Source: Nocardia farcinica (GTDB taxonomy: Bacteria; Actinomycetota; Actinomycetes; Mycobacteriales; Mycobacteriaceae). From it: DNA of 64,000 nucleotides. Positions within the stretch are counted from its first letter, which is position 1; every line of letters starts with the position of its first letter. Positions 1 through 64,000 of this stretch are shown piece by piece. Where the stretch lies: contig NZ_LN868939.1 of assembly GCF_001182745.1 (NCBI RefSeq), positions 1,178,001-1,242,000 on the forward strand. The letters run 5' to 3'. The notes beneath the pieces were generated by a model. That model did not search any database. It saw nothing but the letters and a program-made list of their open reading frames with translations, and was not told the origin of the DNA. The translations under genes were made by a program, and so were the position numbers.

Positions 1-535
1 CGCGTTGGATCCGCAGCGCGGTGATGGTGGCCGCCAGGCCCTCGTACTGGTTCACGAGCAGCACGATCTCGACGAGTTCGCGGTCGTCGTAGTACTCGGC
101 GAGCTCCGCCCAGGCCGCGTCGTCGATGTCGCGGGTGGTGGTGAGCTGGTCGACGGCGTCGAGCAGGGCGCGGTGTTTCGGTGTCCAGGCCGGATCGGCG
201 GGACCGATCCGCAGCCGGGCGAGGATCTCCGGGGTGACGCCCGCGCGCCTGCCCAGGCGGATGTGGTGGTCCATCTCGTACTCACAGCCGCGCAGGTGCG
301 CGACCCGGATGATGACGAGTTCGGATTCGTGGCGGGGCAGCCGCCCGCCCGGCATGAGCTTGCCGGAGAAGTGCAGCCAGCCGCGGAACAGGCCCCTGGT
401 GCGGCCGAGCGTGCTGAACAGATGCGCGTCCGGTACGCCCGCGACCCGGGAAAGAACCTGCCAGACAACCCAGTTGATCGGACCGAGTTCCCGCAACCGA
501 CCCGGTTCGATGCGCGCTCGTGAGGTCGAAGTCAT
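1..535 (-). CDS. carboxymuconolactone decarboxylase (AhpD-like) family protein, 3' end off the window
   Basis: The frame is open from an ATG at 535 to the left edge, so 178 residues are visible and the C-terminus is missing. It begins MTSTSRARIEPGRLREL. The core has the family helix pattern E-LVIIRVAHLRGCEYEMDHH, where a Glu, one Cys and a Tyr-Glu-x-x-His motif line the usual active site. A single Cys instead of CxxC argues against a peroxidase-type AhpD and suits the 4-carboxymuconolactone-decarboxylase-like branch, usually about 180-200 residues. The substrate cannot be told. It is divergent from the next gene, with 193 bp between them that hold no other recognisable feature. Confidence 0.8.
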   Translation of the reverse strand, partial: MTSTSRARIEPGRLRELGPINWVVWQVLSRVAGVPDAHLFSTLGRTRGLFRGWLHFSGKLMPGGRLPRHESELVIIRVAHLRGCEYEMDHHIRLGRRAGVTPEILARLRIGPADPAWTPKHRALLDAVDQLTTTRDIDDAAWAELAEYYDDRELVEIVLLVNQYEGLAATITALRIQR

Positions 536-728
536 CGCCGCCGCCTTCCGCCGTCCACCGGGCCCGGGCGCCGTCGCCGGACCGTGCGCCGAGCCTACCT
601 TCCGGTCGTCCGGCACGGCCGTTCGCGACCTTCCGGTGGTTTTCCCCGCCGCGTACCGGCATCATCAGTACCGGTGCGGGGGTGGGGCGCCTCGTGCCAC
701 GGTGACGAAGAGGGGCTGAGGTCGACGG

Positions 729-2222
729 ATGCTGGTGAAGATCAGGCCGGACGCGCAATTGTCCGCGGCCGAAGGCGAATTCGTCGACTGCCTGCGCTCG
801 CTGCCGGTCACCTGCCTGGCCCTGGTCGACGTGCGGGTCGATCGCGGCACCCGCCGGGTGGGCGCGGTGCTGGTGCTGCCCCGCGGGGTGGCGGTGGTCG
901 AGATCCGCGGCTTCCGGCGCAGGCAGAGCGGTATTCTCAGCGCCCGCGCCGACGCCGCCTGGACGATCAGCGGCGACCCTGCCGACCTCGACGGCGAGAC
1001 CGTGCCCGCGGACCGTCTCGAACACGCCCTCTACGCCGTGCGGACCACGCTGGAGCGGGCCCTGCTCGATCCCGGCCACGTCTGCGGCGTGGTGGCCCTC
1101 GTGCCGTTCCGCGGGGTGGTGGTGCGCCCGTCCCGCATCGGCCTGCGCCCCGGCCGCGAGGTGCTGGTCGCCAACGTGACCGACGCCGCCGACCTGCGCG
1201 GCTACCTCGAGAAATTCAATGCGGGGGAACGGGAATGGACCCCCGATCAGGTGCTCGCCGCGGCGCACGCGCTCGGCATGAGCGACGGTGTGGGCCGCGA
1301 GGACCTGACCGCGGACGGTTTCGGCGGCCCCCCGCCGGGCCCCCGGACCCGCCGCAACCCACTCTCGGCATTCCGCCGCAAACCCGGCCCGCCACCGCCC
1401 TCGGCGACCCCACCGGGAACCGAGCCCGGCATCAGCGCGGCGCCCAGTGCCGAAGGCTTCGCCCCGGCCGGCGGAATCGACCGTCCCACCACAGGATCCG
1501 GCCCGGGAGAGCCCGCACCAACCCCTCCCGAGGCGCACCCGACGACGCCGGTCGTGGGCCCCGCGGTCCCGCGTGCGAATCCCGCTGCCGACGCCGCCGA
1601 CCCGGACACCTCCCCGCCCGCGGTGCCTGTCCAGGCCGCCGAACCTACGCCCGTTCGGGCGCCTTCCGAGTCGCCCGGCCCGACCTCACGACCTCAGCCT
1701 GCCGCGCCCTCCCGGGCCGCCGATCCCACATCGGGTCGGGCGCCTTCCGACGGGTCGCCCGGCCCGACCTCACCACCGGCGCCCGTCGGGGCCGCCGACC
1801 CCATGCCGGTTCGGACGCCTACCGAGTCGCCTCGCCAGGCTCCGCCAACTCGGTCTGCGGCGCCCGTCCGGGCCGCCGCCACACCGGGCCGGTCGCCGAT
1901 CGAGTCGGCCGGCCCGACCCCACCACCTCCGCCCGCGACCGGCGGCCCGCGCTCCGGCGGCTACGCCCCCGCGTTCGCCCCGCCCCGCTCCACCCCCCGC
2001 CCGCCGGGCCGCCGCTCCCCACACCTGGCGAGCTGGTTGGTGCTGGCCGTGGCGTTCGTGGGCATCCTCGCCGTCTTCGGCATGGTCGTGACGGCCGTGG
2101 CCCGTGACGACGACGATCCGCCCGCGGCACCGGCGGTCACCACCACCACCTCCACCACCGGCGCCAGGCCGACCGCTCCGCCGCGTCCGAGCGCGTGTTT
2201 CCCGTTCCAGTCCGGCTGCTGA
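729..2222 (+). CDS. NERD-like domain protein with proline-rich linker and C-terminal membrane anchor
   Basis: 497 residues from an ATG preceded by GAGG. Residues 1-175 resemble a degenerate nuclease-related domain: an opening helix, then VLVLPRGVAVVEIRGF, the equivalent of the NERD strand that usually ends in a catalytic E-x-K. Here it reads E-I-R, so nuclease activity is doubtful. Residues 200-425 are a low-complexity Pro/Ala/Thr linker with imperfect repeats of a P-x-P-V-R-x-P-S-E-S-P type. One hydrophobic segment (about 438-458) precedes a short Asp/Thr/Pro tail ending in CFPFQSGC. The expected topology is a large cytoplasmic N-domain anchored near the C-terminus. The function is unknown. 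Confidence 0.72.
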   Translation: MLVKIRPDAQLSAAEGEFVDCLRSLPVTCLALVDVRVDRGTRRVGAVLVLPRGVAVVEIRGFRRRQSGILSARADAAWTISGDPADLDGETVPADRLEHALYAVRTTLERALLDPGHVCGVVALVPFRGVVVRPSRIGLRPGREVLVANVTDAADLRGYLEKFNAGEREWTPDQVLAAAHALGMSDGVGREDLTADGFGGPPPGPRTRRNPLSAFRRKPGPPPPSATPPGTEPGISAAPSAEGFAPAGGIDRPTTGSGPGEPAPTPPEAHPTTPVVGPAVPRANPAADAADPDTSPPAVPVQAAEPTPVRAPSESPGPTSRPQPAAPSRAADPTSGRAPSDGSPGPTSPPAPVGAADPMPVRTPTESPRQAPPTRSAAPVRAAATPGRSPIESAGPTPPPPPATGGPRSGGYAPAFAPPRSTPRPPGRRSPHLASWLVLAVAFVGILAVFGMVVTAVARDDDDPPAAPAVTTTTSTTGARPTAPPRPSACFPFQSGC

Positions 2223-2252
2223 CACCGGCGGCTCGCCCGCGCCGGGCTGCGG

Positions 2253-2951
2253 TCAATCGCGCACGGCGCGACCGAGTTCGGCGAGTTCGAGGGCGTGTTC
2301 GGCACGGGCGAGCACGTGCGCGCGGGAGCTCTCGATGTGGGTGACCAGCAGTGCCAGTGCCCGTCGCGGCTCACCGGCGAGAAGCTGTTCGGCGATGGTG
2401 ATGTGCTCGGCGGTCATGGTGGCGATGCGCGCGCCGGTGGGCAGGTCGAGGGTACGGACGGGGCGCAGTCGACCGTGCACCGCGGCCAGCGCGTCGGCCA
2501 GGGCGGCATTGCCGGAGGCGGCGAGCAAGGCCGTGTGGAAGTGCTCGTCCTCGGCGACGACGGCCGGGCCGGGTACGGGTGGGTCGTCACGCAACCGGAC
2601 CCAGTGGCGCAGCTGGGCGCCGAGCGCGGCGCGGTCGTGCGCGCGCCGCGCGCCGGGCTCGAGGACGCGGTGAATGCCCCTGGCCTCCAGCGTCACCCGG
2701 AGTTCGTAGAGGTCGTCGAGTTCCTCGAGCCGGGGCCGATACGGATAGAGGCCGTCGGCGTGTCGTTCCACCAGCCCGTCGGCCTGTAGGCGGGTCAGCG
2801 CCTCCCGCACCGGCGTGCGGGAGACGCCGTAGGCCTCGGCGAGCCGTTCCTCGCCGAGCCGTTCGGTGGGCACCACGGCGCCGGTGGCCAGATCGTGGCG
2901 CAGCCGGTGGTAGACCTGTTCACCCAGCGGCACCCGCCCCCGGCGCGCCAC
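2253..2951 (-). CDS. GntR family regulator, FadR/FCD type, last gene of the urea transporter operon
   Basis: 232 residues. The N-terminal winged helix (about 8-75) contains PLGEQVYHRLRHDLATG and the recognition region RLAEAYGVSRTPVREALTRL, the classic GntR helix-turn-helix. An all-helical FCD ligand domain follows (about 85-220), with the Asp/His-rich metal-binding pattern seen in that family (EDEHFHTALLAASGN and HITIAEQLLAGE). It starts 6 bp after the urtE stop codon and is co-directional, so it is probably co-transcribed and may control the operon. The 15-bp palindrome in front of urtA is a candidate operator. The effector is unknown; urea or a related nitrogen metabolite would fit the context. 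Confidence 0.88.
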   Translation of the reverse strand: MARRGRVPLGEQVYHRLRHDLATGAVVPTERLGEERLAEAYGVSRTPVREALTRLQADGLVERHADGLYPYRPRLEELDDLYELRVTLEARGIHRVLEPGARRAHDRAALGAQLRHWVRLRDDPPVPGPAVVAEDEHFHTALLAASGNAALADALAAVHGRLRPVRTLDLPTGARIATMTAEHITIAEQLLAGEPRRALALLVTHIESSRAHVLARAEHALELAELGRAVRD

Positions 2952-2957
2952 GGCGGC

Positions 2958-3650
2958 TCAGATCGCCATCGCGGCGCGCACGGCGGTCTCCGCGCCCGCC
3001 CCACCCGCGCCGGTCGAGCTCACCCGCCCGGATTCGAGCACGTAGTAGCGCTGCGCGGCCTGCAACGCGAACCCGATGTGCTGCTCGACCAGCAGCACGC
3101 TGAGCCCGCCGCGCCGGGTGAGATCGATGATGGTGCGCTCGATCTCGGCGACCACCGACGGCTGGATGCCCTCGGTCGGCTCGTCCAGGATCAACAGCTT
3201 CGGTTCGGTGATCAGCGCCCGCGCGATCGCCAGCTGCTGGCGCTGACCGCCGGAGAGCAGCCCGGCCTTGCGGGACAGCAGCTCCCGCAGGGCCGGGAAC
3301 AGGGTCAGCGCTTCCTCGATGAGCTCCTTACCGCGCTTGCGGCCGTCGGCCACCACCTGCAGGTTCTCGGCTGTGGTCAGCTGGGGAAAACTCTGTTGCC
3401 CCTGCGGGACGTAGGCGATGCCGCGCGCGACCCGCCGGGAGGGGGCGAGCTTGGTGATCGTCTCGCCGTCGAAGCGGATCTCCCCGGACTTGGCGCCGAG
3501 CAACCCGACCGCGGTGCGCAGCAGCGTGGTCTTGCCCGCGCCGTTGTGCCCCATGATCGCGACCACGGAATCGTCGGGCACCGTGAGCGAGACGCCGTGG
3601 ATCACCTCCGTGCGTCCGTAGCCGGAGCGGATGTCAACGAGTTCCAGCAT
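2958..3650 (-). CDS. urtE: urea ABC transporter ATP-binding subunit UrtE
   Basis: 230 residues, LivF-like. Walker A GHNGAGKT is at 34-41, the signature LSGGQ at 132-136 and Walker B LILDEP at 153-158. It is the second ATPase of a branched-chain-amino-acid-type (HAAT) importer and powers uptake of urea or short amides. Its ATG overlaps the urtD 3' end by 17 bp and is preceded by GAGGAGG inside urtD, which supports this start and implies translational coupling. UrtE normally forms a heterodimer with UrtD on the cytoplasmic face of the UrtB-UrtC membrane pair. Confidence 0.93.
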   Translation of the reverse strand: MLELVDIRSGYGRTEVIHGVSLTVPDDSVVAIMGHNGAGKTTLLRTAVGLLGAKSGEIRFDGETITKLAPSRRVARGIAYVPQGQQSFPQLTTAENLQVVADGRKRGKELIEEALTLFPALRELLSRKAGLLSGGQRQQLAIARALITEPKLLILDEPTEGIQPSVVAEIERTIIDLTRRGGLSVLLVEQHIGFALQAAQRYYVLESGRVSSTGAGGAGAETAVRAAMAI

Positions 3651-4512
3651 CGCCGGCCTCCTCGGTGGTCGCGGACGCGGCGACGGCGTCCTCGAGTTCG
3701 GTGCCGATCGCGGCCGCGGTGCCCAGGTAGACCTCCTGCACCTTCGGGTCGGCCTGCACCTGCTCCACGGTGCCCTCGCTGAGCACCGTGCCGCCGGCCA
3801 GCACCGTCACCGAGGTGGCGAAGGAGCGCATGAACTCCATGTCGTGCTCCACGACCACCACCACGCGCTCGGCGCCGATGCGGCGCAGCAGGTTCCCGGT
3901 CTCCTCGCGTTCCTCGGCGCTCATGCCCGCCACCGGTTCGTCGAGCAACAGGACCGAGGCGTTCTGCACCAGCAGCATGCCGATCTCGAGCCACTGCTTC
4001 TGCCCGTGCGCGAGCACCCCGGCGGGCTTGCCGCGCAGCGCGGCCAGCCCGGTGGTCTCCAGCGCCTCCTCGATGCTCGGCAACACCGACTTGCGCCTGC
4101 GCAGCAAGGTCAACGCGGAGCGGCCCGCGCCCGCGGCGATGTCGAGGTTCTGCAACACGGTGAGCTGTTCGAAGACGCTGGCGGTCTGGAAGGTGCGCCC
4201 GACGCCGAGCCGCGCGATCTGATGCACCTTCTTGCCCAGTAGCTCGGCGCCGGATTTCTGCGCCGATCCGGTGGCGGGCACCAGGCCGGTGATCGCATCG
4301 ATCAGCGTGGTCTTGCCCGCGCCGTTGGGTCCGATCAGGAACCGCAGGTCACCCTGCAGCACCGTGAGATCGACGTCGGTGACCGCCTTGAACCCGTCGA
4401 AACTCACCGAGAGTCCGCGGATTTCGAGGTATTCGCTGGTCATGCCCGCGTTCCCGCCGAAGCGTGGTTCGGTCGCCACTGCGGTTGTCGCTTCGTTCGA
4501 CGCTGTGTTCAT
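3634..4512 (-). CDS. urtD: urea ABC transporter ATP-binding subunit UrtD
   Basis: 292 residues, LivG-like. Walker A GPNGAGKT is at 61-68, a modified signature LAHGQ at 167-171 and Walker B LLLDEP at 188-193. The ATG at 4512 shares the four bases ATGA with the urtC stop, which favours it over the internal ATG at 4443 that would begin MTSEYLEIRGL; the extra N-terminal 23 residues are low-complexity. The LAHGQ variant of LSGGQ is common in UrtD. It is the third-to-last gene of the operon, between urtC and urtE. Confidence 0.92.
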   Translation of the reverse strand: MNTASNEATTAVATEPRFGGNAGMTSEYLEIRGLSVSFDGFKAVTDVDLTVLQGDLRFLIGPNGAGKTTLIDAITGLVPATGSAQKSGAELLGKKVHQIARLGVGRTFQTASVFEQLTVLQNLDIAAGAGRSALTLLRRRKSVLPSIEEALETTGLAALRGKPAGVLAHGQKQWLEIGMLLVQNASVLLLDEPVAGMSAEEREETGNLLRRIGAERVVVVVEHDMEFMRSFATSVTVLAGGTVLSEGTVEQVQADPKVQEVYLGTAAAIGTELEDAVAASATTEEAGDAGTR

Positions 4513-5651
4513 CGCGATTCCACCTTCTCTGCCTCGTCGACCGCCGGTGCGGCGGCCGGGACCGGCGGTGGGGATGGCGGCGCGGCGGTGCGGGAACCGA
4601 ACCGCGCCTTCAGCATCGGCCACACCCCGGCCAGCCCGGCCGGGATGAACCCGACCACCACGATGAACAGCACGCCTTGCAGGTAGGTCCACCCGGACGG
4701 GAACTGCTCCGACAGCGTGGTCTGCGCCCACGCCACGCCGATCGCCCCGAGCACCGGGCCGAGCAGTGTGGTCCGTCCGCCGATCGCCACCCCGATCAGG
4801 AAGGCGATCGAGGGCACCACACCGATGTCGGCGGGGGAGATGATGCCGACGATCGGGGTGAACAGCGCACCGGCGATCCCGGCGAAGAACGCCGCGACCA
4901 CGTAGGCCACGATCTTGATGTCGGCCGGGTCGTAGCCGAGGAAGCGCACCCGTTCCTCCTGATCGCGCACGGCGACCAGGAGTTCGCCGTAGCGGCTGTG
5001 CATGAGCTGGCGCACGATGGCCACCACCACCAGCAGCGCGCCCGCGGCGAGGAAGAACAGCATCCGCCGGTTGGCCGGGTCCGACAGTTTGAACCCGAAG
5101 AACGCCCGGAAGTCGGACAGGCCGGTGAAGCCGCCCAGCGCCTGCTGCCCGGTGAGCAGGATCGCCAGCGCGGCGGCCAGTGCCTGGCTGAGGATCGCGA
5201 AGTACGCGCCCTTGACCCGGCGCTTGAACACGCCGTAGCCGAGCACCGCCGCCACCAGGGCGGGCAGCACCAGGATCGCCAGGATCGCCACCGGCGCGGA
5301 GGCGAAGGGCTGCCAGAAGGTCGGCAGCTCGCGGATACCCGCGATCTCCATGAACTCCGGCACGTCGTTGCCCAGCCGGGCGGCGTCGGCCATCTGCAGG
5401 TGCATCGCCATGATGTAGGCGCCGATGCCGAAGAACACGCCCTGGCCGAGGGTCAGCATGCCGCCGCGCCCCCAGGCCAGCCCGATGCCGGCCGCCACGA
5501 TGGCGAAGCACAGGAACTTCGCCAGCAGGTTCAGCCGGAAATCGCTGAGCACCGCGGGTGCCACCGCGAACAACAGGATCGCGGCGACGGCGAACCCGGC
5601 GAGCGCGGTGAGCGAGGAGCGCTCCCGCCACGACCCGATCAGCGTCGTCAT
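4509..5651 (-). CDS. urtC: urea ABC transporter permease UrtC
   Basis: 380 residues with about ten hydrophobic segments, LivM-like. It begins MTTLIGSWRERSSLTALAGF at an ATG that overlaps the urtB stop (ATGA). Typical permease stretches include LAWGRGGMLTLGQGVFFGIGAYIMAM and, near residue 205, the EAA-like cytoplasmic loop with AVRDQEERVRFLGYDP, the site that contacts the ATPases. The charged Ala/Pro/Glu tail after about residue 355 is variable in the family. Together with UrtB it forms the membrane channel of the importer. Confidence 0.92.
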   Translation of the reverse strand: MTTLIGSWRERSSLTALAGFAVAAILLFAVAPAVLSDFRLNLLAKFLCFAIVAAGIGLAWGRGGMLTLGQGVFFGIGAYIMAMHLQMADAARLGNDVPEFMEIAGIRELPTFWQPFASAPVAILAILVLPALVAAVLGYGVFKRRVKGAYFAILSQALAAALAILLTGQQALGGFTGLSDFRAFFGFKLSDPANRRMLFFLAAGALLVVVAIVRQLMHSRYGELLVAVRDQEERVRFLGYDPADIKIVAYVVAAFFAGIAGALFTPIVGIISPADIGVVPSIAFLIGVAIGGRTTLLGPVLGAIGVAWAQTTLSEQFPSGWTYLQGVLFIVVVGFIPAGLAGVWPMLKARFGSRTAAPPSPPPVPAAAPAVDEAEKVESR

Positions 5652-6532
5652 GCCAAACTCCTTGTCCGAACGGTGAACAGACCCTGCGGGCGGACCTGCA
5701 GCACGATCACGATGATCACGAAGACGATCACCTTGGCGATCGAGGCGGTGGTCTCGTACTCGATGTAGGAATTGAGCAGGCCCAGCGCGAACGCCGCGAT
5801 CACGGTGCCCTTGATCTGGCCGAGGCCGCCGATCACCACCACCAGGAAGGCGTCGATGAGGTAGCTCTGCCCGATCGTGGGGCTGGTCGAGCCGATCAAC
5901 GTCAGCGCCACCCCGGCGACCCCGGCCAGGCCGGAGCCGATGAAGAAGGTGCTGATGTCGGTGAAGCGGCTGGAGATACCGCTGGTCTCGGCCAGGCCGC
6001 GGTTCTGCACCACGGCCCGGATCCGCCTGCCCAGCGGCGTCGCCTTGAGCACCGCGGCCAGCGCGGCGACCGCGACCACCGCGAGCACCAGGATGAAGAT
6101 GCGGGTCTTGGGGACGACGGCGCCCAGGATCGTGACGCCGCCGCCGAGCCATTCCGGTGCCAGCACGTTCTTGGCCGGGGCACCGAAGACGTCGCGGGCC
6201 AGCTGCTGCAACACCAGGCCCACACCGAATGTCACCAGCAGCGTGTCCAGCGGCCGGTCGTACATCCAGCGGATCAACCCCATCTCCAGCACCGCGCCCA
6301 GCGCGCCGCCGACCAGGAACCCGATCACCAGGGCGACGATCAGCGACACCCCGGCGTCCGAGATCACCTTCTGCACGACGTAGGTCGTGTAGCAGCCGGC
6401 CATGATGAATTCGCCGTGGGCCATGTTGATCACGCCCATCTGGCCGAAGGTCAGCGACAGGCCGAGCGCGGCGAGCAGCAGAATCGAGCCGAGGCTCAAC
6501 CCGGTGAAGAGTTGTCCGACGAGAACATCCAC
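5648..6532 (-). CDS. urtB: urea ABC transporter permease UrtB
   Basis: 294 residues, LivH-like. Eight or so membrane segments begin with QLFTGLSLGSILLLAALGLS, then the conserved INMAHGEFIMAG loop. The later segment VIGGLGQIKGTVIAAFALGL is also typical of the subfamily. It starts 3 bp after the urtA stop, so the two are certainly in one transcript. Its length is that expected for the short actinobacterial UrtB without the N-terminal extension known from proteobacterial proteins. Confidence 0.93.
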   Translation of the reverse strand: MDVLVGQLFTGLSLGSILLLAALGLSLTFGQMGVINMAHGEFIMAGCYTTYVVQKVISDAGVSLIVALVIGFLVGGALGAVLEMGLIRWMYDRPLDTLLVTFGVGLVLQQLARDVFGAPAKNVLAPEWLGGGVTILGAVVPKTRIFILVLAVVAVAALAAVLKATPLGRRIRAVVQNRGLAETSGISSRFTDISTFFIGSGLAGVAGVALTLIGSTSPTIGQSYLIDAFLVVVIGGLGQIKGTVIAAFALGLLNSYIEYETTASIAKVIVFVIIVIVLQVRPQGLFTVRTRSLA

Positions 6533-6535
6533 GAG

Positions 6536-7810
6536 CTACAGACCCTTCGCCCAGTCGTAGGACTTCAGGTACGGGTCGGGCTGGATCGGGCCCGCGGACT
6601 CCCACACCGTGTAGATCAGGCCGTCGGGACGGATCTCCCCGATGCGGGCGGTCTTGGTGATGTGGTGGTTGGAGCCGTCGATGGTGACCCGGCCCTCCGG
6701 CGCGTCGAAGCTCACTCCGTCCGCGGCGGCCTGGATGTCGGCGACAGCGAAGGAGTTCGCCTTCTCGACGGTGTTCTTCCACAGGTAGACCGAGGTGTAG
6801 GCGGCCTCCATCGGGTCGGAGGTGGGCTTGTCCGCGCCGAAGGCGGCCTTGTAGGCGTCGACGAACGCCTTGTTCTGCGGGGTGTCCACGGTCTGGTAGT
6901 AGTTCCAGGCGGTCAGCTGCCCGGCGATGTGCTGGGCGCCGATGCCCGCGACCTCCTCCTCGGCGATGGACACCGAAACCACCGGCATGTCCGCGGCTTT
7001 CAGGCCCGCGTTGCTGTACTCGCGGAAGAACGCGACGTTGGAATCGCCGTTGAGGGTGTTGAACACGGCGTCGGCGTCGGCGGTGCGGACCTTGTTGACG
7101 ATGGTGGAGAAGTCGGTCGAGCCCAGCGGGGTGTAGTCCTCGCCCTTGATCTCGATGCCGTTGGCGGCGGCGTAGGCCTTGATCTCACGATTGGCCGTCT
7201 GCGGGAACACGTAGTCCGAACCGACCAGGTAGAGCGATTTCACGCCCTTCTGCTTCAGATAGTCCAGCGCGGGCACGATCTGCTGGTTGGTGGTGGCGCC
7301 GGTGTAGAAGATGTTCTTGCTGTCCTCCAGCCCCTCGTACTGCACGGGGTAGTACAGCAGCGAGTTGAGGCTCTCGAACTTCGGCTTCATCGCCTTGCGG
7401 CTCGACGAGGTCCAGCCGCCGAACACCGCGGCCACGCAGTCGGAGCTGATGAGCTTCTCGGCCTTCTCCGCGAAGGTCTTCGGATCGGAGGCGCCGTCCT
7501 CGAGCACCAGCTCGATCTGCTTGCCCAGCACCCCGCCCGCCGCGTTGATCTGGTCCACCGCCAGCTTGGTGGAGTTGGCGACGGTGACCTCGGAGATCGC
7601 CATCGTGCCCGAGAGGGAGTGCAGCGACCCGATTTTCACGGTCGGGCCGGAGGTGTCGACGCAGGAGGCGGCGGCCGCGTCGCTGGACGCGTCGTCCTTG
7701 GCGCCACAGGCGGTCAGCAACAGGCCGGTGAGGGCGAGCGCGGTCGGGACGACCAGCGCCTTGGTCACCCGGCGAGAACGATGCCGACGGGCGGAACGTG
7801 GATCTGACAT
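6536..7810 (-). CDS. urtA: urea ABC transporter substrate-binding lipoprotein UrtA
   Basis: 424 residues. A basic N-terminus and a hydrophobic segment end in the lipobox LLLTAC, so the protein is lipid-anchored after signal peptidase II cleavage. The mature part is a periplasmic-binding-protein type I fold with the UrtA-typical stretches VKIGSLHSLSGTMAISE, FGGWTSSSRKAMKP and YYPVQYEGLE. I chose the ATG at 7810 because AGAAGG lies ten bases upstream; a GTG at 7831 in the same frame would overlap that ribosome-binding site. It is the first gene of urtABCDE-gntR. The strong match to the urea branch rather than generic Liv proteins makes urea or a short amide the likely ligand. Confidence 0.93.
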   Translation of the reverse strand: MSDPRSARRHRSRRVTKALVVPTALALTGLLLTACGAKDDASSDAAAASCVDTSGPTVKIGSLHSLSGTMAISEVTVANSTKLAVDQINAAGGVLGKQIELVLEDGASDPKTFAEKAEKLISSDCVAAVFGGWTSSSRKAMKPKFESLNSLLYYPVQYEGLEDSKNIFYTGATTNQQIVPALDYLKQKGVKSLYLVGSDYVFPQTANREIKAYAAANGIEIKGEDYTPLGSTDFSTIVNKVRTADADAVFNTLNGDSNVAFFREYSNAGLKAADMPVVSVSIAEEEVAGIGAQHIAGQLTAWNYYQTVDTPQNKAFVDAYKAAFGADKPTSDPMEAAYTSVYLWKNTVEKANSFAVADIQAAADGVSFDAPEGRVTIDGSNHHITKTARIGEIRPDGLIYTVWESAGPIQPDPYLKSYDWAKGL

Positions 7811-7835
7811 GTGGCGGAACCCTTCTGACACGCGT

Positions 7836-7850
7836 ATACAGCGGCTGTAT
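7836..7850. promoter_or_regulatory. 15-bp perfect palindrome in front of urtA, candidate GntR operator
   Basis: Reads ATACAGC-G-GCTGTAT, two 7-bp arms about one base. It lies 25 bp upstream of the urtA start codon, where it would cover the initial transcribed region. Size and symmetry suit FadR-type GntR dimers, and such a regulator is encoded at the end of the same operon. The link is inference. Confidence 0.5.
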
Positions 7851-7918
7851 TCGTGCCGCGAACGTTAGACAGAAGTTGTTGCGCCGGAATATCCCTCGGT
7901 GACAAGTGGATTGCCGAT

Positions 7919-7934
7919 GTTTCAGTGATGTGAA
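7919..7934 (-). promoter_or_regulatory. GlnR-like box upstream of urtA
   Basis: On the minus strand it reads TTCAC-N6-GAAAC, matching the a/b half of the actinobacterial GlnR consensus (gTnAC-N6-GaAAC, 11-bp spacing). A further GAAAC lies immediately upstream. It is about 110 bp before the urtA start. GlnR activates nitrogen-uptake genes in actinomycetes, so urea import is a sensible target. The second a/b pair is weak. Confidence 0.4.
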
Positions 7935-7981
7935 CGTTTCCCTGGAACGCCCGGAGCGGCGCTCATCTCAGGACGTCGCAC

Positions 7982-9388
7982 TCATTTCAGGACGTAGGGC
8001 GAGACCGAGCTGCGGTGTTCGCTGATGTCGAGCTTCTTGCCCAGCGGCGGGAAGGCGCGCTGCGGGCAGTTGGCGCGCTCGCACACCCGGCAGCCCGCGC
8101 CGATGGGGGTGGCCTTGACCTGGTCCAGGTCGATGCCGTCGGCGTAGACGACCCGGCTCGCGTGGCGCAGTTCGCATCCCAGGCCGATCGCGAAGGTCTT
8201 GCTGGGCTGGCCGTAGTGGGTGGCGCGCCGCTCGACGGTGCGCGCCACCCACAGGTACTTGCGACCGTCGGGCATCTGCGCGATCTGGGTCATGATCTTG
8301 CCCGGATAGGCGAAGGTCTCGTAGACGTTCCACAGCGGGCAGGTGCCGCCGCTGGAGGAGAAGTGGAACCCGGTGGCGGACTGCCGCTTGGACATGTTGC
8401 CCGCCCGGTCCACCCGCACGAACGAGAACGGCACCCCGCGCAGCGAGGGCCGCTGCAGGGTGGACAGCCGGTGGCAGATGGTCTCGTAGCTCTGGCTGAA
8501 GAACGCCGACAGCCGCTCGATGTCGTAGCGGAAGTCCTCGGCGATCTCGTGGAAGTGCGTGTAGGGCAGCACGGTGGCGGCGGCGAAGTAGTTCGCCAGG
8601 CCGAGCATGGCCAGCTTGCGGGTGTCCTCGGAGGCGAAATTGCCCTCGTCGACCAGCTTCTCCAGCAGGTCGCCGCATTCGAAGTAGGCCAGCTCGGCGG
8701 CCAGCTTGAAGGTGCGCTGCCCGCCGGACAGGTGCGGGGCGATCTCGAGCCTGCGGGTCTCGGGGTCGTAGCGGTGCAGCACGCCCTCGCCGAGATCGAT
8801 CCGCTCGATGATGCGCACGTCGTGCTCGCGCAGCAGCCGGGTGATCTCGGTGCTCACGTCCCCGCCGTGGAAGCGGATCCGAGCGGTGAGTTCCTCGGCG
8901 GCGGTGTCGAGTTCGTGGATGTAGTTCTGCCGCTGGTAGAAGTAGTCGCGCACTTCCTCGTGCGGCTTGCTGATGGTGGCGCTGCCCGCGCCGTCGGCGA
9001 AGCGGTCCTCGGTGGCCGCGGCCAGCTGGGCGCTGGTGTTGCGATACCGGTTGTGCATGGCCACCATCGCGCGGGCCAGGCTCGGGTGCGCGGACACCAT
9101 CTCGGCGATCTCCTGGGTGTCGGCCTCGATGCCGAGTTCCTGGTCCATCACCACCTCCTGCAACTCGGCGATGAGCCGGGTGTCGTCCTGGGAGGAGAAG
9201 AAGGTGGCGTCCACGCCGAACACTTCGCTGATCTTGAGCAGCACCGGCACCGTGAGCGGGCGGACGTCGTGTTCGATCTGGTTCAGGTAGCTGGCCGAGA
9301 TCTCGAGCTGCTGGGCCAGCGCGACCTGGCTCAGCCCGCGCTCGGTGCGCAGCTGTCGCAGCCGCGCGCCCACATAAGTCTTGGCCAT
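7982..9388 (-). CDS. ramB: RamB-type transcriptional regulator of acetate and glyoxylate metabolism
   Basis: 468 residues. The N-terminal XRE helix-turn-helix (about 8-62) begins KTYVGARLRQLRTERGLSQ and contains ISASYLNQIEHDVRPL. A long middle region follows, then the C-terminal short-chain-fatty-acid-regulator domain with the cysteine cluster GCELRHAS, GAGCRVCERANCPQRAFPPL. From memory this is very close to Rv0465c of M. tuberculosis and RamB of Corynebacterium, repressors of aceA and related genes. The same window carries aceA with RamB-like boxes in its promoter. The gene is co-directional with urtA, with 171 bp between them. Confidence 0.92.
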   Translation of the reverse strand: MAKTYVGARLRQLRTERGLSQVALAQQLEISASYLNQIEHDVRPLTVPVLLKISEVFGVDATFFSSQDDTRLIAELQEVVMDQELGIEADTQEIAEMVSAHPSLARAMVAMHNRYRNTSAQLAAATEDRFADGAGSATISKPHEEVRDYFYQRQNYIHELDTAAEELTARIRFHGGDVSTEITRLLREHDVRIIERIDLGEGVLHRYDPETRRLEIAPHLSGGQRTFKLAAELAYFECGDLLEKLVDEGNFASEDTRKLAMLGLANYFAAATVLPYTHFHEIAEDFRYDIERLSAFFSQSYETICHRLSTLQRPSLRGVPFSFVRVDRAGNMSKRQSATGFHFSSSGGTCPLWNVYETFAYPGKIMTQIAQMPDGRKYLWVARTVERRATHYGQPSKTFAIGLGCELRHASRVVYADGIDLDQVKATPIGAGCRVCERANCPQRAFPPLGKKLDISEHRSSVSPYVLK

Positions 9389-9394
9389 GCGACC

Positions 9395-9423
9395 AGCTTA
9401 GGATGTCTTCACAGCAGTGCCAA
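9395..9423 (-). promoter_or_regulatory. sigma-70-like promoter of ramB, leaderless arrangement
   Basis: On the minus strand: TTGGCA, 17-bp spacer, TAAGCT. The -10 ends only six bases before the ramB ATG, so transcription would start at or next to the start codon and the mRNA would be leaderless, as is common in actinobacteria. No ribosome-binding site is visible before ramB, which agrees. Confidence 0.5.
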
Positions 9424-9526
9424 TGTGAAATTAACAGGATGTGCGAGACCGCGGGGCGCGCCCGCGGCCGCGCGGTCCTGGCGTGGATCCGTGCGGATGT
9501 CGGTACCGGCGGTTACGGTCTGATTC

Positions 9527-11098
9527 GTGCTGTTCGCTGACGTGGTGCGGACCTCGGAGGCGGTGCGGGCCACCAGGTCGAGGAAGACGAAGGTCGCGGC
9601 GCTGGCGGAGCTGCTGCGCGCGGCGGAGTCCGCGGAGCTGGCCCCGGTGGTCGCGTGGCTGTCCGGTGAGCTGCGGCAGGGCCGCATCGGCACCGGCTGG
9701 CGCACGCTCACCGGGGTGCGCGTGCCACCGGCGCTGGACGCCGCGCTGGAGGTGGCGACGGTCGACGCGATCTTCGACGAACTGGCCGCCGTGTCGGGCG
9801 CCGGCTCGGGGAATCGCCGCAAGGAACTGCTGACCCGGCTGTGGTCGGCGGCGACCGGACCCGAACAGGAGTTCCTGCTGCGGCTGCTCACCGGGGAACT
9901 GCGGCAGGGCGCGCTCACCGCGTTGGTCGCCGAGGCGGTCGCCGCGGCCGCGGACGTGCCGGTCGAGCAGGTGCGCCGGGCCTACATGCTCTCCGGGCAG
10001 CTGCCCGTGACGGCGGAGGCCGCCCTGCGCGGTGGCGCGGCGGCGCTGGCGGAATTCCGGCTCGAGGTGGGCAGGCCGATCCAGCCGATGCTCGCCGCGC
10101 CGGGCGCCTCGCTCGAGGAGGCGATGACGGAGTTCGGCGGGGAGGTCAGCGTCGAGCACAAGCTCGACGGCGCGCGCATCCAGGTCCATCGCGACGGCGA
10201 CCGGATCGCGGTGTTCACCCGCACGCTGCGCGACATCACCGCGGGCGTCCCGGAACTGGTGGAGCTGGTGGCCCGGCTCGACTGCACCAGCGTGGTGCTC
10301 GACGGGGAGACGCTCGCGCTGACCGACGCGGGCCGCCCGCGCCCGTTCCAGGAGACGATGAGCCGCTTCGCCACCGCCGACCCCGCCCGCGCGGCCGAGG
10401 TCGACCTGCCGCCGGGCACGCCGGTGGTGCCGCCGGTGTCCTCGACGCGCGAACTGCTGCTGCACCCGTACTTCTTCGACTGCCTGCACCTGGACGGCCG
10501 CGACCTGCTCGACGCCCCGTTGTCCGAGCGCCGGGCCGCGCTGCTGGCGGTCGCGGGCGAACACGCCATCCCGGCGCTCATCCGGCCCGAGGCCGAGGCC
10601 GCCGCCGAGTACTTCGACGGCGCGCTGGCGGCCGGGCACGAGGGGCTGATGGTCAAGTCGCTGAGCGCGCCGTACGCGGCGGGCAGACGCGGGCGGTCCT
10701 GGCAGAAGATCAAGCCGACGCACACCCTCGACCTGCTCGTGCTCGGTGCGGAGTGGGGGTACGGGCGGCGCACCGGGTACCTGTCCAACCTGCACCTGGG
10801 CGCGCGCGATCCGCGCACCGGCGAGCCGGTGATGGTGGGCAAGACCTTCAAGGGCCTCACCGACGCCCTGCTGGCCTGGCAGACCGCGGAGTTCCCGCGC
10901 CACGAGCGGGCCCGCGACGAGCACACCGTGTACCTGTGGCCGGAGCTGGTGGTGGAGATCGCGCTGGACGGTGTGCAGGTGAGCCCGCGGTACCCCGGCG
11001 GCGTCGCGCTGCGGTTCGCGCGGGTGGTGCGCTATCGGCCCGACAAGACGCCCGACCAGGCCGACACCATCGATACCGTGCGCGGCCTGCTGCCCTGA
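9527..11098 (+). CDS. ligB: ATP-dependent DNA ligase (LigB type)
   Basis: 523 residues from a GTG. The N-terminal helical DNA-binding domain (1-185) resembles archaeal/eukaryotic ligase I. The nucleotidyltransferase core has motif I HKLDGARIQ with adenylated Lys212, motif III VVLDGETLAL, motif IV EGLMVKS and motif V WQKIKPTH. An OB domain ends with the motif VI-like region of VALRFARVVRYRPDK. This is the complete three-domain form corresponding to Rv3062, not the NHEJ ligase LigD. It is thought to seal nicks using ATP in addition to the NAD-dependent LigA. The neighbours give no functional hint. Confidence 0.93.
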   Translation: MLFADVVRTSEAVRATRSRKTKVAALAELLRAAESAELAPVVAWLSGELRQGRIGTGWRTLTGVRVPPALDAALEVATVDAIFDELAAVSGAGSGNRRKELLTRLWSAATGPEQEFLLRLLTGELRQGALTALVAEAVAAAADVPVEQVRRAYMLSGQLPVTAEAALRGGAAALAEFRLEVGRPIQPMLAAPGASLEEAMTEFGGEVSVEHKLDGARIQVHRDGDRIAVFTRTLRDITAGVPELVELVARLDCTSVVLDGETLALTDAGRPRPFQETMSRFATADPARAAEVDLPPGTPVVPPVSSTRELLLHPYFFDCLHLDGRDLLDAPLSERRAALLAVAGEHAIPALIRPEAEAAAEYFDGALAAGHEGLMVKSLSAPYAAGRRGRSWQKIKPTHTLDLLVLGAEWGYGRRTGYLSNLHLGARDPRTGEPVMVGKTFKGLTDALLAWQTAEFPRHERARDEHTVYLWPELVVEIALDGVQVSPRYPGGVALRFARVVRYRPDKTPDQADTIDTVRGLLP

Positions 11099-11192
11099 TC
11101 CGGTGGGGCGCGCACTTTAGCGCATCGGGGTGAACGCCCGACACGCGGCGACCGCCTGGCAGGCGAACAGACGGTTACCGCACACTGGAGAC

Positions 11193-12362
11193 GTGACCGC
11201 CGAATTACTGGTGCTGCTGATCGTCATCGCGACGGCACTCACATTCGATTTCACCAACGGCTTCCACGACACCGCCAACGCGATGGCCACCTCCATCGCC
11301 ACCGGGGCGCTGCGGCCACGCATCGCGGTGGCCCTCTCGGCGGCGCTGAACCTCATCGGCGCCTTCCTCTCGGTCGCGGTGGCCGCGACCGTCGCCAAGG
11401 GCATCGTCCAGCTCGACGCGGTGGGCGGGCAGGACCTGCTCGTGATCGTCTTCGCCGGGTTGGTCGGCGCGATTCTCTGGAACGTCTTCACCTGGTTGCT
11501 CGGCCTGCCGTCGAGCTCGTCGCACGCGCTGTTCGGCGGTCTCATCGGCGCCACCGTCGCCGCGCTCGGCTGGGGCGGGGTGATCTGGGCGTCGGGCTCC
11601 GAGGGCGTGCTGACCAAGATCGTGCTGCCCGCGGTGCTGGCGCCGGTGGTGGCCGCGCTGGTCTCGACCATCGGCACCTGGGGCGTGTACCGGGTCACCG
11701 CGTCCTCGGATCAGGCCAAGGTGCGCTCTGGCTTCCGCTGGGGGCAGGTGGGCTCGGCGTCGCTGGTCTCGCTGGCGCACGGCACCAACGACGCGCAGAA
11801 GACGATGGGCGTGATCTTCCTGGCGCTGGTCGCGCACGGCACGCTCACCAAGGACGACGAGATGCCGCTGTGGGTGATGGCCGCCTGCGCGTTCGCCATC
11901 GCCGCGGGCACCTACCTGGGCGGCTGGCGGATCATCCGCACCCTGGGCAAGGGCCTGGTGGAGATCGACTCGCCGCAGGGCCTGGCCGCGGAGTCCTCCT
12001 CGGCCGCGATCATCCTGACCTCCGCGCATTTCGGGCTGCCGCTCTCGACGACGCAGACCGCCACCGGCTCGATCCTGGGCAGCGGCATCGGCAAGGGCGC
12101 CGAGGTGCGCTGGGCGGTGATGGGCCGCATGGCGGTGGCCTGGCTGCTGACGCTGCCGATGGCCGGCCTGGCGGGCGCGATCTGCTGGGCCGTCGCCCAC
12201 CTGATCGGCGGGTTCGCGGGCGTGCTCGTGGTGTTCGCCGTGCTGGTGGTGCTGTGCACGCTGATGTGGGTGCGCTCGCGGCGCGACAAGGTCGACACCA
12301 CCAACGTCAACGAGTGGCCGGGCACCGGCGCGCACCCGACCCCCCGATCCCCCTCGCTGTAG
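11193..12362 (+). CDS. pitA: PiT family inorganic phosphate permease
   Basis: 389 residues. Both PiT signature repeats are present: FTNGFHDTANAMATSIATGAL near the start and SLAHGTNDAQKTMGVIF in the middle, plus the GLPSSSSHALFGGLIGA loop. About ten membrane segments. I chose the GTG at 11193 because its N-terminus TAELLVLLIVIATAL aligns with the family; a GTG at 11130 in frame would add 21 residues of unlike sequence. It probably moves metal-phosphate with protons and works constitutively at higher phosphate. The three following small genes match the M. tuberculosis pitA neighbourhood (Rv0543c-Rv0545c). Confidence 0.93.
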   Translation: MTAELLVLLIVIATALTFDFTNGFHDTANAMATSIATGALRPRIAVALSAALNLIGAFLSVAVAATVAKGIVQLDAVGGQDLLVIVFAGLVGAILWNVFTWLLGLPSSSSHALFGGLIGATVAALGWGGVIWASGSEGVLTKIVLPAVLAPVVAALVSTIGTWGVYRVTASSDQAKVRSGFRWGQVGSASLVSLAHGTNDAQKTMGVIFLALVAHGTLTKDDEMPLWVMAACAFAIAAGTYLGGWRIIRTLGKGLVEIDSPQGLAAESSSAAIILTSAHFGLPLSTTQTATGSILGSGIGKGAEVRWAVMGRMAVAWLLTLPMAGLAGAICWAVAHLIGGFAGVLVVFAVLVVLCTLMWVRSRRDKVDTTNVNEWPGTGAHPTPRSPSL

Positions 12363-12374
12363 AAGGAGTCCGCA

Positions 12375-12656
12375 GTGCACACCCTCGCCACGAACCTGTC
12401 CGCACTGTGGCAGGTCGTCGTCGCCGCGCTGGTGCTCGGCGCGGGCCTGCCGATCGTCTTCGCGCTCGGCGTGCGTTGGTGGTCGGCGGCGGCTACCGTC
12501 GATGCCGAGGGCGGGATCACCCGGCGCAACCACGTCGCCGCCGCGGGCGCGTACCTCTGCTTCGCGCTGATCGTCGCGGCGATCGTCACCGGAATCCTCT
12601 ACACCGCCAAGGCCTTCCTGGCCGCGCGGTTCGGCATCCACCTGTTCGGAGAGTGA
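12375..12656 (+). CDS. small two-segment membrane protein next to pitA
   Basis: 93 residues from a GTG preceded by AGAAGGAG. There are two hydrophobic segments, about 10-35 and 52-78, with a short loop containing DAEGGITRRNHVA. Size and position match the small transmembrane protein beside pitA in mycobacteria (Rv0544c). Twelve bases separate it from pitA, so it is most likely co-transcribed. Its role is unknown; an accessory of phosphate transport is inference from conserved adjacency. Confidence 0.82.
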   Translation: MHTLATNLSALWQVVVAALVLGAGLPIVFALGVRWWSAAATVDAEGGITRRNHVAAAGAYLCFALIVAAIVTGILYTAKAFLAARFGIHLFGE

Positions 12657-12666
12657 GGGGCGCACC

Positions 12667-13002
12667 GTGACCGAGTCGGCATCCGACACCACCAGGCCGA
12701 AGGTTCTCGGCCGTATTCTCGGCTGGCTGCGGGCGGGCTATCCGCAGGGCGTGCCGCAGTCGGACTACGTCGCGCTGTTCGCGGTGCTGCACCGGCACCT
12801 CACCGACTACGAGGTGGTCACGGTCGCCGAGGAACTGGTGCGCGACAACCCGGAGTCGACCATCACCCACGACGACATCGTGGCGGCCATCGCCCGCTTC
12901 GCCAAGGAGCAGCCCGACCCGCACGACGTGGCCCGGGTGGCCGCGCACCTGGCGGCGGGTGGGTGGCCGCTGGCCCAGCCCCCGGCCGACGACCCGGACT
13001 GA
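12667..13002 (+). CDS. DUF3349 protein, first of two tandem copies
   Basis: 111 residues. The DUF3349 core LGWLRAGYPQGVPQSDYVALFAVLHRHLTDYEV is followed by a helix and the short DPHDVARVAAHL tail. It follows the small membrane gene by 10 bp. The fold known from mycobacterial relatives is a small helical bundle without an assigned function. This copy has a longer N-terminus and a more acidic tail than the second. Confidence 0.85.
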   Translation: MTESASDTTRPKVLGRILGWLRAGYPQGVPQSDYVALFAVLHRHLTDYEVVTVAEELVRDNPESTITHDDIVAAIARFAKEQPDPHDVARVAAHLAAGGWPLAQPPADDPD

Positions 13003-13016
13003 GGAAGCGGTGCGTC

Positions 13017-13295
13017 GTGCCCCCGTTCCTCCAGGCCATCATCGACTGGTTGCGGGCCGGCTACCCGGAGGGCGTGCCGGAATCGGACTACATCCCGCTG
13101 CTCGCGGTGCTGCGCCGCCGACTCTCCGACGACGAGGTGGCCGAGATCGCGTCCGCGGTCTACGGTTCCGGCGACCGCACCGACATCCAGGTGCTCATCA
13201 CCAAGGTCACCAACGAGATGCCCTCGGAACAGGATGTCGCCCGCGTGCAGGAGCGGCTGGCGGGCCGGGAGTGGCCGGAATCGGAGCGGCCCTAG
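13017..13295 (+). CDS. DUF3349 protein, second tandem copy
   Basis: 92 residues from a GTG at 13017, with GAGGA overlapping the end of the first copy. FLQAIIDWLRAGYPEGVPESDYIPLLAVL is nearly the same as the first copy and closer to mycobacterial Rv0543c, so this looks like the orthologue and the upstream gene a paralogue made by local duplication. Its TAG stop forms a CTAG palindrome shared with the stop of the convergent sugar-kinase gene. Confidence 0.82.
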   Translation: MPPFLQAIIDWLRAGYPEGVPESDYIPLLAVLRRRLSDDEVAEIASAVYGSGDRTDIQVLITKVTNEMPSEQDVARVQERLAGREWPESERP

Positions 13296-14224
13296 CGCGG
13301 GTCGAGTTCTTCGATGCGCACGGTGGGCGCCAGTTCGGTGCGCAAACCGCGGTCGATCTCGCCCGCCACCGGGATGACCACCGCCGCGGCGGCCGTCGCG
13401 ACCGCGTCGGTGAGGATCGCGGGCCAGTCCGGTTCGCCGCCGCCGGCCAGCGCCGCGATCACCGCGGCCGCCGCGGAATCACCCGCCCCGGTGGGGTTGC
13501 CCGCCAGCGGCTGCGGTAGCCCGCCCCACCAGGCGCCCTCCGGGGTGACCGCCACCATGCCGCGCGCACCCCGGGTGGCGACCACCGCCCGCACGCCCGC
13601 GTCCACCAGCGGCCGGGCGGCGCGCACCACCTCCCGCGCGGTCTGCGGCTCGTCGCCGGTGAGAAAGGTCAGCTCGGCGGCATTGGGCATGAGAACCACG
13701 CCGGGCACCTTCGCGACCAGCCGCAGCGCCTCGTCCTCCACATCGCAGATCGTGGGCACCCCCGCGGCGACGGCGCTGTCGGCGATCTGCGCGGGCAGTC
13801 CGGCGTCGATCCCGCCGGGCAGCGACCCGGAGATCACCAGCCCGCCGAGATCGGGCAGCAGGCCCGCCACCCGGACCGCCAGCTGCTCGCAGGCGTGCGG
13901 GTTCGACACCCGCGCACCGGGCTCGGCCAGCGCGGTCGCGGTGCCGTCGTCGGATTCGCTGATCACCACCGTGCGCCGGACCCAGGGCAGCGCGTGCACG
14001 AAATCGACCGGCAGCTCCAGTTCGGCCGCGGCCGCGAAGGCGTGATCGGCGAATCCCGTCGCGCGCGCGTAACGGCCGAGCTGGTTGAGCACCCGCGTCA
14101 CGTTGATGCCCTTGCCGCCGATACGCTGCTCGACCGAACGCACCCGGTGGGCCCGCCCGCGCTCGAACCGCTCGACCCGGTAGGTCGTGTCGTACGCGGG
14201 ATTCATTGTCACAGTGAGGATCAC
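13292..14224 (-). CDS. PfkB family kinase, 1-phosphofructokinase type
   Basis: 310 residues. It begins MILTVTMNPAYDTTY, as 1-phosphofructokinases and tagatose-6-phosphate kinases do. The substrate motif IGGKGINVTRVL is near residue 40, and the ATP-site anion hole with catalytic Asp, NPTGAGDSAAAAV, near 250. The GTG at 14224 fits the family start; a GTG three codons earlier is possible. No PTS fructose permease gene is adjacent, which leaves the sugar phosphate open. It stands alone between convergent DUF3349 and co-directional xdhC, and its stop overlaps that of the DUF3349 gene. Confidence 0.85.
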   Translation of the reverse strand: MILTVTMNPAYDTTYRVERFERGRAHRVRSVEQRIGGKGINVTRVLNQLGRYARATGFADHAFAAAAELELPVDFVHALPWVRRTVVISESDDGTATALAEPGARVSNPHACEQLAVRVAGLLPDLGGLVISGSLPGGIDAGLPAQIADSAVAAGVPTICDVEDEALRLVAKVPGVVLMPNAAELTFLTGDEPQTAREVVRAARPLVDAGVRAVVATRGARGMVAVTPEGAWWGGLPQPLAGNPTGAGDSAAAAVIAALAGGGEPDWPAILTDAVATAAAAVVIPVAGEIDRGLRTELAPTVRIEELDPR

Positions 14225-14311
14225 GGTAACCACTGTCCACGTCTGGGCACCCCGCGCAACTGTCGCCCGTCATAGCCCGCCGGGGTGCGGATCGGCTACT
14301 GGTCGGGAGAA

Positions 14312-15352
14312 CTACAGTCCCACAGTGGCTTTCCCCTCGAAAGCGCCGACCGGGCGGATCATTCCGGTGTCCTCGCGGCCCGGCGTCCCCGCGCGCCCGG
14401 ACCGGACCGCCAGCAGTTCGGCCGCGATCGCGACGGCCGTCTCGGCGGCGGTGCGGGCGCCGACGTCCAGACCGGCGGGGGAATGCAGCCGCGCGAGCGT
14501 CGTCTCGTCGAACCCGCCCGCGCGCAGGTCCTCGAGCCGTCGCAGGTGCGCCGAATACGAGCCCGCCGCACCGAGGTAGCCCAGTTCGGGCAGCCGCAGG
14601 GCCACGGTGAGCAGCGGGATCTCGAACTTGGGGTCGGGCAGCAGTACCACGATCGCGGTGCTCGCGTCGATCTCGTCGGCCGCGGCGAGGGTGTTGAGGT
14701 AGCGGTGCGGCCAGTCGACCACCACCTCCGCGCCCGGGTAGGCCTCCGGCCTGGCGAACTCCTCGCGGGAATCGCAGACGGTGACGCGGTAGCCGAGCAT
14801 CCTGGCCTGGGTGGCCAGCGCCGCCGCGTAGGAGTTGGCGCCGAAGATGATCAGGCGCGGCGCGGGTGCGAACGAGGCGACGAAGATGTCGGATTCGGGC
14901 AGGGCGACCAATTCGGTGTTGTGCCGCTTGTCGGTGATGAGGTGCTGGCCGATCAGGTCGGTGTCGGGGTTCCAGACCACGGTGAACACGGTGACCCGCC
15001 GGTTGGCGGCGATCTCGGCGGCGACGGTGGGGAATTCGGGAAAGTCGTGCTGGGAGAAGGGTTCGGCGAAGACGTCGATGCTGCCGCCCGCCTCCAACCC
15101 GGGCTCGCCGGGCGGCACGGACAGCCGGTGCATGGCCCGGTGGCCGGTGCGCGCCGCGCTCGCGGCGGCCTCGCGGATGCTGTTGTCGAGCGTGCCGCCC
15201 AGCCCCGCGCCGAAGACGGCGCCGTCGGCGTCGACCAGCATGGCCGTGCCGACCGGCAGCCGCTCACCGCCCGCCGCCCGCACCACGGTGGCCAGACCAC
15301 CCGTGCGGCCCGAATACCACACCCGCAAGAGGTCGTCGACGATGTCGCGCAT
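14312..15352 (-). CDS. XdhC family molybdenum cofactor chaperone
   Basis: 346 residues. The N-terminal XdhC/CoxI domain has a TGGLATVVRAAGGERLPVGTAMLV segment that resembles the cofactor-handling motif. A Rossmann domain (about 170-300) contains LIIFGANSYAAALATQARMLG. XdhC proteins bind molybdenum cofactor, promote its sulfuration and insert it into xanthine dehydrogenase. The gene follows the MobA-like gene by 17 bp and faces away from the purine operon that encodes xanthine dehydrogenase, the obvious client. Relatives often have Cys where the motif here has Thr/Met, so residue use differs from proteobacterial XdhC. Confidence 0.85.
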   Translation of the reverse strand: MRDIVDDLLRVWYSGRTGGLATVVRAAGGERLPVGTAMLVDADGAVFGAGLGGTLDNSIREAAASAARTGHRAMHRLSVPPGEPGLEAGGSIDVFAEPFSQHDFPEFPTVAAEIAANRRVTVFTVVWNPDTDLIGQHLITDKRHNTELVALPESDIFVASFAPAPRLIIFGANSYAAALATQARMLGYRVTVCDSREEFARPEAYPGAEVVVDWPHRYLNTLAAADEIDASTAIVVLLPDPKFEIPLLTVALRLPELGYLGAAGSYSAHLRRLEDLRAGGFDETTLARLHSPAGLDVGARTAAETAVAIAAELLAVRSGRAGTPGREDTGMIRPVGAFEGKATVGL

Positions 15353-15369
15353 GCAGTTCTCAACTCCAC

Positions 15370-15936
15370 TCAGTGTGCGGTGGCCGGGAAATCGTGATCG
15401 ACTCCAGTCGCCAGATCGTCGCACGTGACGCACACCATATCGCTCCTGGACGCGGTATAGGTCCCGGCACCTCGATCTGCTGTGGCCATCGCGAGCGCCC
15501 CGGCCCAGTGCTTGTGCTCCATCACAACCGGATGCCCCGGCGTGCCCGCGAAAACGGCTCTGGCCAGCCCGCTCGGTGCGTGGAGCGCGGCCTCGACAAC
15601 CCGGGCGACGACGGCGGCGCCGACATCGGGGGTGTCCACCGGCATGATCACCGCGTAGTCACCGCCCGCCGCGGCGCGCAACCCCGCCCGCAGTGAGGCC
15701 GACAGCCCCCGGGCCCAGTCGGGCGCCCAGACCGGGGTCGCCTCCGGAGGCAGGTCCAGCGCGTGCGGGTGCGGGCCGGTGGCGCCGAGCACGACGACCA
15801 CCCGCTCGCAGCCGCCGCCGTGCAGGGCCGCGATGGCCGAACGCAGCCAGGCGCCGCCCTCGGCGAGCGCCTTGGGACGGCCGTAGCGGGTTCCCGCGCC
15901 CGCGGCGAGCACGATGCCGACGCGGGATACTGCCAT
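15370..15936 (-). CDS. MobA-like (MocA type) NTP transferase for molybdenum cofactor
   Basis: 188 residues. The N-terminal GIVLAAGAGTRYGRPKAL is the signature of nucleotidyltransferases, here of the MocA/MobA-like branch. VIMPVDTPDVGAAVV carries the metal-binding Asp. MocA makes the cytosine dinucleotide form of molybdenum cofactor in enterobacteria; whether this one uses CTP or GTP cannot be read from sequence. It heads a two-gene transcript with xdhC, divergent from uraD, and probably finishes the cofactor of the xanthine dehydrogenase encoded nearby. Confidence 0.82.
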   Translation of the reverse strand: MAVSRVGIVLAAGAGTRYGRPKALAEGGAWLRSAIAALHGGGCERVVVVLGATGPHPHALDLPPEATPVWAPDWARGLSASLRAGLRAAAGGDYAVIMPVDTPDVGAAVVARVVEAALHAPSGLARAVFAGTPGHPVVMEHKHWAGALAMATADRGAGTYTASRSDMVCVTCDDLATGVDHDFPATAH

Positions 15937-16068
15937 GCCGGTCACCGTAATCACGGATCGTTGCTTGTGGGTTACACACGGGCGGCGGAACGGCGTAGGC
16001 CCGACACGCCGGAGCATCCATCCGTCCCTGCGCTGGCGCCGGGCGGTCGCGTCACCGATGCTGGACCG

Positions 16069-16587
16069 ATGACGCACCCCGCACCGGCGGGTACCGCCGC
16101 CTTCGACGCGCTGCCGGCGGCCGCGGCCACCGCGGCGCTGCTCGAGGTCTGCGCGTCGCCGGAATGGGCGCGCCGGGTGGTCGCCGGTCGCCCCTACGGC
16201 ACCGCCGAGCGGCTGTACGCCGCGGCCGAGCGGGTGCTCGCCGACCTGCCGGAGCGCGAGATCGACCGGGCGCTGGCCGGGCATCCCCGCATCGGCGAAC
16301 AGCCGGGCGGCGCGGCCGCGTCCCACGAGCAGGCGGGCGTGGCGGGCGCCGACGCCGCGACGCGCGCGGCACTGGCCGCCGGGAACCGGGCCTACGAGCG
16401 CCGCTTCGGCCGGATCTACCTGGTGAGCGCCGCGGGTCGGTCGGCCGACGAGCTGCTCGCGATCCTCGAGGCCCGCCTGCGCAACGACCCGGAAGTCGAA
16501 AAACGCGTCGTCCGAGAGGAATTGGCGAAGATCAATCGGCTCCGGCTGGCCCGCCTGCCTGCCGTCACGGGAGAGGACCCGGTATGA
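16069..16587 (+). CDS. uraD: OHCU decarboxylase UraD
   Basis: 172 residues. It converts 2-oxo-4-hydroxy-4-carboxy-5-ureidoimidazoline to S-allantoin. The catalytic HPRIGE motif is at about 77-82, followed by SHEQAGV where most family members have SxxEQ. The C-terminus FGRIYLVSAAGRSADELLAIL is typical. The ATG at 16069 is chosen from the family length of about 165-175. It is the first gene of the purine-degradation operon, and its stop overlaps the uraH start (ATGA). Confidence 0.92.
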   Translation: MTHPAPAGTAAFDALPAAAATAALLEVCASPEWARRVVAGRPYGTAERLYAAAERVLADLPEREIDRALAGHPRIGEQPGGAAASHEQAGVAGADAATRAALAAGNRAYERRFGRIYLVSAAGRSADELLAILEARLRNDPEVEKRVVREELAKINRLRLARLPAVTGEDPV

Positions 16588-16913
16588 GCACACCCGGTAC
16601 GAGCACACTCAGTACCCACGTGCTGGACGCCGTGCGCGGCGTCCCTGCCGCCGGGGTCGCCGTCACGCTGTACGCCGGAGCCGAACCGGTCGCCTCGGGC
16701 GCGACCGACGCCGACGGACGCATCGGCGGGCTCGCCGAGGTGTCGCCGGGGACCTACCGCCTGGTGTTCGACACCGGCGCGTATTTCGCCGCGCAGGGCA
16801 CACCGACCTTCTACCCGGAGGTCGCGATCACCTTCGCGGTGACCGAGGAACGTCACCACCACGTGCCGTTGCTGCTGTCGCCCTTCGCTTTTTCCACCTA
16901 CCGAGGGAGTTGA
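16584..16913 (+). CDS. uraH: 5-hydroxyisourate hydrolase (transthyretin-like)
   Basis: 109 residues. It contains LSTHVLDAVRGVPA at the N-terminus with the catalytic His, the internal FYPEVAITF and the invariant C-terminal YRGS tetrapeptide. It hydrolyses the uricase product 5-hydroxyisourate to OHCU, the UraD substrate. It acts as a cytoplasmic homotetramer. The start codon overlaps the uraD stop by four bases, and uricase follows six bases later. Confidence 0.95.
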   Translation: MSTPGTSTLSTHVLDAVRGVPAAGVAVTLYAGAEPVASGATDADGRIGGLAEVSPGTYRLVFDTGAYFAAQGTPTFYPEVAITFAVTEERHHHVPLLLSPFAFSTYRGS

Positions 16914-16919
16914 GCGCCC

Positions 16920-17813
16920 GTGCCGCTGACCGGACCGATCGTGCTGTCGGACAATCGCTACGGCAAGTCCGAGAACCGCATCGTGCGCATCCACCGGGAC
17001 GGGCCGCGGCACGAGATCCGCGACGTCACCGTCTCCACCCGGCTGCGCGGTGATTTCGCCGACGCCTACGTCACCGGCGACCAGTCGGCGGTGCTGCCCA
17101 CCGACAGCCAGAAGCAGACCGCCTACGCCTACGCCAAGACCCAGGGCCTGCACCACATCGAGGACTACGGGCTCGCCTTGGCCGGGCATTTCGTCCGCGA
17201 CATCGCCCCGGTCCACGCGGCCAGGGTGGAGATCGACGAATTCGCCTGGGAGCGCGCGCGGGTCGGGCCGGGCGAGCACGACCACACCTGGGTGCGGCGG
17301 GGCCCGGAGGTGCGCACGGCGGCGGTGACGGTCACGGGCACCGGGTCCTGGGTGGTCGGCGGCGTGCGGGATCTGGTGCTGCTCAAATCGACCGGATCGG
17401 AGTTCGCGGGCTTCCTGCGCGACGAATTCACCGTGCTCGCGCCGACCGACGACCGGATGCTGGCCACCGCCCTGACCGCGCGGTGGCTCTTCGCCGACAC
17501 CGCGGCCGTGGACTGGGCGGCCACGTATACGGGCGTGCGCGCCCGATTGATCGAAGTGTTCGCCACCCACCATTCCAAGGCGTTGCAACAGACGCTGTTC
17601 GAGATGGGCTCGGCGGTGCTGGCCGACTTCCCGGTGCTGGCCGAGATCCGGCTGGTCGCGCCCAACAGACACCACTTCGACTACGACCTGTCGCCGTTCG
17701 GGATCGCCAACCACGGCGAGGTGTACTACGCCGCCGACCGGCCCTACGGGCTCATCGAGGCCGCGCTGCGCCGCGCCGACGCGCCGGACGCCGGGCAGGC
17801 ATGGGAGCTGTGA
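16920..17813 (+). CDS. urate oxidase (uricase, cofactor-free)
   Basis: 297 residues from a GTG whose ribosome-binding site GGGAG overlaps the end of uraH. T-fold signatures: NRYGKSENRIVRI early, the TDSQKQTAYAYAKTQGL stretch with the catalytic Thr, and the late SPFGIANHGEVYYAADRPYG. It oxidises urate to 5-hydroxyisourate plus hydrogen peroxide. The length and the absence of flavin or signal motifs mark the classical uricase rather than HpxO or PuuD types. The next gene overlaps its 3' end. Confidence 0.95.
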   Translation: MPLTGPIVLSDNRYGKSENRIVRIHRDGPRHEIRDVTVSTRLRGDFADAYVTGDQSAVLPTDSQKQTAYAYAKTQGLHHIEDYGLALAGHFVRDIAPVHAARVEIDEFAWERARVGPGEHDHTWVRRGPEVRTAAVTVTGTGSWVVGGVRDLVLLKSTGSEFAGFLRDEFTVLAPTDDRMLATALTARWLFADTAAVDWAATYTGVRARLIEVFATHHSKALQQTLFEMGSAVLADFPVLAEIRLVAPNRHHFDYDLSPFGIANHGEVYYAADRPYGLIEAALRRADAPDAGQAWEL

Positions 17814-19168
17814 ACGCGCCGACGCTGGTGCTGGACCGCTGCGCGGTCGTCACCGTCGACGCCGCGGGGACGGAGTACCGCGAGGGCCACGTCGTGGTGC
17901 ACGGCAACCGGATCGGCGCGGTCGCGGCGGGCCCGGCGCCCGCCCTGGACGTCCCCCGTATCGACGGGCGGGGCTGCCTGCTCACCCCGGGCCTGGTCAA
18001 CACCCATCATCACCTGTACCAGTGGATCACCCGCGGGATCGCCGCCGATGCCACCCTGTTCGAGTGGCTGCGCACGCTCTACCCGATCTGGGCGGGCATC
18101 GACGAGGACGCCGTGCGGGTCGCGGCCACCGGCGCGCTCGCGGCGCTGGCCCGCACCGGCTGCACCACCACCGCCGACCACCACTATCTGTTCCCCCGCA
18201 CCGGCGGTGACCTGCTCGGCGCCGAGATCGCCGCGGCCGCCGCGGTCGGCGTGCGATTCCACGCGTGCCGCGGATCGATGGATCTCGGCGCGAGCGACGG
18301 GGGTCTGCCGCCCGACTCGGTGGTCGAACGGCTCGACCACATTCTCACCGCCGGCGCCGAGGCGATCGATCGCTGGCACGATCCCGGCTTCGACGCCATG
18401 GTGCGGATCGCGCTCGCGCCCTGTTCCCCGTTCTCGGTGACGCCGGACCTGCTGCGCGAGTCGGCGGCGCTGGCCAGATCCGCCGGGGTCCGCCTGCACA
18501 CCCACGTGGCCGAGACCCGCGACGAACTCGACTACTGCCGCACGCGCTTCGGCTGCACGCCCGTGCAGTACCTGGAACAACTGGGCTGGACCGGGCCCGA
18601 CGTCTGGTTCGCGCACGCGGTGCACCTCGACGACACGGCGGTCGCCACGCTGGCTCGCACGCGAACCGGCGTGGCGCACTGCCCGACCTCCAACGGACGG
18701 CTGGGTGCGGGCATCGCGCGGGTGCCCGAGCTGGTGGCGGCCGGGGTCGCGGTGGGGCTCGGGGTGGACGGCGCCGCCAGCAACGAGGCCGCCGTGATGC
18801 TCGAGGAGCCACGTCACGCCCTGCTGTTCGCCCGCGCCGCGCACGGGCCACGCGCGATGAGCGTGCGCCGGGCGCTGGAGCTGGCGACGATGGGCGGCGC
18901 GCGGGTGCTCGGGCGGGCGGCGGAGATCGGGTCGATCGAGCCGGGCAAGCTGGCGGATCTGGCGCTGTGGCGGCTCGACACCGCCGCGCACGCCGGAATC
19001 GAGGACCCGGTCACGGCACTGATCCTGGGCGCGCCGCCGCCGCTGGCGGCGTTGGTCGTCGACGGCCGGGTGATCGTGCGGGACGGGCGGGTGCGCACGG
19101 TCGACGAGGCCGCGGTGGGGCGCGAGGTCGCGGCGGCGCAGGCGGCGCTGCTGCGCGCGGCCCGGTAG
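17801..19168 (+). CDS. amidohydrolase, 8-oxoguanine deaminase type
   Basis: 455 residues. Metal ligands of the ATZ/TRZ-like amidohydrolase fold are visible: NTHHHLYQ near residue 65, HTHVAE near 230, HAVHL near 268 and the Asp of GLGVDGAASNE near 320. The LFEWLRTLYPIWAGIDEDAV stretch marks the 8-oxoguanine deaminase group. It would turn 8-oxoguanine into urate, feeding the adjacent uricase directly. The ATG at 17801 overlaps uricase by 13 bp; a GTG at 17810 with a 4-bp GTGA overlap is an equally good start. Guanine or aminohydroxy-triazine deamination are alternatives, less likely here. Confidence 0.88.
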   Translation: MGAVNAPTLVLDRCAVVTVDAAGTEYREGHVVVHGNRIGAVAAGPAPALDVPRIDGRGCLLTPGLVNTHHHLYQWITRGIAADATLFEWLRTLYPIWAGIDEDAVRVAATGALAALARTGCTTTADHHYLFPRTGGDLLGAEIAAAAAVGVRFHACRGSMDLGASDGGLPPDSVVERLDHILTAGAEAIDRWHDPGFDAMVRIALAPCSPFSVTPDLLRESAALARSAGVRLHTHVAETRDELDYCRTRFGCTPVQYLEQLGWTGPDVWFAHAVHLDDTAVATLARTRTGVAHCPTSNGRLGAGIARVPELVAAGVAVGLGVDGAASNEAAVMLEEPRHALLFARAAHGPRAMSVRRALELATMGGARVLGRAAEIGSIEPGKLADLALWRLDTAAHAGIEDPVTALILGAPPPLAALVVDGRVIVRDGRVRTVDEAAVGREVAAAQAALLRAAR

Positions 19169-19284
19169 CCGTCGGATTGCTCCGCGCGGGTGTTCGCGCT
19201 GCTCGGCCGCGATCACCTGCGGATTTCGGTTCGGTCGTGTCGGGCGTGGACCGGTCGCCCGCGGGGCATACTGCGGAAGCGGCT

Positions 19285-19354
19285 GGTAGGGGTTACGCCC
19301 GCGAAACGCGGACGTGGCCGCGGCGCAACGCCGCGGCAATCGCACACCCCTACC
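19285..19354 (+). ncRNA. predicted three-way-junction RNA element upstream of the xanthine dehydrogenase genes
   Basis: Closing helix GGTAGGGGT (19285-19293) pairs perfectly with ACCCCTACC (19346-19354). Inside it sit two hairpins: CCGCG-AAA-CGCGG (19299-19311) and a 9-bp GCCGCGGCG-CAA-CGCCGCGGC (19317-19337). A -10-like CATACT at 19267-19272 would start transcription about six bases before the closing helix. The element ends 45 bp before the GTG of the FAD subunit. It could be a riboswitch-like leader or a structured attenuator. The pairing is seen directly; the regulatory role is inference, and GC-rich DNA forms hairpins easily. Confidence 0.4.
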
Positions 19355-19399
19355 GTGAGCCCTCCGAGGACGGGTCGGGCGACGGGAGCGAGGTGAGCG

Positions 19400-20248
19400 G
19401 TGGACCTGGACACGATCCGCGAGGTGGTCGTGGCACGCGACCGCCGCGACCTGGCCGAGGTGGGTGGCGGCACGGCGGTGCTGGCCGGCGGCACGTTCCT
19501 GTTCTCCGAGCCGCAGGAGCACCTGCACCGGCTCGTCGACATCACCGCGCTGGACTGGCCACCGCTCACCCTGCACGAGGCCGGCCTGGAGATCGCCGCG
19601 ACCTGCACCCTGGCCGAGTTCGCCGGTGCGCGGCCGGGCCGCGAACTGGGGCGGTCGCCGCGATTCCCCGGTCTGCCCGCGACGACGTGCTTCGCGGCGG
19701 CCTGCCGGGCGCTGGTGGCCTCGCACAAGATATGGCGGACGGCGACCGTCGGCGGGAACGTGTGCCTTGCCCTGCCCGCTGGTGCGGTGCTGGCCGTGCT
19801 GGTGGCGTTGGACGCGGTCGCGGTGGTGTGGCCGCGCGCGGGTGGGGAGCGGCGGATTCCGTTGCGCGAGTTCGTGACCGGGCCGGGCCGGACCGTGCTC
19901 GCCGAGGGGGAGGTGTTGCGGGCGCTCGTCGTACCGCGGCGGACCCTGTCGGCACGCACCGTGCTGCGCAGGATCGCGCTCGCCCCGCTCGGTCGCTCCG
20001 GCGCACTGGTGATCGGCCGGCTCGACGCCGCGGGCGTCGTCCTGACCATCAGCGCGGCCACCGTGCGGCCCGTCGTCCTCGGCTTCGACGGCGTGCCCGC
20101 GCCCGACGCCGTCGCCGCGGCCGTCGCGGGTCTGGATCCGCGGTTGTGGTTCGACGATCCGCACGGCGCCCCGGACTGGCGCGCGCATGTCACCGGGCTG
20201 CTCGCCCGCCAGGTGGTCGCGGAGCTGAACGGCGGTGCGGCGCCGTGA
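19400..20248 (+). CDS. xanthine dehydrogenase FAD-binding subunit
   Basis: 282 residues from a GTG. The N-terminus AVLAGGTFLFSE corresponds to the FAD loop (usually AGGTDL) and IWRTATVGGNVCLALPAG to the second FAD motif (usually R-x-x-A-T-x-G-G-N). The CO-dehydrogenase-flavoprotein C-terminal domain follows. It passes electrons from the Fe-S centres to NAD. It is separated by 231 bp from the preceding deaminase gene and overlaps the next gene by four bases (GTGA), so it probably begins a second transcription unit of the purine block. Confidence 0.9.
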   Translation: MDLDTIREVVVARDRRDLAEVGGGTAVLAGGTFLFSEPQEHLHRLVDITALDWPPLTLHEAGLEIAATCTLAEFAGARPGRELGRSPRFPGLPATTCFAAACRALVASHKIWRTATVGGNVCLALPAGAVLAVLVALDAVAVVWPRAGGERRIPLREFVTGPGRTVLAEGEVLRALVVPRRTLSARTVLRRIALAPLGRSGALVIGRLDAAGVVLTISAATVRPVVLGFDGVPAPDAVAAAVAGLDPRLWFDDPHGAPDWRAHVTGLLARQVVAELNGGAAP

Positions 20249-22965
20249 GATTCGAGGTCGACGGCCGCTCCGTCGAAGCCCGGCCCCGGCCCGGCCAGTG
20301 CCTGCGCACCCTGCTGCGCGAACACGGGGCCCGCGCCGTCAAGAAGGGCTGCGACGCCGGCGACTGCGGCGCCTGCTCGGTCCTGCTCGACGGCCTCGCG
20401 GTGCACTCCTGCCTCGTCCCGGCCCATCGCGCCGCCGACGCGCGCGTCGTCACCGCCGCCGGCCTCGGCACTCCCGCCGATCCGCACCCGATCCAGCGCC
20501 GCTTCCTCGCCGAATCCGCCTTCCAGTGCGGCTTCTGCACACCCGGCATGGTCGTCACCGCCGCCGGGCTGACCGGGGCGGCCACCCCGCCCGAGGCCGA
20601 TCTCCCCGAACTGTTCAAGGGCAACCTCTGCCGCTGCACCGGCTACCGGCCGATCCTCGCGGCGGTCTCCCCGGCGCCCGCGGGTGCCGCCGAGCGTCCC
20701 GCTCCGGTCGGCGCACCGGCCGGGCCGCGGGTCGTCGCCGGACTGGAACCGTTCACCCTGGATTTCGAGCCGGGGGACGACGAGCGCACCCCACCGGCCG
20801 CGCCGCTGCACCTCGCCGTGCTGCCCAGCCCGCAGCCGCACGCGCGGATCGTCGCCATCGACACCGCCGCCGCCGAGGCGCTACCGGGCGTGCACGCCGT
20901 GCTCACCTACGCCGACGCCCCCGCGCGCGCCTTCTCCACGGCCCGCCACGAACTGCGCACCGACGACCCCGACGACACCTACGTCCTCGACCGCACGGTG
21001 CGATTCGCCGGGCAGCGGGTGGCCGCCGTCGTCGCCGACACCCTCGACATCGCGCGCGCCGGCTGCCGGCTGCTGCGGGTGACCTACGCGGAGTTGCCCG
21101 CGGTGTTCGATCCCGCACTGGCACTGGCGGAGGGTGCGCCCGCGCTGCACGGTGACAAACCAGCCGAGGCGCGCATCGCCGATCCCGCCCGGAACCTGGT
21201 CGCCGAGATCCACGGCGAGGTCGGTTCGGTCGCGGCCGGGCTGGCCGACGCCGCCCACGTGGTGCGGGGTGTGTGGCACAGTCCACGGGTGCAGCACGTG
21301 CACCTGGAAACCCACGGTGGCGTCGGCTGGCTCGACCGGGCCGGGCGACTGGTGATCCGCTGTTCGACCCAGGTGCCGTTCCTGGTGCGCGACGAACTCT
21401 GCGAGGTGTTCGGGCTCGCCCGCGACCGGGTGCGGGTGTTCGCGGCCCGCGTGGGCGGGGGTTTCGGCGCCAAGCAGGAGATGCTGGTCGAGGACTTGAT
21501 CGCGCTGGCCGTGCTGCGCACCGGGCGGCCGGTGCAGTACGAGTACACCCGCACCGACGAGTTCACCGCCGCGACCAGCCGCCATCCGGCGCGGGTCGAG
21601 GTCACCGCGGCCGCCGACGCGGCGGGCATCCTCACCGCCTTGGCCGTGGATGTGCTGCTGGACGCGGGCGCCTACGGCAATCACAGTCCGGGTGTGCTCT
21701 TCCACGGCGTCGGGGAGTCGGTGCAGCTCTATCGGTGCCCGAACAAGCGGGTGGACGGCCGCGCCGCCTACACCAACAACGTCCCCTCCGGCGCCTTCCG
21801 CGGTTACGGCCTCGGCCAGCTGGTCTTCGGCATCGAATCCGCGCTCGACGAGCTGGCCCGTGCGCTGGGCATCGACCCGTTCGAGTTCCGCGCCCGCAAC
21901 GCCGTGCGGCCCGGCGATCCGTTCGTCGGCGCCGAGGCCGAGCCCGGCGATCTGCGCTTCGGCAGCTACGGCCTGGACCAGTGCCTGGACCTGGCGCGCG
22001 CGGCGCTGCGGCGCGGCAACGGGGTGGCCGCACCGGGCCCGCGGTGGCGGGTCGGGGAGGGCATGGCCGCGGCGATGATCGCGACCATCCCGCCGCGCGG
22101 CCACCACGCCGAGACGGTGGCCGTCCTGCGCGCCGACGGCCGCTACGAAATACGGGTCGGCACCGCCGAATTCGGCAACGGCACGACCACCGCGCACCTG
22201 ACCCTGGCCGCCGCCGCGCTCGGCGTGGCCGCCGACCGCATCGACATCCGCCAGTCCGACACCGACCTCGTCGGCCACGACACCGGCGCGTTCGGCTCCA
22301 CCGGCATCGTCGTCGCGGGCAAGGCCACCCACCTCGCCGCCACCGCGTTGCGCGAACGGATCCGCACCCGCGCCGCCGAACTGACCGGCCTGCCCGCCGA
22401 CGCCTGCGTGCCCGGGCCGGACGGCGTGCGCTGCGGCGACCGGCTGGTCACGGCCGCCGAGCTGTGCGCGGCGGGGGAGTTGCGCGCCCGCGGCACCCAC
22501 GCGGGCAGTCCGCGCTCGGTCAGCTTCAACGTGCAGGCCTTCCGCGTCGCCGTGCATCCCGACACCGGCCGGGTCCGGATCCTGCACTCGGTGCAGACCG
22601 CCGACGCCGGCACCGTGTTGCACCCGGCGCAGTGCCGCGGCCAGGTGGAAGGCGGTGCGGCGCAGGCGATCGGCACCGCGCTGTACGAGGACATGCGCGT
22701 CGAGCGCGGCGTGGTCACCACCCGCACGCTGCGCCACTATCACATTCCGCAGGCCGCCGACCTGCCCGTCACCGAGGTCGCCTTCGCCGACACCGCCGAC
22801 GAACTCGGCCCGCTCGGCGCCAAATCGATGAGCGAATCCCCGTACAACCCGGTCGCGCCCGCACTGGCCAACGCGATCCGCGACGCCGTGGGCGTGCGGA
22901 TGTACCGGCTGCCGATGACGGCGGACCGAATCTGGCGTGCCCTGCAGGAAGGAGAGTCGCGATGA
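20245..22965 (+). CDS. xanthine dehydrogenase, fused 2Fe-2S and molybdopterin-binding subunit
   Basis: 906 residues joining two subunits that are often separate. Residues 1-150 hold both 2Fe-2S clusters: Cys36, 41, 44 and 56 (GCDAGDCGACS), then Cys95, 98, 129 and 131 (CGFCTPG, CRCTG). Residues 165-900 are the Mo domain, with GGGFGAKQEM, AFRGYGLGQLVFGIESA carrying the substrate-binding Arg, and GAKSMSESPYNP, which should carry the catalytic Glu in place of the usual GEPP context. It hydroxylates hypoxanthine/xanthine to urate with the FAD subunit. It is coupled to its neighbours by 4-bp overlaps at both ends. Confidence 0.9.
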   Translation: MRFEVDGRSVEARPRPGQCLRTLLREHGARAVKKGCDAGDCGACSVLLDGLAVHSCLVPAHRAADARVVTAAGLGTPADPHPIQRRFLAESAFQCGFCTPGMVVTAAGLTGAATPPEADLPELFKGNLCRCTGYRPILAAVSPAPAGAAERPAPVGAPAGPRVVAGLEPFTLDFEPGDDERTPPAAPLHLAVLPSPQPHARIVAIDTAAAEALPGVHAVLTYADAPARAFSTARHELRTDDPDDTYVLDRTVRFAGQRVAAVVADTLDIARAGCRLLRVTYAELPAVFDPALALAEGAPALHGDKPAEARIADPARNLVAEIHGEVGSVAAGLADAAHVVRGVWHSPRVQHVHLETHGGVGWLDRAGRLVIRCSTQVPFLVRDELCEVFGLARDRVRVFAARVGGGFGAKQEMLVEDLIALAVLRTGRPVQYEYTRTDEFTAATSRHPARVEVTAAADAAGILTALAVDVLLDAGAYGNHSPGVLFHGVGESVQLYRCPNKRVDGRAAYTNNVPSGAFRGYGLGQLVFGIESALDELARALGIDPFEFRARNAVRPGDPFVGAEAEPGDLRFGSYGLDQCLDLARAALRRGNGVAAPGPRWRVGEGMAAAMIATIPPRGHHAETVAVLRADGRYEIRVGTAEFGNGTTTAHLTLAAAALGVAADRIDIRQSDTDLVGHDTGAFGSTGIVVAGKATHLAATALRERIRTRAAELTGLPADACVPGPDGVRCGDRLVTAAELCAAGELRARGTHAGSPRSVSFNVQAFRVAVHPDTGRVRILHSVQTADAGTVLHPAQCRGQVEGGAAQAIGTALYEDMRVERGVVTTRTLRHYHIPQAADLPVTEVAFADTADELGPLGAKSMSESPYNPVAPALANAIRDAVGVRMYRLPMTADRIWRALQEGESR

Positions 22966-24233
22966 CCGCGACGCGGTTGCCGGAGAACGTGCGAGCCAGG
23001 ATCGAGGCGATGCTCGACGCCGTCGACACCGAGCTGCGCACCCGATATCCCGGTTCCGACGGGCGGGCCCAGCCGATCCACACGGTCTACGTCCCGGCCG
23101 ACCGGGCGGCGGCCGACACCCCCGCTCGGTGGGGCGCCGCCGCCGTCGACCTGCTCGACCGGCACCGCGACACTCTCGCCGAGCTCGACCCGATCGACGT
23201 GCTGCCCGCCGTGCGCGACCGCCTCAGCACCGCACCGGTGCAGGATCTGCGCATCGACTTCGAGGACGGCTACGGCCCGCGGCCCGACGACGAGGAGGAC
23301 GCGGCCGCGCTCGCCGCGGGCGCGGTGCTCGCCGCCTGGGCCGCCGACCCCGCCGGACCGGCCCGCTGCGGTATCCGGACGAAAGGGCTGGCCGGGCTGG
23401 AACGCCGGCGTGCGGTGCGCACCCTCGAACTCGTGCTCGACGGGGCGGGTGGCGTCCCCGCCGGGTTCGTCGTCACGGTGCCGAAGGTGCGCGCGCCCGA
23501 ACAGGTTTCGGCGCTGGTGGCGCTGTGCGAGGGGCTGGAGCGCGGCGCGGGCCTGCCGGAGGGGGCGTTGCGGTTCGAACTGCAGATCGAGAGCCCGCAG
23601 GCCATCATCGGCGCCGACGGCGGCACGCCCGTCGCCCGCATGCTCACCGTCGCCGAACGTCGCTGCGACGCGCTGCATTTCGGCACCTACGACTACACCG
23701 CCGACTGCGGCGTCGCCGCGCACTGCCAGGCGCTGGACCACCCCGCGGCCGACCACGCCAAGGCCGTCATGCAGGCCGCGGCCGCGCAGACGGGCGTGTG
23801 GGTGTGCGACGGCTCCACGCTGATCGTGCCGGACGGGGATCCGCCCGCCGCGCTGCGGGAACATCACCGACTGGTCACCCGGGCGCTGCGGCGCGGGTAC
23901 TACCAGGGCTGGGACATGCATCCCGGCCACCTGGTGACCCGCTGGTCCGCCACCTACGCCTTCTTCCGCACCGCCGTCGAGGCGGCCGTCCCGCGGTTGC
24001 GCTCCTACCTGGTCGGGCGCGCCGGTGCCGGGCACGGCGGCGGTGCCGGGCACGGCGTTGTCGACGAACCGGCCACGGCGCAGGCGCTCGCCTCGACCGT
24101 GCTGCGCGCCACCCGGTGCGGCGCCGTCACCGAGGACGAAGTGCGTGCCGACGCACCGGAACTGGACGCGGCGGTGGTGCGCGCGCTGGCCTTGCGCAGA
24201 CCGCTGCCCCAGCTGGAACAGGAGACGCCGTGA
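22962..24233 (+). CDS. citrate lyase beta / HpcH-type aldolase-like protein of the purine operon
   Basis: 423 residues. TIM-barrel motifs of the PEP-dependent aldolase/lyase superfamily: LRIDFEDGYG (about 99-108) and ELQIESPQAI with the metal-binding acid, then HFGTYDYTADCGV. The C-terminus carries a short Gly/His repeat (GAGHGGGAGHG) and an extra 70-residue helical part. Members of this group condense or cleave glyoxylate-type compounds, so a role in using glyoxylate or ureidoglycolate from allantoicase is plausible but unproven. Its place between xanthine dehydrogenase and allantoicase, with ATGA and GTGA overlaps, argues for a real part in the pathway. Confidence 0.8.
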   Translation: MTATRLPENVRARIEAMLDAVDTELRTRYPGSDGRAQPIHTVYVPADRAAADTPARWGAAAVDLLDRHRDTLAELDPIDVLPAVRDRLSTAPVQDLRIDFEDGYGPRPDDEEDAAALAAGAVLAAWAADPAGPARCGIRTKGLAGLERRRAVRTLELVLDGAGGVPAGFVVTVPKVRAPEQVSALVALCEGLERGAGLPEGALRFELQIESPQAIIGADGGTPVARMLTVAERRCDALHFGTYDYTADCGVAAHCQALDHPAADHAKAVMQAAAAQTGVWVCDGSTLIVPDGDPPAALREHHRLVTRALRRGYYQGWDMHPGHLVTRWSATYAFFRTAVEAAVPRLRSYLVGRAGAGHGGGAGHGVVDEPATAQALASTVLRATRCGAVTEDEVRADAPELDAAVVRALALRRPLPQLEQETP

Positions 24234-25219
24234 ACGAGACGGCCGCCGACCGCGTCGCACCGCGCGGCTTCACCGAACTGCCGGATCTGGCGGTGCGCTC
24301 GCTCGGCGGTGCGGTGATCTGGGCCGACGACGAGTTCTTCGCCGAGAAGGAGAACCTGATCGTGCCCGAGGCACCGGAGTTCCGGCCCGCGACCTACGGG
24401 CACAGAGGCCAGGTGTACGACGGCTGGGAGACCCGCAGGCACCGTGGCCTGCCCGGCGACGACGCCGCCGTCGTCCGGCTCGGCGTGCCCGGAGTGATCC
24501 ACGGCGTCGTCGTCGACACCTCCTGGTTCACCGGCAACTATCCGCCCGCGATCTCGCTGTCCGCCCTCGCGATCGACGGCTACCCGCCCGCCGCGGACAT
24601 CGCCGCCCGCACCGACTGGGTACCCCTGCTCGACCGGGTGCCGGTTCGCGGCGACGCCCGCAACCCCTTCCCGATCCCCAGCCGCGACCGCTGGACCCAT
24701 GTGCGCCTCACCATGCACCCCGACGGCGGCATCGCCCGGCTGCGCGTCCACGGCGAGGGCAGGCCCGACCCGGCGCTGCTCGGCCTCGGCCCGGTGGACC
24801 TGGCCGCCCTGGAGAACGGCGCCCTGGTGCTCGACTGCTCCGACCGCTTCTACGGGTCCCCGCACCAGCTGCTCCATCCCGGCAACGCCCGCCGGATGGG
24901 CGACGGCTGGGAGACCGCGCGCCGCCGCGACGACGGCAACGACTGGGTGCGCATCCGGCTCGCCGGTCCCGGCCTGATCCGGCTGGCCGAACTCGACACC
25001 TCCTACTTCCTCGGCAACAGTCCCGCCGCCGCGCGGCTGACCGGGCGCACCACCGACGGCACCGAGGTGGAGCTGCTGCCGCGCACGCCGCTGCAACCCG
25101 ACACCAGGCACCGCTTCCCGATCGCTGCGGTCGCCGCCTCCGTCGAGGAGGTCCGGCTCGACATCTATCCCGACGGCGGCCTGGCCCGGGTCCGGCTGTT
25201 CGGGGAGCTGGGCGGATGA
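24230..25219 (+). CDS. alc: allantoicase
   Basis: 329 residues, two allantoicase repeats. Each repeat has the galactose-binding-like pattern: WADDEFFAEKENL and YDGWETRR, then DTSWFTGNYPPAISL in the first; YGSPHQLLHPGNARRMGDGWETARR and DTSYFLGNSPAAARL in the second. It hydrolyses allantoate to ureidoglycolate and urea. The urea could be re-used through urease, which is not in this window. GTG start overlapping the aldolase stop, ATGA overlap with the allantoinase gene. Confidence 0.95.
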   Translation: MNETAADRVAPRGFTELPDLAVRSLGGAVIWADDEFFAEKENLIVPEAPEFRPATYGHRGQVYDGWETRRHRGLPGDDAAVVRLGVPGVIHGVVVDTSWFTGNYPPAISLSALAIDGYPPAADIAARTDWVPLLDRVPVRGDARNPFPIPSRDRWTHVRLTMHPDGGIARLRVHGEGRPDPALLGLGPVDLAALENGALVLDCSDRFYGSPHQLLHPGNARRMGDGWETARRRDDGNDWVRIRLAGPGLIRLAELDTSYFLGNSPAAARLTGRTTDGTEVELLPRTPLQPDTRHRFPIAAVAASVEEVRLDIYPDGGLARVRLFGELGG

Positions 25220-26115
25220 CCCGCGATTTCGTCGGCTACGGACCGCACCCGCCGCACCCGCACTGGCCCGGTGCCGCGCGGATCGCCGTCCAGTTCGTGC
25301 TCAACTACGAGGAAGGCGCCGAGCGCAACATCCTCGACGGCGACCCGCACTCGGAGACGTTCCTGACCGAGCTGACCCCCTGCGAACCCTTCCCGAACCG
25401 GCACATGAGCGTCGAATCGCTCTACGAGTACGGCTCGCGCGCGGGCCTGTGGCGGGTCTTGCGGGTGTTCGAGCGGCGCGGGCTGCCGCTGACGATCTTC
25501 GCCGTCGCCCGCGCGATGCAACGCAACCCCGACGCCGTGGCCGCCTGCGTCGAGCTCGGCCACGAGATCGCCTGCCACGGCCTGCGCTGGATCTCCTATC
25601 AACTCGTCGACCGGGAGGCCGAACGCGCGGACATGGCCGAGGCGGTCGGCATCCTCACCGAACTCACCGGCGCGCCACCGCTGGGCTGGTACACCGGCCG
25701 CGACTCACCCCACACCCGCGAACTGGTCGTCGAACACGGCGGCTTCGTCTACGACGCGGACTCCTACGCCGACGACCTGCCCTACTGGGTGCGCGTGCAC
25801 GACCGCGACCACCTCGTCGTGCCGTACACCCTCGACACCAACGACATGCGCTTCGCCTCCCCCGCCGGATTCCCCAGCGGCGACCAGTTCTTCACCCACC
25901 TCCGCGACGCCTTCGACGTCCTCTACCGGGAGGGCGCACAGGGCGCGCCGAAAATGCTCTCCGTCGGACTGCACTGCCGGCTCGTCGGCCGCCCCGCCCG
26001 CACAGCCGCCCTCGAGCGATTCCTCGACCACGTGCAATCCCACGACCGGGTGTGGATCACCCGCCGCATCGACATCGCCGAACACTGGCGGCGGGTGCAT
26101 CCGGCCCCGGGTTAG
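25216..26115 (+). CDS. puuE: PuuE-type allantoinase (polysaccharide deacetylase fold)
   Basis: 299 residues, NodB-like barrel. It begins DFVGYGPHPPHPHWPGAARIAVQFVLNYEEGAE, characteristic of the PuuE group, and contains LGHEIACHGLRWISYQ, GWYTGRDSPHTRELV and LHCRLVGRPART. PuuE opens allantoin to allantoate without a metal, replacing AllB. It is the last gene of the purine block. UraD product allantoin enters here and allantoicase acts next, although gene order is reversed. Confidence 0.93.
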   Translation: MTRDFVGYGPHPPHPHWPGAARIAVQFVLNYEEGAERNILDGDPHSETFLTELTPCEPFPNRHMSVESLYEYGSRAGLWRVLRVFERRGLPLTIFAVARAMQRNPDAVAACVELGHEIACHGLRWISYQLVDREAERADMAEAVGILTELTGAPPLGWYTGRDSPHTRELVVEHGGFVYDADSYADDLPYWVRVHDRDHLVVPYTLDTNDMRFASPAGFPSGDQFFTHLRDAFDVLYREGAQGAPKMLSVGLHCRLVGRPARTAALERFLDHVQSHDRVWITRRIDIAEHWRRVHPAPG

Positions 26116-26118
26116 GGC

Positions 26119-26223
26119 TCAGCCCTCGCCCATTTCCGACAGCCACGCCAACCATCGCGGGTCCTGTTGGTCGGCTTCCATCTGCCGGCGCTCGGCCCCG
26201 GTGGCGCCCAGATCGACACCCAC
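26119..26223 (-). CDS. 34-residue acidic/amphipathic mini-protein
   Basis: GTG at 26223 preceded by GGGAGGAA at good spacing; it ends in TGA. The product begins MGVDLGATGAERRQMEADQQ and ends in WLAWLSEMGEG. Codon use looks coding and the ribosome-binding site is strong. It lies 90 bp downstream of the nuclease-like gene in the same direction and converges on puuE with 3 bp between the stop codons. I do not recognise the family. Confidence 0.45.
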   Translation of the reverse strand: MGVDLGATGAERRQMEADQQDPRWLAWLSEMGEG

Positions 26224-26313
26224 CGGTTCCTCCCTGCCCGACCATGAACCGCACAACGACGAACACGCCAGTACCTGTTTTGGTTGCCCGGCTTTCGGAC
26301 GGCGGTACGGGAG

Positions 26314-27714
26314 CTAGCAGCTTCGTTCCGGCCCCCGGTCGATGCCTCGTTCGCGGTCGCGTTCGGGTTGGCGGTGTCGGCGCTGGCTCGTCGTTGCCCG
26401 GTGGATCGCGTCTGCTCGCGCTGCCTCGATCCCTGGCTCGGCAGCGCTGACTTCCATCACGTCGCGCGTGAGGATCTGATCGACCGACAGCCCGTGCTCG
26501 ACGTCGCGGGCGATGCGGGCCAGGCGCCGTTCTCGCGCGTCGTGTTCGACTTGGACGGCTGGCATGTCCGGCCGTCGATAGGTATGGGTTCTGTTCTGCG
26601 GGTCGTAACCGGTGTCGCGCCCGTCACGGACAGCGTGGAACCGGTCGAGGTCGAGTCCTGCGGTTTTGTCCGGCGTGAAGAGAAGCCGCTCGGCTCGGCG
26701 CCGAGCTTGCTCGATCGCCAAATCTCGCTCGGGCCCTGCCCGGACGAAACGCTGCTCCACCGCCCGCACATGCTCGACACCGAGTTCCCGCACTCGGGCG
26801 TTGTGCTCATTCGAGATCTCGCGCCACCGCCCCCGCTCGACCTCGCGGCCGATCAGCTCGAGATCGGTCACGACATCCCGGCGGCGCAGTTCGCGCTGCT
26901 CTTCCTTGACCTGTTCCACCGTGCGCAACTGCTCCTCCGACAGCTGTATGCCCAAGGAGCGCAGCAAAGTGCGCTCGTTCTTGCGCTCGGCTTCCCGGAT
27001 TTTGTCGAGCTTCTTAATCAGTTGTTCGTGCTTCTTCGCCAGCGCTTCGGTGTCGATCGGCTCTCCGGCCTCGGCTCGCTCGGCGATCTGCTGGACCTGT
27101 TCCCGCACCTGGGCACTGTGGTGATCGCGCTGCCCCGCCAACTCCTTGCGAGCCTCGAGCGCCTTGACAAATACTTGGTCACGACCGCGGCCCCTCTGCT
27201 TCCGGACCTGCTCACGTGCCTTCTCGGCGACGCCGGGTAGCTCGAGTTGCTGCCCTCGCTCCAACTGCCTGCCCAGGGCCCAGATCTCGCGCGCGTCCGC
27301 CCGCGAAACGATCTGGTGGGTGAAGCTGTTCGGGAAATCCCGCTTCAGATTGTCGATCAATTTCTGCGCGCTCGGCGAGATGCGTTCTCCTGCAACAGAA
27401 CGCAGCAGGAGATGATCTACTTTGCCATCCCTGAGCAGTTCGTAGTCACGCTCGAGTTGGTCTTCGTCCTTGACTCCTCGGATCTCGCCCGACTTCTCCT
27501 CGATTGCCTGCACTGGCCCGGTTGCGGGGTTTCCCCGCTGCTTGTCGTATCGGCGCCTAGTGCCGGATCTATCGCGCAGTTCTCGAGCTCGCGAGGGCCT
27601 AGAATAGCCATTCTCGTGATCGCGGAAGAACCGGTCCGCCCCATTTTCCCATACCCGGCCCCGCATATTGTTTTCAACATCGTCACGATCTCTGTCGTAG
27701 CCGTCACGAGACAT
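26314..27714 (-). CDS. orphan PD-(D/E)XK-like nuclease with long charged coiled coil
   Basis: 466 residues, start preceded by a G-rich ribosome-binding site. Residues 20-150 show a nuclease-like pattern: W22-E23, D57, then E72-x-K74 in AIEEKSGEIRGVKD and the following QLERD at 86-90. This order (D, ExK, Q) is that of restriction-endonuclease-fold toxins. Residues 160-330 are strongly charged and heptad-like. The tail (about 330-466) is Arg-rich. No WXG/LXG leader, signal peptide or membrane segment is visible, so the export route is unclear. The acidic partner gene lies 50 bp upstream. Composition is less GC-rich than the neighbours, suggesting transfer. The nuclease assignment is inference from pattern. 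Confidence 0.6.
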   Translation of the reverse strand: MSRDGYDRDRDDVENNMRGRVWENGADRFFRDHENGYSRPSRARELRDRSGTRRRYDKQRGNPATGPVQAIEEKSGEIRGVKDEDQLERDYELLRDGKVDHLLLRSVAGERISPSAQKLIDNLKRDFPNSFTHQIVSRADAREIWALGRQLERGQQLELPGVAEKAREQVRKQRGRGRDQVFVKALEARKELAGQRDHHSAQVREQVQQIAERAEAGEPIDTEALAKKHEQLIKKLDKIREAERKNERTLLRSLGIQLSEEQLRTVEQVKEEQRELRRRDVVTDLELIGREVERGRWREISNEHNARVRELGVEHVRAVEQRFVRAGPERDLAIEQARRRAERLLFTPDKTAGLDLDRFHAVRDGRDTGYDPQNRTHTYRRPDMPAVQVEHDARERRLARIARDVEHGLSVDQILTRDVMEVSAAEPGIEAARADAIHRATTSQRRHRQPERDRERGIDRGPERSC

Positions 27715-27764
27715 GGCTCGCCCCCCGGAGAAAACCCAATCGATTCGACGCCGCTGGTCAGCGC

Positions 27765-28280
27765 CTATCGCCTACTGGTACCGGAAACCCTCTCGAATTC
27801 GTCGCGCATCTGGTCGGTCAGCAGCGAGAAGCCGTCGCCGAACTCTGCATGACGGACAACAGTCCGCATCAGCGCCCAGGCCGTAAAAACCTCGTCCTCG
27901 TCATCCTCCCCTACCCATCGAAGTGCTGGATTCACGTCGCGATAAAAAGGATGGACGCCGCCGTTCAACGCGAGGTCGAACCACTCCGCCCGCGCGTACT
28001 TGATATAGCATTCGCCGAGAAAGCAGACGAAAGCGTCTATCGTTTCGAGATTCTCGGGCTTTTCGAGCGCTTCCTCGTCGGGGAAGAGTTCGGTGAGCAG
28101 AGCGTCGAGCCGAACTACTTCCGGCGAATCGCTCTCCCACGGCTGGGCCGGCAGGCCGACAATTCCCGCATGCTCCATGAACTTGCTCGCTTGGGCGGCG
28201 CGGCGTTCAGGGGAGACCCATTTCCCCCATGCGGTCTGCTCGACTTCGAAGTCCAATCTCAACTGCTCGTCAGGTCTCAC
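27765..28280 (-). CDS. acidic protein, possible immunity partner of the nuclease-like protein
   Basis: 171 residues from a GTG with AAGGGG six bases upstream. Rich in Asp/Glu. It contains the helical stretch ETIDAFVCFLGECYIKYARAEW followed by a strand-rich segment and GVHPFYRDVNPALRW. A buried helix with FLGE before a Trp resembles immunity-type proteins of polymorphic toxin systems, but I cannot name a family. It is transcribed before the nuclease-like gene, 50 bp away. Lower GC than average. Confidence 0.6.
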   Translation of the reverse strand: MRPDEQLRLDFEVEQTAWGKWVSPERRAAQASKFMEHAGIVGLPAQPWESDSPEVVRLDALLTELFPDEEALEKPENLETIDAFVCFLGECYIKYARAEWFDLALNGGVHPFYRDVNPALRWVGEDDEDEVFTAWALMRTVVRHAEFGDGFSLLTDQMRDEFERVSGTSRR

Positions 28281-28317
28281 ATCTACCCCTTACCGATGAA
28301 GAACTCTGGTCACTTCG

Positions 28318-28680
28318 TTATCGAACCCAGAAAGTACCGACGGCCGCCAATCCCGCTATCGGCCCGCCTGGCCGGCCGGGTACGGCCATCCTTTCACGAC
28401 GGCGATGGCGGCATCCGAAACTCGCTGACCTCCTTGGGGTCAGCATCCCGCCCCTCGCCGATGCTCGTCTCCGATCTGAACCCGACGGAGCCACCGGGGC
28501 CGGGTGCAGCTTGTCACTTCCTCGGCGAAGACTTTGGCGACGTCCGGGTGGGCTCGGTAGTACTGAGCCCTCGTCACAGCGATACCTCGACGACGGACGA
28601 GCCAGGACGGCCCGGCGCGCGAAGCCCGTCATCGTGTGATCGATCGCCACGGGAACGCGTTGCGGCAATACGTCGTTCAT
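28318..28680 (-). CDS. doubtful small ORF with a strong ribosome-binding site
   Basis: The ATG at 28680 follows AAGGAG at six bases, one of the best in the window, and the first 35 residues (MNDVLPQRVPVAIDHTMTGF and onward) look coding. After about residue 36 the frame turns Arg/Ser/Pro-rich. A different frame opens with a GTG at 28577 giving AQYYRAHPDVAKVFAEEV, itself coding-like. A frameshift or a decayed gene is likely. The stretch 28281-28860 holds nothing else that I can support. Confidence 0.3.
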   Translation of the reverse strand: MNDVLPQRVPVAIDHTMTGFARRAVLARPSSRYRCDEGSVLPSPPGRRQSLRRGSDKLHPAPVAPSGSDRRRASARGGMLTPRRSASFGCRHRRRERMAVPGRPGGPIAGLAAVGTFWVR

Positions 28681-28860
28681 GGTTTTCTCCTTGCGTGTGC
28701 AGGGCGAGGGGAAGCGCCACTGCTGCCGAGGTCGTGGCATTCAGTATCGAGGCGGGATCGCGGCACTGGAACTGTCTCCTCGGCGCATTGCACTGACGTT
28801 TCACTGACGTTCGGTGCCGGACCGACGGTCGGGTTCGGTCTGCGGTGCGACACTGACGGC

Positions 28861-29646
28861 ATGGAATTGAACGGGTCGCCGGTCACCCAGACCGATCTCG
28901 CCGCACTGGCGTTGATCGGGTACGGGCACTTCACCTCCATGCGCGTCGAGCGCGGTGGCGCGGTGCGCGGGCTCAGCCAGCACCTGGAGCGGCTGGTCCG
29001 CGACTGCCGGACGGTCTTCGACAGCGACCTGGATCCCGACCGGGTCCGCGCGCTCGTCCGACAGGCCCTGCCCGCCGAGACCGACGGCGCGTTCGTGGTA
29101 CGGGTGACGGTATTCGACCCGCACCTGCCATTGGGCAACCCCGGTGCCGACGCCGCTCCGCAGATCCTGGTGACCTGGCGCCACGGGCAGGTCGGGCCAC
29201 TGGCACCGCTGAGGCTGCGGTCGGCGGTCTACACCCGTGACCTGCCGCGGACCAAGCACGTCGGATTGTTCGGCGCGCTACATCAACGTCGCCTCGCTCA
29301 ACGCGACGGATTCGACGACGTGCTGTTCACCGCGCCCGACGGCACGATCAGCGAGATCGCAACATCCAACATCGGCGTACTCGTCGATGGCCAGCTGATC
29401 TGGCCGCAGGCCGATGTCCTGCCCGGAGTCACGATGCGACTGCTCGGCCAAACCCTCGACGCAGAAGTCATCTCCAAGCCGATCACCCTGGCAGACCTGG
29501 CACACGTCGACGGAGCGGTCGCGACCAACGCCGCAGTGGGAGTCCGTGCGATCAGCCGCATCGACGACGCCGACATTCCCGTCGACCACGCCGCTGTCGA
29601 CCGGCTGCGCACAGAATACGAATCCATTCCGGCCCAGCAGATTTGA
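28861..29646 (+). CDS. class IV (branched-chain/ADC lyase fold) PLP aminotransferase
   Basis: 261 residues. The fold-type IV core is clear: DLPRTKHVGLFGALHQRRLA carries the candidate PLP lysine (Lys in RTKH), followed by GFDDVLFTAPDGTISEIATSNIGVLVDG and LPGVTMRLLG. Such proteins include aminodeoxychorismate lyase, branched-chain and D-amino-acid aminotransferases. The short length and the EIATSNIG variant leave the substrate open. It stands alone, downstream of the accessory toxin-like genes and 66 bp before the HTH-FGE gene. Confidence 0.8.
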   Translation: MELNGSPVTQTDLAALALIGYGHFTSMRVERGGAVRGLSQHLERLVRDCRTVFDSDLDPDRVRALVRQALPAETDGAFVVRVTVFDPHLPLGNPGADAAPQILVTWRHGQVGPLAPLRLRSAVYTRDLPRTKHVGLFGALHQRRLAQRDGFDDVLFTAPDGTISEIATSNIGVLVDGQLIWPQADVLPGVTMRLLGQTLDAEVISKPITLADLAHVDGAVATNAAVGVRAISRIDDADIPVDHAAVDRLRTEYESIPAQQI

Positions 29647-29712
29647 GCCACGCCAACGCCTACCGCTGACTAGGGTTGACGCCGACCGCTCGGAGAGAGG
29701 AGCACTGCGGCG

Positions 29713-30636
29713 ATGGCGATTGTGGTCCGCACGTGGACCGGAGCCGAGGCACGCGCGCTGCGCGCCGCGCGGCGCATGAGTCTCACCGATTTCGCCGCCC
29801 ATCTCGGTGTGAACCCGCGTCTGCTGTCTCGATGGGAGGCCGGCGGGACAGCGATCCGGCCGAGGCCGGTCAACCAAGCCGCCCTCGACACCGTGCTCAA
29901 CCAATTGGCCGCTGACGAGCTCGCCCGCTTCGTCGAAGCGATCTCGCCGGACGCACTCAGCGACGCCCGCGACCCCGACGTCCCCGAACAGCCCACCACC
30001 ATCCGTCACCCCGCCGACGGCAAACTGATGGCCCGGATCCCGGAAGGTATTTACCTCGCCGGACAGCAGAACCAGCCGGTCTGGCTCGCTGGCTACTGGA
30101 TGGACGTCTTCCCGACCACCAACGCCGACTACGCCCGCTTCGTCGCCGCGCAGGACCACCCCGCCCCCCGCCACTGGCATGGCCAGACCCCGCCCCCCGA
30201 ACTCGGCGACCACCCCGTCGTCTGGGTCAGCTGGACCGACGCGACCGCCTACGCCCGATGGGCCTGCAAATCGCTGCCCACCGCCGCTCAATGGGAGAAG
30301 GCCGCGCGCGGCACCCGTGGCAACACCTGGCCATGGGGCAACCAATCAACACCGGCCAAATGCAACATCCGAGGCTCCGGCCCGGGTACCACGACCCCCG
30401 TAGCCACCTACGCCAGCGGCGTCAGCCCCTACGGCGTCTACGACATGGTCGGCAACACCTGGGAATGGACGGCCACCGAAACCACCACCGGCCGCTACCA
30501 GCTCAAAGGCAGCGCCTACACCAGCCCGTTCGACCGCGGCGAACCCGCAGGCTTCAACGACGCCGCCAACACGATGCTCGACGACGACACCGGATTCCGT
30601 TGCGCCACAGAAGATGCGGCGATCAAAATGCCTTGA
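29713..30636 (+). CDS. helix-turn-helix fused to a formylglycine-generating-enzyme-like (SUMF1/EgtB) domain
   Basis: 307 residues. Residues 10-65 form an XRE-like domain (RRMSLTDFAAHLGVNPRLLSRWEAGG). Residues 105-300 are an FGE-sulfatase fold: PEGIYLAG, the FPTTNADYARFVAAQ loop, LPTAAQWEKAARG, and WEWTATE with a final GFRCA. The two active-site cysteines that bind copper in true formylglycine-generating enzymes are not at their usual place: the segment reads LKGSAYTSPFDRG. So it may be a sensor or a different enzyme of the fold rather than a sulfatase activator. No sulfatase gene is nearby. Confidence 0.75.
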   Translation: MAIVVRTWTGAEARALRAARRMSLTDFAAHLGVNPRLLSRWEAGGTAIRPRPVNQAALDTVLNQLAADELARFVEAISPDALSDARDPDVPEQPTTIRHPADGKLMARIPEGIYLAGQQNQPVWLAGYWMDVFPTTNADYARFVAAQDHPAPRHWHGQTPPPELGDHPVVWVSWTDATAYARWACKSLPTAAQWEKAARGTRGNTWPWGNQSTPAKCNIRGSGPGTTTPVATYASGVSPYGVYDMVGNTWEWTATETTTGRYQLKGSAYTSPFDRGEPAGFNDAANTMLDDDTGFRCATEDAAIKMP

Positions 30637-31021
30637 AACCGATTCCGCCGACGCGGTGAACTCGACGTCGACTACGACGTCGTCCACACTGTGGCCTCAC
30701 AGCAACTCGATCCGCAGCGTGCGCCCAGTCGGCCCCGCACCCACAATCAGGACAGGATCAGCGGAGGGGAAGCTGGCCAGCGACGCCGGTGATCGCGCGC
30801 TGCACGCGTTCGAGGTGGGTGAGATCCGGCGCGATAACCGCGTGCGCGCCTTGTACATGGCCGCGTTGGCTGATGCCGGCTGACGATCGGGGATACCGAC
30901 CGGGCCGCTGCGGCAGCCGAGGAGGCGTTGGCTCCGGCGACTCCGGTAGGACGTGCGTACTCGGGTGGCAGCGGCGCAGCCCCCTATTCCGGTGCGCCTG
31001 TAGAACCCGGAGCCGACCGTC
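30637..31021. other. gene-poor stretch with coding debris
   Basis: No intact gene could be supported. Short coding-like pieces are visible in different plus-strand frames, for example one ending ALYMAALADAG at about 30880 and another running LTIGDTDRAAAAAEEALAPA from about 30880 without a good start. I read this as remains of decayed genes, in keeping with the mixed composition of 26-31 kb. Confidence 0.4.
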
Positions 31022-31195
31022 ATGCCCGTACCCCCAAGCGAAACCGGCAATCGCGAACCAGACGGTTCCCATCTCGACGACCTCGAAGCCGGCACTCCGT
31101 GGTGGGTTGTCACTCGAGTCGCCGACCTGATCACCGCAACACAGCGCTATCCGCGGCGATGGGGAATCACCGCACCGACACCGCCTGAACAGTGA
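31022..31195 (+). CDS. 57-residue small protein
   Basis: ATG at 31022. It begins MPVPPSETGNREPDG, contains TPWWVVTRVADLITAT and ends in TAPTPPEQ. The central amphipathic part with two Trp is gene-like and the stop is shared (GTGA) with the next tiny ORF, which supports both. No family recognised. It may belong to an accessory or mobile module. Confidence 0.45.
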   Translation: MPVPPSETGNREPDGSHLDDLEAGTPWWVVTRVADLITATQRYPRRWGITAPTPPEQ

Positions 31196-31284
31196 TCACG
31201 CTCGGATACGCCCTCGCGGTCGGCCTGCCACTGACCGTGCTCATCCTGACGGTGGTGCTGCCCGATCGCCGAGACAAGCGATGA
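31192..31284 (+). CDS. 30-residue single-segment membrane peptide
   Basis: GTG overlapping the stop of the 57-residue gene by four bases. The product MITLGYALAVGLPLTVLILT plus VVLPDRRDKR is one hydrophobic helix with a basic C-terminal tail, the layout of small membrane peptides. Co-translation with the upstream ORF is likely. Function unknown. Confidence 0.4.
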   Translation: MITLGYALAVGLPLTVLILTVVLPDRRDKR

Positions 31285-31317
31285 AACCGTCCTTGTTCCG
31301 AGAGGCTGGAACTCGAG

Positions 31318-32451
31318 CTACGCGAACAGGTTCCGTACGAACGGCAGGCTGTCGGGCAGTGAGGCGTTCACCGCGCCGTTGTGGTCTTCGTCGTAGACGT
31401 GCAGCGTCACCGGCTCGCCGCGCGATTGCAGGGTGGCGGCGAACCGTAGCGTCTGGGGGGTGATGACGTCCGTGTCGCGCAAGCCCTGACCGAGGAACAG
31501 GGGTCGGTCGTAGCCGGATTCGGGCAGGCCGAGGTAGCGGGCGAGCACGCCGTGCAGATCCGGGATTTCGGCCAGCGGCCTGGCGAACAGGTCGCCGAGC
31601 ACCACATCGTGCGCGGCGAGTTCCGTACCGAACGCCTCCACGCACGAGGTGCGCGCCCGCGCCACCCAGTCGCGTCCGGTCTCGGTGAGGTAGGAGCCGA
31701 TGTTCAGTTCGGGGTGGGTGGTCTCCAGCCCGGCCAGGATGTACAGCACGTAGGCGGAGGTGTGCGGGCCCAGCTCGATCGGTGGCATTCCCGGCCCGAG
31801 CGGCATCAGGATGTCCTCGATGTAGGCGGGCACACCGGTGCCCACCGCGCCCCGATAGTCGAGTTCGGGCCCGCCCAGCTCGGTGGCGTACCGCGCGGTG
31901 ACCACCGCCGCGCCGCCGCCCTGGGACTGGCCGACCACGGCCCACCGGCGCGCCAGGTTCGGGTACTGCGCGGTCGCCGCCCGCACCGCGTCGACGATGT
32001 TGTGCGCCTCGACCAGTCCGTTGAGGTACGGATGCTCACCGGCCGTTCCCAGCCCGGCGTAGTCGGCGGCCACCACGGCGTAGCCCTGGTCCAGCCAGGT
32101 GCCCAGGTAGGCCCAGTCCCGTTCGCGCGCCGACGGACCGGCGACGCTGTAGGCGCAGTCGTCCCCGAGACCCACGGTGCCGTGCGCCCACGCGATCACC
32201 GGCCAGCCGCCCGCGGGCGCTTCGCCGGGCGGGAAATACACGGCCGCGCTGGCGACGGTCGGCGCCTCGCCGACGGTGACGGTGTCGTAGTGGATGCGGG
32301 CCGCATCGCCGGCCCCGGGCGGGGTGGCGACCGCCGCGAGCGGCGCCACCGAGACGACGGCGCCCGGCTCGGCGTGCGCGGTGCCGGGAAGGGCGAGCAG
32401 CGTGCCCGTGCAACTGACGGCCACGGCGGCCGCGGCGACGAACTTGCGCAT
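31318..32451 (-). CDS. secreted LIP-family lipase/esterase
   Basis: 377 residues. The signal peptide MRKFVAAAAVAVSCTG continues to the cleavage site AHA-EPG near residue 28. Alpha/beta hydrolase fold of the secretory lipase type, with the oxyanion region WAHGTVG, the nucleophile in GQSQGGG near 165, an Asp in GLRDTDV and the His in YDEDHNGAV near 358. ATG at 32451 with GGAG upstream. It probably hydrolyses acylglycerols or similar esters outside the cell. It is a single gene with accessory DNA on one side and the CDF gene on the other. Confidence 0.88.
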   Translation of the reverse strand: MRKFVAAAAVAVSCTGTLLALPGTAHAEPGAVVSVAPLAAVATPPGAGDAARIHYDTVTVGEAPTVASAAVYFPPGEAPAGGWPVIAWAHGTVGLGDDCAYSVAGPSARERDWAYLGTWLDQGYAVVAADYAGLGTAGEHPYLNGLVEAHNIVDAVRAATAQYPNLARRWAVVGQSQGGGAAVVTARYATELGGPELDYRGAVGTGVPAYIEDILMPLGPGMPPIELGPHTSAYVLYILAGLETTHPELNIGSYLTETGRDWVARARTSCVEAFGTELAAHDVVLGDLFARPLAEIPDLHGVLARYLGLPESGYDRPLFLGQGLRDTDVITPQTLRFAATLQSRGEPVTLHVYDEDHNGAVNASLPDSLPFVRNLFA

Positions 32452-32530
32452 GGATGACTCCTGTCCGGTCGACTGCGGACCAGTCTCGCGCACGACGACC
32501 GTGCCGGCGCATCCGGCGCGGCCGTGCGGT

Positions 32531-33454
32531 CTACCACGGCAGTCGGTCGCACTCCTGTGCCCGGCTCGCCGATTCGACCTGCAGGGTGGCGTGGTCGATG
32601 TGATAGCGATCGGCCAGGAGTTCCTGCGCGGCGGCCAGCACGCGGTCGGTATCGGCGCCCGCCTCGACGGCCAGGTGCGCGGAGGCCACCTCCATCCCGG
32701 AGGTCAGCGTCCAGACGTGCAGGTCGTGGACCTGCGCCACGCCGGGGAGATCCGCGAGGTCGGTGCGGACCTGCTCGACGTCCATCCCGGCGGGGGCGTG
32801 CTGGAACAGGATCCGCAGCGCGTGCCGACCCAGGCTGTAGGCGCGGGGCAGGACGAACAAGCCGATGCCGATACCGATGACCGGGTCGGCGTAGCGCCAG
32901 CCGAACACCAGCGTCACCAGACCGCTGACCAGGACGCCGACGGACCCGAGCAGGTCGGCCAGCACCTCCAGGTAGGCGCCGCGCACGTTCAGGCTCTCGC
33001 CGGCGCCACGCCGCAACAGCAGCAGCGCGGCCACGTTCATCACCAACCCGACGACGGCGACCACGGCCACCGGCAGCCCCGGCACCTCGGGTGGCTCGGC
33101 CAACCGCCCCACCGCCTCGTAGAGCACCCATCCGGCGACACCGAACAGCAGCAGCGAATTGACCAGCGCGGCCAGCACCTCCGCGCGATACATCCCATAG
33201 GAGCGGTGGGCGCGATGCGCGGCACGGCGGGCCACCAGGATCGCCACCAGCGCCATCGCCACCCCGAACACATCGGTGAACACGTGCGCCGAGTCCGACA
33301 GCAGCGCCAGCGACGACGTCGACAACCCGACGACGAGCTGCGCCACGAAGGTCACCAGCCCGAGCCCGATCACCAGGCCGAGCCGCCGCACGTACTTCCC
33401 GGACGCACTACCCGCCTCGACCACCGCCACCCCGTGATCGTGTCCGTGTCCCAC
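32531..33454 (-). CDS. cation diffusion facilitator (CDF) metal exporter
   Basis: 307 residues, six membrane segments. The His-rich N-terminus HGHDHG, metal-site SLALLSDSAHVFTD in the second helix and LEVLADLLGSVGVLVSG in the fifth (D/H...D-x-x-x-D patterns) indicate zinc-type specificity. A cytoplasmic ferredoxin-like domain with VHDLHVWTLTSG closes it. I chose the GTG at 33454 because AAGGAGG sits at ideal distance; an ATG at 33487 would bury that site. It exports Zn or a similar divalent metal in exchange for protons. Confidence 0.9.
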   Translation of the reverse strand: MGHGHDHGVAVVEAGSASGKYVRRLGLVIGLGLVTFVAQLVVGLSTSSLALLSDSAHVFTDVFGVAMALVAILVARRAAHRAHRSYGMYRAEVLAALVNSLLLFGVAGWVLYEAVGRLAEPPEVPGLPVAVVAVVGLVMNVAALLLLRRGAGESLNVRGAYLEVLADLLGSVGVLVSGLVTLVFGWRYADPVIGIGIGLFVLPRAYSLGRHALRILFQHAPAGMDVEQVRTDLADLPGVAQVHDLHVWTLTSGMEVASAHLAVEAGADTDRVLAAAQELLADRYHIDHATLQVESASRAQECDRLPW

Positions 33455-33533
33455 CGTGACCTCCTTCTCCATCGGCACCGACCCCATCGGCCGACGCCAC
33501 TTCGCATCGGCCGGCTGCCGCCGACCGGAAATG

Positions 33534-33564
33534 ATAATAACATGCGTATGTATTTATGTATCAA
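33534..33564 (-). promoter_or_regulatory. AT-rich promoter/operator candidate of the CDF gene
   Basis: On the minus strand TTGATA, a 19-bp spacer and TATTAT. The spacer holds the repeats ATACATA and ATACATAC. It is the most AT-rich spot for kilobases, 80-110 bp before the CDF start. A metal-responsive repressor could bind here, but no match to a known box is convincing. Confidence 0.35.
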
Positions 33565-33626
33565 ACCCTAGCTGTCCTGTCGGCGGCTTCGTGGCACGGG
33601 CCACAGCGCGGGCAGTCGCCCCCTCT

Positions 33627-33642
33627 TGTGAAACCGATCACA
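33627..33642. promoter_or_regulatory. CRP/GlxR-type palindrome between the CDF gene and aceA
   Basis: Exact TGTGA-N6-TCACA (spacer AACCGA). This is the consensus of the Crp/GlxR family of actinobacteria. It lies 320 bp before aceA and 172 bp before the CDF start. GlxR controls glyoxylate-cycle genes in corynebacteria, so aceA is the more likely target. The large intergenic region 33455-33961 also holds the CDF promoter and the RamB-like boxes; no ORF there is convincing. Confidence 0.6.
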
Positions 33643-33766
33643 AATACCGACTGTCGGCGTGTTGGCGCGCCGTCAGTTGGTGACGGAAAACAGTACGGGC
33701 GTTACGGAAAAACCCGAGGTCAGCGCTACCCGCCGGTAGGTTACACGCGTGCAATCCGCAGGCTAA

Positions 33767-33821
33767 TTTTGCAAACTTTGCAAGCCGGGGGTGAAAGCTA
33801 GCTGGAATTCGCATTTGCAAC
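33767..33821 (+). promoter_or_regulatory. three RamB-type TTTGCAA boxes upstream of aceA
   Basis: TTTTGCAAAC at 33767-33776, CTTTGCAAG at 33776-33784 and ATTTGCAAC at 33813-33821. The RamB motif known from Corynebacterium and mycobacteria centres on TTTGCAAA. They lie 140-195 bp before the aceA ATG. RamB itself is encoded at 7982-9388, so regulator and classic target are in the same window. Confidence 0.55.
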
Positions 33822-33961
33822 AGGTAGACGGCTATTTCCTGGTGTGCCATCGTGTGGAAGTACACCCCGAAGGCATAGCAAGCCTGCAAAACGCCGCTCC
33901 AGCAGTTCGAGCGTCACGCTCGGCCTCGCGGCACCGACCGACCAAGGAAGTGGAGTCAGAG

Positions 33962-35251
33962 ATGTCGACCACCGGCACCCCGAAGACCGCTGAGGAGATC
34001 CAGAAGGATTGGGACACCAACCCTCGCTGGAAGGGCGTCACCCGTAACTACACCGCCGAGCAGGTGGTTGCGCTTCAGGGCAACGTCGTCGAGGAGCACA
34101 CCCTCGCCCGTCGCGGCTCGGAGATCCTGTGGGACCTCGTCAACAACGAGGACTACATCAACTCGCTGGGCGCCCTCACCGGCAACCAGGCCGTGCAGCA
34201 GGTCCGCGCCGGCCTGAAGGCCATCTACCTGTCCGGCTGGCAGGTCGCCGGTGACGCGAACCTCTCGGGTCACACCTACCCCGACCAGTCGCTGTACCCG
34301 GCCAACTCGGTTCCGGCCGTGGTCCGCCGCATCAACAACGCGCTGCTGCGCGCCGACGAGATCGCCAAGATCGAGGGCGACACCTCCGTCGAGAACTGGC
34401 TGGCCCCGATCGTGGCCGACGGTGAGGCGGGCTTCGGTGGCGCGCTCAACGTCTACGAGCTGCAGAAGGCCATGATCGCCGCCGGTGTCGCCGGCTCGCA
34501 CTGGGAAGACCAGCTGGCCTCGGAGAAGAAGTGCGGCCACCTGGGCGGCAAGGTGCTCATCCCCACCCAGCAGCACATCCGCACCCTGACCTCCGCGCGT
34601 CTGGCCGCCGACGTGGCCGGTGTGCCGACCGTCGTCATCGCGCGCACCGATGCCGAGGCCGCCACCCTGATCACCTCCGACGTGGACGAGCGCGACCGCC
34701 CGTTCATCACCGGTGAGCGCACCTCCGAGGGCTTCTACCAGGTCAAGAACGGCATCGAGCCCTGCATCGCCCGCGCCAAGGCCTACGCGCCCTACGCGGA
34801 CCTGATCTGGATGGAGACCGGCACCCCGGACCTCGAGCTGGCCAAGAAGTTCTCCGAGGCCGTGCGCAGCGAGTTCCCGGACCAGCTGCTGGCCTACAAC
34901 TGCTCGCCGTCGTTCAACTGGTCGGCGCACCTGGACGACAGCACCATCGCCAAGTTCCAGAAGGAGCTGGGCGCGATGGGCTTCAAGTTCCAGTTCATCA
35001 CCCTGGCGGGCTTCCACTCGCTCAACTACGGCATGTTCGACCTGGCCTACGGCTACGCCCGCGAGGGCATGACCGCCTTCGTCGACCTGCAGAACCGCGA
35101 GTTCAAGGCCGCCGAGGAGCGTGGCTTCACTGCCATCAAGCACCAGCGCGAGGTCGGCGCGGGCTACTTCGACGCCATCGCCACCACCGTCGACCCGAAC
35201 ACCTCGACGGCCGCGCTGAAGGGCTCCACCGAAGAGGGTCAGTTCCACTGA
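33962..35251 (+). CDS. aceA: isocitrate lyase
   Basis: 429 residues, the short Icl1 form. Catalytic Cys191 in KKCGH, preceded by [10 protein letters not shown]; the active-site [12 protein letters not shown] and the flexible C-terminal lid are present. It cleaves isocitrate to succinate and glyoxylate as the first step of the glyoxylate shunt, and in mycobacteria also acts as methylisocitrate lyase. ATG with GGAG six bases ahead. It is followed by fadB2 after two hairpins, the same order as in M. tuberculosis. Control by RamB and a CRP-like factor is suggested by the upstream boxes. Confidence 0.96.
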
Positions 35252-35288
35252 GCCGAAACGGCCGGTGACTACCGGGTTTTCCGCTAGT

Positions 35289-35347
35289 CCCCTACGCCGG
35301 TAGGGGTGTACCGCCCTCCCTCGCTGAACAGCCCCGGCGAGGGAGGG
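35289..35347 (+). terminator. two consecutive hairpins between aceA and fadB2
   Basis: First: CCCCTAC-GCCG-GTAGGGG (35289-35306). Second: CCCTCCCTCGC, 12-base loop, GCGAGGGAGGG (35314-35347). Both stems are perfect. No T-run follows, so they may act as actinobacterial I-shaped terminators or as mRNA stabilisers behind aceA. fadB2 starts 63 bp later. Confidence 0.55.
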
Positions 35348-35410
35348 CATCCCTATACCTTGGACCAGAACCAGCCACCGCAAGCCAGACCAGAACAGCA
35401 GGAGCGGGAC

Positions 35411-36280
35411 GTGAGCAGCGAGAAGATTCAGCGCGTCGGAGTCATCGGCGCCGGACAGATGGGCGCCGGAATCGCGGAAGTGTGCGCGCGTGCACACGTC
35501 GACGTGCTCGTCTACGAACAGACCAGGGAACTGGCCGCCGCAGGCCGCGCCCGCATCCTGCGTTCGCTGGATCGTGGCGTCAGCAGCGGCAAGATCACCG
35601 AGCGCGAGCGCGAGCAGGCCGCCTGGCGGCTGCGCTTCACCTCCGATCTCGGCGATTTCGCCGACCGCCAGCTGGTGGTCGAGGCCGTGTTGGAGAACGA
35701 GGAGGTCAAGACCTCGATCTTCGCCGAGCTGGACAAGGTCGTCACCGACCCCAACGCGGTGCTGGCCTCCAACACCTCCTCCATTCCGATCATGAAGATC
35801 GCCGTCGCCACCGCCAATCCCGAGCGCGTGGTCGGCATGCACTTCTTCAACCCGGTGCCGGTGCTGCCGCTGGTCGAGCTGGTGACCACGCTCAAGACCA
35901 GCGAAGCGGTGTCCGCGCGGGCCGAGGCGTTCGCCGGTGACGTGCTGGGCAAGCAGGTCGTGCGCTCGGCCGACCGCTCCGGGTTCGTGGTCAACGCGCT
36001 GCTGGTGCCCTACCTGCTCTCGGCGATCCGGATGGTCGAATCCGGTTTCGCCACCAAGGAAGACGTCGACAAGGCGATGGTGCTCGGCTGCGCCCACCCG
36101 ATGGGCCCGCTCGCGCTGACCGACCTGGTCGGCCTCGACACCGTCAAGTCCATCGCCGACTCCATGTACGCCGAGTTCAAGGAACCGCTGTACTCGGCCC
36201 CGCCGCTGCTGATGCGCATGGTCGAGGCGGGCCTGCTCGGCAAGAAGACCGGCGCGGGCTTCTACCAGTACAACAAGTAA
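35411..36280 (+). CDS. fadB2: 3-hydroxybutyryl-CoA dehydrogenase
   Basis: 289 residues from a GTG with GGAG nine bases ahead. The Rossmann N-domain starts VGVIGAGQMGAGIAEVCA. Catalytic His in MHFFNPVPVLPLVELV, then the helical C-domain with SGFVVNALLVPYLLSAIRM and ending KKTGAGFYQYNK. It oxidises (S)-3-hydroxybutyryl-CoA with NAD(P). It sits next to aceA as in M. tuberculosis (Rv0468), consistent with joint use of fatty acids and acetate-type carbon. Confidence 0.93.
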   Translation: MSSEKIQRVGVIGAGQMGAGIAEVCARAHVDVLVYEQTRELAAAGRARILRSLDRGVSSGKITEREREQAAWRLRFTSDLGDFADRQLVVEAVLENEEVKTSIFAELDKVVTDPNAVLASNTSSIPIMKIAVATANPERVVGMHFFNPVPVLPLVELVTTLKTSEAVSARAEAFAGDVLGKQVVRSADRSGFVVNALLVPYLLSAIRMVESGFATKEDVDKAMVLGCAHPMGPLALTDLVGLDTVKSIADSMYAEFKEPLYSAPPLLMRMVEAGLLGKKTGAGFYQYNK

Positions 36281-36306
36281 CCACCTTCCGGTCCCCGGGG
36301 TTGCGC

Positions 36307-36341
36307 ACACCCCGTTACTGCACGGCGCGGTAGCGGGGTGT
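36307..36341 (+). terminator. hairpin after fadB2
   Basis: ACACCCCG (36307-36314) pairs with CGGGGTGT (36334-36341), followed by TTC. It lies 27 bp past the fadB2 stop and before the MetE-like gene. A weak intrinsic terminator is likely. Confidence 0.45.
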
Positions 36342-36464
36342 TTCGCACCGGTGCTTCGCGGTGCTCCCCGCGGCGGCCGACATAAGCTGCAAAGACGAGA
36401 GCGCAGCGCTGCGCGCGGCCGCCCGGCGGCGGGCACGCAGCCGATCGAAAGGGAGTTCCCGCGC

Positions 36465-38768
36465 ATGGTCAACGTCACCGAGGGCTACGGGTCGAGCATT
36501 CTGGGCTACCCCAGGATCGGGCCGCACCGGGAACTCAAGCGCGCGCTCGAGTCCTACTGGCGCGGGTCGCTCTCGCGGGAGGAACTGCTCGAGGTCGGCC
36601 GCGACATCCAGGAGCGCCAGTTCAACGAGCTGGCCGCCACCGGCCTGACCCAGGTGCCCGGCAACACCTTCTCCTTCTACGACCACGTCCTGGACAACGC
36701 GCTGATGTTCGGCGCGGTGCCCAAGCGCTTCCAGCCCTACCAGGACGTGATGGATCCGCTGGACTTCTACTTCCTGATGGCGCGCGGGCGGCCGGACCTG
36801 CCCCCGCTCGAGCTGGTGCGCTACATCAACACCAACTACCACTACCGCCAGCCCGAGCTCGCGCCCGACACCGAGTTCTCGCTGCACCCCGAGGCGCTGC
36901 TCGACGAATTCGACCGCGCGATGGCGCAGGGCATCGAACTGCGCCCGGTCGTGCTCGGACCCGCTTCGCTGCTGCTGCTGTCCAAGGCCGGTGACCAGCC
37001 GGGCGAGGCCGAGTTCGACACGCTGAGCCTGCTCGACAAGCTGTTGCCGGTGTACGAGGAACTGTTCGAGATCCTCGCCAAGCGCGGCGCCACCTGCGTG
37101 CAGCTCGACGAGCCCGCCTACACCAGCGAGCGCAGCGAGGCCGAGCTGGCCGCCTTCGAGCGCGCCTACCAGCGGCTGTCCAAGGCGCCGCTGCGTCCCC
37201 GCATCCTGGTCACCGGCCAGTACGGCGATTTCGGCGAGGCGCTGACCATCCTGGCGGGCACCGGCGTCGAGGCGATCGGCCTCGACCTGGCCAGCCACCG
37301 CATCGACCCCGACGAGCTGGCCAAGGTGCCCGGCATCCGCCGCAAGCGGCTGTACGCGGGCGTGATCAGCGGCCGCAACGTCTGGCGCGCCGACCGGTAC
37401 GTGACGCTCGAATACCTCAACGAACTCGCCAAGGTCTGCCCGGACCTGGTGGTCTCCACCGGCTGCACGCTGCTGCACGTGCCCTACGACCTGCTCGTCG
37501 AGTACGACCTCGAGGGCAACGTCGCCGACCGGCTCGCCTTCGCCAAACAGAAGGTGGGCGAGGTGGTCTCGCTGGCCAAGGCGCTCACCGAGGGGCCGTC
37601 GGACAAGTGGCGCAAGCGTCCGCGCGAGGTGCACTTCAAGCAGAAGCACGCGGTGCGCCAGCGGGTGTACTCCATCACCCCGGACATGCGCTCGCGCGAG
37701 CCCTACGCCGAGCGACGCGCCGCCCAGCAGGCCAGGCTGAACCTGCCGCCGGTGCCCGCCACCACGCTGGGCTCGTTCCCGCAGACCGGCAAGATCCGCC
37801 AGGCCCGCTACGACCTCGACCAGGGACGGCTGTCCTACGAGGAGTACCGCAAGCGGATCGAGGCCGAGATCGAGGCCACCATCCGGTTGCAGGAGGACAT
37901 CGGCCTGGACGTGCTGGTGCACGGCGAGCACGAGCGCAACGACATGGTGCAGTACTTCGCCGAACTGCTCGACGGCTTCGCCACCACCCACTTCGGCTGG
38001 GTGCAGGTGTACGGCTCGCGGTGTGTGCGGCCGCCGATCATCTACGGTGACGTCTCGCGCCCGGCGCCGATGTCGGTCGACTGGATCACCTACGCCCAGT
38101 CGTTGACCGACAAGCCGGTCAAGGGCATCGTCACCGGCCCGGTCACCATGATCGCGCGCTCGTTCGTGCGCCAGGACCAGCCGCTCTACGAGACCGCCGA
38201 CCAGGTGGCGCTGGCCATCCGTGACGAGGTGGTGGATCTGGAGAAGGCCGGCATCGCGATCATCCAGGTCGACGAGCCCGCCATCCGCGAGATGCTGCCG
38301 CTGCGCGCCGAGGGCCGCGCCGAGTACCTGCGCTGGGCGGTCGGCGCGTTCCGGCTGGCCACCTCCGGCGTGCGCCCGGACACCCAGATCCACACGCACA
38401 TCGGCTATTCCGGGCGCACCGAGGTGGTGGACGCGATCGAGGAACTCGACGCCGACGTCACCGCGATCGTGGCCACCCGCTCCATCGAGTGGGTGCTCAA
38501 GGCGCTCAAGGAGGACGCCGCGGGCGGCCACGGCCTCAGTCACGGCGTCGGTCCCGGCGTCTACGAGAGCCGCTCGGCCCGCATCCCCGACATCGACGAA
38601 CTCGACGAGCTGCTCTCCGCCGCCGCCGAAGCCGTCACCCCGGAACGCCTGTGGGCCAACCCCGACGGTGGTCTCAAGACCCGCCACTACTGGCAGCTCG
38701 AGCCCTCCCTGCGCAACATGGTCGCCGCCGCCCGCCGCATCCGCAGGCGGGTGCAGGCCAGGGACTGA
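36465..38768 (+). CDS. MetE-like protein lacking three of the four zinc ligands
   Basis: 767 residues, full two-barrel MetE architecture: N-terminal LGYPRIGPHRELKRALESYW and C-terminal VHGEHERNDMVQYF, GSRCVRPPIIYGDVSRP, QIHTHIGYSG. In E. coli MetE zinc is held by His641, Cys643, Glu665 and Cys726. Here the matching residues are His645, Gly647 (HIGYS for HMCYS), Val669 (AIVATRS for TIETSRS) and Gly735 (NPDGGLKTR for NPDCGLKTR). The folate-barrel motif CWSFPRED is also changed, to ARSFVRQD. Zinc-dependent homocysteine activation should not work, so this is a divergent MetE paralogue of unknown reaction. ATG with GGGAG upstream. It would be mis-annotated as methionine synthase by homology alone. 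Confidence 0.88.
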   Translation: MVNVTEGYGSSILGYPRIGPHRELKRALESYWRGSLSREELLEVGRDIQERQFNELAATGLTQVPGNTFSFYDHVLDNALMFGAVPKRFQPYQDVMDPLDFYFLMARGRPDLPPLELVRYINTNYHYRQPELAPDTEFSLHPEALLDEFDRAMAQGIELRPVVLGPASLLLLSKAGDQPGEAEFDTLSLLDKLLPVYEELFEILAKRGATCVQLDEPAYTSERSEAELAAFERAYQRLSKAPLRPRILVTGQYGDFGEALTILAGTGVEAIGLDLASHRIDPDELAKVPGIRRKRLYAGVISGRNVWRADRYVTLEYLNELAKVCPDLVVSTGCTLLHVPYDLLVEYDLEGNVADRLAFAKQKVGEVVSLAKALTEGPSDKWRKRPREVHFKQKHAVRQRVYSITPDMRSREPYAERRAAQQARLNLPPVPATTLGSFPQTGKIRQARYDLDQGRLSYEEYRKRIEAEIEATIRLQEDIGLDVLVHGEHERNDMVQYFAELLDGFATTHFGWVQVYGSRCVRPPIIYGDVSRPAPMSVDWITYAQSLTDKPVKGIVTGPVTMIARSFVRQDQPLYETADQVALAIRDEVVDLEKAGIAIIQVDEPAIREMLPLRAEGRAEYLRWAVGAFRLATSGVRPDTQIHTHIGYSGRTEVVDAIEELDADVTAIVATRSIEWVLKALKEDAAGGHGLSHGVGPGVYESRSARIPDIDELDELLSAAAEAVTPERLWANPDGGLKTRHYWQLEPSLRNMVAAARRIRRRVQARD

Positions 38769-38803
38769 TTCCGCGCCGGAGCGGCAATCCCGATACTCCC
38801 CAG

Positions 38804-38847
38804 CGATGGTTGTGCTACTTTTCGCCGGAAAAGTAGCACAACCATCG
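38804..38847. promoter_or_regulatory. perfect 20-bp-arm palindrome before the fic gene
   Basis: CGATGGTTGTGCTACTTTTC, the four bases GCCG, then the exact reverse complement. A further half-site, TAAGTAGCAC at 38860-38869, ends right at the TTG start codon of fic. The palindrome lies 35 bp past the MetE-like stop, so it could be a terminator of that gene, an operator of fic, or both. The extra half-site favours an operator role. Confidence 0.6.
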
Positions 38848-38869
38848 CGTGATGGGAGGTAAGTAGCAC

Positions 38870-40018
38870 TTGCGCCTCGACGACTTCACCGCAGGTCAGC
38901 GGTCACATGTGGTGCGGGCGGAAGGTGGCTACCGCGCGTTCGTACCGCCGCCCTTGCCGCCCGAGGTGGCACTGACGCCCGTGCTGGTGAAGAGGCTCTC
39001 GGCTGCCGACCGAGCCATCGGTGAGCTGGCCGGTCTCGGCCGCGGGTTGCCGAACCCGGATCTGTTCTGCCGAGCCCTTGTGCGGCGTGAGGCGGTGCTG
39101 TCCAGCCGGATCGAAGGAACCGTGGCGTCCCTGTCGGACCTGGCCTTGTTCGAAGCCGAGCAGCCGAGCAATCCGGTGGGTGACGTTCGCGAGGTGTTCA
39201 ACTACATGGCGGCGATGGACCACGTGCTTGCTCCGGACCGCCGCCTGCCGTTGAGCCTGCCGTTGCTCCGTGAGGCGCACCGTATCCTGCTGTCCGGGGT
39301 CCGCGGCGATTTCGCGACTCCCGGTGAGTTTCGGCGCAGCCAGAACTGGATCGGACGGCCCGGGTCGGTGATCGACACCGCTACCTACGTTCCGCCGCCC
39401 CCGGATCAGATGTGGGACTGCCTCGATGCGCTGGAGAAGTACTTGCACGCGTCGGGTGACCTGCCCCCGTTGATGGCGATCGCCGCCGTGCATTACCAGT
39501 TCGAGGCCATCCATCCCTTCATCGACGGCAACGGTCGCATCGGGCGATTGCTCGCGGTGATGCTGCTGGTCGAGTGGGGTCTGCTGCCTGGCCCGATGCT
39601 CGACTTGTCCGCCTACATCGAACCACGTCGCGATCGTTACTACGACGGCTTGCTCAGAGTGTCCACCGAGGGTGATTGGGCACTCTGGTTCTCCTTCTTT
39701 CTCGAGGTGGTCGAGGAGCAGGCGCGCGACAGCCTCGCGCGAGCAGTTCGGTTGGACGAATTGCGTATTGAACTTCGACGTCGGGTGGCCACCGCGCGCT
39801 CCTCGGGGTTGCTTCCCGTTCTCGTCGACGAACTGTTCCGCTCCCCGGTTCTCGGTATCGGTACCGCGAAGAAAGTACTGGGCGTGACCCATCGCGCGGC
39901 AACGTTGAATCTCGAAAAACTGGTCGCCGCAGGCATGCTCGTCGAGGTCACCAGGGGACGTGCACGGCTGTTCATGGCGCCGGAAGTGGTGGCCGCGATG
40001 TCCGAGCCGGTGACCTGA
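38870..40018 (+). CDS. Fic family AMPylase-like protein with built-in inhibitory helix and C-terminal winged helix
   Basis: 382 residues from a TTG, GGGAGG upstream. Inhibitory motif SSRIEG (78-83) fits the S/T-x-x-x-E-G/N pattern of class II Fic proteins. The catalytic motif HPFIDGNGRIGR begins at His215, all key residues intact. The C-terminal 80 residues look like a winged helix (GIGTAKKVLGVTHRAATLNLEKLVAAGML). It would transfer AMP or a related group to target proteins, and the DNA-binding end may bind the palindrome in its own promoter. Alternative start: none better in frame. Confidence 0.9.
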   Translation: MRLDDFTAGQRSHVVRAEGGYRAFVPPPLPPEVALTPVLVKRLSAADRAIGELAGLGRGLPNPDLFCRALVRREAVLSSRIEGTVASLSDLALFEAEQPSNPVGDVREVFNYMAAMDHVLAPDRRLPLSLPLLREAHRILLSGVRGDFATPGEFRRSQNWIGRPGSVIDTATYVPPPPDQMWDCLDALEKYLHASGDLPPLMAIAAVHYQFEAIHPFIDGNGRIGRLLAVMLLVEWGLLPGPMLDLSAYIEPRRDRYYDGLLRVSTEGDWALWFSFFLEVVEEQARDSLARAVRLDELRIELRRRVATARSSGLLPVLVDELFRSPVLGIGTAKKVLGVTHRAATLNLEKLVAAGMLVEVTRGRARLFMAPEVVAAMSEPVT

Positions 40019-40019
40019 G

Positions 40020-41246
40020 CTAGGTGGTGCGGCCGGGGGAGTCGGTGCCGGTGAAGCGGATGGTCAACTGGCGGGCCCAGTTCCGCGGCTTCTTCGGGCG
40101 TGGAGCGGGTGGGGGCGGGGTGGTGTCGAGGTCGGTGCGGACTTCATAGCGGCGGACGTAGGCGCCGGCGAAGGCCTGGACGGTGGCGGTGACGGGGATG
40201 GCGAGCAGGGCGCCGGTGGCGCCGAGCAGGGCGGCGCCGGCGAGTACCGCGCCGAACGCCACGGCGGGGTGCATGTCCAGGGTGGTGGCGGTGATGCGCG
40301 GTTGCAGCACGTAGTTCTCGAATTGCTGGTAGAGGACGATGAATCCGAGCAACCACAGCGCCGAGCCCGGATCGTGGACGAGGGCCACGACGATCGGGAT
40401 CGCACCGGCGAGATAGGTGCCGACGGTCGGAATGAACTGGGACACCACGCCGACCCACAGCGCCAGCGCCAGCGCCGAGGGCACCCCGAGTACCCGCAAC
40501 GCGGCGTAGTGGGCGATCGCCGAGCACAGCGCGAGCAGGCCGCGCGAGTAGATGTAGCCGCCGGTCTTCTCCACGGCGATGTCCCAGGCCCGCAGCACGT
40601 GTACCTGCCTGCGCGGCGGCAGCAGCGAGCAGACCGCGTTGCGGAAGCGCGGCCCGTCGGCGGCGAAGTAGAAGGTGAACAGCAGCACGCCGAGTGCCTG
40701 GAACAGCGCGCCGACCGCGGCCGTGCCGATGCCCCAGGCGTTTCCGGCGAAGCCGACGAGGTAGCCCTCGAGCTTGTCGCTCCATTCGGTGGCGTACTTC
40801 TCGATGTCCTCACCCGAGAGCTGGGTGCGGAAGGTCCGGTTGATCCAGTCGACCACCTGGTCGGCGTAGTCGGGTGCGTTCTGCACCAGCGTGGTCACCT
40901 GGTCGACCAGCAGCGCGCCGAGCGCGCCGAAGAACGCGACGACGACCGCCACCAGGCCCAGGAACACCAGCCCGGTCGCGGGCCCGCGCCGCATGCCGCG
41001 CGCGGCCAGCCAGTTCACCGCCGGCTCGATCGCGAAGGCCAAGAACAGCGAGATCATCAGCACGGTGAGCAGCCCTTGCAGGCGCTGCAACACCCAGAAG
41101 CCGAGCACCAGCCCGCTGACGGTCGCCGCCGCGAGCAGGAAGGCCCGCAGCAGCCACGGCGGCGGTCCCGCACTCAGTTCGGCGGTCACCACCGCTTCCT
41201 GCGGTGCGGGGGCGTTCTCCTCGGTCGATTCGTCGTCGGCGGCCAC
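40020..41246 (-). CDS. AI-2E family permease-like membrane protein
   Basis: 408 residues from a GTG. An acidic N-terminus, about eight hydrophobic segments in the AI-2E/PerM layout, and the family motifs PSALALALWVGVVSQFIPTVGTYLAGAIP and YQQFENYVLQPRI. A proline-rich tail ends it. Family members are linked to export of signals or ion antiport; the substrate here is unknown. It converges on fic, one base apart. Confidence 0.88.
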   Translation of the reverse strand: MAADDESTEENAPAPQEAVVTAELSAGPPPWLLRAFLLAAATVSGLVLGFWVLQRLQGLLTVLMISLFLAFAIEPAVNWLAARGMRRGPATGLVFLGLVAVVVAFFGALGALLVDQVTTLVQNAPDYADQVVDWINRTFRTQLSGEDIEKYATEWSDKLEGYLVGFAGNAWGIGTAAVGALFQALGVLLFTFYFAADGPRFRNAVCSLLPPRRQVHVLRAWDIAVEKTGGYIYSRGLLALCSAIAHYAALRVLGVPSALALALWVGVVSQFIPTVGTYLAGAIPIVVALVHDPGSALWLLGFIVLYQQFENYVLQPRITATTLDMHPAVAFGAVLAGAALLGATGALLAIPVTATVQAFAGAYVRRYEVRTDLDTTPPPPAPRPKKPRNWARQLTIRFTGTDSPGRTT

Positions 41247-41295
41247 AGCACCAACGTAGCGACGCGGCCGCGCCCCCGCTCACACCGCGCCGCGG

Positions 41296-42351
41296 CTACA
41301 TGGTGGCGGCGTCGATCACGAAGCGGTACCGCACGTCGCTGGCGACCACCCGGTCGTAGGCGTTGTCGATCTCGTCGGCGGAGATGAGCTCGATCTCGGC
41401 GCCGATACCGTGCTCGGCGCAGAAGTTCAGCATCTCCTGGGTCTGGGCGATGCCGCCGATCATCGAACCGGCCAGTGAGCGGCGGTAATTGGCGAGGGTG
41501 AAAGGCCGCACGCTGAGCGGGTTCTCGGGCAGGCCGAGGATCACCAGGGTGCCGTCCAGGCGCAGCAGGCGCATGTAGCTGTCGATGGGCAGGTCGGCCG
41601 AGACGGTGTTGATGATCAGGTCGAACCGGTTGCGCAGATCGCGGAAGGTCTGCTTGTCGCCGGTGGCGTAGTAGTGGTGCGCGCCGAAGCGCTTGCCGTC
41701 CTCCTGCTTGCTCAGCGAATGGCTGAGCACGGTGACCTCGGCGCCCATCGCGGCGGCCAGCTTCACGCCGATGTGGCCGAGCCCGCCCATCCCGACGATG
41801 GCGACGCGCTTGCCCGGCCCGGCCTGCCAGTGCCGCAGCGGCGAGAACAGCGTCACGCCCGCGCACAGCAGCGGCGCCGCGACGTCGAGGCCGATGCCCT
41901 CGGGGATGCGGACCACGAAGTTCTCGGTGACGACGACCTGGGTGGAGTAGCCGCCCAGGGTGTGCCCGCCGGGCTGCACCTCCTCGGGCACCGGGGTGTT
42001 GTAGGTCATGGTGGCGCCGCGCAGGCAGTACTGCTCCTCGTCGGCCAGGCACGGCGGGCACTGACCGCACGAGTCGACCATGCAGCCCACACCCACCCGG
42101 TCGCCGGGCCGGTATTTCGTGACCGCCGAGCCGACCGCGGCGACGAGGCCCGCGATCTCGTGGCCGGGCACGCACGGGTAGCGGGTCCCACCCCACTCGT
42201 CACGGGCGGTGTGGATGTCGGAGTGGCAGATGCCCGCGTACTTCACATCGATCAGCACGTCGTGCGGCCCGAGCTCCCTCCGGGCGATGGTGACCTTCTC
42301 GAAGGATCCGTCGGCGGCGGACACGGCATAGGCGGCGGCAGCGGTGCTCAT
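41296..42351 (-). CDS. zinc-dependent NAD(P) alcohol dehydrogenase (AdhC/cinnamyl type)
   Basis: 351 residues. Catalytic zinc ligands lie in [15 protein letters not shown] and GHE; the structural zinc site is [15 protein letters not shown]. The nucleotide-binding [20 protein letters not shown] is typical of the NADP-preferring cinnamyl alcohol dehydrogenase branch, reported in mycobacteria as AdhC. ATG at 42351 gives the family N-terminus; no ribosome-binding site is obvious, so leaderless translation is possible. It probably reduces aliphatic or aromatic aldehydes. Divergent from the protease gene. Confidence 0.92.
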
Positions 42352-42458
42352 GAATACATGCCTACCGTCGCATGCACCGGATTGCCAACCGATCGCCGTC
42401 CCCGGCCGCCACAATGGGATTCGTCACGGCCGTCGGGCCAGGTGAGGGTGGAGGGCGC

Positions 42459-43553
42459 ATGCAGGACGAACCGCGCGGCAGCGGCGGCCGATGGTCCGCG
42501 CTGCTGGTGGCGGCCGTGCTCGCCCTGGCCGGGTTCCTCGGTTTCCGCGGTGAGCTGCCCGGATGGCCGCTCGGAGACACCGGGACCACGGCCGCGCCGA
42601 CGGTCCGGCCGCCGAATCCGCCGCTCGACCAGGCTGCCGTCGCGGCCGAGGTGACGCCGGCGCTGGTGAACATCAGCACCCGGACCCGCCCGCTCGGCCA
42701 GGGCGCGGCCGGGACCGGCATCGTGCTGACCGCCGACGGGCAGGTGCTCACCAGCCATCACGTGGTGAAAGGCGCCGAGCAGGTCGTGGTCACCACGCAG
42801 GCGACCGGCGCCGAGTATCGCGCGACCGTGCTCGGCTACGACTCGACCGCCGACATCGCCCTGCTGTCGCTGCCGGGGGCGAACGGCCTGCCGACCGTCC
42901 GGCTGGGCAGTTCGTCGAGCGTGCGGGTGCGTGACGAGGTGCTGGCCCTGGGCAACGCCGGTGGCACCGGCGGCCCGCCGACCGCGACACCCGGCCTGGT
43001 CACCGCGCTCAACAGCACCATCGTGGCGCTCAACGCCGCGGATCTGTCGCGGAAGGCGTTGCGCGGGATGGTGGAGGTGGCCGCCCCGGTCAGCTCCGGG
43101 CAATCCGGGGGCGCACTGGTCGACTGGCAGGGCGCGGTCGTCGGCGTCGTCACCGCGTCGTCGGGGGAGACGGCGGCCGAACTGGAACGGCCGAACGGCT
43201 ACGCGGTGCCCATCGACACCGCCATGCGAGTCGTGCGCCAGATCCGGTCCGGCATCCCCACCGACACCGTGCACATCGGCCCGACCGCGACCCTCGGCGT
43301 GCTCATCTCCGACGCCAGCCCCAGTGGCGCCCGCATCGACGTGGCCCTCTACGGCCTGCCCGCCTACGCCGCCGGTCTCGCCGACGGCGAGGTGATCGTC
43401 TCGATCGACGGCCGCCCGATCGGCTCGGCCCGAGTGCTGCGCACGGCCATCGACCGGCGCAGGCCGGGGGAGACCGTGCGCCTCGGCGTGCTCGGCGCCG
43501 ACGGGGTGGAGCGCACGGTCACCGTGGAACTGGGCCTCGGCACGCCGAACTGA
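42459..43553 (+). CDS. membrane-anchored PDZ serine protease (HtrA/PepD-like)
   Basis: 364 residues. Signal anchor at about 16-36, then the trypsin-like domain with His in TSHHVV, Asp in DSTADIALL and Ser in SSGQSGGAL. A PDZ domain covers about 265-360 with GLPAYAAGLADGEVIVSIDGRPI. ATG at 42459 with GGAGG upstream; the in-frame ATG at 42372 would add a non-family leader. Probably a periplasmic quality-control protease, although the spacing around the catalytic residues is slightly shorter than in PepD. Confidence 0.88.
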   Translation: MQDEPRGSGGRWSALLVAAVLALAGFLGFRGELPGWPLGDTGTTAAPTVRPPNPPLDQAAVAAEVTPALVNISTRTRPLGQGAAGTGIVLTADGQVLTSHHVVKGAEQVVVTTQATGAEYRATVLGYDSTADIALLSLPGANGLPTVRLGSSSSVRVRDEVLALGNAGGTGGPPTATPGLVTALNSTIVALNAADLSRKALRGMVEVAAPVSSGQSGGALVDWQGAVVGVVTASSGETAAELERPNGYAVPIDTAMRVVRQIRSGIPTDTVHIGPTATLGVLISDASPSGARIDVALYGLPAYAAGLADGEVIVSIDGRPIGSARVLRTAIDRRRPGETVRLGVLGADGVERTVTVELGLGTPN

Positions 43554-43556
43554 GCC

Positions 43557-44123
43557 TCACACCAGGCTCAGCCAGTAGTCCTGGAAGCGCAGGAACACCA
43601 GCAGCAGGACCACCGCGTAGAACAGGGCGACCAGGGTCCACCGCCATTCGGCCAGCACGCCGAGGGGGCCGCTCGCGCGGCCCCAGAGCTGGTCGGTGAC
43701 GACGGCGAGCAGCGGGGTGATCACCGCCCAGACCACCATGCAGTACGGGCACAGCGCGTTGATCCGGTAGAGGCTCTGGAAGATCAGCCAGCACACGAAG
43801 ACGGTGCCGAGCACCGCGCCCAGCCACAGCCCGCCCCAGATCCAGCGCGGCAGCGCGACCCCGGCGACCGCGAGCACGGCCAGCGTCACCACCACGGAGA
43901 AGCCCGCGATGCCCATCAGCGGGTTGGGGAAGCCGAACACCGCCGCCTGATCGGTGACCATCACCGAACCGCAGGACAGCACCGGGTTGAGGCTGCACGA
44001 GGGCCGGTAGTCGGGATCGAGGAACAGCTTGTACCGCTCGACGGTGAGGGTCACCGACGCGATCCAGCCCGCGAGGCCGCAGACCAGCAGCAGCCACGCG
44101 GACCTGGGCGGAGCCGCGATCAC
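43557..44123 (-). CDS. vitamin K epoxide reductase (VKOR) family protein
   Basis: 188 residues, five membrane segments. The loop cysteines are in PSCSLNPVLSCGSVMVT and the active-site pair in NALCPYCMVVWAV. VKOR replaces DsbB in actinobacteria and re-oxidises DsbA-like proteins using menaquinone. The GTG start overlaps the stop of the upstream DsbA-like gene (GTGA), so the redox partners are translationally coupled. Confidence 0.92.
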   Translation of the reverse strand: MIAAPPRSAWLLLVCGLAGWIASVTLTVERYKLFLDPDYRPSCSLNPVLSCGSVMVTDQAAVFGFPNPLMGIAGFSVVVTLAVLAVAGVALPRWIWGGLWLGAVLGTVFVCWLIFQSLYRINALCPYCMVVWAVITPLLAVVTDQLWGRASGPLGVLAEWRWTLVALFYAVVLLLVFLRFQDYWLSLV

Positions 44124-44866
44124 CGGCCCGCGGCCGCCGCGGCGATGGCCTGCTCGAGGCCGTTGGGCTGCACCTGCTGGCCGTTGACGAAGACCGTCGG
44201 GGTGGACTGCACGCCCTCACCGAACACGGCCTGGGTCTTCGACGTCACGTACTTGGCGTAGGTGCGGTCCTGGATGCAGCCCGCGACGGCGTCGGTGTAG
44301 CCGACCTCGCGGGCGATCTCGATCAGCTGGTCGTCGGTGTGACCGGCGCCGCCCTCGGCGGGCTGCTGGGCGAACATGGTCTTCAGCCAGGTCTGGAACT
44401 TGGCCGGGTCCTGCTCGGCCACGCAGTAGGCGGCGTTGGCGGCGCGGCTCGAGTACTCGTTGGTCGAGGCGCGGTCCAGGAAGGAGATCACGTTGTACTC
44501 CACGGCGGCGGTGCCGTTGTTCACCGCGTCCTCGAGCAGCTGCCCGTAGGTCGCTTCGAAGTTCTTGCACGCCGGGCACTGCAGGTCGGCCACCACCCGC
44601 ACGGTGACGGTGGCGTCGGGCTTGCCGATGCGCACCGCGCCGCTGTCGGTGATCGAGCCGGTGACCGCGGCGCCGTTCTGGGCGGCGATGGCCGGTGTCG
44701 GGCCGGGATCGTCGCGCTCGGCCTTCTTGACCGCGATGCCGATGCCGATGGCGGCGACGAGGCCGATCAGCACGGCCGCCACGCCCGCCTGGATCGCGAT
44801 CTTGCGCTTGCGGTCGGCGCGTTCCGCCTCCAGCAGCGGATTCCTCCGGCCCGGATTGTTGCTCAC
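44120..44866 (-). CDS. membrane-anchored DsbA-like thiol oxidase
   Basis: 248 residues. A short basic N-terminus, one membrane segment (about 24-46) and an extracytoplasmic thioredoxin fold with CPAC in VVADLQCPACKNFEATYG and the cis-Pro in QSTPTVFVNGQQV. A GTG at 44866 (SNNPGRRNPLLEAER) is the family-like start; upstream codons in frame look non-coding. It forms disulfides in exported proteins and is recharged by the VKOR encoded next to it. Confidence 0.9.
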   Translation of the reverse strand: MSNNPGRRNPLLEAERADRKRKIAIQAGVAAVLIGLVAAIGIGIAVKKAERDDPGPTPAIAAQNGAAVTGSITDSGAVRIGKPDATVTVRVVADLQCPACKNFEATYGQLLEDAVNNGTAAVEYNVISFLDRASTNEYSSRAANAAYCVAEQDPAKFQTWLKTMFAQQPAEGGAGHTDDQLIEIAREVGYTDAVAGCIQDRTYAKYVTSKTQAVFGEGVQSTPTVFVNGQQVQPNGLEQAIAAAAAGR

Positions 44867-44992
44867 CGTGCGTTCACCACGCCTTTCCCTCGCCTGACGG
44901 TTCGACCTGCCGCCCCGATGGTAGTGGCGCGGGTGGGCGCCGGGCGGCCGGGCACGGCGCCCATCATCGCGGGTCAACCTGAGAGTTTCCGA

Positions 44993-45056
44993 AAATGTGG
45001 CGTCCGGCTCAGCGGACGCGTGCGAAATGTGGCGTCCGGCTCAGCGGACGCGTGCG
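44993..45056. repeat. exact 32-bp tandem duplication over the 3' end of the tetR gene
   Basis: Two abutting identical copies (44993-45024 and 45025-45056). Each unit holds a hairpin GCGTCCG-GCTCAG-CGGACGC. The right copy contains the last codons and stop of the TetR gene; the left copy repeats them outside the gene. It probably arose by slippage and gives two terminator-like hairpins. Confidence 0.85.
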
Positions 45057-45616
45057 CCGTCGAGCACCAGGCCGACGGCTTCGCGCGGCCAGGTCGCCGG
45101 GATTTCGCCGCCGAGGTGGGTCACTTGCAGGTGCACCAGGCCGCCGAGCGCGAGCATGATCAGTCGCGGGTCGGCGGTCGCGGCGAGTTCGCCCCGGGCG
45201 ATGCCGCGCCGGACGATCTCCTCCGACGCCGAGAGCCGGCGCACCCAGAACTCCCGCCTGGCTTCGGCGACCTCGGGGTCGGCGCCGACGATGGCGGTGC
45301 CGCGGATCAGTGCCGCGCCCGACGGGGTCTCGGCGAAGCGGATCAGGTCGGCGAGGAAGGCTCCCAGGTCGGCGCGGGCGGAGCCGCTGTCGGCGATCGG
45401 GATCTCCGTGTCGATGCGCGAGAGCAGCGCGTCGAGCAGCAGTTTGGGCAGGGTTTTCCAGCGGCGGTAGATCGAGGTCTCGTGCACGCCGGCGTCGGCG
45501 GCGACATCGGCGACCCGCACCTGCTCGATACCGGCGGATTCGATGCGCGCCAGCGTCGCGTCGAGGACGGCGCGGCGCAGCCGCGCGCCGCGGAGCTGGG
45601 GGGTGGAGGACGTCAT
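45041..45616 (-). CDS. aqdR: TetR family repressor of the quinolone-degradation operon (AqdR-like)
   Basis: 191 residues. HTH at about 15-60 with VRVADVAADAGVHETSIYRRWKTLPKLL. The C-terminal domain is of the TetR_C_11-like type (RGTAIVGADPEVAEARREFW). It is divergent from the esterase gene, and one of two identical palindromes lies within its own promoter spacer, so it should repress itself and the aqdABC-like genes. A -10-like GATAAT ends six bases before the ATG, indicating a leaderless mRNA. The name rests on gene order and the neighbours, not on sequence memory. Confidence 0.75.
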   Translation of the reverse strand: MTSSTPQLRGARLRRAVLDATLARIESAGIEQVRVADVAADAGVHETSIYRRWKTLPKLLLDALLSRIDTEIPIADSGSARADLGAFLADLIRFAETPSGAALIRGTAIVGADPEVAEARREFWVRRLSASEEIVRRGIARGELAATADPRLIMLALGGLVHLQVTHLGGEIPATWPREAVGLVLDGARVR

Positions 45617-45627
45617 GCCCCAATTAT

Positions 45628-45643
45628 CGCAAGACCTCTTGCG
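45628..45643. promoter_or_regulatory. TetR operator 1
   Basis: CGCAAG-ACCT-CTTGCG, flanked by TAT and TTA. It lies directly upstream of the -10-like GATAAT of the tetR gene and shares a base with it. The same arms and flanks recur 50 bp away (operator 2), about five helical turns, so both are on the same DNA face. Confidence 0.8.
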
Positions 45644-45677
45644 TTATTGCCCACGGGGTTCTAGCGTGAAGGGGTAT

Positions 45678-45693
45678 CGCAAGTCGACTTGCG
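45678..45693. promoter_or_regulatory. TetR operator 2
   Basis: CGCAAG-TCGA-CTTGCG, again flanked by TAT and TTA. It ends 17 bp before the esterase ATG, where bound repressor would block transcription or early elongation of the three-gene operon. Identity of arms and flanks with operator 1 makes chance unlikely. Confidence 0.8.
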
Positions 45694-45710
45694 TTAGAGG
45701 CGGGAGTGGC

Positions 45711-47039
45711 ATGGACAACGTGGTCGAAGCGCCCTCGGGAGGCTGGCGCGGCGTCGTCGCGGACGGCGTGCGGACGTTCCGGGGCATCAGGTACGCGCGG
45801 GCCGAACGGTTCGCCGCACCGGAGCCGGAGCCCGCGCACGACGGCGTGATCGACGCGAGCACCCGCGGGCCGAGCGCGCCCCAGCTGCCCTCCCGGCTGG
45901 AAGCGGTGATGGGTGCGCCCGCGCCGTTCGAGCAGTCCGAGGACTGCCTGCGGCTGACCGTCACCGCGCCGGTGCGGCCGGCGCCCGGTGGGGCCGCGGT
46001 GCTGGTCTGGCTGCACGGCGGCGCCTACCTCTCCGGCGGCGGCGAATGGAATCTCTACGACGCCGACCGGCTGGTGCGGGAGACGGGCATCGTCGTCGTC
46101 TCGGTGTCCTACCGGCTCGGTGTGCTGGGCTGGCTGCGCGCGGCGGGTGTGTCCGAGGGCAATCTCGGCCTGCTCGACCAGCTCGCCGCGCTGGGGTGGG
46201 TGCGCGAGAACATCCGCGCCTTCGGCGGCGATCCCGCGCGGGTCACCGTGGCGGGCCAGTCGGCGGGCGGTCAATGCGTGGCGGCGATGGTCGGTATGCC
46301 GCGGGCGCGCGGTCTGTTCGCGCAGGCGATCGTGCAGAGCGCGCCCTTCGGTATCGGATTCCACGACGTCGCCGCGGCCGAGCGTGCCGCCGCCGTGTTC
46401 CTGGCCGAACTCGGCACCGATCCGCGCACCGCACCGGTGCCGGAACTGCTTGCCGCCCAAGCCCGCACCGCGATCCGCCGGGCCGGACCGGGCGGCCTGA
46501 ACGCCGCGCCGCCGTTCCTGCCCGTCGAGGAGACCGACGTCCTGCCGGGGCCCGCGCAATGGGCGGCCGCGGTGCGCGCCGCCCCCGTCCCGGCCCTGGT
46601 GGGCTGCACGGCCGCGGAGATGCGCGCGTTCTTCGGCGGGCCGCACCCGGTGTTCGGGCGGGTCCGGCGGATATCGGTCGCCGGACCGCGCGTGGTGACG
46701 CTGGCCGAACGGGCGGTCGGCCGAAAGGCCTTCGCGGACGGTGTGTTCCGCTTCGCCGACCTGCTCACCGACGCGGGTGCGGTGGCGCGCTGCTACCGCG
46801 TCGGCGCACTGCATCCCGGCAGTCCGCTCGGCGCCTGCCACTGCATCGAACTGCCCCTGCTGTTCGGCGACCCCGACGACTGGCGCGCCGCCCCGATGGT
46901 GCGCCCGACGACCCCGGCCGAGCTCGACGAGCTGGGTGCCCGTACCCGGCGCAGCTGGGGCGAATTCGTGCGCACCGGCGCCGTCGCCGACTGGCCGGCC
47001 CACCGGCACGGATCACGTGCCGTTCGACAGCTCCCCTGA
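45711..47039 (+). CDS. aqdA: type-B carboxylesterase/amidohydrolase (AqdA-like)
   Basis: 442 residues. Carboxylesterase type B features: FRGIRYARAERF, oxyanion WLHGGAYLSGG, SEDCLRLTV and nucleophile Ser184 in GQSAGG. The C-terminal His region is HCIELPLLFGD. In Rhodococcus and Mycobacteroides the AqdA hydrolase cleaves N-octanoylanthranilate, the product of AqdC, to anthranilate and octanoate. The gene order repressor-hydrolase-monooxygenase-dioxygenase is the same here. ATG with GGGAG upstream. A general ester hydrolase is the alternative. Confidence 0.78.
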   Translation: MDNVVEAPSGGWRGVVADGVRTFRGIRYARAERFAAPEPEPAHDGVIDASTRGPSAPQLPSRLEAVMGAPAPFEQSEDCLRLTVTAPVRPAPGGAAVLVWLHGGAYLSGGGEWNLYDADRLVRETGIVVVSVSYRLGVLGWLRAAGVSEGNLGLLDQLAALGWVRENIRAFGGDPARVTVAGQSAGGQCVAAMVGMPRARGLFAQAIVQSAPFGIGFHDVAAAERAAAVFLAELGTDPRTAPVPELLAAQARTAIRRAGPGGLNAAPPFLPVEETDVLPGPAQWAAAVRAAPVPALVGCTAAEMRAFFGGPHPVFGRVRRISVAGPRVVTLAERAVGRKAFADGVFRFADLLTDAGAVARCYRVGALHPGSPLGACHCIELPLLFGDPDDWRAAPMVRPTTPAELDELGARTRRSWGEFVRTGAVADWPAHRHGSRAVRQLP

Positions 47040-47062
47040 GCGAAGGCAGAAAGGAACCGGCC

Positions 47063-48196
47063 GTGAACCGACGGCATGCGGACGTGATCGGCGGCGGTAT
47101 CGGCGGGCTCAGCGCGGCGACCGCACTGGCCCTGGCGGGCTGGCGGGTCCGGTTGCACGAACGGCAGCCCGCCATTCGCGCCGTCGGCGCGGGAATCTAC
47201 GTGTGGGACAACGGGTTGTCCGCCCTGGCGGCCATCGACGCCTACGACGAGGCCACCGCGGGCGCGCACATCGGTCCGGCGGTGGAGGCCCGCTCCCGCA
47301 GCGGCCGCACCCTCTACCGGATCGACATCAACGGTCCCGGCGGGCCCCGCTGCTACACCCTGCTGCGCGACCGGCTGATCGCCGCGCTGGTGCGGGCCGC
47401 CGAACGGGCGGGCGTGGACCTGATCACCGAATCCCGCGCCGTCGCCGCCACACCCGACGGCACCGTCACCTTCGACGACGGCCGCACCAGCACCGCGGAC
47501 CTGGTCGTGGCCGCCGACGGCGTGCACTCCCGGCTGCGTGACGGGCTCGGCCTGACCCACCGCCGGGTGCGCATGCGCCAGGGCGCGGCCCGGCTCATGG
47601 TGCCCGCCGGGGACTACCTGCCCGCCGACGACCTGCCCAAGCACCTGGAGTACTTCCAGGGCCGACGCCGGCTGCTCTACACCCCCTGCACCCCCGAGCA
47701 CGTCTACCTGGCGCTCGTCTCCGACGCCGACGATCCCGCCACCACCGGCACCCGCCTCGACCTCGCGTCCTGGCGGCGCAGCTTCCCCGGACTGGGGGAC
47801 CTGCTGGACAGCACCGACGGCATCCCGATCCGCTGGGACACCTTCGAGTTCATCCGCCTGCGGTCGTGGTCGTGCGGGCGGGTGGCGTTCCTCGGCGACG
47901 CGGCGCACGCCCAGCCGCCCTACCTCGGACAGGGCGGCGGCACCGCGATGACCAACGCCGTCTCCCTCGCCGCCACCCTCGCCCGGCCCGGCCTCGACCT
48001 CCCCGCGGCGCTGACCACCTGGGAACGCGAGCAGCGTCCCGGCGTGGAACGCACCCAGCGCACCTCCTACCGGATGCGCCTGCTCAACACCGTGCCCGAC
48101 GCGGTGCGCGACCCGCTGATGGGGCTGCTCGGCCGCACCTCCGGCTTCGCCGACACCCAGTTGGCCGCCACCCGCCTGCGTCCGGCCTCGTCCTGA
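47063..48196 (+). CDS. aqdB: FAD-dependent monooxygenase (AqdB-like)
   Basis: 377 residues from a GTG with AAAGGA upstream. Class A flavoprotein hydroxylase: the FAD dinucleotide motif is VIGGGIGGLSAATAL, then the internal ADLVVAADGVHSRLR and FLGDAAHAQPPYLGQGG. AqdB hydroxylates 2-alkyl-4(1H)-quinolones at C3, the same reaction as PqsH of Pseudomonas, to give the substrate of AqdC. It lies 23 bp after the esterase and 26 bp before the dioxygenase gene. Confidence 0.8.
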   Translation: MNRRHADVIGGGIGGLSAATALALAGWRVRLHERQPAIRAVGAGIYVWDNGLSALAAIDAYDEATAGAHIGPAVEARSRSGRTLYRIDINGPGGPRCYTLLRDRLIAALVRAAERAGVDLITESRAVAATPDGTVTFDDGRTSTADLVVAADGVHSRLRDGLGLTHRRVRMRQGAARLMVPAGDYLPADDLPKHLEYFQGRRRLLYTPCTPEHVYLALVSDADDPATTGTRLDLASWRRSFPGLGDLLDSTDGIPIRWDTFEFIRLRSWSCGRVAFLGDAAHAQPPYLGQGGGTAMTNAVSLAATLARPGLDLPAALTTWEREQRPGVERTQRTSYRMRLLNTVPDAVRDPLMGLLGRTSGFADTQLAATRLRPASS

Positions 48197-48222
48197 CGCA
48201 TCCCGAGAAACAGGAGAACACC

Positions 48223-49041
48223 ATGCTCAACACCTATCGGATCAACGGCGTCGAGATCGGCTTCGACGATCAGGGATATGCCCCGGATCGCCCGGCCATC
48301 GTGCTGCTGCCCGGCTGGGGCCACGACCACCGCGCCTTCGACCGCATGCTGCCGCATCTGCGCCCGCACCACCGGGTGATCCGGGTGTGCTGGCGCGGCC
48401 ACGGCATCGACCGCACCCTCGTCGGCGATTTCGGTGTCGCCGAACAGGTCTCCGACACCATCGGCCTGCTCGACGCTCTGGAGGTCGAGCGTTTCGTGCC
48501 GCTCTCACACGCGCACGGCGGGTGGGCGGCCATGGACATCGCCGACACCCTCGGCGCCGACCGCGTGCCCGCGCTGCTGCTGATGGACCTGATCATGACC
48601 CCGCCGCCGCCGGAATTCGCCGCCGGCCTGCGCGCGCTGCAGGACGAGCGGACCTGGCGGGCCGCCCAGCGCGGCCTGCTCGACAGCTGGCTGGCAGGCA
48701 GCACCGACCAGGCCGTGCTCGACCACGTGCGCTACGAGGCGGGCGGTCACGGCTTCGACATGTGGGCCCGCTCCGGCCGCGTCATCGAAACCGCCTACGC
48801 CACCTGGGGTTCCCCGATGGGCCGGCTGGACAAGTTCACCGAACCGCGCCCCGTCCGCCACGTCTACTCCCACCCCAAGTCGGCCGAGTACGACGCCGTG
48901 CACGCCGAATTCCGCCGCACCCACCCCTGGTTCAGCTACACCCGCCTCGACGGCCACACCCACTTCCCGGGCATCGAACTCCCCGAGCGCGTCACCACCG
49001 AACTGTTCGACCTCATCGGCACCCAGACACCCGCGACCTGA
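48223..49041 (+). CDS. aqdC: cofactor-independent quinolone 2,4-dioxygenase (HOD/AqdC-like)
   Basis: 272 residues, alpha/beta hydrolase fold. It follows Arthrobacter HOD (1H-3-hydroxy-4-oxoquinaldine 2,4-dioxygenase) along its length: LLPGWGHDHR with Trp32/His34, CWRGHGIDR, LSHAHGGW, MDLIM with Asp122, the SGRVIE...YATWGSPM stretch, HPWFSYTRLDGHTHFPG with the general base His247. These are the dioxygenase residues, not those of an esterase: the nucleophile position is Ala97 where HOD has Ser101. It should open 3-hydroxy-4-quinolones with O2, releasing CO, as AqdC does with the Pseudomonas quinolone signal. CAGGAG upstream of the ATG. Confidence 0.83.
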   Translation: MLNTYRINGVEIGFDDQGYAPDRPAIVLLPGWGHDHRAFDRMLPHLRPHHRVIRVCWRGHGIDRTLVGDFGVAEQVSDTIGLLDALEVERFVPLSHAHGGWAAMDIADTLGADRVPALLLMDLIMTPPPPEFAAGLRALQDERTWRAAQRGLLDSWLAGSTDQAVLDHVRYEAGGHGFDMWARSGRVIETAYATWGSPMGRLDKFTEPRPVRHVYSHPKSAEYDAVHAEFRRTHPWFSYTRLDGHTHFPGIELPERVTTELFDLIGTQTPAT

Positions 49042-49090
49042 CCGGCCGCTGACTCGTGCCGGTCCACCGCACCCGCCTAACATCTCCCGG

Positions 49091-49741
49091 GTGACCGACT
49101 ACGACTTCGAGCATCTCGACACCTCGGCGCTGCCGGTGCGGCAGCGGCGGATCCTGGAGGTCATCCGGGACTGGGTGGTCGAGCACGGGTACGCGCCGAG
49201 CACCCGGCAGATCGGTGCGGCGGTCGGTCTGCGCTCGATGTCGTCGGTCGCCCGGCATCTGCGCAGCCTCGAGGAGCGCGGGTTCCTGCGGCGGGGGGAG
49301 GGGGTGGTGCGGCCGATCGATGTGCGGCTGTTCCTGCACGGCACGGCCGCCGCGGCGCCCAGCGGGGACGCGGTGACCGTGCCGGTGGTGGGCGACATCG
49401 CCGCGGGCGCACCGATCCTGGCCGAGGAACACACCGACGACCTGCTCACCCTGCCGCGCGAACTGGTCGGCCGCGGCACCGTGTTCGCGCTGCGCGTGCG
49501 CGGCGACTCCATGATCGACGCCGCCATCTGCGACGGCGACACCGTCGTGGTGCGCAGCCAGCGGGAGGCGAACTCGGGCGACATCGTGGCCGCCATGATC
49601 GGCGAGGAGGCCACCGTCAAGGTCTTTCGCCGCCGCAACGGCCACGTCCTGCTGGAACCCCGCAACCCCGCCTACGAGGTGATCGACGGCGACGAGGCGG
49701 TCATCCTCGGCAAGGTCGTCTCGGTTCTGCGCCGGATCTGA
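49091..49741 (+). CDS. lexA: LexA family repressor/protease
   Basis: 216 residues from a GTG. Winged helix about 15-78 (RQRRILEVIRDWVVEHGYAPSTRQIGAAVGL). The S24 peptidase domain has the Ala-Gly cleavage site in GDIAAGAPI, catalytic Ser in RGDSMID and Lys in EATVKVF, so auto-cleavage is possible. No SOS box (GAAC-N4-GTTC type) is visible in the 49 bp upstream, and the recognition helix differs from mycobacterial LexA, so it may be a second LexA-like regulator rather than the main one. Confidence 0.85.
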   Translation: MTDYDFEHLDTSALPVRQRRILEVIRDWVVEHGYAPSTRQIGAAVGLRSMSSVARHLRSLEERGFLRRGEGVVRPIDVRLFLHGTAAAAPSGDAVTVPVVGDIAAGAPILAEEHTDDLLTLPRELVGRGTVFALRVRGDSMIDAAICDGDTVVVRSQREANSGDIVAAMIGEEATVKVFRRRNGHVLLEPRNPAYEVIDGDEAVILGKVVSVLRRI

Positions 49742-49745
49742 ATCC

Positions 49746-50591
49746 TCACGCCCGGTCGAGGCGGCGCAGTTGTTCGGCGACGTCGAACTGGGCGGGCGGC
49801 CAGTCCAGCTGGAACGTGGACAGTGCGTCGATGAGCAGTTCGGTGACGGCGAGGCGGGCGTACCACTTGCGGTCGGCGGGGATGACGTACCAGGGGGCGT
49901 GGCCGGTGTGGGTGCGGTCCAGCATCGCCTGGTAGGCCTCCTGGTAGGCGGGCCAGTAGGCGCGTTCGTCGATGTCGGCGGGATTGAACTTCCAATACTT
50001 GTCCGGGCGTTCGAGACGTTCGCGCAGCCGCCGCTTCTGCTCGTCGAGCGAGACGAACATCGCCACCTTCACCAGGGTGATGCCCTCGTCGGTGAGCTCG
50101 CGCTCGAAGTGGTTGATCTCGTCGTAGCGCGGCTCCCACTCCGCGCGCGGCACCAGGTCGTGCACCCGCACCACGAGCACGTCCTCGTAGTGCGAGCGGT
50201 CGAAGACCCCGAGCTGACCGCCGCGCGGCAACGCCTTGCGGATGCGCCAGAGGTAGTGGTGGCGCTTCTCTTCCGGCGTCGGCACGCCGAAGGCGGCGTG
50301 GTCGACGCCCTGCGGGTCGACCGAGCCGATCACGTGCCGCACGATGCCGCCCTTGCCCGCGGTGTCCATGCCCTGCAACACCAGCAGCACGCTGCGCTTG
50401 TCGCCGGATCGGCCGTTGGCGTAGAGCTTCTCCTGCAGGTCCGACAGCACCGCGGTGCGTTCGGTCAGCAGGTCCTGCCCCTGGGTCTTGTCACCGTCGA
50501 AGCCGGGCGTGGCCGAGGTGTCCAGGTCGGCGATCCGCACGCCGTCGGCACGCAACGCCTCGGTCGCGGGGATGGTCCAGTTCTGCGCCAT
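49746..50591 (-). CDS. PPK2 family polyphosphate kinase
   Basis: 281 residues. Walker A GMDTAGKGGIVRHV near residue 75, the lid and Walker B region FDRSHYEDVLVVRVHDLV, then KYWKFNPADIDERAYWPAYQEAY. It transfers phosphate between polyphosphate and nucleotides; the GMDTAGKGG motif alone does not tell AMP from ADP preference. ATG at 50591; a GTG three codons earlier is possible. It converges on lexA with 4 bp between stops. Confidence 0.9.
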   Translation of the reverse strand: MAQNWTIPATEALRADGVRIADLDTSATPGFDGDKTQGQDLLTERTAVLSDLQEKLYANGRSGDKRSVLLVLQGMDTAGKGGIVRHVIGSVDPQGVDHAAFGVPTPEEKRHHYLWRIRKALPRGGQLGVFDRSHYEDVLVVRVHDLVPRAEWEPRYDEINHFERELTDEGITLVKVAMFVSLDEQKRRLRERLERPDKYWKFNPADIDERAYWPAYQEAYQAMLDRTHTGHAPWYVIPADRKWYARLAVTELLIDALSTFQLDWPPAQFDVAEQLRRLDRA

Positions 50592-50612
50592 CGTCCACAA
50601 CTACCACGGTGG

Positions 50613-51311
50613 TCAGCGAATCTGCGCCAGACGCAGCAGATGCACGGCGAAGTCCTCGTCCGAGGCGGGCGCCAGAACCAGATCGTGGGCGGTGGTGAGC
50701 AGGTAGCGTCCGTCGCCGCTGACGTCGAGCCAGCTGCGGTGCCGGGTCGGCGGCGACATCGGGTTCTCCGGGTCCACGGTCACCGTGATGAACCCGCGGC
50801 CGTCGAGCGGTTTGCGCAGCGTCTGCCGGAACCGTTCGGCGCCGTCGTCGCCGCCGCTCGGTTCGCCGAGCACGCGGTCCTGGGGTTCGCGCAGCGGTCC
50901 GAGCCGCCCGGGCCGGGCCGAGCCGATCACCTGCACCAGCCGGGCGCCGACGGTGCGGGCGTGGCACATCAGCACGGTCATCTTCTCCGGGGTGGCCACC
51001 AGGATGCTCGCGTGATGGTGCACGACGGCGGCGAAGGCGAGCACCCGGTCGCCGGTGCCGTTGTCGGTGCGATACCGCTCCCCGGACACGGTGATGGTGG
51101 TGGCGTCGGTGCGCGCGCACAGCATCAGCGCGGCGGCCAGGTCCGGATCGGCCTGCCGGGCGAAGCGTTGGTGCAGGCGCAGCGCCTCGTACTCGGATTC
51201 GGTGCGCACCAGCGAGGCGGGCACCATGTTCACCGGGTACGGCCGCCGATCCAAGTTGGTTTCGCTTTCCCAGACATGGGTGAACTCGTCCGGGGTGAGG
51301 ACCCATCTCAC
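50613..51311 (-). CDS. ESX secretion-associated protein EspG family
   Basis: 232 residues from a GTG. EspG fold: begins RWVLTPDEFTHVWESE and has a run of strands with YPVNMVPASL, an Arg-rich helix and a C-terminal WLDVSGDGRYLLTT-like hairpin. EspG proteins are cytosolic chaperones that recognise the tip of PE-PPE heterodimers for type VII secretion. The gene overlaps the preceding PPE-like gene by four bases (GTGA). No EccB, EccC, EccD or MycP gene is in the window. Confidence 0.8.
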   Translation of the reverse strand: MRWVLTPDEFTHVWESETNLDRRPYPVNMVPASLVRTESEYEALRLHQRFARQADPDLAAALMLCARTDATTITVSGERYRTDNGTGDRVLAFAAVVHHHASILVATPEKMTVLMCHARTVGARLVQVIGSARPGRLGPLREPQDRVLGEPSGGDDGAERFRQTLRKPLDGRGFITVTVDPENPMSPPTRHRSWLDVSGDGRYLLTTAHDLVLAPASDEDFAVHLLRLAQIR

Positions 51312-51955
51312 CGTGCGCCGCTCCCACCCGTCGGGCCTGTCCCGGGCGGTGTGAACCGGGGCACGCTGTCGCCGGTGGCGGGCATGGTGGGGGTGTAGAC
51401 GTAGGTCATGATGTCGCGCACGTCGGCCTCGAGCTCGGCCGCGGCGCGGTCGTGTTCCATCCGGCGGCGGCCGCCGTGCACCGCCTCGGCGACCGGGTCG
51501 GGCAGCGGCAGATAGTGCGGCGGCGCGGGGACCGCGGCCCGGATCGTCTGGGCCACATCACGGTTGAGCTCCATCAGGCGCTGCACGGCGCGGCACACGT
51601 CGTGCGCGTCCATGCCGAGGGTGACGAAGGAGCGGGTGGCCTGGGCGGCCGCCTCGCCGGAACGGCCCGACCAGCGGGCGAATTCACGGGCGGTGGCGTC
51701 GGCGAAGGACTGGAACGCCGCACCGATCGTGTCCGCGCCGGTCCGCCACGCCTCGGCGGTCTCCCCGAGCGCGGCGGGATCGAGCGCCTCGCGCACCCGC
51801 TCCCAGATCTCGGCGTGGGTGTAGGCGGCGAAGCGTTCCCGCTCCGGCGCGTAGGCGGGATCGGTTCCGGCGCCGGAGGTTTCGGCGGCGTTCGCGAGCG
51901 CGCGTCCGCGCGCCAGCATCTCCTCGGCGGCGGCCCTGGCCGCGGCGTCCACCAC
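51308..51955 (-). CDS. PPE/WXG-superfamily-like helical protein
   Basis: 215 residues, start at tandem GTG codons. The middle (about 45-125) is a helical hairpin with YTHAEIWERVREALDPAALGETAEAWRTGADTI, the pattern of the PPE N-terminal domain where an EspG would bind. The C-terminus is Pro/Gly-rich and shorter than in mycobacterial PPE proteins. It is translated with espG downstream and lies 32 bp after the small helical gene upstream, which may be its PE/WXG-like partner. Confidence 0.7.
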   Translation of the reverse strand: MVDAAARAAAEEMLARGRALANAAETSGAGTDPAYAPERERFAAYTHAEIWERVREALDPAALGETAEAWRTGADTIGAAFQSFADATAREFARWSGRSGEAAAQATRSFVTLGMDAHDVCRAVQRLMELNRDVAQTIRAAVPAPPHYLPLPDPVAEAVHGGRRRMEHDRAAAELEADVRDIMTYVYTPTMPATGDSVPRFTPPGTGPTGGSGAR

Positions 51956-51987
51956 GGTTCACCGCACCCGGAGCGCGGCGACGGCGC

Positions 51988-52368
51988 TCATCGCTGATCC
52001 AGGTAGTCGGCGACGGCGTGCAGCGCGGCGCGGTGGGCGGCTTCGGCCTCGGCGAGCCGGTGCCCCGCGGCGAGGTAGGCGGCCTTGAACAGCAGCGCCG
52101 TCTCCTGGAACGCCGCCACCGTGGCGCGCAACTGCCCGCCCTTGGCGGCGAAGCCGGCGGCCAGCGCGCGGCCGGTCGGCAGCTCGGGGAACCCGCTCAC
52201 CGCGGCGGCGGCCTCGCTCGCGGTCAGCGCCGCGCCCAGGTCCTCGACCAGCTTGTCGCAGGCGGCGGCCAGATTCACCGCGACGTCCTCGGCGAGTTCG
52301 AAACGCTCGTCCACCGCCGCCGCGTACAGCCCCCTGGCCACGCCCTGACCGGTATCCGGTACCGCCAC
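51988..52368 (-). CDS. small WXG100/PE-like helical protein
   Basis: 126 residues from a GTG with GGGGGG upstream. Nearly all helix, Ala-rich, with two long amphipathic segments (about 17-50 and 70-120), ending YLDQR. There is no WXG in the turn. Position before the PPE-like and espG genes suggests the partner of the PPE-like protein. Family not firmly recognised. Confidence 0.62.
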   Translation of the reverse strand: MAVPDTGQGVARGLYAAAVDERFELAEDVAVNLAAACDKLVEDLGAALTASEAAAAVSGFPELPTGRALAAGFAAKGGQLRATVAAFQETALLFKAAYLAAGHRLAEAEAAHRAALHAVADYLDQR

Positions 52369-52489
52369 GGGCTCACCCCCCTTGCGCTCGGTCCACTCAC
52401 CGCCCTACCGATCCGCACTCTAGCGGCAGGTCAGGGCGACGCGGATCGGCTTGGGGCCCAACTGTGACGGGCCGCACGTGCCGACCGGG

Positions 52490-53734
52490 TCAGGCGCGCG
52501 CCACCTCGATCGTCATGCCCGCGGCCCGCAGCCGCTCGGTGAGCGCGTCGCCCATGGCGGCCGCGGGGGTGAGAATGCCCGCCCGCTCGGGCAATTCGTC
52601 GAAGGCCAGGCAGAGTCCGGACTGGCCGAGCATCACCGCGGTGGCCTGGTAGCCGGGATCGCCCTTGCCCGCGAAGGTCGCCACGTACTTGGCGCCGGAG
52701 GTGGTGCGCGCGAAGGTCTTCATGGTGAACCAGCCCGAGCGCCTGCTCTCCTCGCTGGGGCCGGTGCCCGGCTTGGGCAGCACCGTGTCCAGCAGCTTGC
52801 GGCCCGCCCGCGCCCGCGAGAGCACCGCGCCCGCGGCCAGGCCCGCCACGATGCCGCCGCTCATGACGGTCGCGATCACCGGGGACAGCCGCGAGGACCC
52901 CGCGCTCATCACCTCGCGGTACCGGAAGTTCTTGCCGTACACCCAGCCGAGCAGGCCGTTGGTGCGGCGGACGATCTTGGTGTTGTGCGCGGCCATCACG
53001 AAGGTGCCGACCCAGCCGTCCAGGCTCGGGTCGATGTTGCTCGCCCGCTCCAGCGCCTGATCGGACTGCCGACCCACGTCGGGATCCATCGACTTGTCCG
53101 GGCTCAGCGAGTACGGGTGCGCGAGCACCGCGGCCTTGGACGAATCCGCGGCCACCGCCTCCATCATGGCCCGGCCGGAATCGATGGTGCCGCCGCTGAC
53201 GCCGCCCTTGAGCGAAGCGACCAACGTGACGTCGGTCAGCTCACCGGTGTTGTCCGCCACCGAACTCCGGTAGAGCTGGTAGACGCTCAGGTCGGAGGGC
53301 ACCGAGTCGTAACCGCAGGAGTTGACGATCTTCGCGCCGGTCTCGACGGCCCGGTCGTGATGGGCGTCGATGGCCTCCCGGATGAACAGCGGCTCACCGG
53401 TGAGATCGGCGTAGTGCGTGCCCGCTTCGGCGCAGGCGCGCACCAGCGGCATGCCGTAGCGCAGGTAGGGGCCCACCGTGGTGATCACGGCCGTGGTGCG
53501 GGCGGCCAGCGCGTCGAGCGCGGCCTGGTCGGTGGAATCGGCGACGACGAGTTCCCAGTTCGCCGCGCGCGGGCCCAGTTCCTCGCGCACCTTCGCCAGC
53601 TTGTCGGCCGAGCGCCCGGCCAGCGCGATCCGCGCGCCCTCGGGTGCGGCGTCGAGCAGGTATTCGGCGGTGAGCTTGCCGACGAAGCCGGTCGCGCCGA
53701 ACACGGTGAGATCGAAATCGCGGGTGTCTGTCAT
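52490..53734 (-). CDS. saccharopine dehydrogenase family / trans-acting enoyl reductase-like protein
   Basis: 414 residues. N-terminal Rossmann motif VFGATGFVGKLTAEYL, then TTVGPYLRYGMPLVRACAEAGTHYADLTGE and VNSCGYDSVPSDL, hallmarks of the mycobacterial group that includes the trans-acting enoyl reductase of phthiocerol lipid synthesis. A hydrophobic segment (about 285-305) suggests membrane association. ATG at 53734 is chosen over a GTG four codons earlier. No polyketide synthase is adjacent, so the substrate is open. Confidence 0.85.
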   Translation of the reverse strand: MTDTRDFDLTVFGATGFVGKLTAEYLLDAAPEGARIALAGRSADKLAKVREELGPRAANWELVVADSTDQAALDALAARTTAVITTVGPYLRYGMPLVRACAEAGTHYADLTGEPLFIREAIDAHHDRAVETGAKIVNSCGYDSVPSDLSVYQLYRSSVADNTGELTDVTLVASLKGGVSGGTIDSGRAMMEAVAADSSKAAVLAHPYSLSPDKSMDPDVGRQSDQALERASNIDPSLDGWVGTFVMAAHNTKIVRRTNGLLGWVYGKNFRYREVMSAGSSRLSPVIATVMSGGIVAGLAAGAVLSRARAGRKLLDTVLPKPGTGPSEESRRSGWFTMKTFARTTSGAKYVATFAGKGDPGYQATAVMLGQSGLCLAFDELPERAGILTPAAAMGDALTERLRAAGMTIEVARA

Positions 53735-53800
53735 GTGGTCCGTCACTCCTGAGCGTCACGACCGGTGGCCGGGACGGTGGTAGTCGATGCGGTGCGGGAT

Positions 53801-55219
53801 TCAGCGCCGGGTGGCGGTCTTCTTGCGGGCGCGGGCGGGTTTGGGCGGTGTGCGCTGCGCCAGCCACTGCCGGTGCGCGCGGCCCAGCTCGGTGACGGGG
53901 TCCTCGTCGTAGAGCCATTCCCGCGCGATGCGATGCCAGTTCGCGGTGGTGTGCAGCTGGCCGAGCATGCCGAAGGTGAGGAAGTCCGCGCGCCGGGAGA
54001 ACAGGTGCTCCGGGGGCAGATTCTGCTGCTTCATCCCGGCGAACTCGCTCGCGCGCGGGTCGACCGCGAGCAGGAACGCGCCGCTGGCCAGCTCCGGGGT
54101 GATGGTGAGTTCCTCGTCCACCAGACACCATTCGGACGCGGCCAGCACGTACTCGAGGCACTCCTCGGCACCGATCTCCTCCGGCGAATCGATGACACCG
54201 CGCTGGATCATCAACTGCCGCAGATCTTCGGCGCGTTCCTCGGCCGCCGCGCGCAGGCAGGTGATCTCGAAACGCACGTGTGCCGGGTCCATCCGGTTGA
54301 ACAGGCCGAAGTCGAGGAAGCCGACCCGGCCGTCGTCGAGCAGCAGCACATTGCCCGGATGCGGGTCACCGCAGAACTCGGCGAACTCGAACAGCGACCC
54401 GACATAGAAGCGGTAGATGATCTCGCCGATGCGGTTGCGGTCGGCGTCGGGCAGGCCGCGGATCTCGTCGAAACCGCGGCCGGGCAGATACTCCGAGACC
54501 AGCACCCGGGTGGTGCTCAGCTCGAGCAGCGTGCCGGGCACCACGATGAACGGATGGTCGGCGTAGAGCTCGGCCAGCTCGGCCTGGGTCTGCGCCTCGG
54601 CGCGGTAGTCGAGTTCGCTTTCGATGTTGAGGCGTAGCTCGTCGAGCACCGCGGGGGTCACCCACGGCATCGCCGATTGCAGCACCTTGCGGAACATCGT
54701 CAGGTTCTTCAGGTCCGCGCGCACGGCGGCGTCGATGCCCGGATACTGCACCTTCACCGCGACCACCCGGCCGTCGTGCAGCCGAGCGCGGTAGACCTGC
54801 CCGATCGAGGCCGCCGCGATCGGCTCCGGCTCGAACTCGGCGAACACCGCGTCCAGCGGGGCGCCGAAATCCTCCTCGACCACCCGGCGCATGCCCTCGA
54901 AGGGCACCGTCGGCGCGGCGTTGCGCAGGACGGCCAACCGTTGCTGGAAGCGTTCGCGATGGGCTTCGGGCACCAGGTCCAGGTCGAGCACCGACATCAT
55001 CTGGCCCAGCTTCATCGCCACGCCCTTCATGGTGCCCAGCACCGCGACCACCTGCTCGGTGGTGCGGATCATGGACTCCTCGGCCATCTTCGCGCGCACC
55101 GCCTCCGAGCGTCCGCGCATGGACAACCGGGTGCGCTGGGTGCGCAGCACCGATCCGGCCGCGACCGCGCCCAATTTGGTTCCGCGAGCAAGCCGCGAGG
55201 TCGGCACTTGCTTCGCCAT
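53801..55219 (-). CDS. AarF/ABC1/UbiB atypical kinase
   Basis: 472 residues. ABC1 signatures: KLGQMMSV (KxGQ), AAASIGQVYRA in place of the glycine loop, VAVKVQYPG with the catalytic Lys, ESELDYRAEA, FCGDPHPGNVLL and FLDFGLF. The C-terminus is Lys/Arg-rich. ATG at 55219 with GGAGG upstream. These proteins act as ATPases in isoprenoid-quinone or lipid homeostasis; the target here is unknown. Confidence 0.9.
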   Translation of the reverse strand: MAKQVPTSRLARGTKLGAVAAGSVLRTQRTRLSMRGRSEAVRAKMAEESMIRTTEQVVAVLGTMKGVAMKLGQMMSVLDLDLVPEAHRERFQQRLAVLRNAAPTVPFEGMRRVVEEDFGAPLDAVFAEFEPEPIAAASIGQVYRARLHDGRVVAVKVQYPGIDAAVRADLKNLTMFRKVLQSAMPWVTPAVLDELRLNIESELDYRAEAQTQAELAELYADHPFIVVPGTLLELSTTRVLVSEYLPGRGFDEIRGLPDADRNRIGEIIYRFYVGSLFEFAEFCGDPHPGNVLLLDDGRVGFLDFGLFNRMDPAHVRFEITCLRAAAEERAEDLRQLMIQRGVIDSPEEIGAEECLEYVLAASEWCLVDEELTITPELASGAFLLAVDPRASEFAGMKQQNLPPEHLFSRRADFLTFGMLGQLHTTANWHRIAREWLYDEDPVTELGRAHRQWLAQRTPPKPARARKKTATRR

Positions 55220-55329
55220 CGAGGTACCTCCATCGGTGCCGACGCGATCCACGGTGATCCGGTCCGCCCCCCGGGCGCACCACCCGCGTTCAGACTAACC
55301 GCCGACAGCGCGATGTCGACCCGGGCCGG

Positions 55330-56010
55330 TCAGGCGGGCGACTCGGTCTCCGGGGTGGGCAGCACGTGCTGCTGGGTGTTGAAGATCTCCCGCGAGCCGC
55401 CGGCGCGGGCCATGCCCTCGATCGCGCTCCAGACCATCATCGTCAGGTAGTCGATGACCTCTTCGCGATCCATCGACTTGTCCGTGGTCCACCAGTGCGT
55501 GGCCAGCTGGATACCGCCGACCAGCACATACGACCACAGCTGGGAGCCCTTGGTGTCGATGCCGCGCGAGCCGGCGCGGTCGATGATCACCGCCGAGACG
55601 ACATCGGCGAACAGCTTCTCGAACTCCGCCAGCGAGGAGGCGTCCGAACCGTTGCCCATGATGAACCGGTAGACCTCGGGGTCCTCGTCGACGGTGACGA
55701 CGTAGGCGGCCAGCGCCGAGCGGGTCAGCTGGAACTCGTCGGCGTCGACGCTGATGGCGCCGTAGACCCGGGGCATCAGGGTCGTCTCGATGAAGCGCTG
55801 CATGGTCGCGTGGACCAGGTCGTGCTTGTCGGCGAAGTACCGGTAGAGGACGGTCTTGGAGACGCCGATCTGGGCGGCGATCTCGTCCATGCCCGCGGTG
55901 GCGCCGCGCGTGCGGACAGCCGCCAAAGTGCCGTCGACGAGTTCTTCGCGCCGGTCGATCTTGTGCTGGCGCCAGCGGCGTTTGCGGCCGTCCACCCGGC
56001 CGGTGCGCAC
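55330..56010 (-). CDS. TetR family regulator (Rv0472c-like)
   Basis: 226 residues from a GTG. HTH about 22-68: ELVDGTLAAVRTRGATAGMDEIAAQIGVSKTVLYRYFADKHDLV. C-terminal part with YVLVGGIQLATHWWTTDKSMDREEVIDYLTMMVW matches mycobacterial Rv0472c. The reading frame stays open about 25 codons upstream without a standard start, so the true N-terminus is uncertain. It is divergent from the DUF445 gene, the same arrangement as Rv0472c/Rv0473. Confidence 0.85.
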   Translation of the reverse strand: MRTGRVDGRKRRWRQHKIDRREELVDGTLAAVRTRGATAGMDEIAAQIGVSKTVLYRYFADKHDLVHATMQRFIETTLMPRVYGAISVDADEFQLTRSALAAYVVTVDEDPEVYRFIMGNGSDASSLAEFEKLFADVVSAVIIDRAGSRGIDTKGSQLWSYVLVGGIQLATHWWTTDKSMDREEVIDYLTMMVWSAIEGMARAGGSREIFNTQQHVLPTPETESPA

Positions 56011-56135
56011 CGCAGCCGGTCGCTCGGCGCGCTCACCGATGTCGACAAGGTCTTCGGTGGACAGGGCAGGCTCCTTGGTCGTTGGGGTGGGGGGTCGTGT
56101 CGGGTGGGTCGGCCTACAGCTTATGGCACAGCAGA

Positions 56136-57488
56136 ATGGAGGACATGGAGAAAGCTCCCGGCAACCTCACCGCCCCCGAGATCGCGGCGCCGCCCGCGCC
56201 GGCGGTGACCCCCGCCGCGCCGACGGGATTCTTCGTCGACGAGACGGCCAAGCGCCGTGACCTGCGCAAGATGAAGACGCTGGCGACCGGCCTGCTCGCC
56301 GCGGCGACGGCGATCTACCTGCTGTGCCGCTGGCTGGAGTCGCGCGGCGGCGGCGGTGAGTGGGTCGGCTACGTGCGCGCCGCCGCCGAGGCGGGCATGG
56401 TCGGCGCGCTGGCGGACTGGTTCGCGGTCACGGCGTTGTTCCGGCATCCGCTCGGCCTGCCGATCCCGCACACCGCCATCATCCGGAAGAAGAAGGATCA
56501 GCTCGGCGCCAGTCTCGGCAGCTTCGTCGGCACCAACTTCCTCGCACCGGAGGTGGTGTCGGCGAAGGTGAACTCGGCCGAGGTGTCGTTGCGCGTCGGC
56601 CGCTGGATGGCCGATCCGGGGCACGCGGCGCGGGTGGCGCAGGAGAGTTCGACGATCCTGCGCGCCGTGGTCGGGGTGCTGCGCGACGAGGACGTCGAGC
56701 AGATCATCGACAACACGATCGTCAAGCGCATCGCCGAGCCGCTGTGGGGTCCGCCGATCGGTCGGGTGCTCGCGGAACTGATCGCCGACAACCGCCAGCT
56801 GGCGTTGCTGGACCTGCTTGCCGAACGCGCGCACCAGTGGGCGCTGGGCAGCCAGGAAATCGTCGACAAGGTGGTCATGGAGCAGGCACCGCAGTGGGCG
56901 CCGAAATTCGTCAACATTCTGTTGTCGGAAAAGATCTATCGGGAATTGGTCGAATTCACCTGGAAGGTGCGCTCCGACCCCGAGCACGAGGTGCGCCTGG
57001 CCGCCAACCGGTTCCTCGAGGAATTCGCCCGCGACCTGCAATTCGACGACGCGATGATCAAGAAGGCCGAGCGGGTCAAGGCGCAGGTGATGGGCCGCGA
57101 GGAGATCACCGGCCTGGCCGAGGCCACCTGGCGGGCGGCCAAGCGGCTGATCCTGGAATCGGCCGACGACCCGAACAGCACGTTGCGGCGTAAGGTCGGT
57201 GAGAACGTCCAGCAACTGGGCGAGCGCTTGCGCGACGACGCCGAGATGCGCGCCAAGGTCGACGGCTGGATCGATCGCGGCGTGCGCTATCTGGTCGCCA
57301 ACTACGCGGGGGAGATCACCACGCTGGTCACCGACACGGTCGCCAAGTGGGACGCCGAGGAGGCGAGCAAGAAGATCGAATTGCAGGTGGGACGGGATCT
57401 GCAGTTCATCAGGATCAACGGCACGGTGGTCGGCGCGCTGGCCGGGCTGGTGATCTACACCGTCTCGCATTTGTTGTTCCCCGGCTGA
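56136..57488 (+). CDS. DUF445 membrane protein (Rv0473-like)
   Basis: 450 residues. N-terminal hydrophobic segment (about 48-64), then GALADWFAVTALFRHPLGLPIPHTAIIRKKKDQLG, the DUF445 signature, a long helical middle and a final membrane segment GTVVGALAGLVIYTVSHLLF. Family members are inner-membrane proteins of unknown role. ATG at 56136; a second ATG three codons later is possible. Confidence 0.88.
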   Translation: MEDMEKAPGNLTAPEIAAPPAPAVTPAAPTGFFVDETAKRRDLRKMKTLATGLLAAATAIYLLCRWLESRGGGGEWVGYVRAAAEAGMVGALADWFAVTALFRHPLGLPIPHTAIIRKKKDQLGASLGSFVGTNFLAPEVVSAKVNSAEVSLRVGRWMADPGHAARVAQESSTILRAVVGVLRDEDVEQIIDNTIVKRIAEPLWGPPIGRVLAELIADNRQLALLDLLAERAHQWALGSQEIVDKVVMEQAPQWAPKFVNILLSEKIYRELVEFTWKVRSDPEHEVRLAANRFLEEFARDLQFDDAMIKKAERVKAQVMGREEITGLAEATWRAAKRLILESADDPNSTLRRKVGENVQQLGERLRDDAEMRAKVDGWIDRGVRYLVANYAGEITTLVTDTVAKWDAEEASKKIELQVGRDLQFIRINGTVVGALAGLVIYTVSHLLFPG

Positions 57489-57533
57489 GCCGGCGCGGGC
57501 GGTAGCCCCCCGGAATTTCTGCTAACACAGTGC

Positions 57534-57562
57534 TTGCAAGAGCTAGCACCCTGACCTAGACT
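57534..57562 (+). promoter_or_regulatory. sigma-70-like promoter of the XRE-hbhA operon
   Basis: TTGCAA, 17-bp spacer, TAGACT, ending 30 bp before the XRE ATG. An inverted repeat GTGCT (57530-57534) / AGCAC (57545-57549) overlaps the -35 and could bind the XRE protein. Confidence 0.55.
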
Positions 57563-57592
57563 CGTTCTCGTACAACCGCCAGAAGGTGAGTG

Positions 57593-58000
57593 ATGGCTGA
57601 CCATCCCGAGGGCCGCGTGGCGAACGCGGCGCACGACATCGGAGGTTTCATCAGGGCACAGCGGGAAGCTGCGCAAGTCTCGTTGCGTCAACTCGCCGCC
57701 CTGGCGGGGGTGAGCAATCCGTATCTCAGCCAGATCGAGCGGGGATTGCGCAACCCGTCCGCGGAGGTACTCGCGCAGATCGCGAAAGCGCTGCGGGTGT
57801 CCTCGGAGGTCTTGTACGTACGGGCCGGCTATCTCGAGCAGCGGCCGCACGGTCCGGTCCGGGACGCCCTGCTTGCCGACACCTCCATCACGGAGCGGCA
57901 GAAGCAGGTGCTGCTGGACATCTACGAATCGTTCCGTCGAGAAAACGGCGAGAACGAGACAACCGACACTCCGCCACGCCAGGAGAGCGAACAACCATGA
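57593..58000 (+). CDS. XRE family regulator (Rv0474-like)
   Basis: 135 residues. HTH about 15-75: IGGFIRAQREAAQVSLRQLAALAGVSNPYLSQIERGLRNPSAEVL. The tail continues with the DALLADTSITERQKQVLLDIYESF helix and an acidic end. ATG at 57593 with AGAAGG six bases ahead is favoured over the GTG directly before it. Its stop overlaps the hbhA start (ATGA), as with Rv0474-Rv0475 in M. tuberculosis. Confidence 0.9.
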   Translation: MADHPEGRVANAAHDIGGFIRAQREAAQVSLRQLAALAGVSNPYLSQIERGLRNPSAEVLAQIAKALRVSSEVLYVRAGYLEQRPHGPVRDALLADTSITERQKQVLLDIYESFRRENGENETTDTPPRQESEQP

Positions 58001-58662
58001 CCGAGAAGACCGCCACCGTCACCAAGCCTCTGCTCGCCGCGGTCGGCGCCGGGGACGCCGTTTACACGGCGGCCCTCGACGTCGTCACCCAGGTGCGCGA
58101 GAAGGCCACCACCACCGACGTCTCCGGCCGGGTCGAGGAGGCGCGCGAGCGCTTCGCTCACGTGCCCGCCGATGTGCAGGCCCAGTTCGAGTCGCTGCGC
58201 GAGCGGCTGGCCGGCCTGCCCACCGAGCTGCCGGACGAGCTCGCCGAGCTGCGCGAGAAGTTCACCGCCGAGGAACTGCGCAAGCTGGCCGAGGAGTACT
58301 ACGCCAAGGTGCTCGACCTCTACTCCGACCTCGCCGTGCGCGGTGAGGAGACCGTGGAGCGGCTGCGTGCCAACCACCTGGTCGAGGATCAGATCGAGCG
58401 CGTGGAGAGCCTCTACAAGGACGCCGCCTCGCGCGCCGAGGAGGTCGTCGGCCGGGTGAACGGCCTGCTGGGCCGTCCGGCCAAGGCGGAGGAGAGCGCT
58501 CCCGAGGCCACCGCCACCGCGGCGCCGGTCGTCGACGCCGAGGTCGTCGAGGTGACCACCGAGACCACCCCCGCCCCGGCCAAGAAGGCCGCCCCCGCCG
58601 CCAAGAAGGCGCCGGCCAAGAAGGCCGCCCCGGCGAAGAAGGCCGCCCCGAAGAACGTCTGA
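57997..58662 (+). CDS. hbhA: heparin-binding hemagglutinin HbhA homologue
   Basis: 221 residues. N-terminal helix with LLAAVGAGDAVYTAALDVV, a long charged coiled coil (about 40-155) and a C-terminal tail of repeated K-K-A-A-P/A-K-K-A-P units, the heparin-binding part that is methylated in mycobacteria. HbhA mediates adhesion to epithelial cells and also associates with lipid inclusions. ATG overlapping the XRE stop; AGGAGA upstream. A strong terminator follows. Confidence 0.9.
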   Translation: MTEKTATVTKPLLAAVGAGDAVYTAALDVVTQVREKATTTDVSGRVEEARERFAHVPADVQAQFESLRERLAGLPTELPDELAELREKFTAEELRKLAEEYYAKVLDLYSDLAVRGEETVERLRANHLVEDQIERVESLYKDAASRAEEVVGRVNGLLGRPAKAEESAPEATATAAPVVDAEVVEVTTETTPAPAKKAAPAAKKAPAKKAAPAKKAAPKNV

Positions 58663-58693
58663 TCGCGTCCGGCAGCCCGGACCGGGTTTTCCG

Positions 58694-58730
58694 ACCGCCC
58701 TCGCGCACGCTGCTGCGCGGGGGCGGTTTT
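58694..58730 (+). terminator. intrinsic terminator after hbhA
   Basis: 14-bp stem ACCGCCCTCGCGCA / TGCGCGGGGGCGGT with one T-G wobble and a 6-base loop, followed by TTT. It begins 31 bp past the hbhA stop. Confidence 0.85.
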
Positions 58731-58753
58731 CGTATCATGGGGGAGTGCAAACG

Positions 58754-59041
58754 GTGAACGGGTTGACCGGCCTGATTCTGCTCGTGCTGTGGCTCGCCGC
58801 GCTCGGCGCGACGATCTTCGCGCTGATCCACGCCATCCGGCAGCGCCCGGACGCGTTCACCGCTGTTGACAAGCAGACCAAACCCATCTGGCTGGCGATC
58901 CTGGGTGTCGCCGTGCTGTTGTTGCTGCTCTCGGCGGGTGGTCTCGGCCTGCTGGCCTTCGTCTCGATCATCGCGACCGGCATCTACCTGGCCGATGTGC
59001 GACCGAAGGTGGACGAGGTGCAGCGCGGACCGCGCTGGTAG
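58754..59041 (+). CDS. DUF2516 small membrane protein (Rv0476-like)
   Basis: 95 residues from a GTG with GGGGGAG eight bases upstream; a GTG at 58745 would overlap that site. Two hydrophobic segments (about 4-25 and 45-75), with the family motif DKQTKPIWLAILGVA between them. Matches the DUF2516 protein that follows hbhA in mycobacteria. Role unknown. Confidence 0.85.
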   Translation: MNGLTGLILLVLWLAALGATIFALIHAIRQRPDAFTAVDKQTKPIWLAILGVAVLLLLLSAGGLGLLAFVSIIATGIYLADVRPKVDEVQRGPRW

Positions 59042-59075
59042 CGCGCGCAGGCACTGGAATCTCCCGCGCATCGGC

Positions 59076-59096
59076 GTTACTGTATCTAGCAGTAAC
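59076..59096. promoter_or_regulatory. 7-7-7 inverted repeat over the hydrolase promoter
   Basis: GTTACTG, seven bases TATCTAG, CAGTAAC. The spacer together with the left arm contains an extended -10-like TGTATCT. It lies 15 bp before the hydrolase ATG. Size suits a TetR-type dimer; the TetR gene at 55330-56010 is one candidate. Binding is inference. Confidence 0.5.
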
Positions 59097-59111
59097 ACAA
59101 AGGAGTGTCCG

Positions 59112-60152
59112 ATGCGTGCACAGCTGCCTGCCGTCCTGGCGCAGCTCCCGGCCAAGATCGCGGAGCTGCTCACCGCGCACCGCGCGAACCTGCGGGCGCG
59201 CACCTACCCGACCACGGCGCTGAATCCGCCCACCGCCCAGCGCGAGGTCATCCCCGTGACCCGCCCGGACGGCGCCCGGCTGCGCGTGCACGCCTACGGT
59301 CCCGCGGGCGCGCCGACCATCGTGCTCGTGCACGGCTGGACCTGCGCCATCGAATACTGGAACCCGCAGATCAACGCCTTCGCCGGGGACTACCGGGTGG
59401 TCGCCTACGACCAGCGCGGCCACGGCGAGAGCGAACGCGGCACCGCGCCCCTGACGATGGACCTGCTCGCCGACGACCTCGCGGCCGTGCTCGACGCCGC
59501 GGTGCCCGCGGGGGAGAAGGCGGTCCTCGTCGGGCACAGCCTCGGCGGCATGACCCTGCAGGCCTGGGCGGCGCGCAACCCCGGCGAGGTCACCCGCCGC
59601 GCGCACGCGGTGCTGCTCACCAATACCGCCCCGCACGGCCTGGTCGACACCACCACGGTGGTGCCGTTCTTCAACCGGCCGATGCGGTTCAAGCGCACCG
59701 GTGTGTCGCTGCCGCTGGCCGTCGGCAAGGTCGGCCTCGGCACCCCGATCGTCTTCCCGCCCGTGCGGCCGGTGCGCTGGCTGTTCGCCCGCCAGGTGAT
59801 GTGCCTGGCCTGCGACAGCGACCGGGTCGACTTCGGCATGGCGATCGTGCGCTCGTGCCCGGCCGCGGTGCGCGCGGAGTTCGGCAAGCTGCTCGCGGTG
59901 ATGGACCTCGGCGAGGCGGCCCGCAACCTGGTGGTGCCCACCACCGTGCTGGCCGGGTCGTTCGACGATTTGACGCCGCCGGTGCACTCCGAACTGATCG
60001 CCGAGATGCTCGAGTCGGTGGGCAGCCTGGACCGCTACGCGGTGTTCGAGACCGGCCACCTGGGCAACGTCGAGATGTTCGAGCGATTCAACGACGAACT
60101 GGCGCGCGTGCTGGACTCGGTGCACAGCAGGCGCGCCGAAGCCGTCGGCTGA
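59112..60152 (+). CDS. alpha/beta hydrolase
   Basis: 346 residues. Oxyanion region LVHGWTCAIEYW, then YDQRGHGESERG, nucleophile in VGHSLGGMTLQAW, Asp in FDDLTPPVHSE and His in TGHLGNVEMFERF. AAAGGAG upstream of the ATG. It may be a lipid or ester hydrolase; it has no membrane anchor. In mycobacteria this place between DUF2516 and deoC carries a different gene, so it looks like an insertion. Probably controlled by the inverted repeat in its promoter. Confidence 0.87.
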   Translation: MRAQLPAVLAQLPAKIAELLTAHRANLRARTYPTTALNPPTAQREVIPVTRPDGARLRVHAYGPAGAPTIVLVHGWTCAIEYWNPQINAFAGDYRVVAYDQRGHGESERGTAPLTMDLLADDLAAVLDAAVPAGEKAVLVGHSLGGMTLQAWAARNPGEVTRRAHAVLLTNTAPHGLVDTTTVVPFFNRPMRFKRTGVSLPLAVGKVGLGTPIVFPPVRPVRWLFARQVMCLACDSDRVDFGMAIVRSCPAAVRAEFGKLLAVMDLGEAARNLVVPTTVLAGSFDDLTPPVHSELIAEMLESVGSLDRYAVFETGHLGNVEMFERFNDELARVLDSVHSRRAEAVG

Positions 60153-60198
60153 GGTTGTCGCAGCCGTCGGCTGAGGTTGTCGCAGCCGTCGGCTGAGG
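60141..60198. repeat. 22-bp tandem repeat, two full copies and a partial one, over the 3' end of the hydrolase gene
   Basis: Unit GCCGTCGGCTGAGGTTGTCG plus CA at 60141-60162 and 60163-60184; the third copy breaks off after about 14 bases. The first unit contains the hydrolase stop codon. Same kind of event as the 32-bp duplication at the tetR end. Confidence 0.85.
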
Positions 60199-60206
60199 CT
60201 GTCTCT

Positions 60207-61097
60207 TCAGGAGAAGACCACGGTGCGGCGGCCGTGCACCAGCACCCGCCCCTCCAGATGCCAGCGCAGGCCACGGGCCAGTACCACCCGCTCGATGTCG
60301 CGGCCCTGCCGCACCATGTCGCGCACCTGGTCGGCGTGGTCGATGCGGATCACGTCCTGCTCGATGATCGGCCCGGCGTCCAGTTCGGGCGTCACGTAGT
60401 GGCAGGTGGCCCCGATCAGCTTCACTCCGCGGGCGAACGCCTGGTGGTAGGGCCTGGCCCCGACGAACGAGGGCAGGAAGCTGTGGTGGATGTTGATGGC
60501 GCGGCCGGCCCAGTGCTCGCACAGCTGCGGCGGCAGCACCTGCATGAACCGGGCCAGCACCACCGCGTGCGGATCGTGCGCGTCGACCAGTTCCCGCACC
60601 TGCTCGAAGGCCGGACCGCGCTCGGCGGGGTCCTTCGGGAAGGGCACGTGGTGGAACTTCACCCCGTGCGCCTCGGTCATCGCGGCCAGATCGGGATGGT
60701 TGCCGATCACCGCCTCGATGGTGGCGGGCAGTTCCCCCGAGGCGGCCCGGCCCAGCAGGTCGTGCAGGCAGTGCCCGTCGCGGCTGACCAACAGCACCGC
60801 GCGCCTGCGCGCGCCGGAGTCGTGCACCTGCCATTCGGTCTCCGGGCTGAGCTCGGCGGCCACCTCGGCGAAGCGCTCGCGCAGCTCGTCGAGCTCGAAG
60901 GGCACCGTCGCGGCCTTGATCGCCTGGCGGGTGAAGAACCAGCCGGTGTCCTCGTCGGAGTGGTACCCGGCCTCGGAGATCGACCCGCCGAATTCGGCGA
61001 TGAAGGACGTGATCCTGGCGATGATGCCCGGACGGTCCGGGCATCCCAGGGTGAGCACGTAGCGACGATCTTCCTGACTGGGCACGGCGGGACTCAT
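60207..61097 (-). CDS. purU: formyltetrahydrofolate deformylase
   Basis: 296 residues. N-terminal ACT domain (RYVLTLGCPDRPGIIARITSFIAEFGGSI) and the formyltransferase-like hydrolase with NIHHSFLPSFVGARPYHQA and the HYVTPELDAGPIIEQD region holding the catalytic Asp. It releases formate from 10-formyl-THF, balancing one-carbon pools and supplying formate for PurT-type purine synthesis. ATG at 61097; the upstream in-frame codons are not family-like. Confidence 0.95.
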   Translation of the reverse strand: MSPAVPSQEDRRYVLTLGCPDRPGIIARITSFIAEFGGSISEAGYHSDEDTGWFFTRQAIKAATVPFELDELRERFAEVAAELSPETEWQVHDSGARRRAVLLVSRDGHCLHDLLGRAASGELPATIEAVIGNHPDLAAMTEAHGVKFHHVPFPKDPAERGPAFEQVRELVDAHDPHAVVLARFMQVLPPQLCEHWAGRAINIHHSFLPSFVGARPYHQAFARGVKLIGATCHYVTPELDAGPIIEQDVIRIDHADQVRDMVRQGRDIERVVLARGLRWHLEGRVLVHGRRTVVFS

Positions 61098-61154
61098 GAG
61101 CCCATTCTCACAGGCCACCGCCGCGCACCGGCCGGGTGCCCGGGCCCGTGCCGC

Positions 61155-61679
61155 TCACAATTCGTAAAAGGGCTCCGCATAATGGAATTCGCCGGCGATC
61201 TGCGGCTCGAAGGCGGTCAGCGGCCGCACCTGGAAGTGCGAGGCCCATTCGGGCTCGTCCGGCGCGATGCCCAGTCGCGCCGCCGGCACGAAGCCGAAGC
61301 GGGGGTAGTACTCCAGGCTGCCCAGCAAACCGATCAGCGACTCGTCCAGCGCGTCGGCGGCGCCGAGCGCGGCGTGCATGAGCGCCGAGCCGACCCCGCG
61401 GCCCTGGTGGTCGGCGCGCACGCCGAGCGGGCCGAGGCCGAGGGCGGGGAACGGGCCGACCGCGGCCCTGGTGAGGCAGACGTGGCCGACCACGTCGTCG
61501 TGTTCCACCGCGACCAGGGAGAGCGTCGCGATCCAGCCGGGGTCGCGGCGCAGCCGCTCGACCAGCGCCACTTCGGGCGGTTCCGGCAGGTTCGCGGACC
61601 CGGGGGCCGTGGCGAAGGCGCTGCGATGCACCTGCGCGATGGCGGCGGCATCCGCGGCGCGTTCGCGTCGGATCAGCAC
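61155..61679 (-). CDS. GNAT family N-acetyltransferase
   Basis: 174 residues from a GTG with GGAGG upstream. Acetyl-CoA loop [20 protein letters not shown] and the following [16 protein letters not shown] are typical of the YhbS-like group. The ORF could be read further upstream but the leader is not family-like. The substrate is unknown. Divergent from deoC, with the 21-bp repeats in between. Confidence 0.88.
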
Positions 61680-61778
61680 GGTGTCGTCTCCTCCCGAACG
61701 AAGTTGGCCATGCACGCGAAACCACCGATGCGTATGCAGTCTGCGGGACGCACCACCGGCCTGGCAACGCAATTCGGT

Positions 61779-61862
61779 GGTGTGCCGCGCTTCACGTGCG
61801 GTGTGCCGAGCTTCGCATACGGCGTGCCGGACCGCGCAGACGGTGTGCCAGACTGCGCAGCA
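61779..61862. repeat. four 21-bp direct repeats directly before deoC
   Basis: Units start at 61779, 61800, 61821 and 61842, each beginning GGTGTGCC or GGCGTGCC with a looser second half (for example GCGCTTCACGTGC, GAGCTTCGCATAC). The last unit runs into the deoC ATG. The period equals two helical turns. There is no ribosome-binding site before deoC, so this array occupies the whole leader. Confidence 0.8.
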
Positions 61863-62530
61863 TGGCAGAAACCGCGTTGCCGACCAGGGCCGAGGTGGCC
61901 GCTCGCATCGACCACACGCTGCTGGCGCCCGAGGCCACCGACGACGACGTCGCCGCGCTGGTGGCCGAGGCGCGCGACCTCGGCGTGTACGCCGTCTGCG
62001 TCTCGCCGTCGATGCTGCCGGTGCGCGCGCCCGGACTGGTCGTGGCCACCGTCGCGGGATTCCCCTCGGGCAAACATCATTCGCTGGTCAAGGGGGCCGA
62101 GGCGCGGCTGGCGGTGGACCAGGGCGCGGCCGAGGTCGACATGGTGATCGACGTGGGCGCCGCCCGCGCGGGCGAATACAGCGCGGTGCTCGCCGACATC
62201 GTGACCGTGCGCGAGGCGATCTCGGATCGCGCGGTGCTCAAGGTGATCATCGAATCGGCGGCGCTGTCGGACGAGGCGATCGTGGAGGTCTGCCGCGTCG
62301 CCGAACGCGCGGGCGCCGATTTCGTCAAGACCTCGACCGGTTTTCATCCCGCGGGCGGGGCGAGCGTGCACGCGGTGCGGCTGATGGCCGAGACGGTGGG
62401 CGGCAGGCTCGGCATCAAGGCCAGCGGTGGCATCCGCACCGCGGCGGCGGCCGCCGAACTGCTCGCGGCGGGCGCCACCCGGCTCGGGCTGTCCAAGTCG
62501 GCGGCGGTGCTGGACGGTTTCCCCTCCTGA
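61862..62530 (+). CDS. deoC: deoxyribose-phosphate aldolase
   Basis: 222 residues. Class [66 protein letters not shown] with the Schiff-base Lys and the KASGGIR loop. It splits 2-deoxyribose-5-phosphate to glyceraldehyde-3-phosphate and acetaldehyde. Matches Rv0478 in position. The ATG has no ribosome-binding site and follows the repeat array. Confidence 0.95.
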
Positions 62531-62540
62531 CCGCATCCAC

Positions 62541-63263
62541 TCAGCAGCGGACGTCGCTGCTGCCGGTGCTCTGGAGTTCGGTGCGACCACCGGCCAGGTG
62601 CACGTCGATCCCGTTGTCGGTGACCTCGATCTCGGTGGCGCGCAAGCCCATCGGATAGCTCTGCAGGCTCTCGGTGAAGACGTCGACGATGCCCGCGACC
62701 AGGTCGGTCGGCAAGCCGATGCCCAGTACCTCGGCGGACATGGTCTGCACGTCCACCGCGCCGTCGCGCACCTGCGGGCGGACCTGGAGCTGGGCCAGGC
62801 CGCCGAGCACGTCGAGGGTGATGACGTCCGACGCCGCCGACGACCGCACCCCGCTGACCATGCCGGCCAGGGTCTGCTCGATGCCGTCGTTGCTCCAGGT
62901 GACATCGGCCTCGGAGCTGCCCACCGTGCCGCCCTTGCCGTTGTCGGCGACCTCCACGTCGCGGAAGGTGGCGTGCACGTTCATGCCGACGGCGGGGCCG
63001 AACTTGTCGTCCTTGCTGTCCACGGTCACCGAGGAGACCTTGCCGTCCAGCCAGGTGATCAGCAGCGGCTTGGCGCCGAACCCGACGTCGATCTTCGAGC
63101 CCATCTCCTGCTCGAACTGGCTGCTGATGCACTTGGAGACCGCGTGGCGGGCGTATGCCTCACCGGCGACCAGCGCCGTGACCAGCAGCGTGGCGACGAC
63201 AGCCAGCGCGATCACCAGGGTGCGCCTGCTGACGCGCGGTGCGGCGGGGGGTGAGGTAGTCAT
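62541..63263 (-). CDS. DUF2993 exported/anchored lipid-binding-like protein (Rv0479c-like)
   Basis: 240 residues. N-terminal membrane segment (about 15-36), then the DUF2993 domain, a BPI/SMP-like fold: AVSKCISSQFEQEMGSKIDVGF, PLLITWLDGKVSSVTVDSKD and repeated amphipathic strands, ending SSDVRC. It probably sits on the outer side of the plasma membrane. Converges on deoC with a 10-bp gap, the same order as Rv0478-Rv0479c. Confidence 0.87.
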   Translation of the reverse strand: MTTSPPAAPRVSRRTLVIALAVVATLLVTALVAGEAYARHAVSKCISSQFEQEMGSKIDVGFGAKPLLITWLDGKVSSVTVDSKDDKFGPAVGMNVHATFRDVEVADNGKGGTVGSSEADVTWSNDGIEQTLAGMVSGVRSSAASDVITLDVLGGLAQLQVRPQVRDGAVDVQTMSAEVLGIGLPTDLVAGIVDVFTESLQSYPMGLRATEIEVTDNGIDVHLAGGRTELQSTGSSDVRC

Positions 63264-63362
63264 GACGGAGATTCTTCCGCACGTTTCTGTGGCGGCTCTG
63301 AGGTCGGGGTGAGGGATGCGAATGTGACATGTGACACAGAATTCCAGCGTAGCCTGAGTGTC

Positions 63363-63971
63363 ATGGCTGGTGAGGCGCGGGGCAGCGCACCCGGATCCGT
63401 CGATCGACGGTGGCGGGTGCTGCGGCGACTCGCCGGTCGACACGCCGGATTCTTCACCACCCGGCAGGTGCTGCGCGCCGGATGTGAGGCGCGGGTCCGC
63501 GCCGCCCTCGCCGAAGGGACGGTCCGGCGCGCGGGCGTCGGCATCCTGCGCCTGTCCGAATGGCCGGAAGGCCCGCTCGACGAGTACGCGATGTGGTCGG
63601 CCTGGTTCGACGGCGCGGTCGCCGTCTCCCACCACAGCGCGGCCGATCTGCACGGGCTCGGCCGGCTGCGCCCCCGGTTCCTGCACCTGTCGGTGGGCGC
63701 GGGCCGGCCGCCGGTGACGCCGCGGCTGGTGGTGCTGCGCCGCGCCCTGCCCGCCGCCGATCTGGAGTCGGCGGGCGCGTTCCTGGTCACCACCCCGGTG
63801 CGCACCGTCGTCGATCTCGCCGAGACCGACATCGGCCAGGCCGCCCTCGACGAGGTGGTTCGCGACGCCGTCGTCATCGGGCGCTGCACCCACGACGAGA
63901 TCGCCACCGCCGCAAGCACTCTCGAGCTCCGCTCGGCCGCCCGTGTGCGCCGTGCGCTGGACGGGGTGTGA
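63363..63971 (+). CDS. AbiEi-type antitoxin/transcriptional regulator
   Basis: 202 residues. N-terminal winged helix with RHAGFFTTRQVLRAGCEARVRAALAEGTVRRAGVGILRL and the AbiEi domain AVSHHSAADLHGLGRLRPRFLHLSV, then TTPVRTVVDLAE. A -10-like TAGCCT ends seven bases before the ATG, so a leaderless mRNA is possible. Type IV toxin-antitoxin pairs put the AbiEii nucleotidyltransferase next; a coupled frame begins right at its stop. Confidence 0.78.
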   Translation: MAGEARGSAPGSVDRRWRVLRRLAGRHAGFFTTRQVLRAGCEARVRAALAEGTVRRAGVGILRLSEWPEGPLDEYAMWSAWFDGAVAVSHHSAADLHGLGRLRPRFLHLSVGAGRPPVTPRLVVLRRALPAADLESAGAFLVTTPVRTVVDLAETDIGQAALDEVVRDAVVIGRCTHDEIATAASTLELRSAARVRRALDGV

Positions 63972-64000
63972 TCAGCGCGGCGCCACCGCCGACCACGGCA
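63968..64000 (+). CDS. start of the next gene, cut by the window edge
   Basis: A GTG shares GTGA with the stop of the AbiEi-type gene and the frame stays open to the edge (11 codons, MISAAPPPTTA). The coupling suggests the partner of the AbiEi-type protein, possibly an AbiEii toxin, but nothing diagnostic is visible. Confidence 0.35.
   Translation, partial: MISAAPPPTTA

Follow-up and report, generated by a model that had tools for sequence, protein, structure and literature searches.

A probable complete aqdRABC operon for alkylquinolone degradation in Nocardia farcinica

Nocardia farcinica carries, at 45041..49041 of the window (the whole 64,000-nucleotide stretch analysed here), what we hold with high confidence to be a complete aqdRABC operon for alkylquinolone degradation, taken as a whole with the regulation and pathway proposed below. 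Its products very probably break down a family of signalling molecules of Pseudomonas. An earlier note on this DNA had placed a TetR gene divergent from esterase, monooxygenase and dioxygenase genes in this span; the open reading frames fit it exactly, and the gene set is confirmed as real. Its interpretation as aqdRABC is supported.

The regulator gene aqdR (45041-45616, minus strand) encodes a TetR-family protein of 191 aa with PF00440 (TetR_N) and PF16859 (TetR_C_11). Beyond a 94-bp gap, aqdA, aqdB and aqdC together occupy 45711-49041 on the plus strand. A type-B carboxylesterase of 442 aa (PF00135, COesterase), a probable N-octanoylanthranilate amide hydrolase, is encoded by aqdA (45711-47039), and a class A flavin monooxygenase of 377 aa (PF01494, FAD_binding_3), a probable HHQ 3-hydroxylase, by aqdB (47063-48196, GTG start). 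The product of aqdC (48223-49041) is a cofactor-free 3-hydroxy-4(1H)-quinolone 2,4-dioxygenase of 272 aa, an alpha/beta hydrolase by Pfam. The locus shows the defining layout of the operon, with a divergent TetR gene followed by the genes for the esterase, the monooxygenase and the HQD in this order.

The same four genes in the same order with a divergent regulator form aqdRA2B2C2 on pRLCBG43 of R. erythropolis BG43. AqdR, AqdA, AqdB and AqdC are 55, 57 (56.5 before rounding), 62 and 54% identical to its AqdR, AqdA2, AqdB2 and AqdC2, which bears out the match to the aqdRABC gene set suggested earlier. The BG43 set is plasmid-borne, whereas that of this Nocardia is chromosomal, and the second BG43 set, aqdA1B1C1, has a different hydrolase with no match to AqdA of this operon. 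By published description, aqdRABC of M. abscessus subsp. abscessus (MAB_0300c-0303) is also the same gene set; its AqdC, compared directly, is 63% identical. AqdR is 83.5% identical to that of N. amikacinitolerans. Across the 401 genomes of the family scan, matches outside the genus Nocardia are 53% or less, so M. abscessus is apparently absent from that sample.

AqdC, which may have the helical cap domain of the family, aligns over its full length with the solved AqdC 6ra2 (residues 1-266, PDB E = 7e-120). Its identity is 63.4% to M. abscessus AqdC, 58.8% to S. bingchenggensis HQD, 53.9% to AqdC2, 40.8% to HOD and 39.3% to the PQS-preferring AqdC1. The HOD-like residues Trp32, His34, Asp122 and His247, pointed out in the earlier note, are present and align with HOD Trp36, His38, Asp126 and His251, so the His-Asp dyad and the Trp and His of the substrate site are all in place; W156 likewise aligns with HOD W160. 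Wullich et al. (2020) reportedly described two motifs of the HQD family, H-x(2)-W at the elbow and HFP-x(4)-P, which includes the catalytic His. AqdC has both, as H98-GG-W101 and H247-FPGIELP.

HOD (MeqE) of Arthrobacter sp. Rue61a shares the fold family and the catalytic dyad at 41% identity, and its physiological substrate is a 2-methyl quinolone. At the nucleophile elbow, HOD has Ser101 whereas Nocardia AqdC has Ala97, the same residue as in M. abscessus AqdC. Published work on AqdC and HOD describes a natural Ala at the elbow and a His-Asp mechanism. Ala97 fits the view that a serine nucleophile is not needed.

AqdA has an HGGA oxyanion hole and, by alignment to p-nitrobenzyl esterase, a Ser184, Glu303 and His377 triad, which is kept in 30/30 aligned sequences, its own included. 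AqdB has the FAD motifs GGGIGG, DG and GDAAH. Their best solved relatives in the PDB are p-nitrobenzyl esterase (E = 1.4e-57) and methylhydroxypyridinecarboxylate oxygenase (E = 1.5e-63), respectively. A closer kinship of the two enzymes to unrelated pathways had been named as evidence against the aqd reading; these relatives are of other families, and the reading is not refuted. By their identity to AqdA2 and AqdB2, and with this triad and these FAD motifs, AqdA of this operon probably hydrolyses N-octanoylanthranilate and AqdB probably hydroxylates HHQ.

The dioxygenase is very probably one already studied. HQD_N.f. (BAD60071.1) of N. farcinica IFM 10152 was purified and cleaves PQS with a KM of 3.1 uM; the published work, as far as its accessible text goes, tests the dioxygenase only. 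This genome has a single clear HQD, the next match being 32% identical over residues 7-145 (E 4e-8). Its species is indicated by an N. farcinica qPCR assay printed in PMC9198645, where it is reported to be less specific than that paper's own assay. The probe matches with 1 mismatch, in two copies, one of the 148 Nocardia genomes, which is this one, and both primers, sought only next to those two copies, are exact beside each. In the passages of PMC3614701 consulted, the Nocardia primers are genus-level, with no N. farcinica-specific ones among them. Since the species is the same by this primer test and the clear HQD is one, AqdC is very probably HQD_N.f., strain variants aside. Hence, PQS cleavage is already known in print for what is very probably AqdC of this operon.

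Between aqdR and aqdA lie two palindromes, predicted AqdR sites. The proposed operator O1 (TATCGCAAGACCTCTTGCGTTA, 45625..45646, core palindrome 45628-45643) overlaps the proposed aqdR -10 GATAAT (45623..45628, minus strand), which stands 6 nt from the ATG and would make a leaderless promoter. Inside O1 is the proposed aqdA -35 TTGCGT (45639..45644, plus strand), put forward from the pattern together with the -10 TAGCGT (45662..45667, plus strand) at 17 bp from it. The proposed operator O2 (TATCGCAAGTCGACTTGCGTTA, 45675..45696, core 45678-45693) comes just downstream of this -10.

This arrangement is widely kept. In 29/29 loci, two palindromes by a loose pattern are 45-51 bp apart between aqdR and aqdA, and the aqdA promoter pattern TTGC[GAC]T-N16..18-TANNNT is always at the O1 right arm. 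CGCAAGN4CTTGCG is exact at both palindromes in 21 of the 29, and ATTATC occupies the aqdR -10 place in 27, with CTTATC in G092 and G099. Similar palindromes occur in four genera. BG43 aqdRA2B2C2 has a recognisable O1 (GCAAGAGAACTTGC) and a degenerate O2. In M. abscessus, a different inverted repeat, TTGTCGCATCGACAA, is reported upstream of aqdR in the published text available, and its sequence differs from the Nocardia palindromes. The same text reports that PQS raises the aqdR and aqdC transcripts there, which is consistent with autorepression.

In the 6.46-Mb genome, the exact CGCAAGN4CTTGCG occurs at O1 and O2 only. With up to one mismatch, it has 9 places (O1, O2 and 7 others) versus 27 for the reversed control; the anthranilate-cluster stretch C1:2926500-2946000 contains none of the 9. 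A wider AqdR regulon was rejected, as the exact site is only at O1 and O2 and the one-mismatch sites are fewer than in the reversed control.

The proposed mechanism is as follows. AqdR on O1 and O2 would hold both promoters shut, with O1 lying over the -10 of aqdR and the -35 of aqdA, and O2 at the aqdA start. An alkylquinolone or a derived compound would bind AqdR and both transcripts would rise; PQS may thus induce this operon through AqdR. AqdB would hydroxylate HHQ at C3 to PQS. In AqdC, the His247-Asp122 dyad would deprotonate the 3-OH, O2 would add at the oxyanion site and the ring would open with loss of CO to N-octanoylanthranilate, the amide of which AqdA would hydrolyse to anthranilate and octanoate. 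Another part of the genome has a cluster of the 2-aminobenzoyl-CoA type, which may take up the anthranilate and is homologous to genes beside BG43 aqdA1B1C1 (74.5, 58.7, 67.5, 72.4, 67.0 and 80.4% identity). In ecology, the operon may play a role against Pseudomonas.

Many Nocardia have only a part of the operon. Among 148 Nocardia genomes drawn from a larger group, 26 have aqdR and aqdA, and in 17 of these neither aqdB nor aqdC was found (no match at E <= 1e-70 or 1e-30). G127 is counted as aqdB-bearing with a match covering residues 4-244 of 377 only, which may be incomplete. The 17 RA-only loci (e.g. G005) share the regulator, the hydrolase, the palindromes and the promoter pattern with this operon but, unlike it, come from genomes where searches at those thresholds turned up neither aqdB nor aqdC. 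Each of these loci retains both palindromes (16 by GCAAN6TTGC, 12 exactly), with one changed base in O2 of the 17th, G087. G005, G007 and G022 have the locus in the same chromosomal slot as this genome. The aqdA dN/dS is 0.14-0.27 in six selected RA-only pairs and in the same range in three BC-bearing pairs; aqdA is under purifying selection.

The aqdR and aqdA tree suggests three or more losses of aqdBC in Nocardia, after which the regulator, the hydrolase and the palindromes remain. It has 29 taxa, is rooted on BG43 by choice and leaves out G025 (no AqdR) and G031 (aqdA in two frames). Its support is read unrooted, since rerooting moves the labels that are close to the root, and is only 45 for all Nocardia together and 54 for Nocardia with Prescottella. 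The B and C data do not reject the R and A topology (AU p = 0.23, 10 taxa, several weak nodes), so independent gains of B and C are less likely. Microtetraspora, with C present and B not detected, is wrongly labelled as BC-bearing with regard to B in the tree, the aqdA comparison and the palindrome scan.

Two further candidates were rejected. A luciferase-like monooxygenase gene (PF00296) might replace aqdBC, being directly after aqdA in 8/27 aqdA loci (7 RA-only and G025); G087 has a partial copy. These loci were covered to just 1.5 kb beyond aqdA. In G005, however, the gene adjoins PPK2 at about 4 kb from aqdA, which makes it look like a neighbour of PPK2 instead. AqdA positions 262, 289, 304, 336 and 373, of which 304 adjoins Glu303, have near-fixed, not fixed, differences between a 15-species RA-only clade and 12 comparison sequences including Microtetraspora. 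The other two RA-only genomes keep the common residue (G138 at 5/5, G099 at 4/5), and this is one clade only, so shared ancestry explains the differences as well as function does.

A generic xenobiotic cluster of chance neighbours with superficial likeness to aqd is hardly credible. The enzymes do belong to large and common families (esterases, class A monooxygenases, alpha/beta hydrolases), but the AqdC match of E = 7e-120 and the same order on pRLCBG43 argue against chance. The one-to-one match of all four genes to BG43 in order all but refutes chance assembly, and the similar palindromes in four genera and the B and C data not rejecting the R and A topology (AU p = 0.23, 10 taxa) also go against it. 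It is unlikely, if less so, that the operon serves to catabolise or detoxify another soil 3-hydroxy- or 4-quinolone (an actinobacterial or plant quinolone or a short-chain quinaldine) with PQS only a good surrogate. Some HQD-family enzymes, such as HOD (40.8% identical), act on other substrates, the chromosomal place common to several Nocardia fits long residence and not recent adaptation to Pseudomonas, and Pseudomonas and Burkholderia are, in the available text of PMC7731028, the primary and not the sole makers of alkylquinolones. However, AqdC is closer to the PQS-preferring AqdC (63.4%), HQD (58.8%) and AqdC2 (53.9%) than to HOD (40.8%), an argument tempered by the PQS-preferring AqdC1 being as distant (39.3%) as HOD. 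Moreover, the KM of the N. farcinica enzyme for PQS is low, and homologues of the HHQ hydroxylase and the acylanthranilate hydrolase are co-encoded.

A stronger rival, still on the doubtful side, is that AqdR and AqdA are primarily an independent inducible hydrolase unit for an aryl amide, carbamate or ester, to which AqdB and AqdC are accessories missing in many lineages. R and A without detected B and C in 17/26 Nocardia genomes, the palindromes and promoter pattern kept in all 17 loci, and the kept AqdA triad with the low aqdA dN/dS (0.14-0.27 in RA-only pairs) all speak for it. Against it, relatives in Prescottella and Rhodococcus bear B and C. This gives the complete set an ancestral look, and the RA-only state may then be secondary to a primary quinolone role. 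With the alkylquinolone operon kept as the preferred reading here, the 17 of 26 genomes still indicate that at least part of the unit seems otherwise used, and AqdR and AqdA probably have a further function that is independent of quinolone ring cleavage. The chances are about even that, in Nocardia, AqdR and AqdA with the two palindromes work as a hydrolase unit in its own right, under ligand control, which has persisted through at least three separate aqdBC losses. If true, the AqdR inducer cannot be a compound whose formation requires AqdB or AqdC, and AqdA would have a natural substrate beyond the N-octanoylanthranilate formed in the cell itself, namely an N-acylanthranilate, aryl amide, carbamate or ester from outside.

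In summary, the paired palindromes at near-fixed spacing in 29/29 loci, by the loose pattern, make a precise and cheap prediction for AqdR. The many Nocardia with the switch and the hydrolase and without a detected ring-cleaving pair are a natural experiment. Both go beyond the published PQS cleavage, and we have not seen them in print. The published account leaves the AqdR-sensed compound as 'PQS or a metabolite thereof'. AqdR and AqdA compared across both kinds of genomes would show which compound the switch senses.

The four genes lie where the earlier note had placed a complete aqdRABC-like operon, as the ORF coordinates and the Pfam families agree. aqdR (45041–45616, − strand, TetR) is divergent from aqdA (45711–47039, carboxylesterase type B), aqdB (47063–48196, FAD_binding_3) and aqdC (48223–49041, alpha/beta hydrolase), all three on the + strand, and the intergenic gaps are 94, 23 and 26 bp in order. 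The aqdRA2B2C2 set of Rhodococcus erythropolis BG43 matches one to one in the same order, with identities of 55% (AqdR), 56.5% (AqdA2), 62% (AqdB2) and 54% (AqdC2), so the operon claim is right for the window. The best PDB matches are methylhydroxypyridinecarboxylate oxygenase for AqdB and p-nitrobenzyl esterase for AqdA. In the available part of PMC5332414, M. abscessus AqdB and AqdC in E. coli make PQS from HHQ and cleave it, and the AqdA hydrolysis is termed presumptive. The set is found also on plasmids, as Prescottella equi p1-WH99 (432 kb; locus L011 2793–6825) carries full aqdRABC with a fatty acid-CoA ligase gene after it. At 44993–45056 of the window, a 32-bp unit with an inverted repeat inside (GCGTCCGGCTCAGCGGACGC) is perfectly duplicated in tandem, the second copy extending into the aqdR 3′ end.

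The HOD-like residues that had been read in AqdC, Trp32, His34, Asp122 and His247, are all present and align with Trp36, His38, Asp126 and His251 of the Arthrobacter dioxygenase HOD. Alignment also finds both HQD motifs, which we take to be defined as H-x(2)-W and HFP-x(4)-P in classing the protein. Its identity is 63.4% to M. abscessus AqdC, 58.8% to S. bingchenggensis HQD, 54% to AqdC2, 40.8% to HOD and 39.3% to AqdC1. The nucleophile-elbow residue is Ala97. AqdC naturally carries an alanine at this position, and the dioxygenase chemistry can do without the serine (PMC10548524). Genome G183, from a different genus of this family, has an aqdC homologue (L036 1214–2016) spread over two reading frames, its pieces 58 and 54% identical, from a broken gene or a sequencing error.

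PQS cleavage is very probably an already known activity of the window aqdC itself, because the genome matches an N. farcinica qPCR assay and has a single clear HQD, and BAD60071.1, an HQD of N. farcinica, was purified in earlier work. That enzyme has a KM of 3.1 uM for PQS and, in P. aeruginosa cultures, lowers PQS, HHQ, HQNO, pyocyanin and pyoverdine (PMC8961568). The window's genome (G000; 6.46 Mb, 5 contigs) offers as its next HQD match one of only 32% (E 4e-8). The probe of the assay (PMC9198645) hits two places in 1/148 Nocardia genomes, G000, each with one mismatch, and both primers, sought in G000 only, are exact at both. The target is thus doubled in G000 (L060/L061, G000:C1:3557673 and G000:C2:1467850), with the probe one base off both copies.

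Two palindromes in the aqdR–aqdA gap are candidate AqdR operators, O1 (CGCAAGACCTCTTGCG, 45628–45643, one central mismatch pair) and O2 (CGCAAGTCGACTTGCG, 45678–45693, perfect), spaced by 50 bp. By whole-genome pattern search, exact CGCAAGN4CTTGCG occurs in G000 only at these two. Weaker copies with up to one mismatch are not enriched in G000 (9 places versus 27 for the reversed control), so a one-mismatch copy, CGCAAGTCTCGTTGCG, at 57672–57687 (G000:C2:1235672–1235687) is probably there by chance.

We compared 29 such gaps, from 26 Nocardia, the P. equi plasmid, Microtetraspora fusca and BG43. All 29 hold two sites of the loose pattern GCA[AG]N6TTGC, 45–51 bp apart, and a TTGC[GAC]T-N16..18-TANNNT promoter with its −35 element at the O1 right arm. 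GCAAN6TTGC is found in 28/29 loci and 51/52 Nocardia sites, and exact CGCAAGN4CTTGCG at both sites in 21/29 loci. On the opposite strand, O1 overlaps a GATAAT that sits 6 nt from the start codon of aqdR, a spacing that points to a leaderless transcript. AqdR on O1 would block both promoters, as O1 overlaps the aqdR GATAAT and carries the aqdA −35 on its right arm. This prediction fits M. abscessus, where PQS is reported to raise aqdR and aqdC transcripts. The inverted repeat published there, TTGTCGCATCGACAA, is unlike the window palindromes. The latter are not named in the accessible text of PMC5332414, the one relevant match in the AqdR literature, and the aqdA literature gave no further relevant title among the matches listed.

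Among 148 Nocardia genomes, AqdR (E <= 1e-45) matched in 27, AqdA (E <= 1e-110) in 27, AqdB (E <= 1e-70) in 11 and AqdC (E <= 1e-30) in 13, ten of the last at 70% identity or more. AqdR and AqdA occur together in 26/148. Nine of these 26 have AqdB and AqdC, the AqdB match being partial in G127, and at the same thresholds neither was detected in the other 17 (G005, G007, G022, G041, G051, G061, G070, G080, G084, G087, G095, G099, G104, G109, G117, G138 and G147; for example L093 7159–9166 and L095 9591–11598). All 17 RA-only genomes keep both palindromes by the loose pattern. Beyond these 26, G025 has aqdA with mere aqdR remnants, G031 (85% complete) has aqdR and an aqdA split over two frames, and G013 has aqdB, aqdC and an aqdA truncated by the contig end. 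G132 carries more distant AqdB (56%) and AqdC (47%) without AqdR and AqdA, and G001 and G026 only distant AqdC-like matches (36 and 34%). In the family, AqdA (E <= 1e-90) occurs in 13/401 genomes, 12 of them Nocardia.

Several loci with and without aqdB and aqdC occupy one shared slot next to DsbA/VKOR, frequently bordered by PPK2 at its other end, and this slot is empty in a relative, G032 (DsbA-LexA-PPK2). The aqd genes of G092, G099, G127 and G138 showed no neighbouring DsbA match. A luciferase-like monooxygenase gene (PF00296, assigned from one scanned gene) directly follows aqdA in the same direction in 8/27 aqdA loci, including L096 7998–8861, and is probably a PPK2 neighbour.

In the AqdR+AqdA tree (29 taxa), the RA-only genomes occur at three separate positions. 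Fifteen form a clade (support 100) whose sister is the farcinica/puris group (85), G138 groups with G028 and G043 (95), and G099 with G092 (100), which bears aqdB and aqdC. The deep nodes are poorly supported, with 45 for all Nocardia and 54 for Nocardia plus Prescottella, and the topology is not rejected by the AqdB+AqdC data (10 taxa, AU p = 0.23). The next gene is common to G099 and G092 (98% identical); it lies about 90 bp after aqdA in G099 and beyond the intervening aqdB and aqdC in G092. Repeated loss of aqdB and aqdC is the simplest reading; their insertion, the opposite direction, is less likely. In Microtetraspora fusca (L003 54–2925), with aqdR, aqdA, aqdC and two palindromes, aqdB alone is missing, since only 52 bp separate aqdA (end 2066) from aqdC (start 2119).

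AqdA Ser184, Glu303, His377 and HGGA are kept in 30/30 aligned sequences. In ten hand-chosen pairs, aqdA dN/dS is 0.14–0.27 for six RA-only pairs, 0.13–0.26 for three pairs with aqdB and aqdC and 0.21 for the mixed G099/G092. AqdR and AqdA, palindromes included, are kept under selection where AqdB and AqdC are undetected.

Elsewhere in G000 (C1:~2935.6–2942.0 kb; L058 9142–15478) lie homologues of six genes adjoining aqdA1B1C1 in BG43. They encode a large CoA-ester hydroxylase/oxidoreductase (74.5% identical), a thioesterase (58.7%), an AMP ligase (67.5%), RidA (72.4%), a fumarylacetoacetate hydrolase-like protein (67.0%) and a cupin (80.4%). The cluster is a plausible route for anthranilate, which we infer to be of the 2-aminobenzoyl-CoA type. 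Family NF006101 scores above its cut-off once in it, and the extracted stretch holds no palindrome copy with up to one mismatch.

The window system is ordinary in kind and partly known. The RA-only Nocardia either import N-acylanthranilates that other organisms produce or use AqdA on something else. The name 'phenmedipham hydrolase', an annotation of the N. gamkensis homologue and a name only, points to aryl carbamates as a possible substrate class. The AqdR inducer should be independent of AqdB and AqdC, as this holds for outside N-acylanthranilates and for another AqdA substrate alike. Given the regulator sites and the RA-only genomes, the ligand of AqdR and the purpose of AqdA are directly testable.
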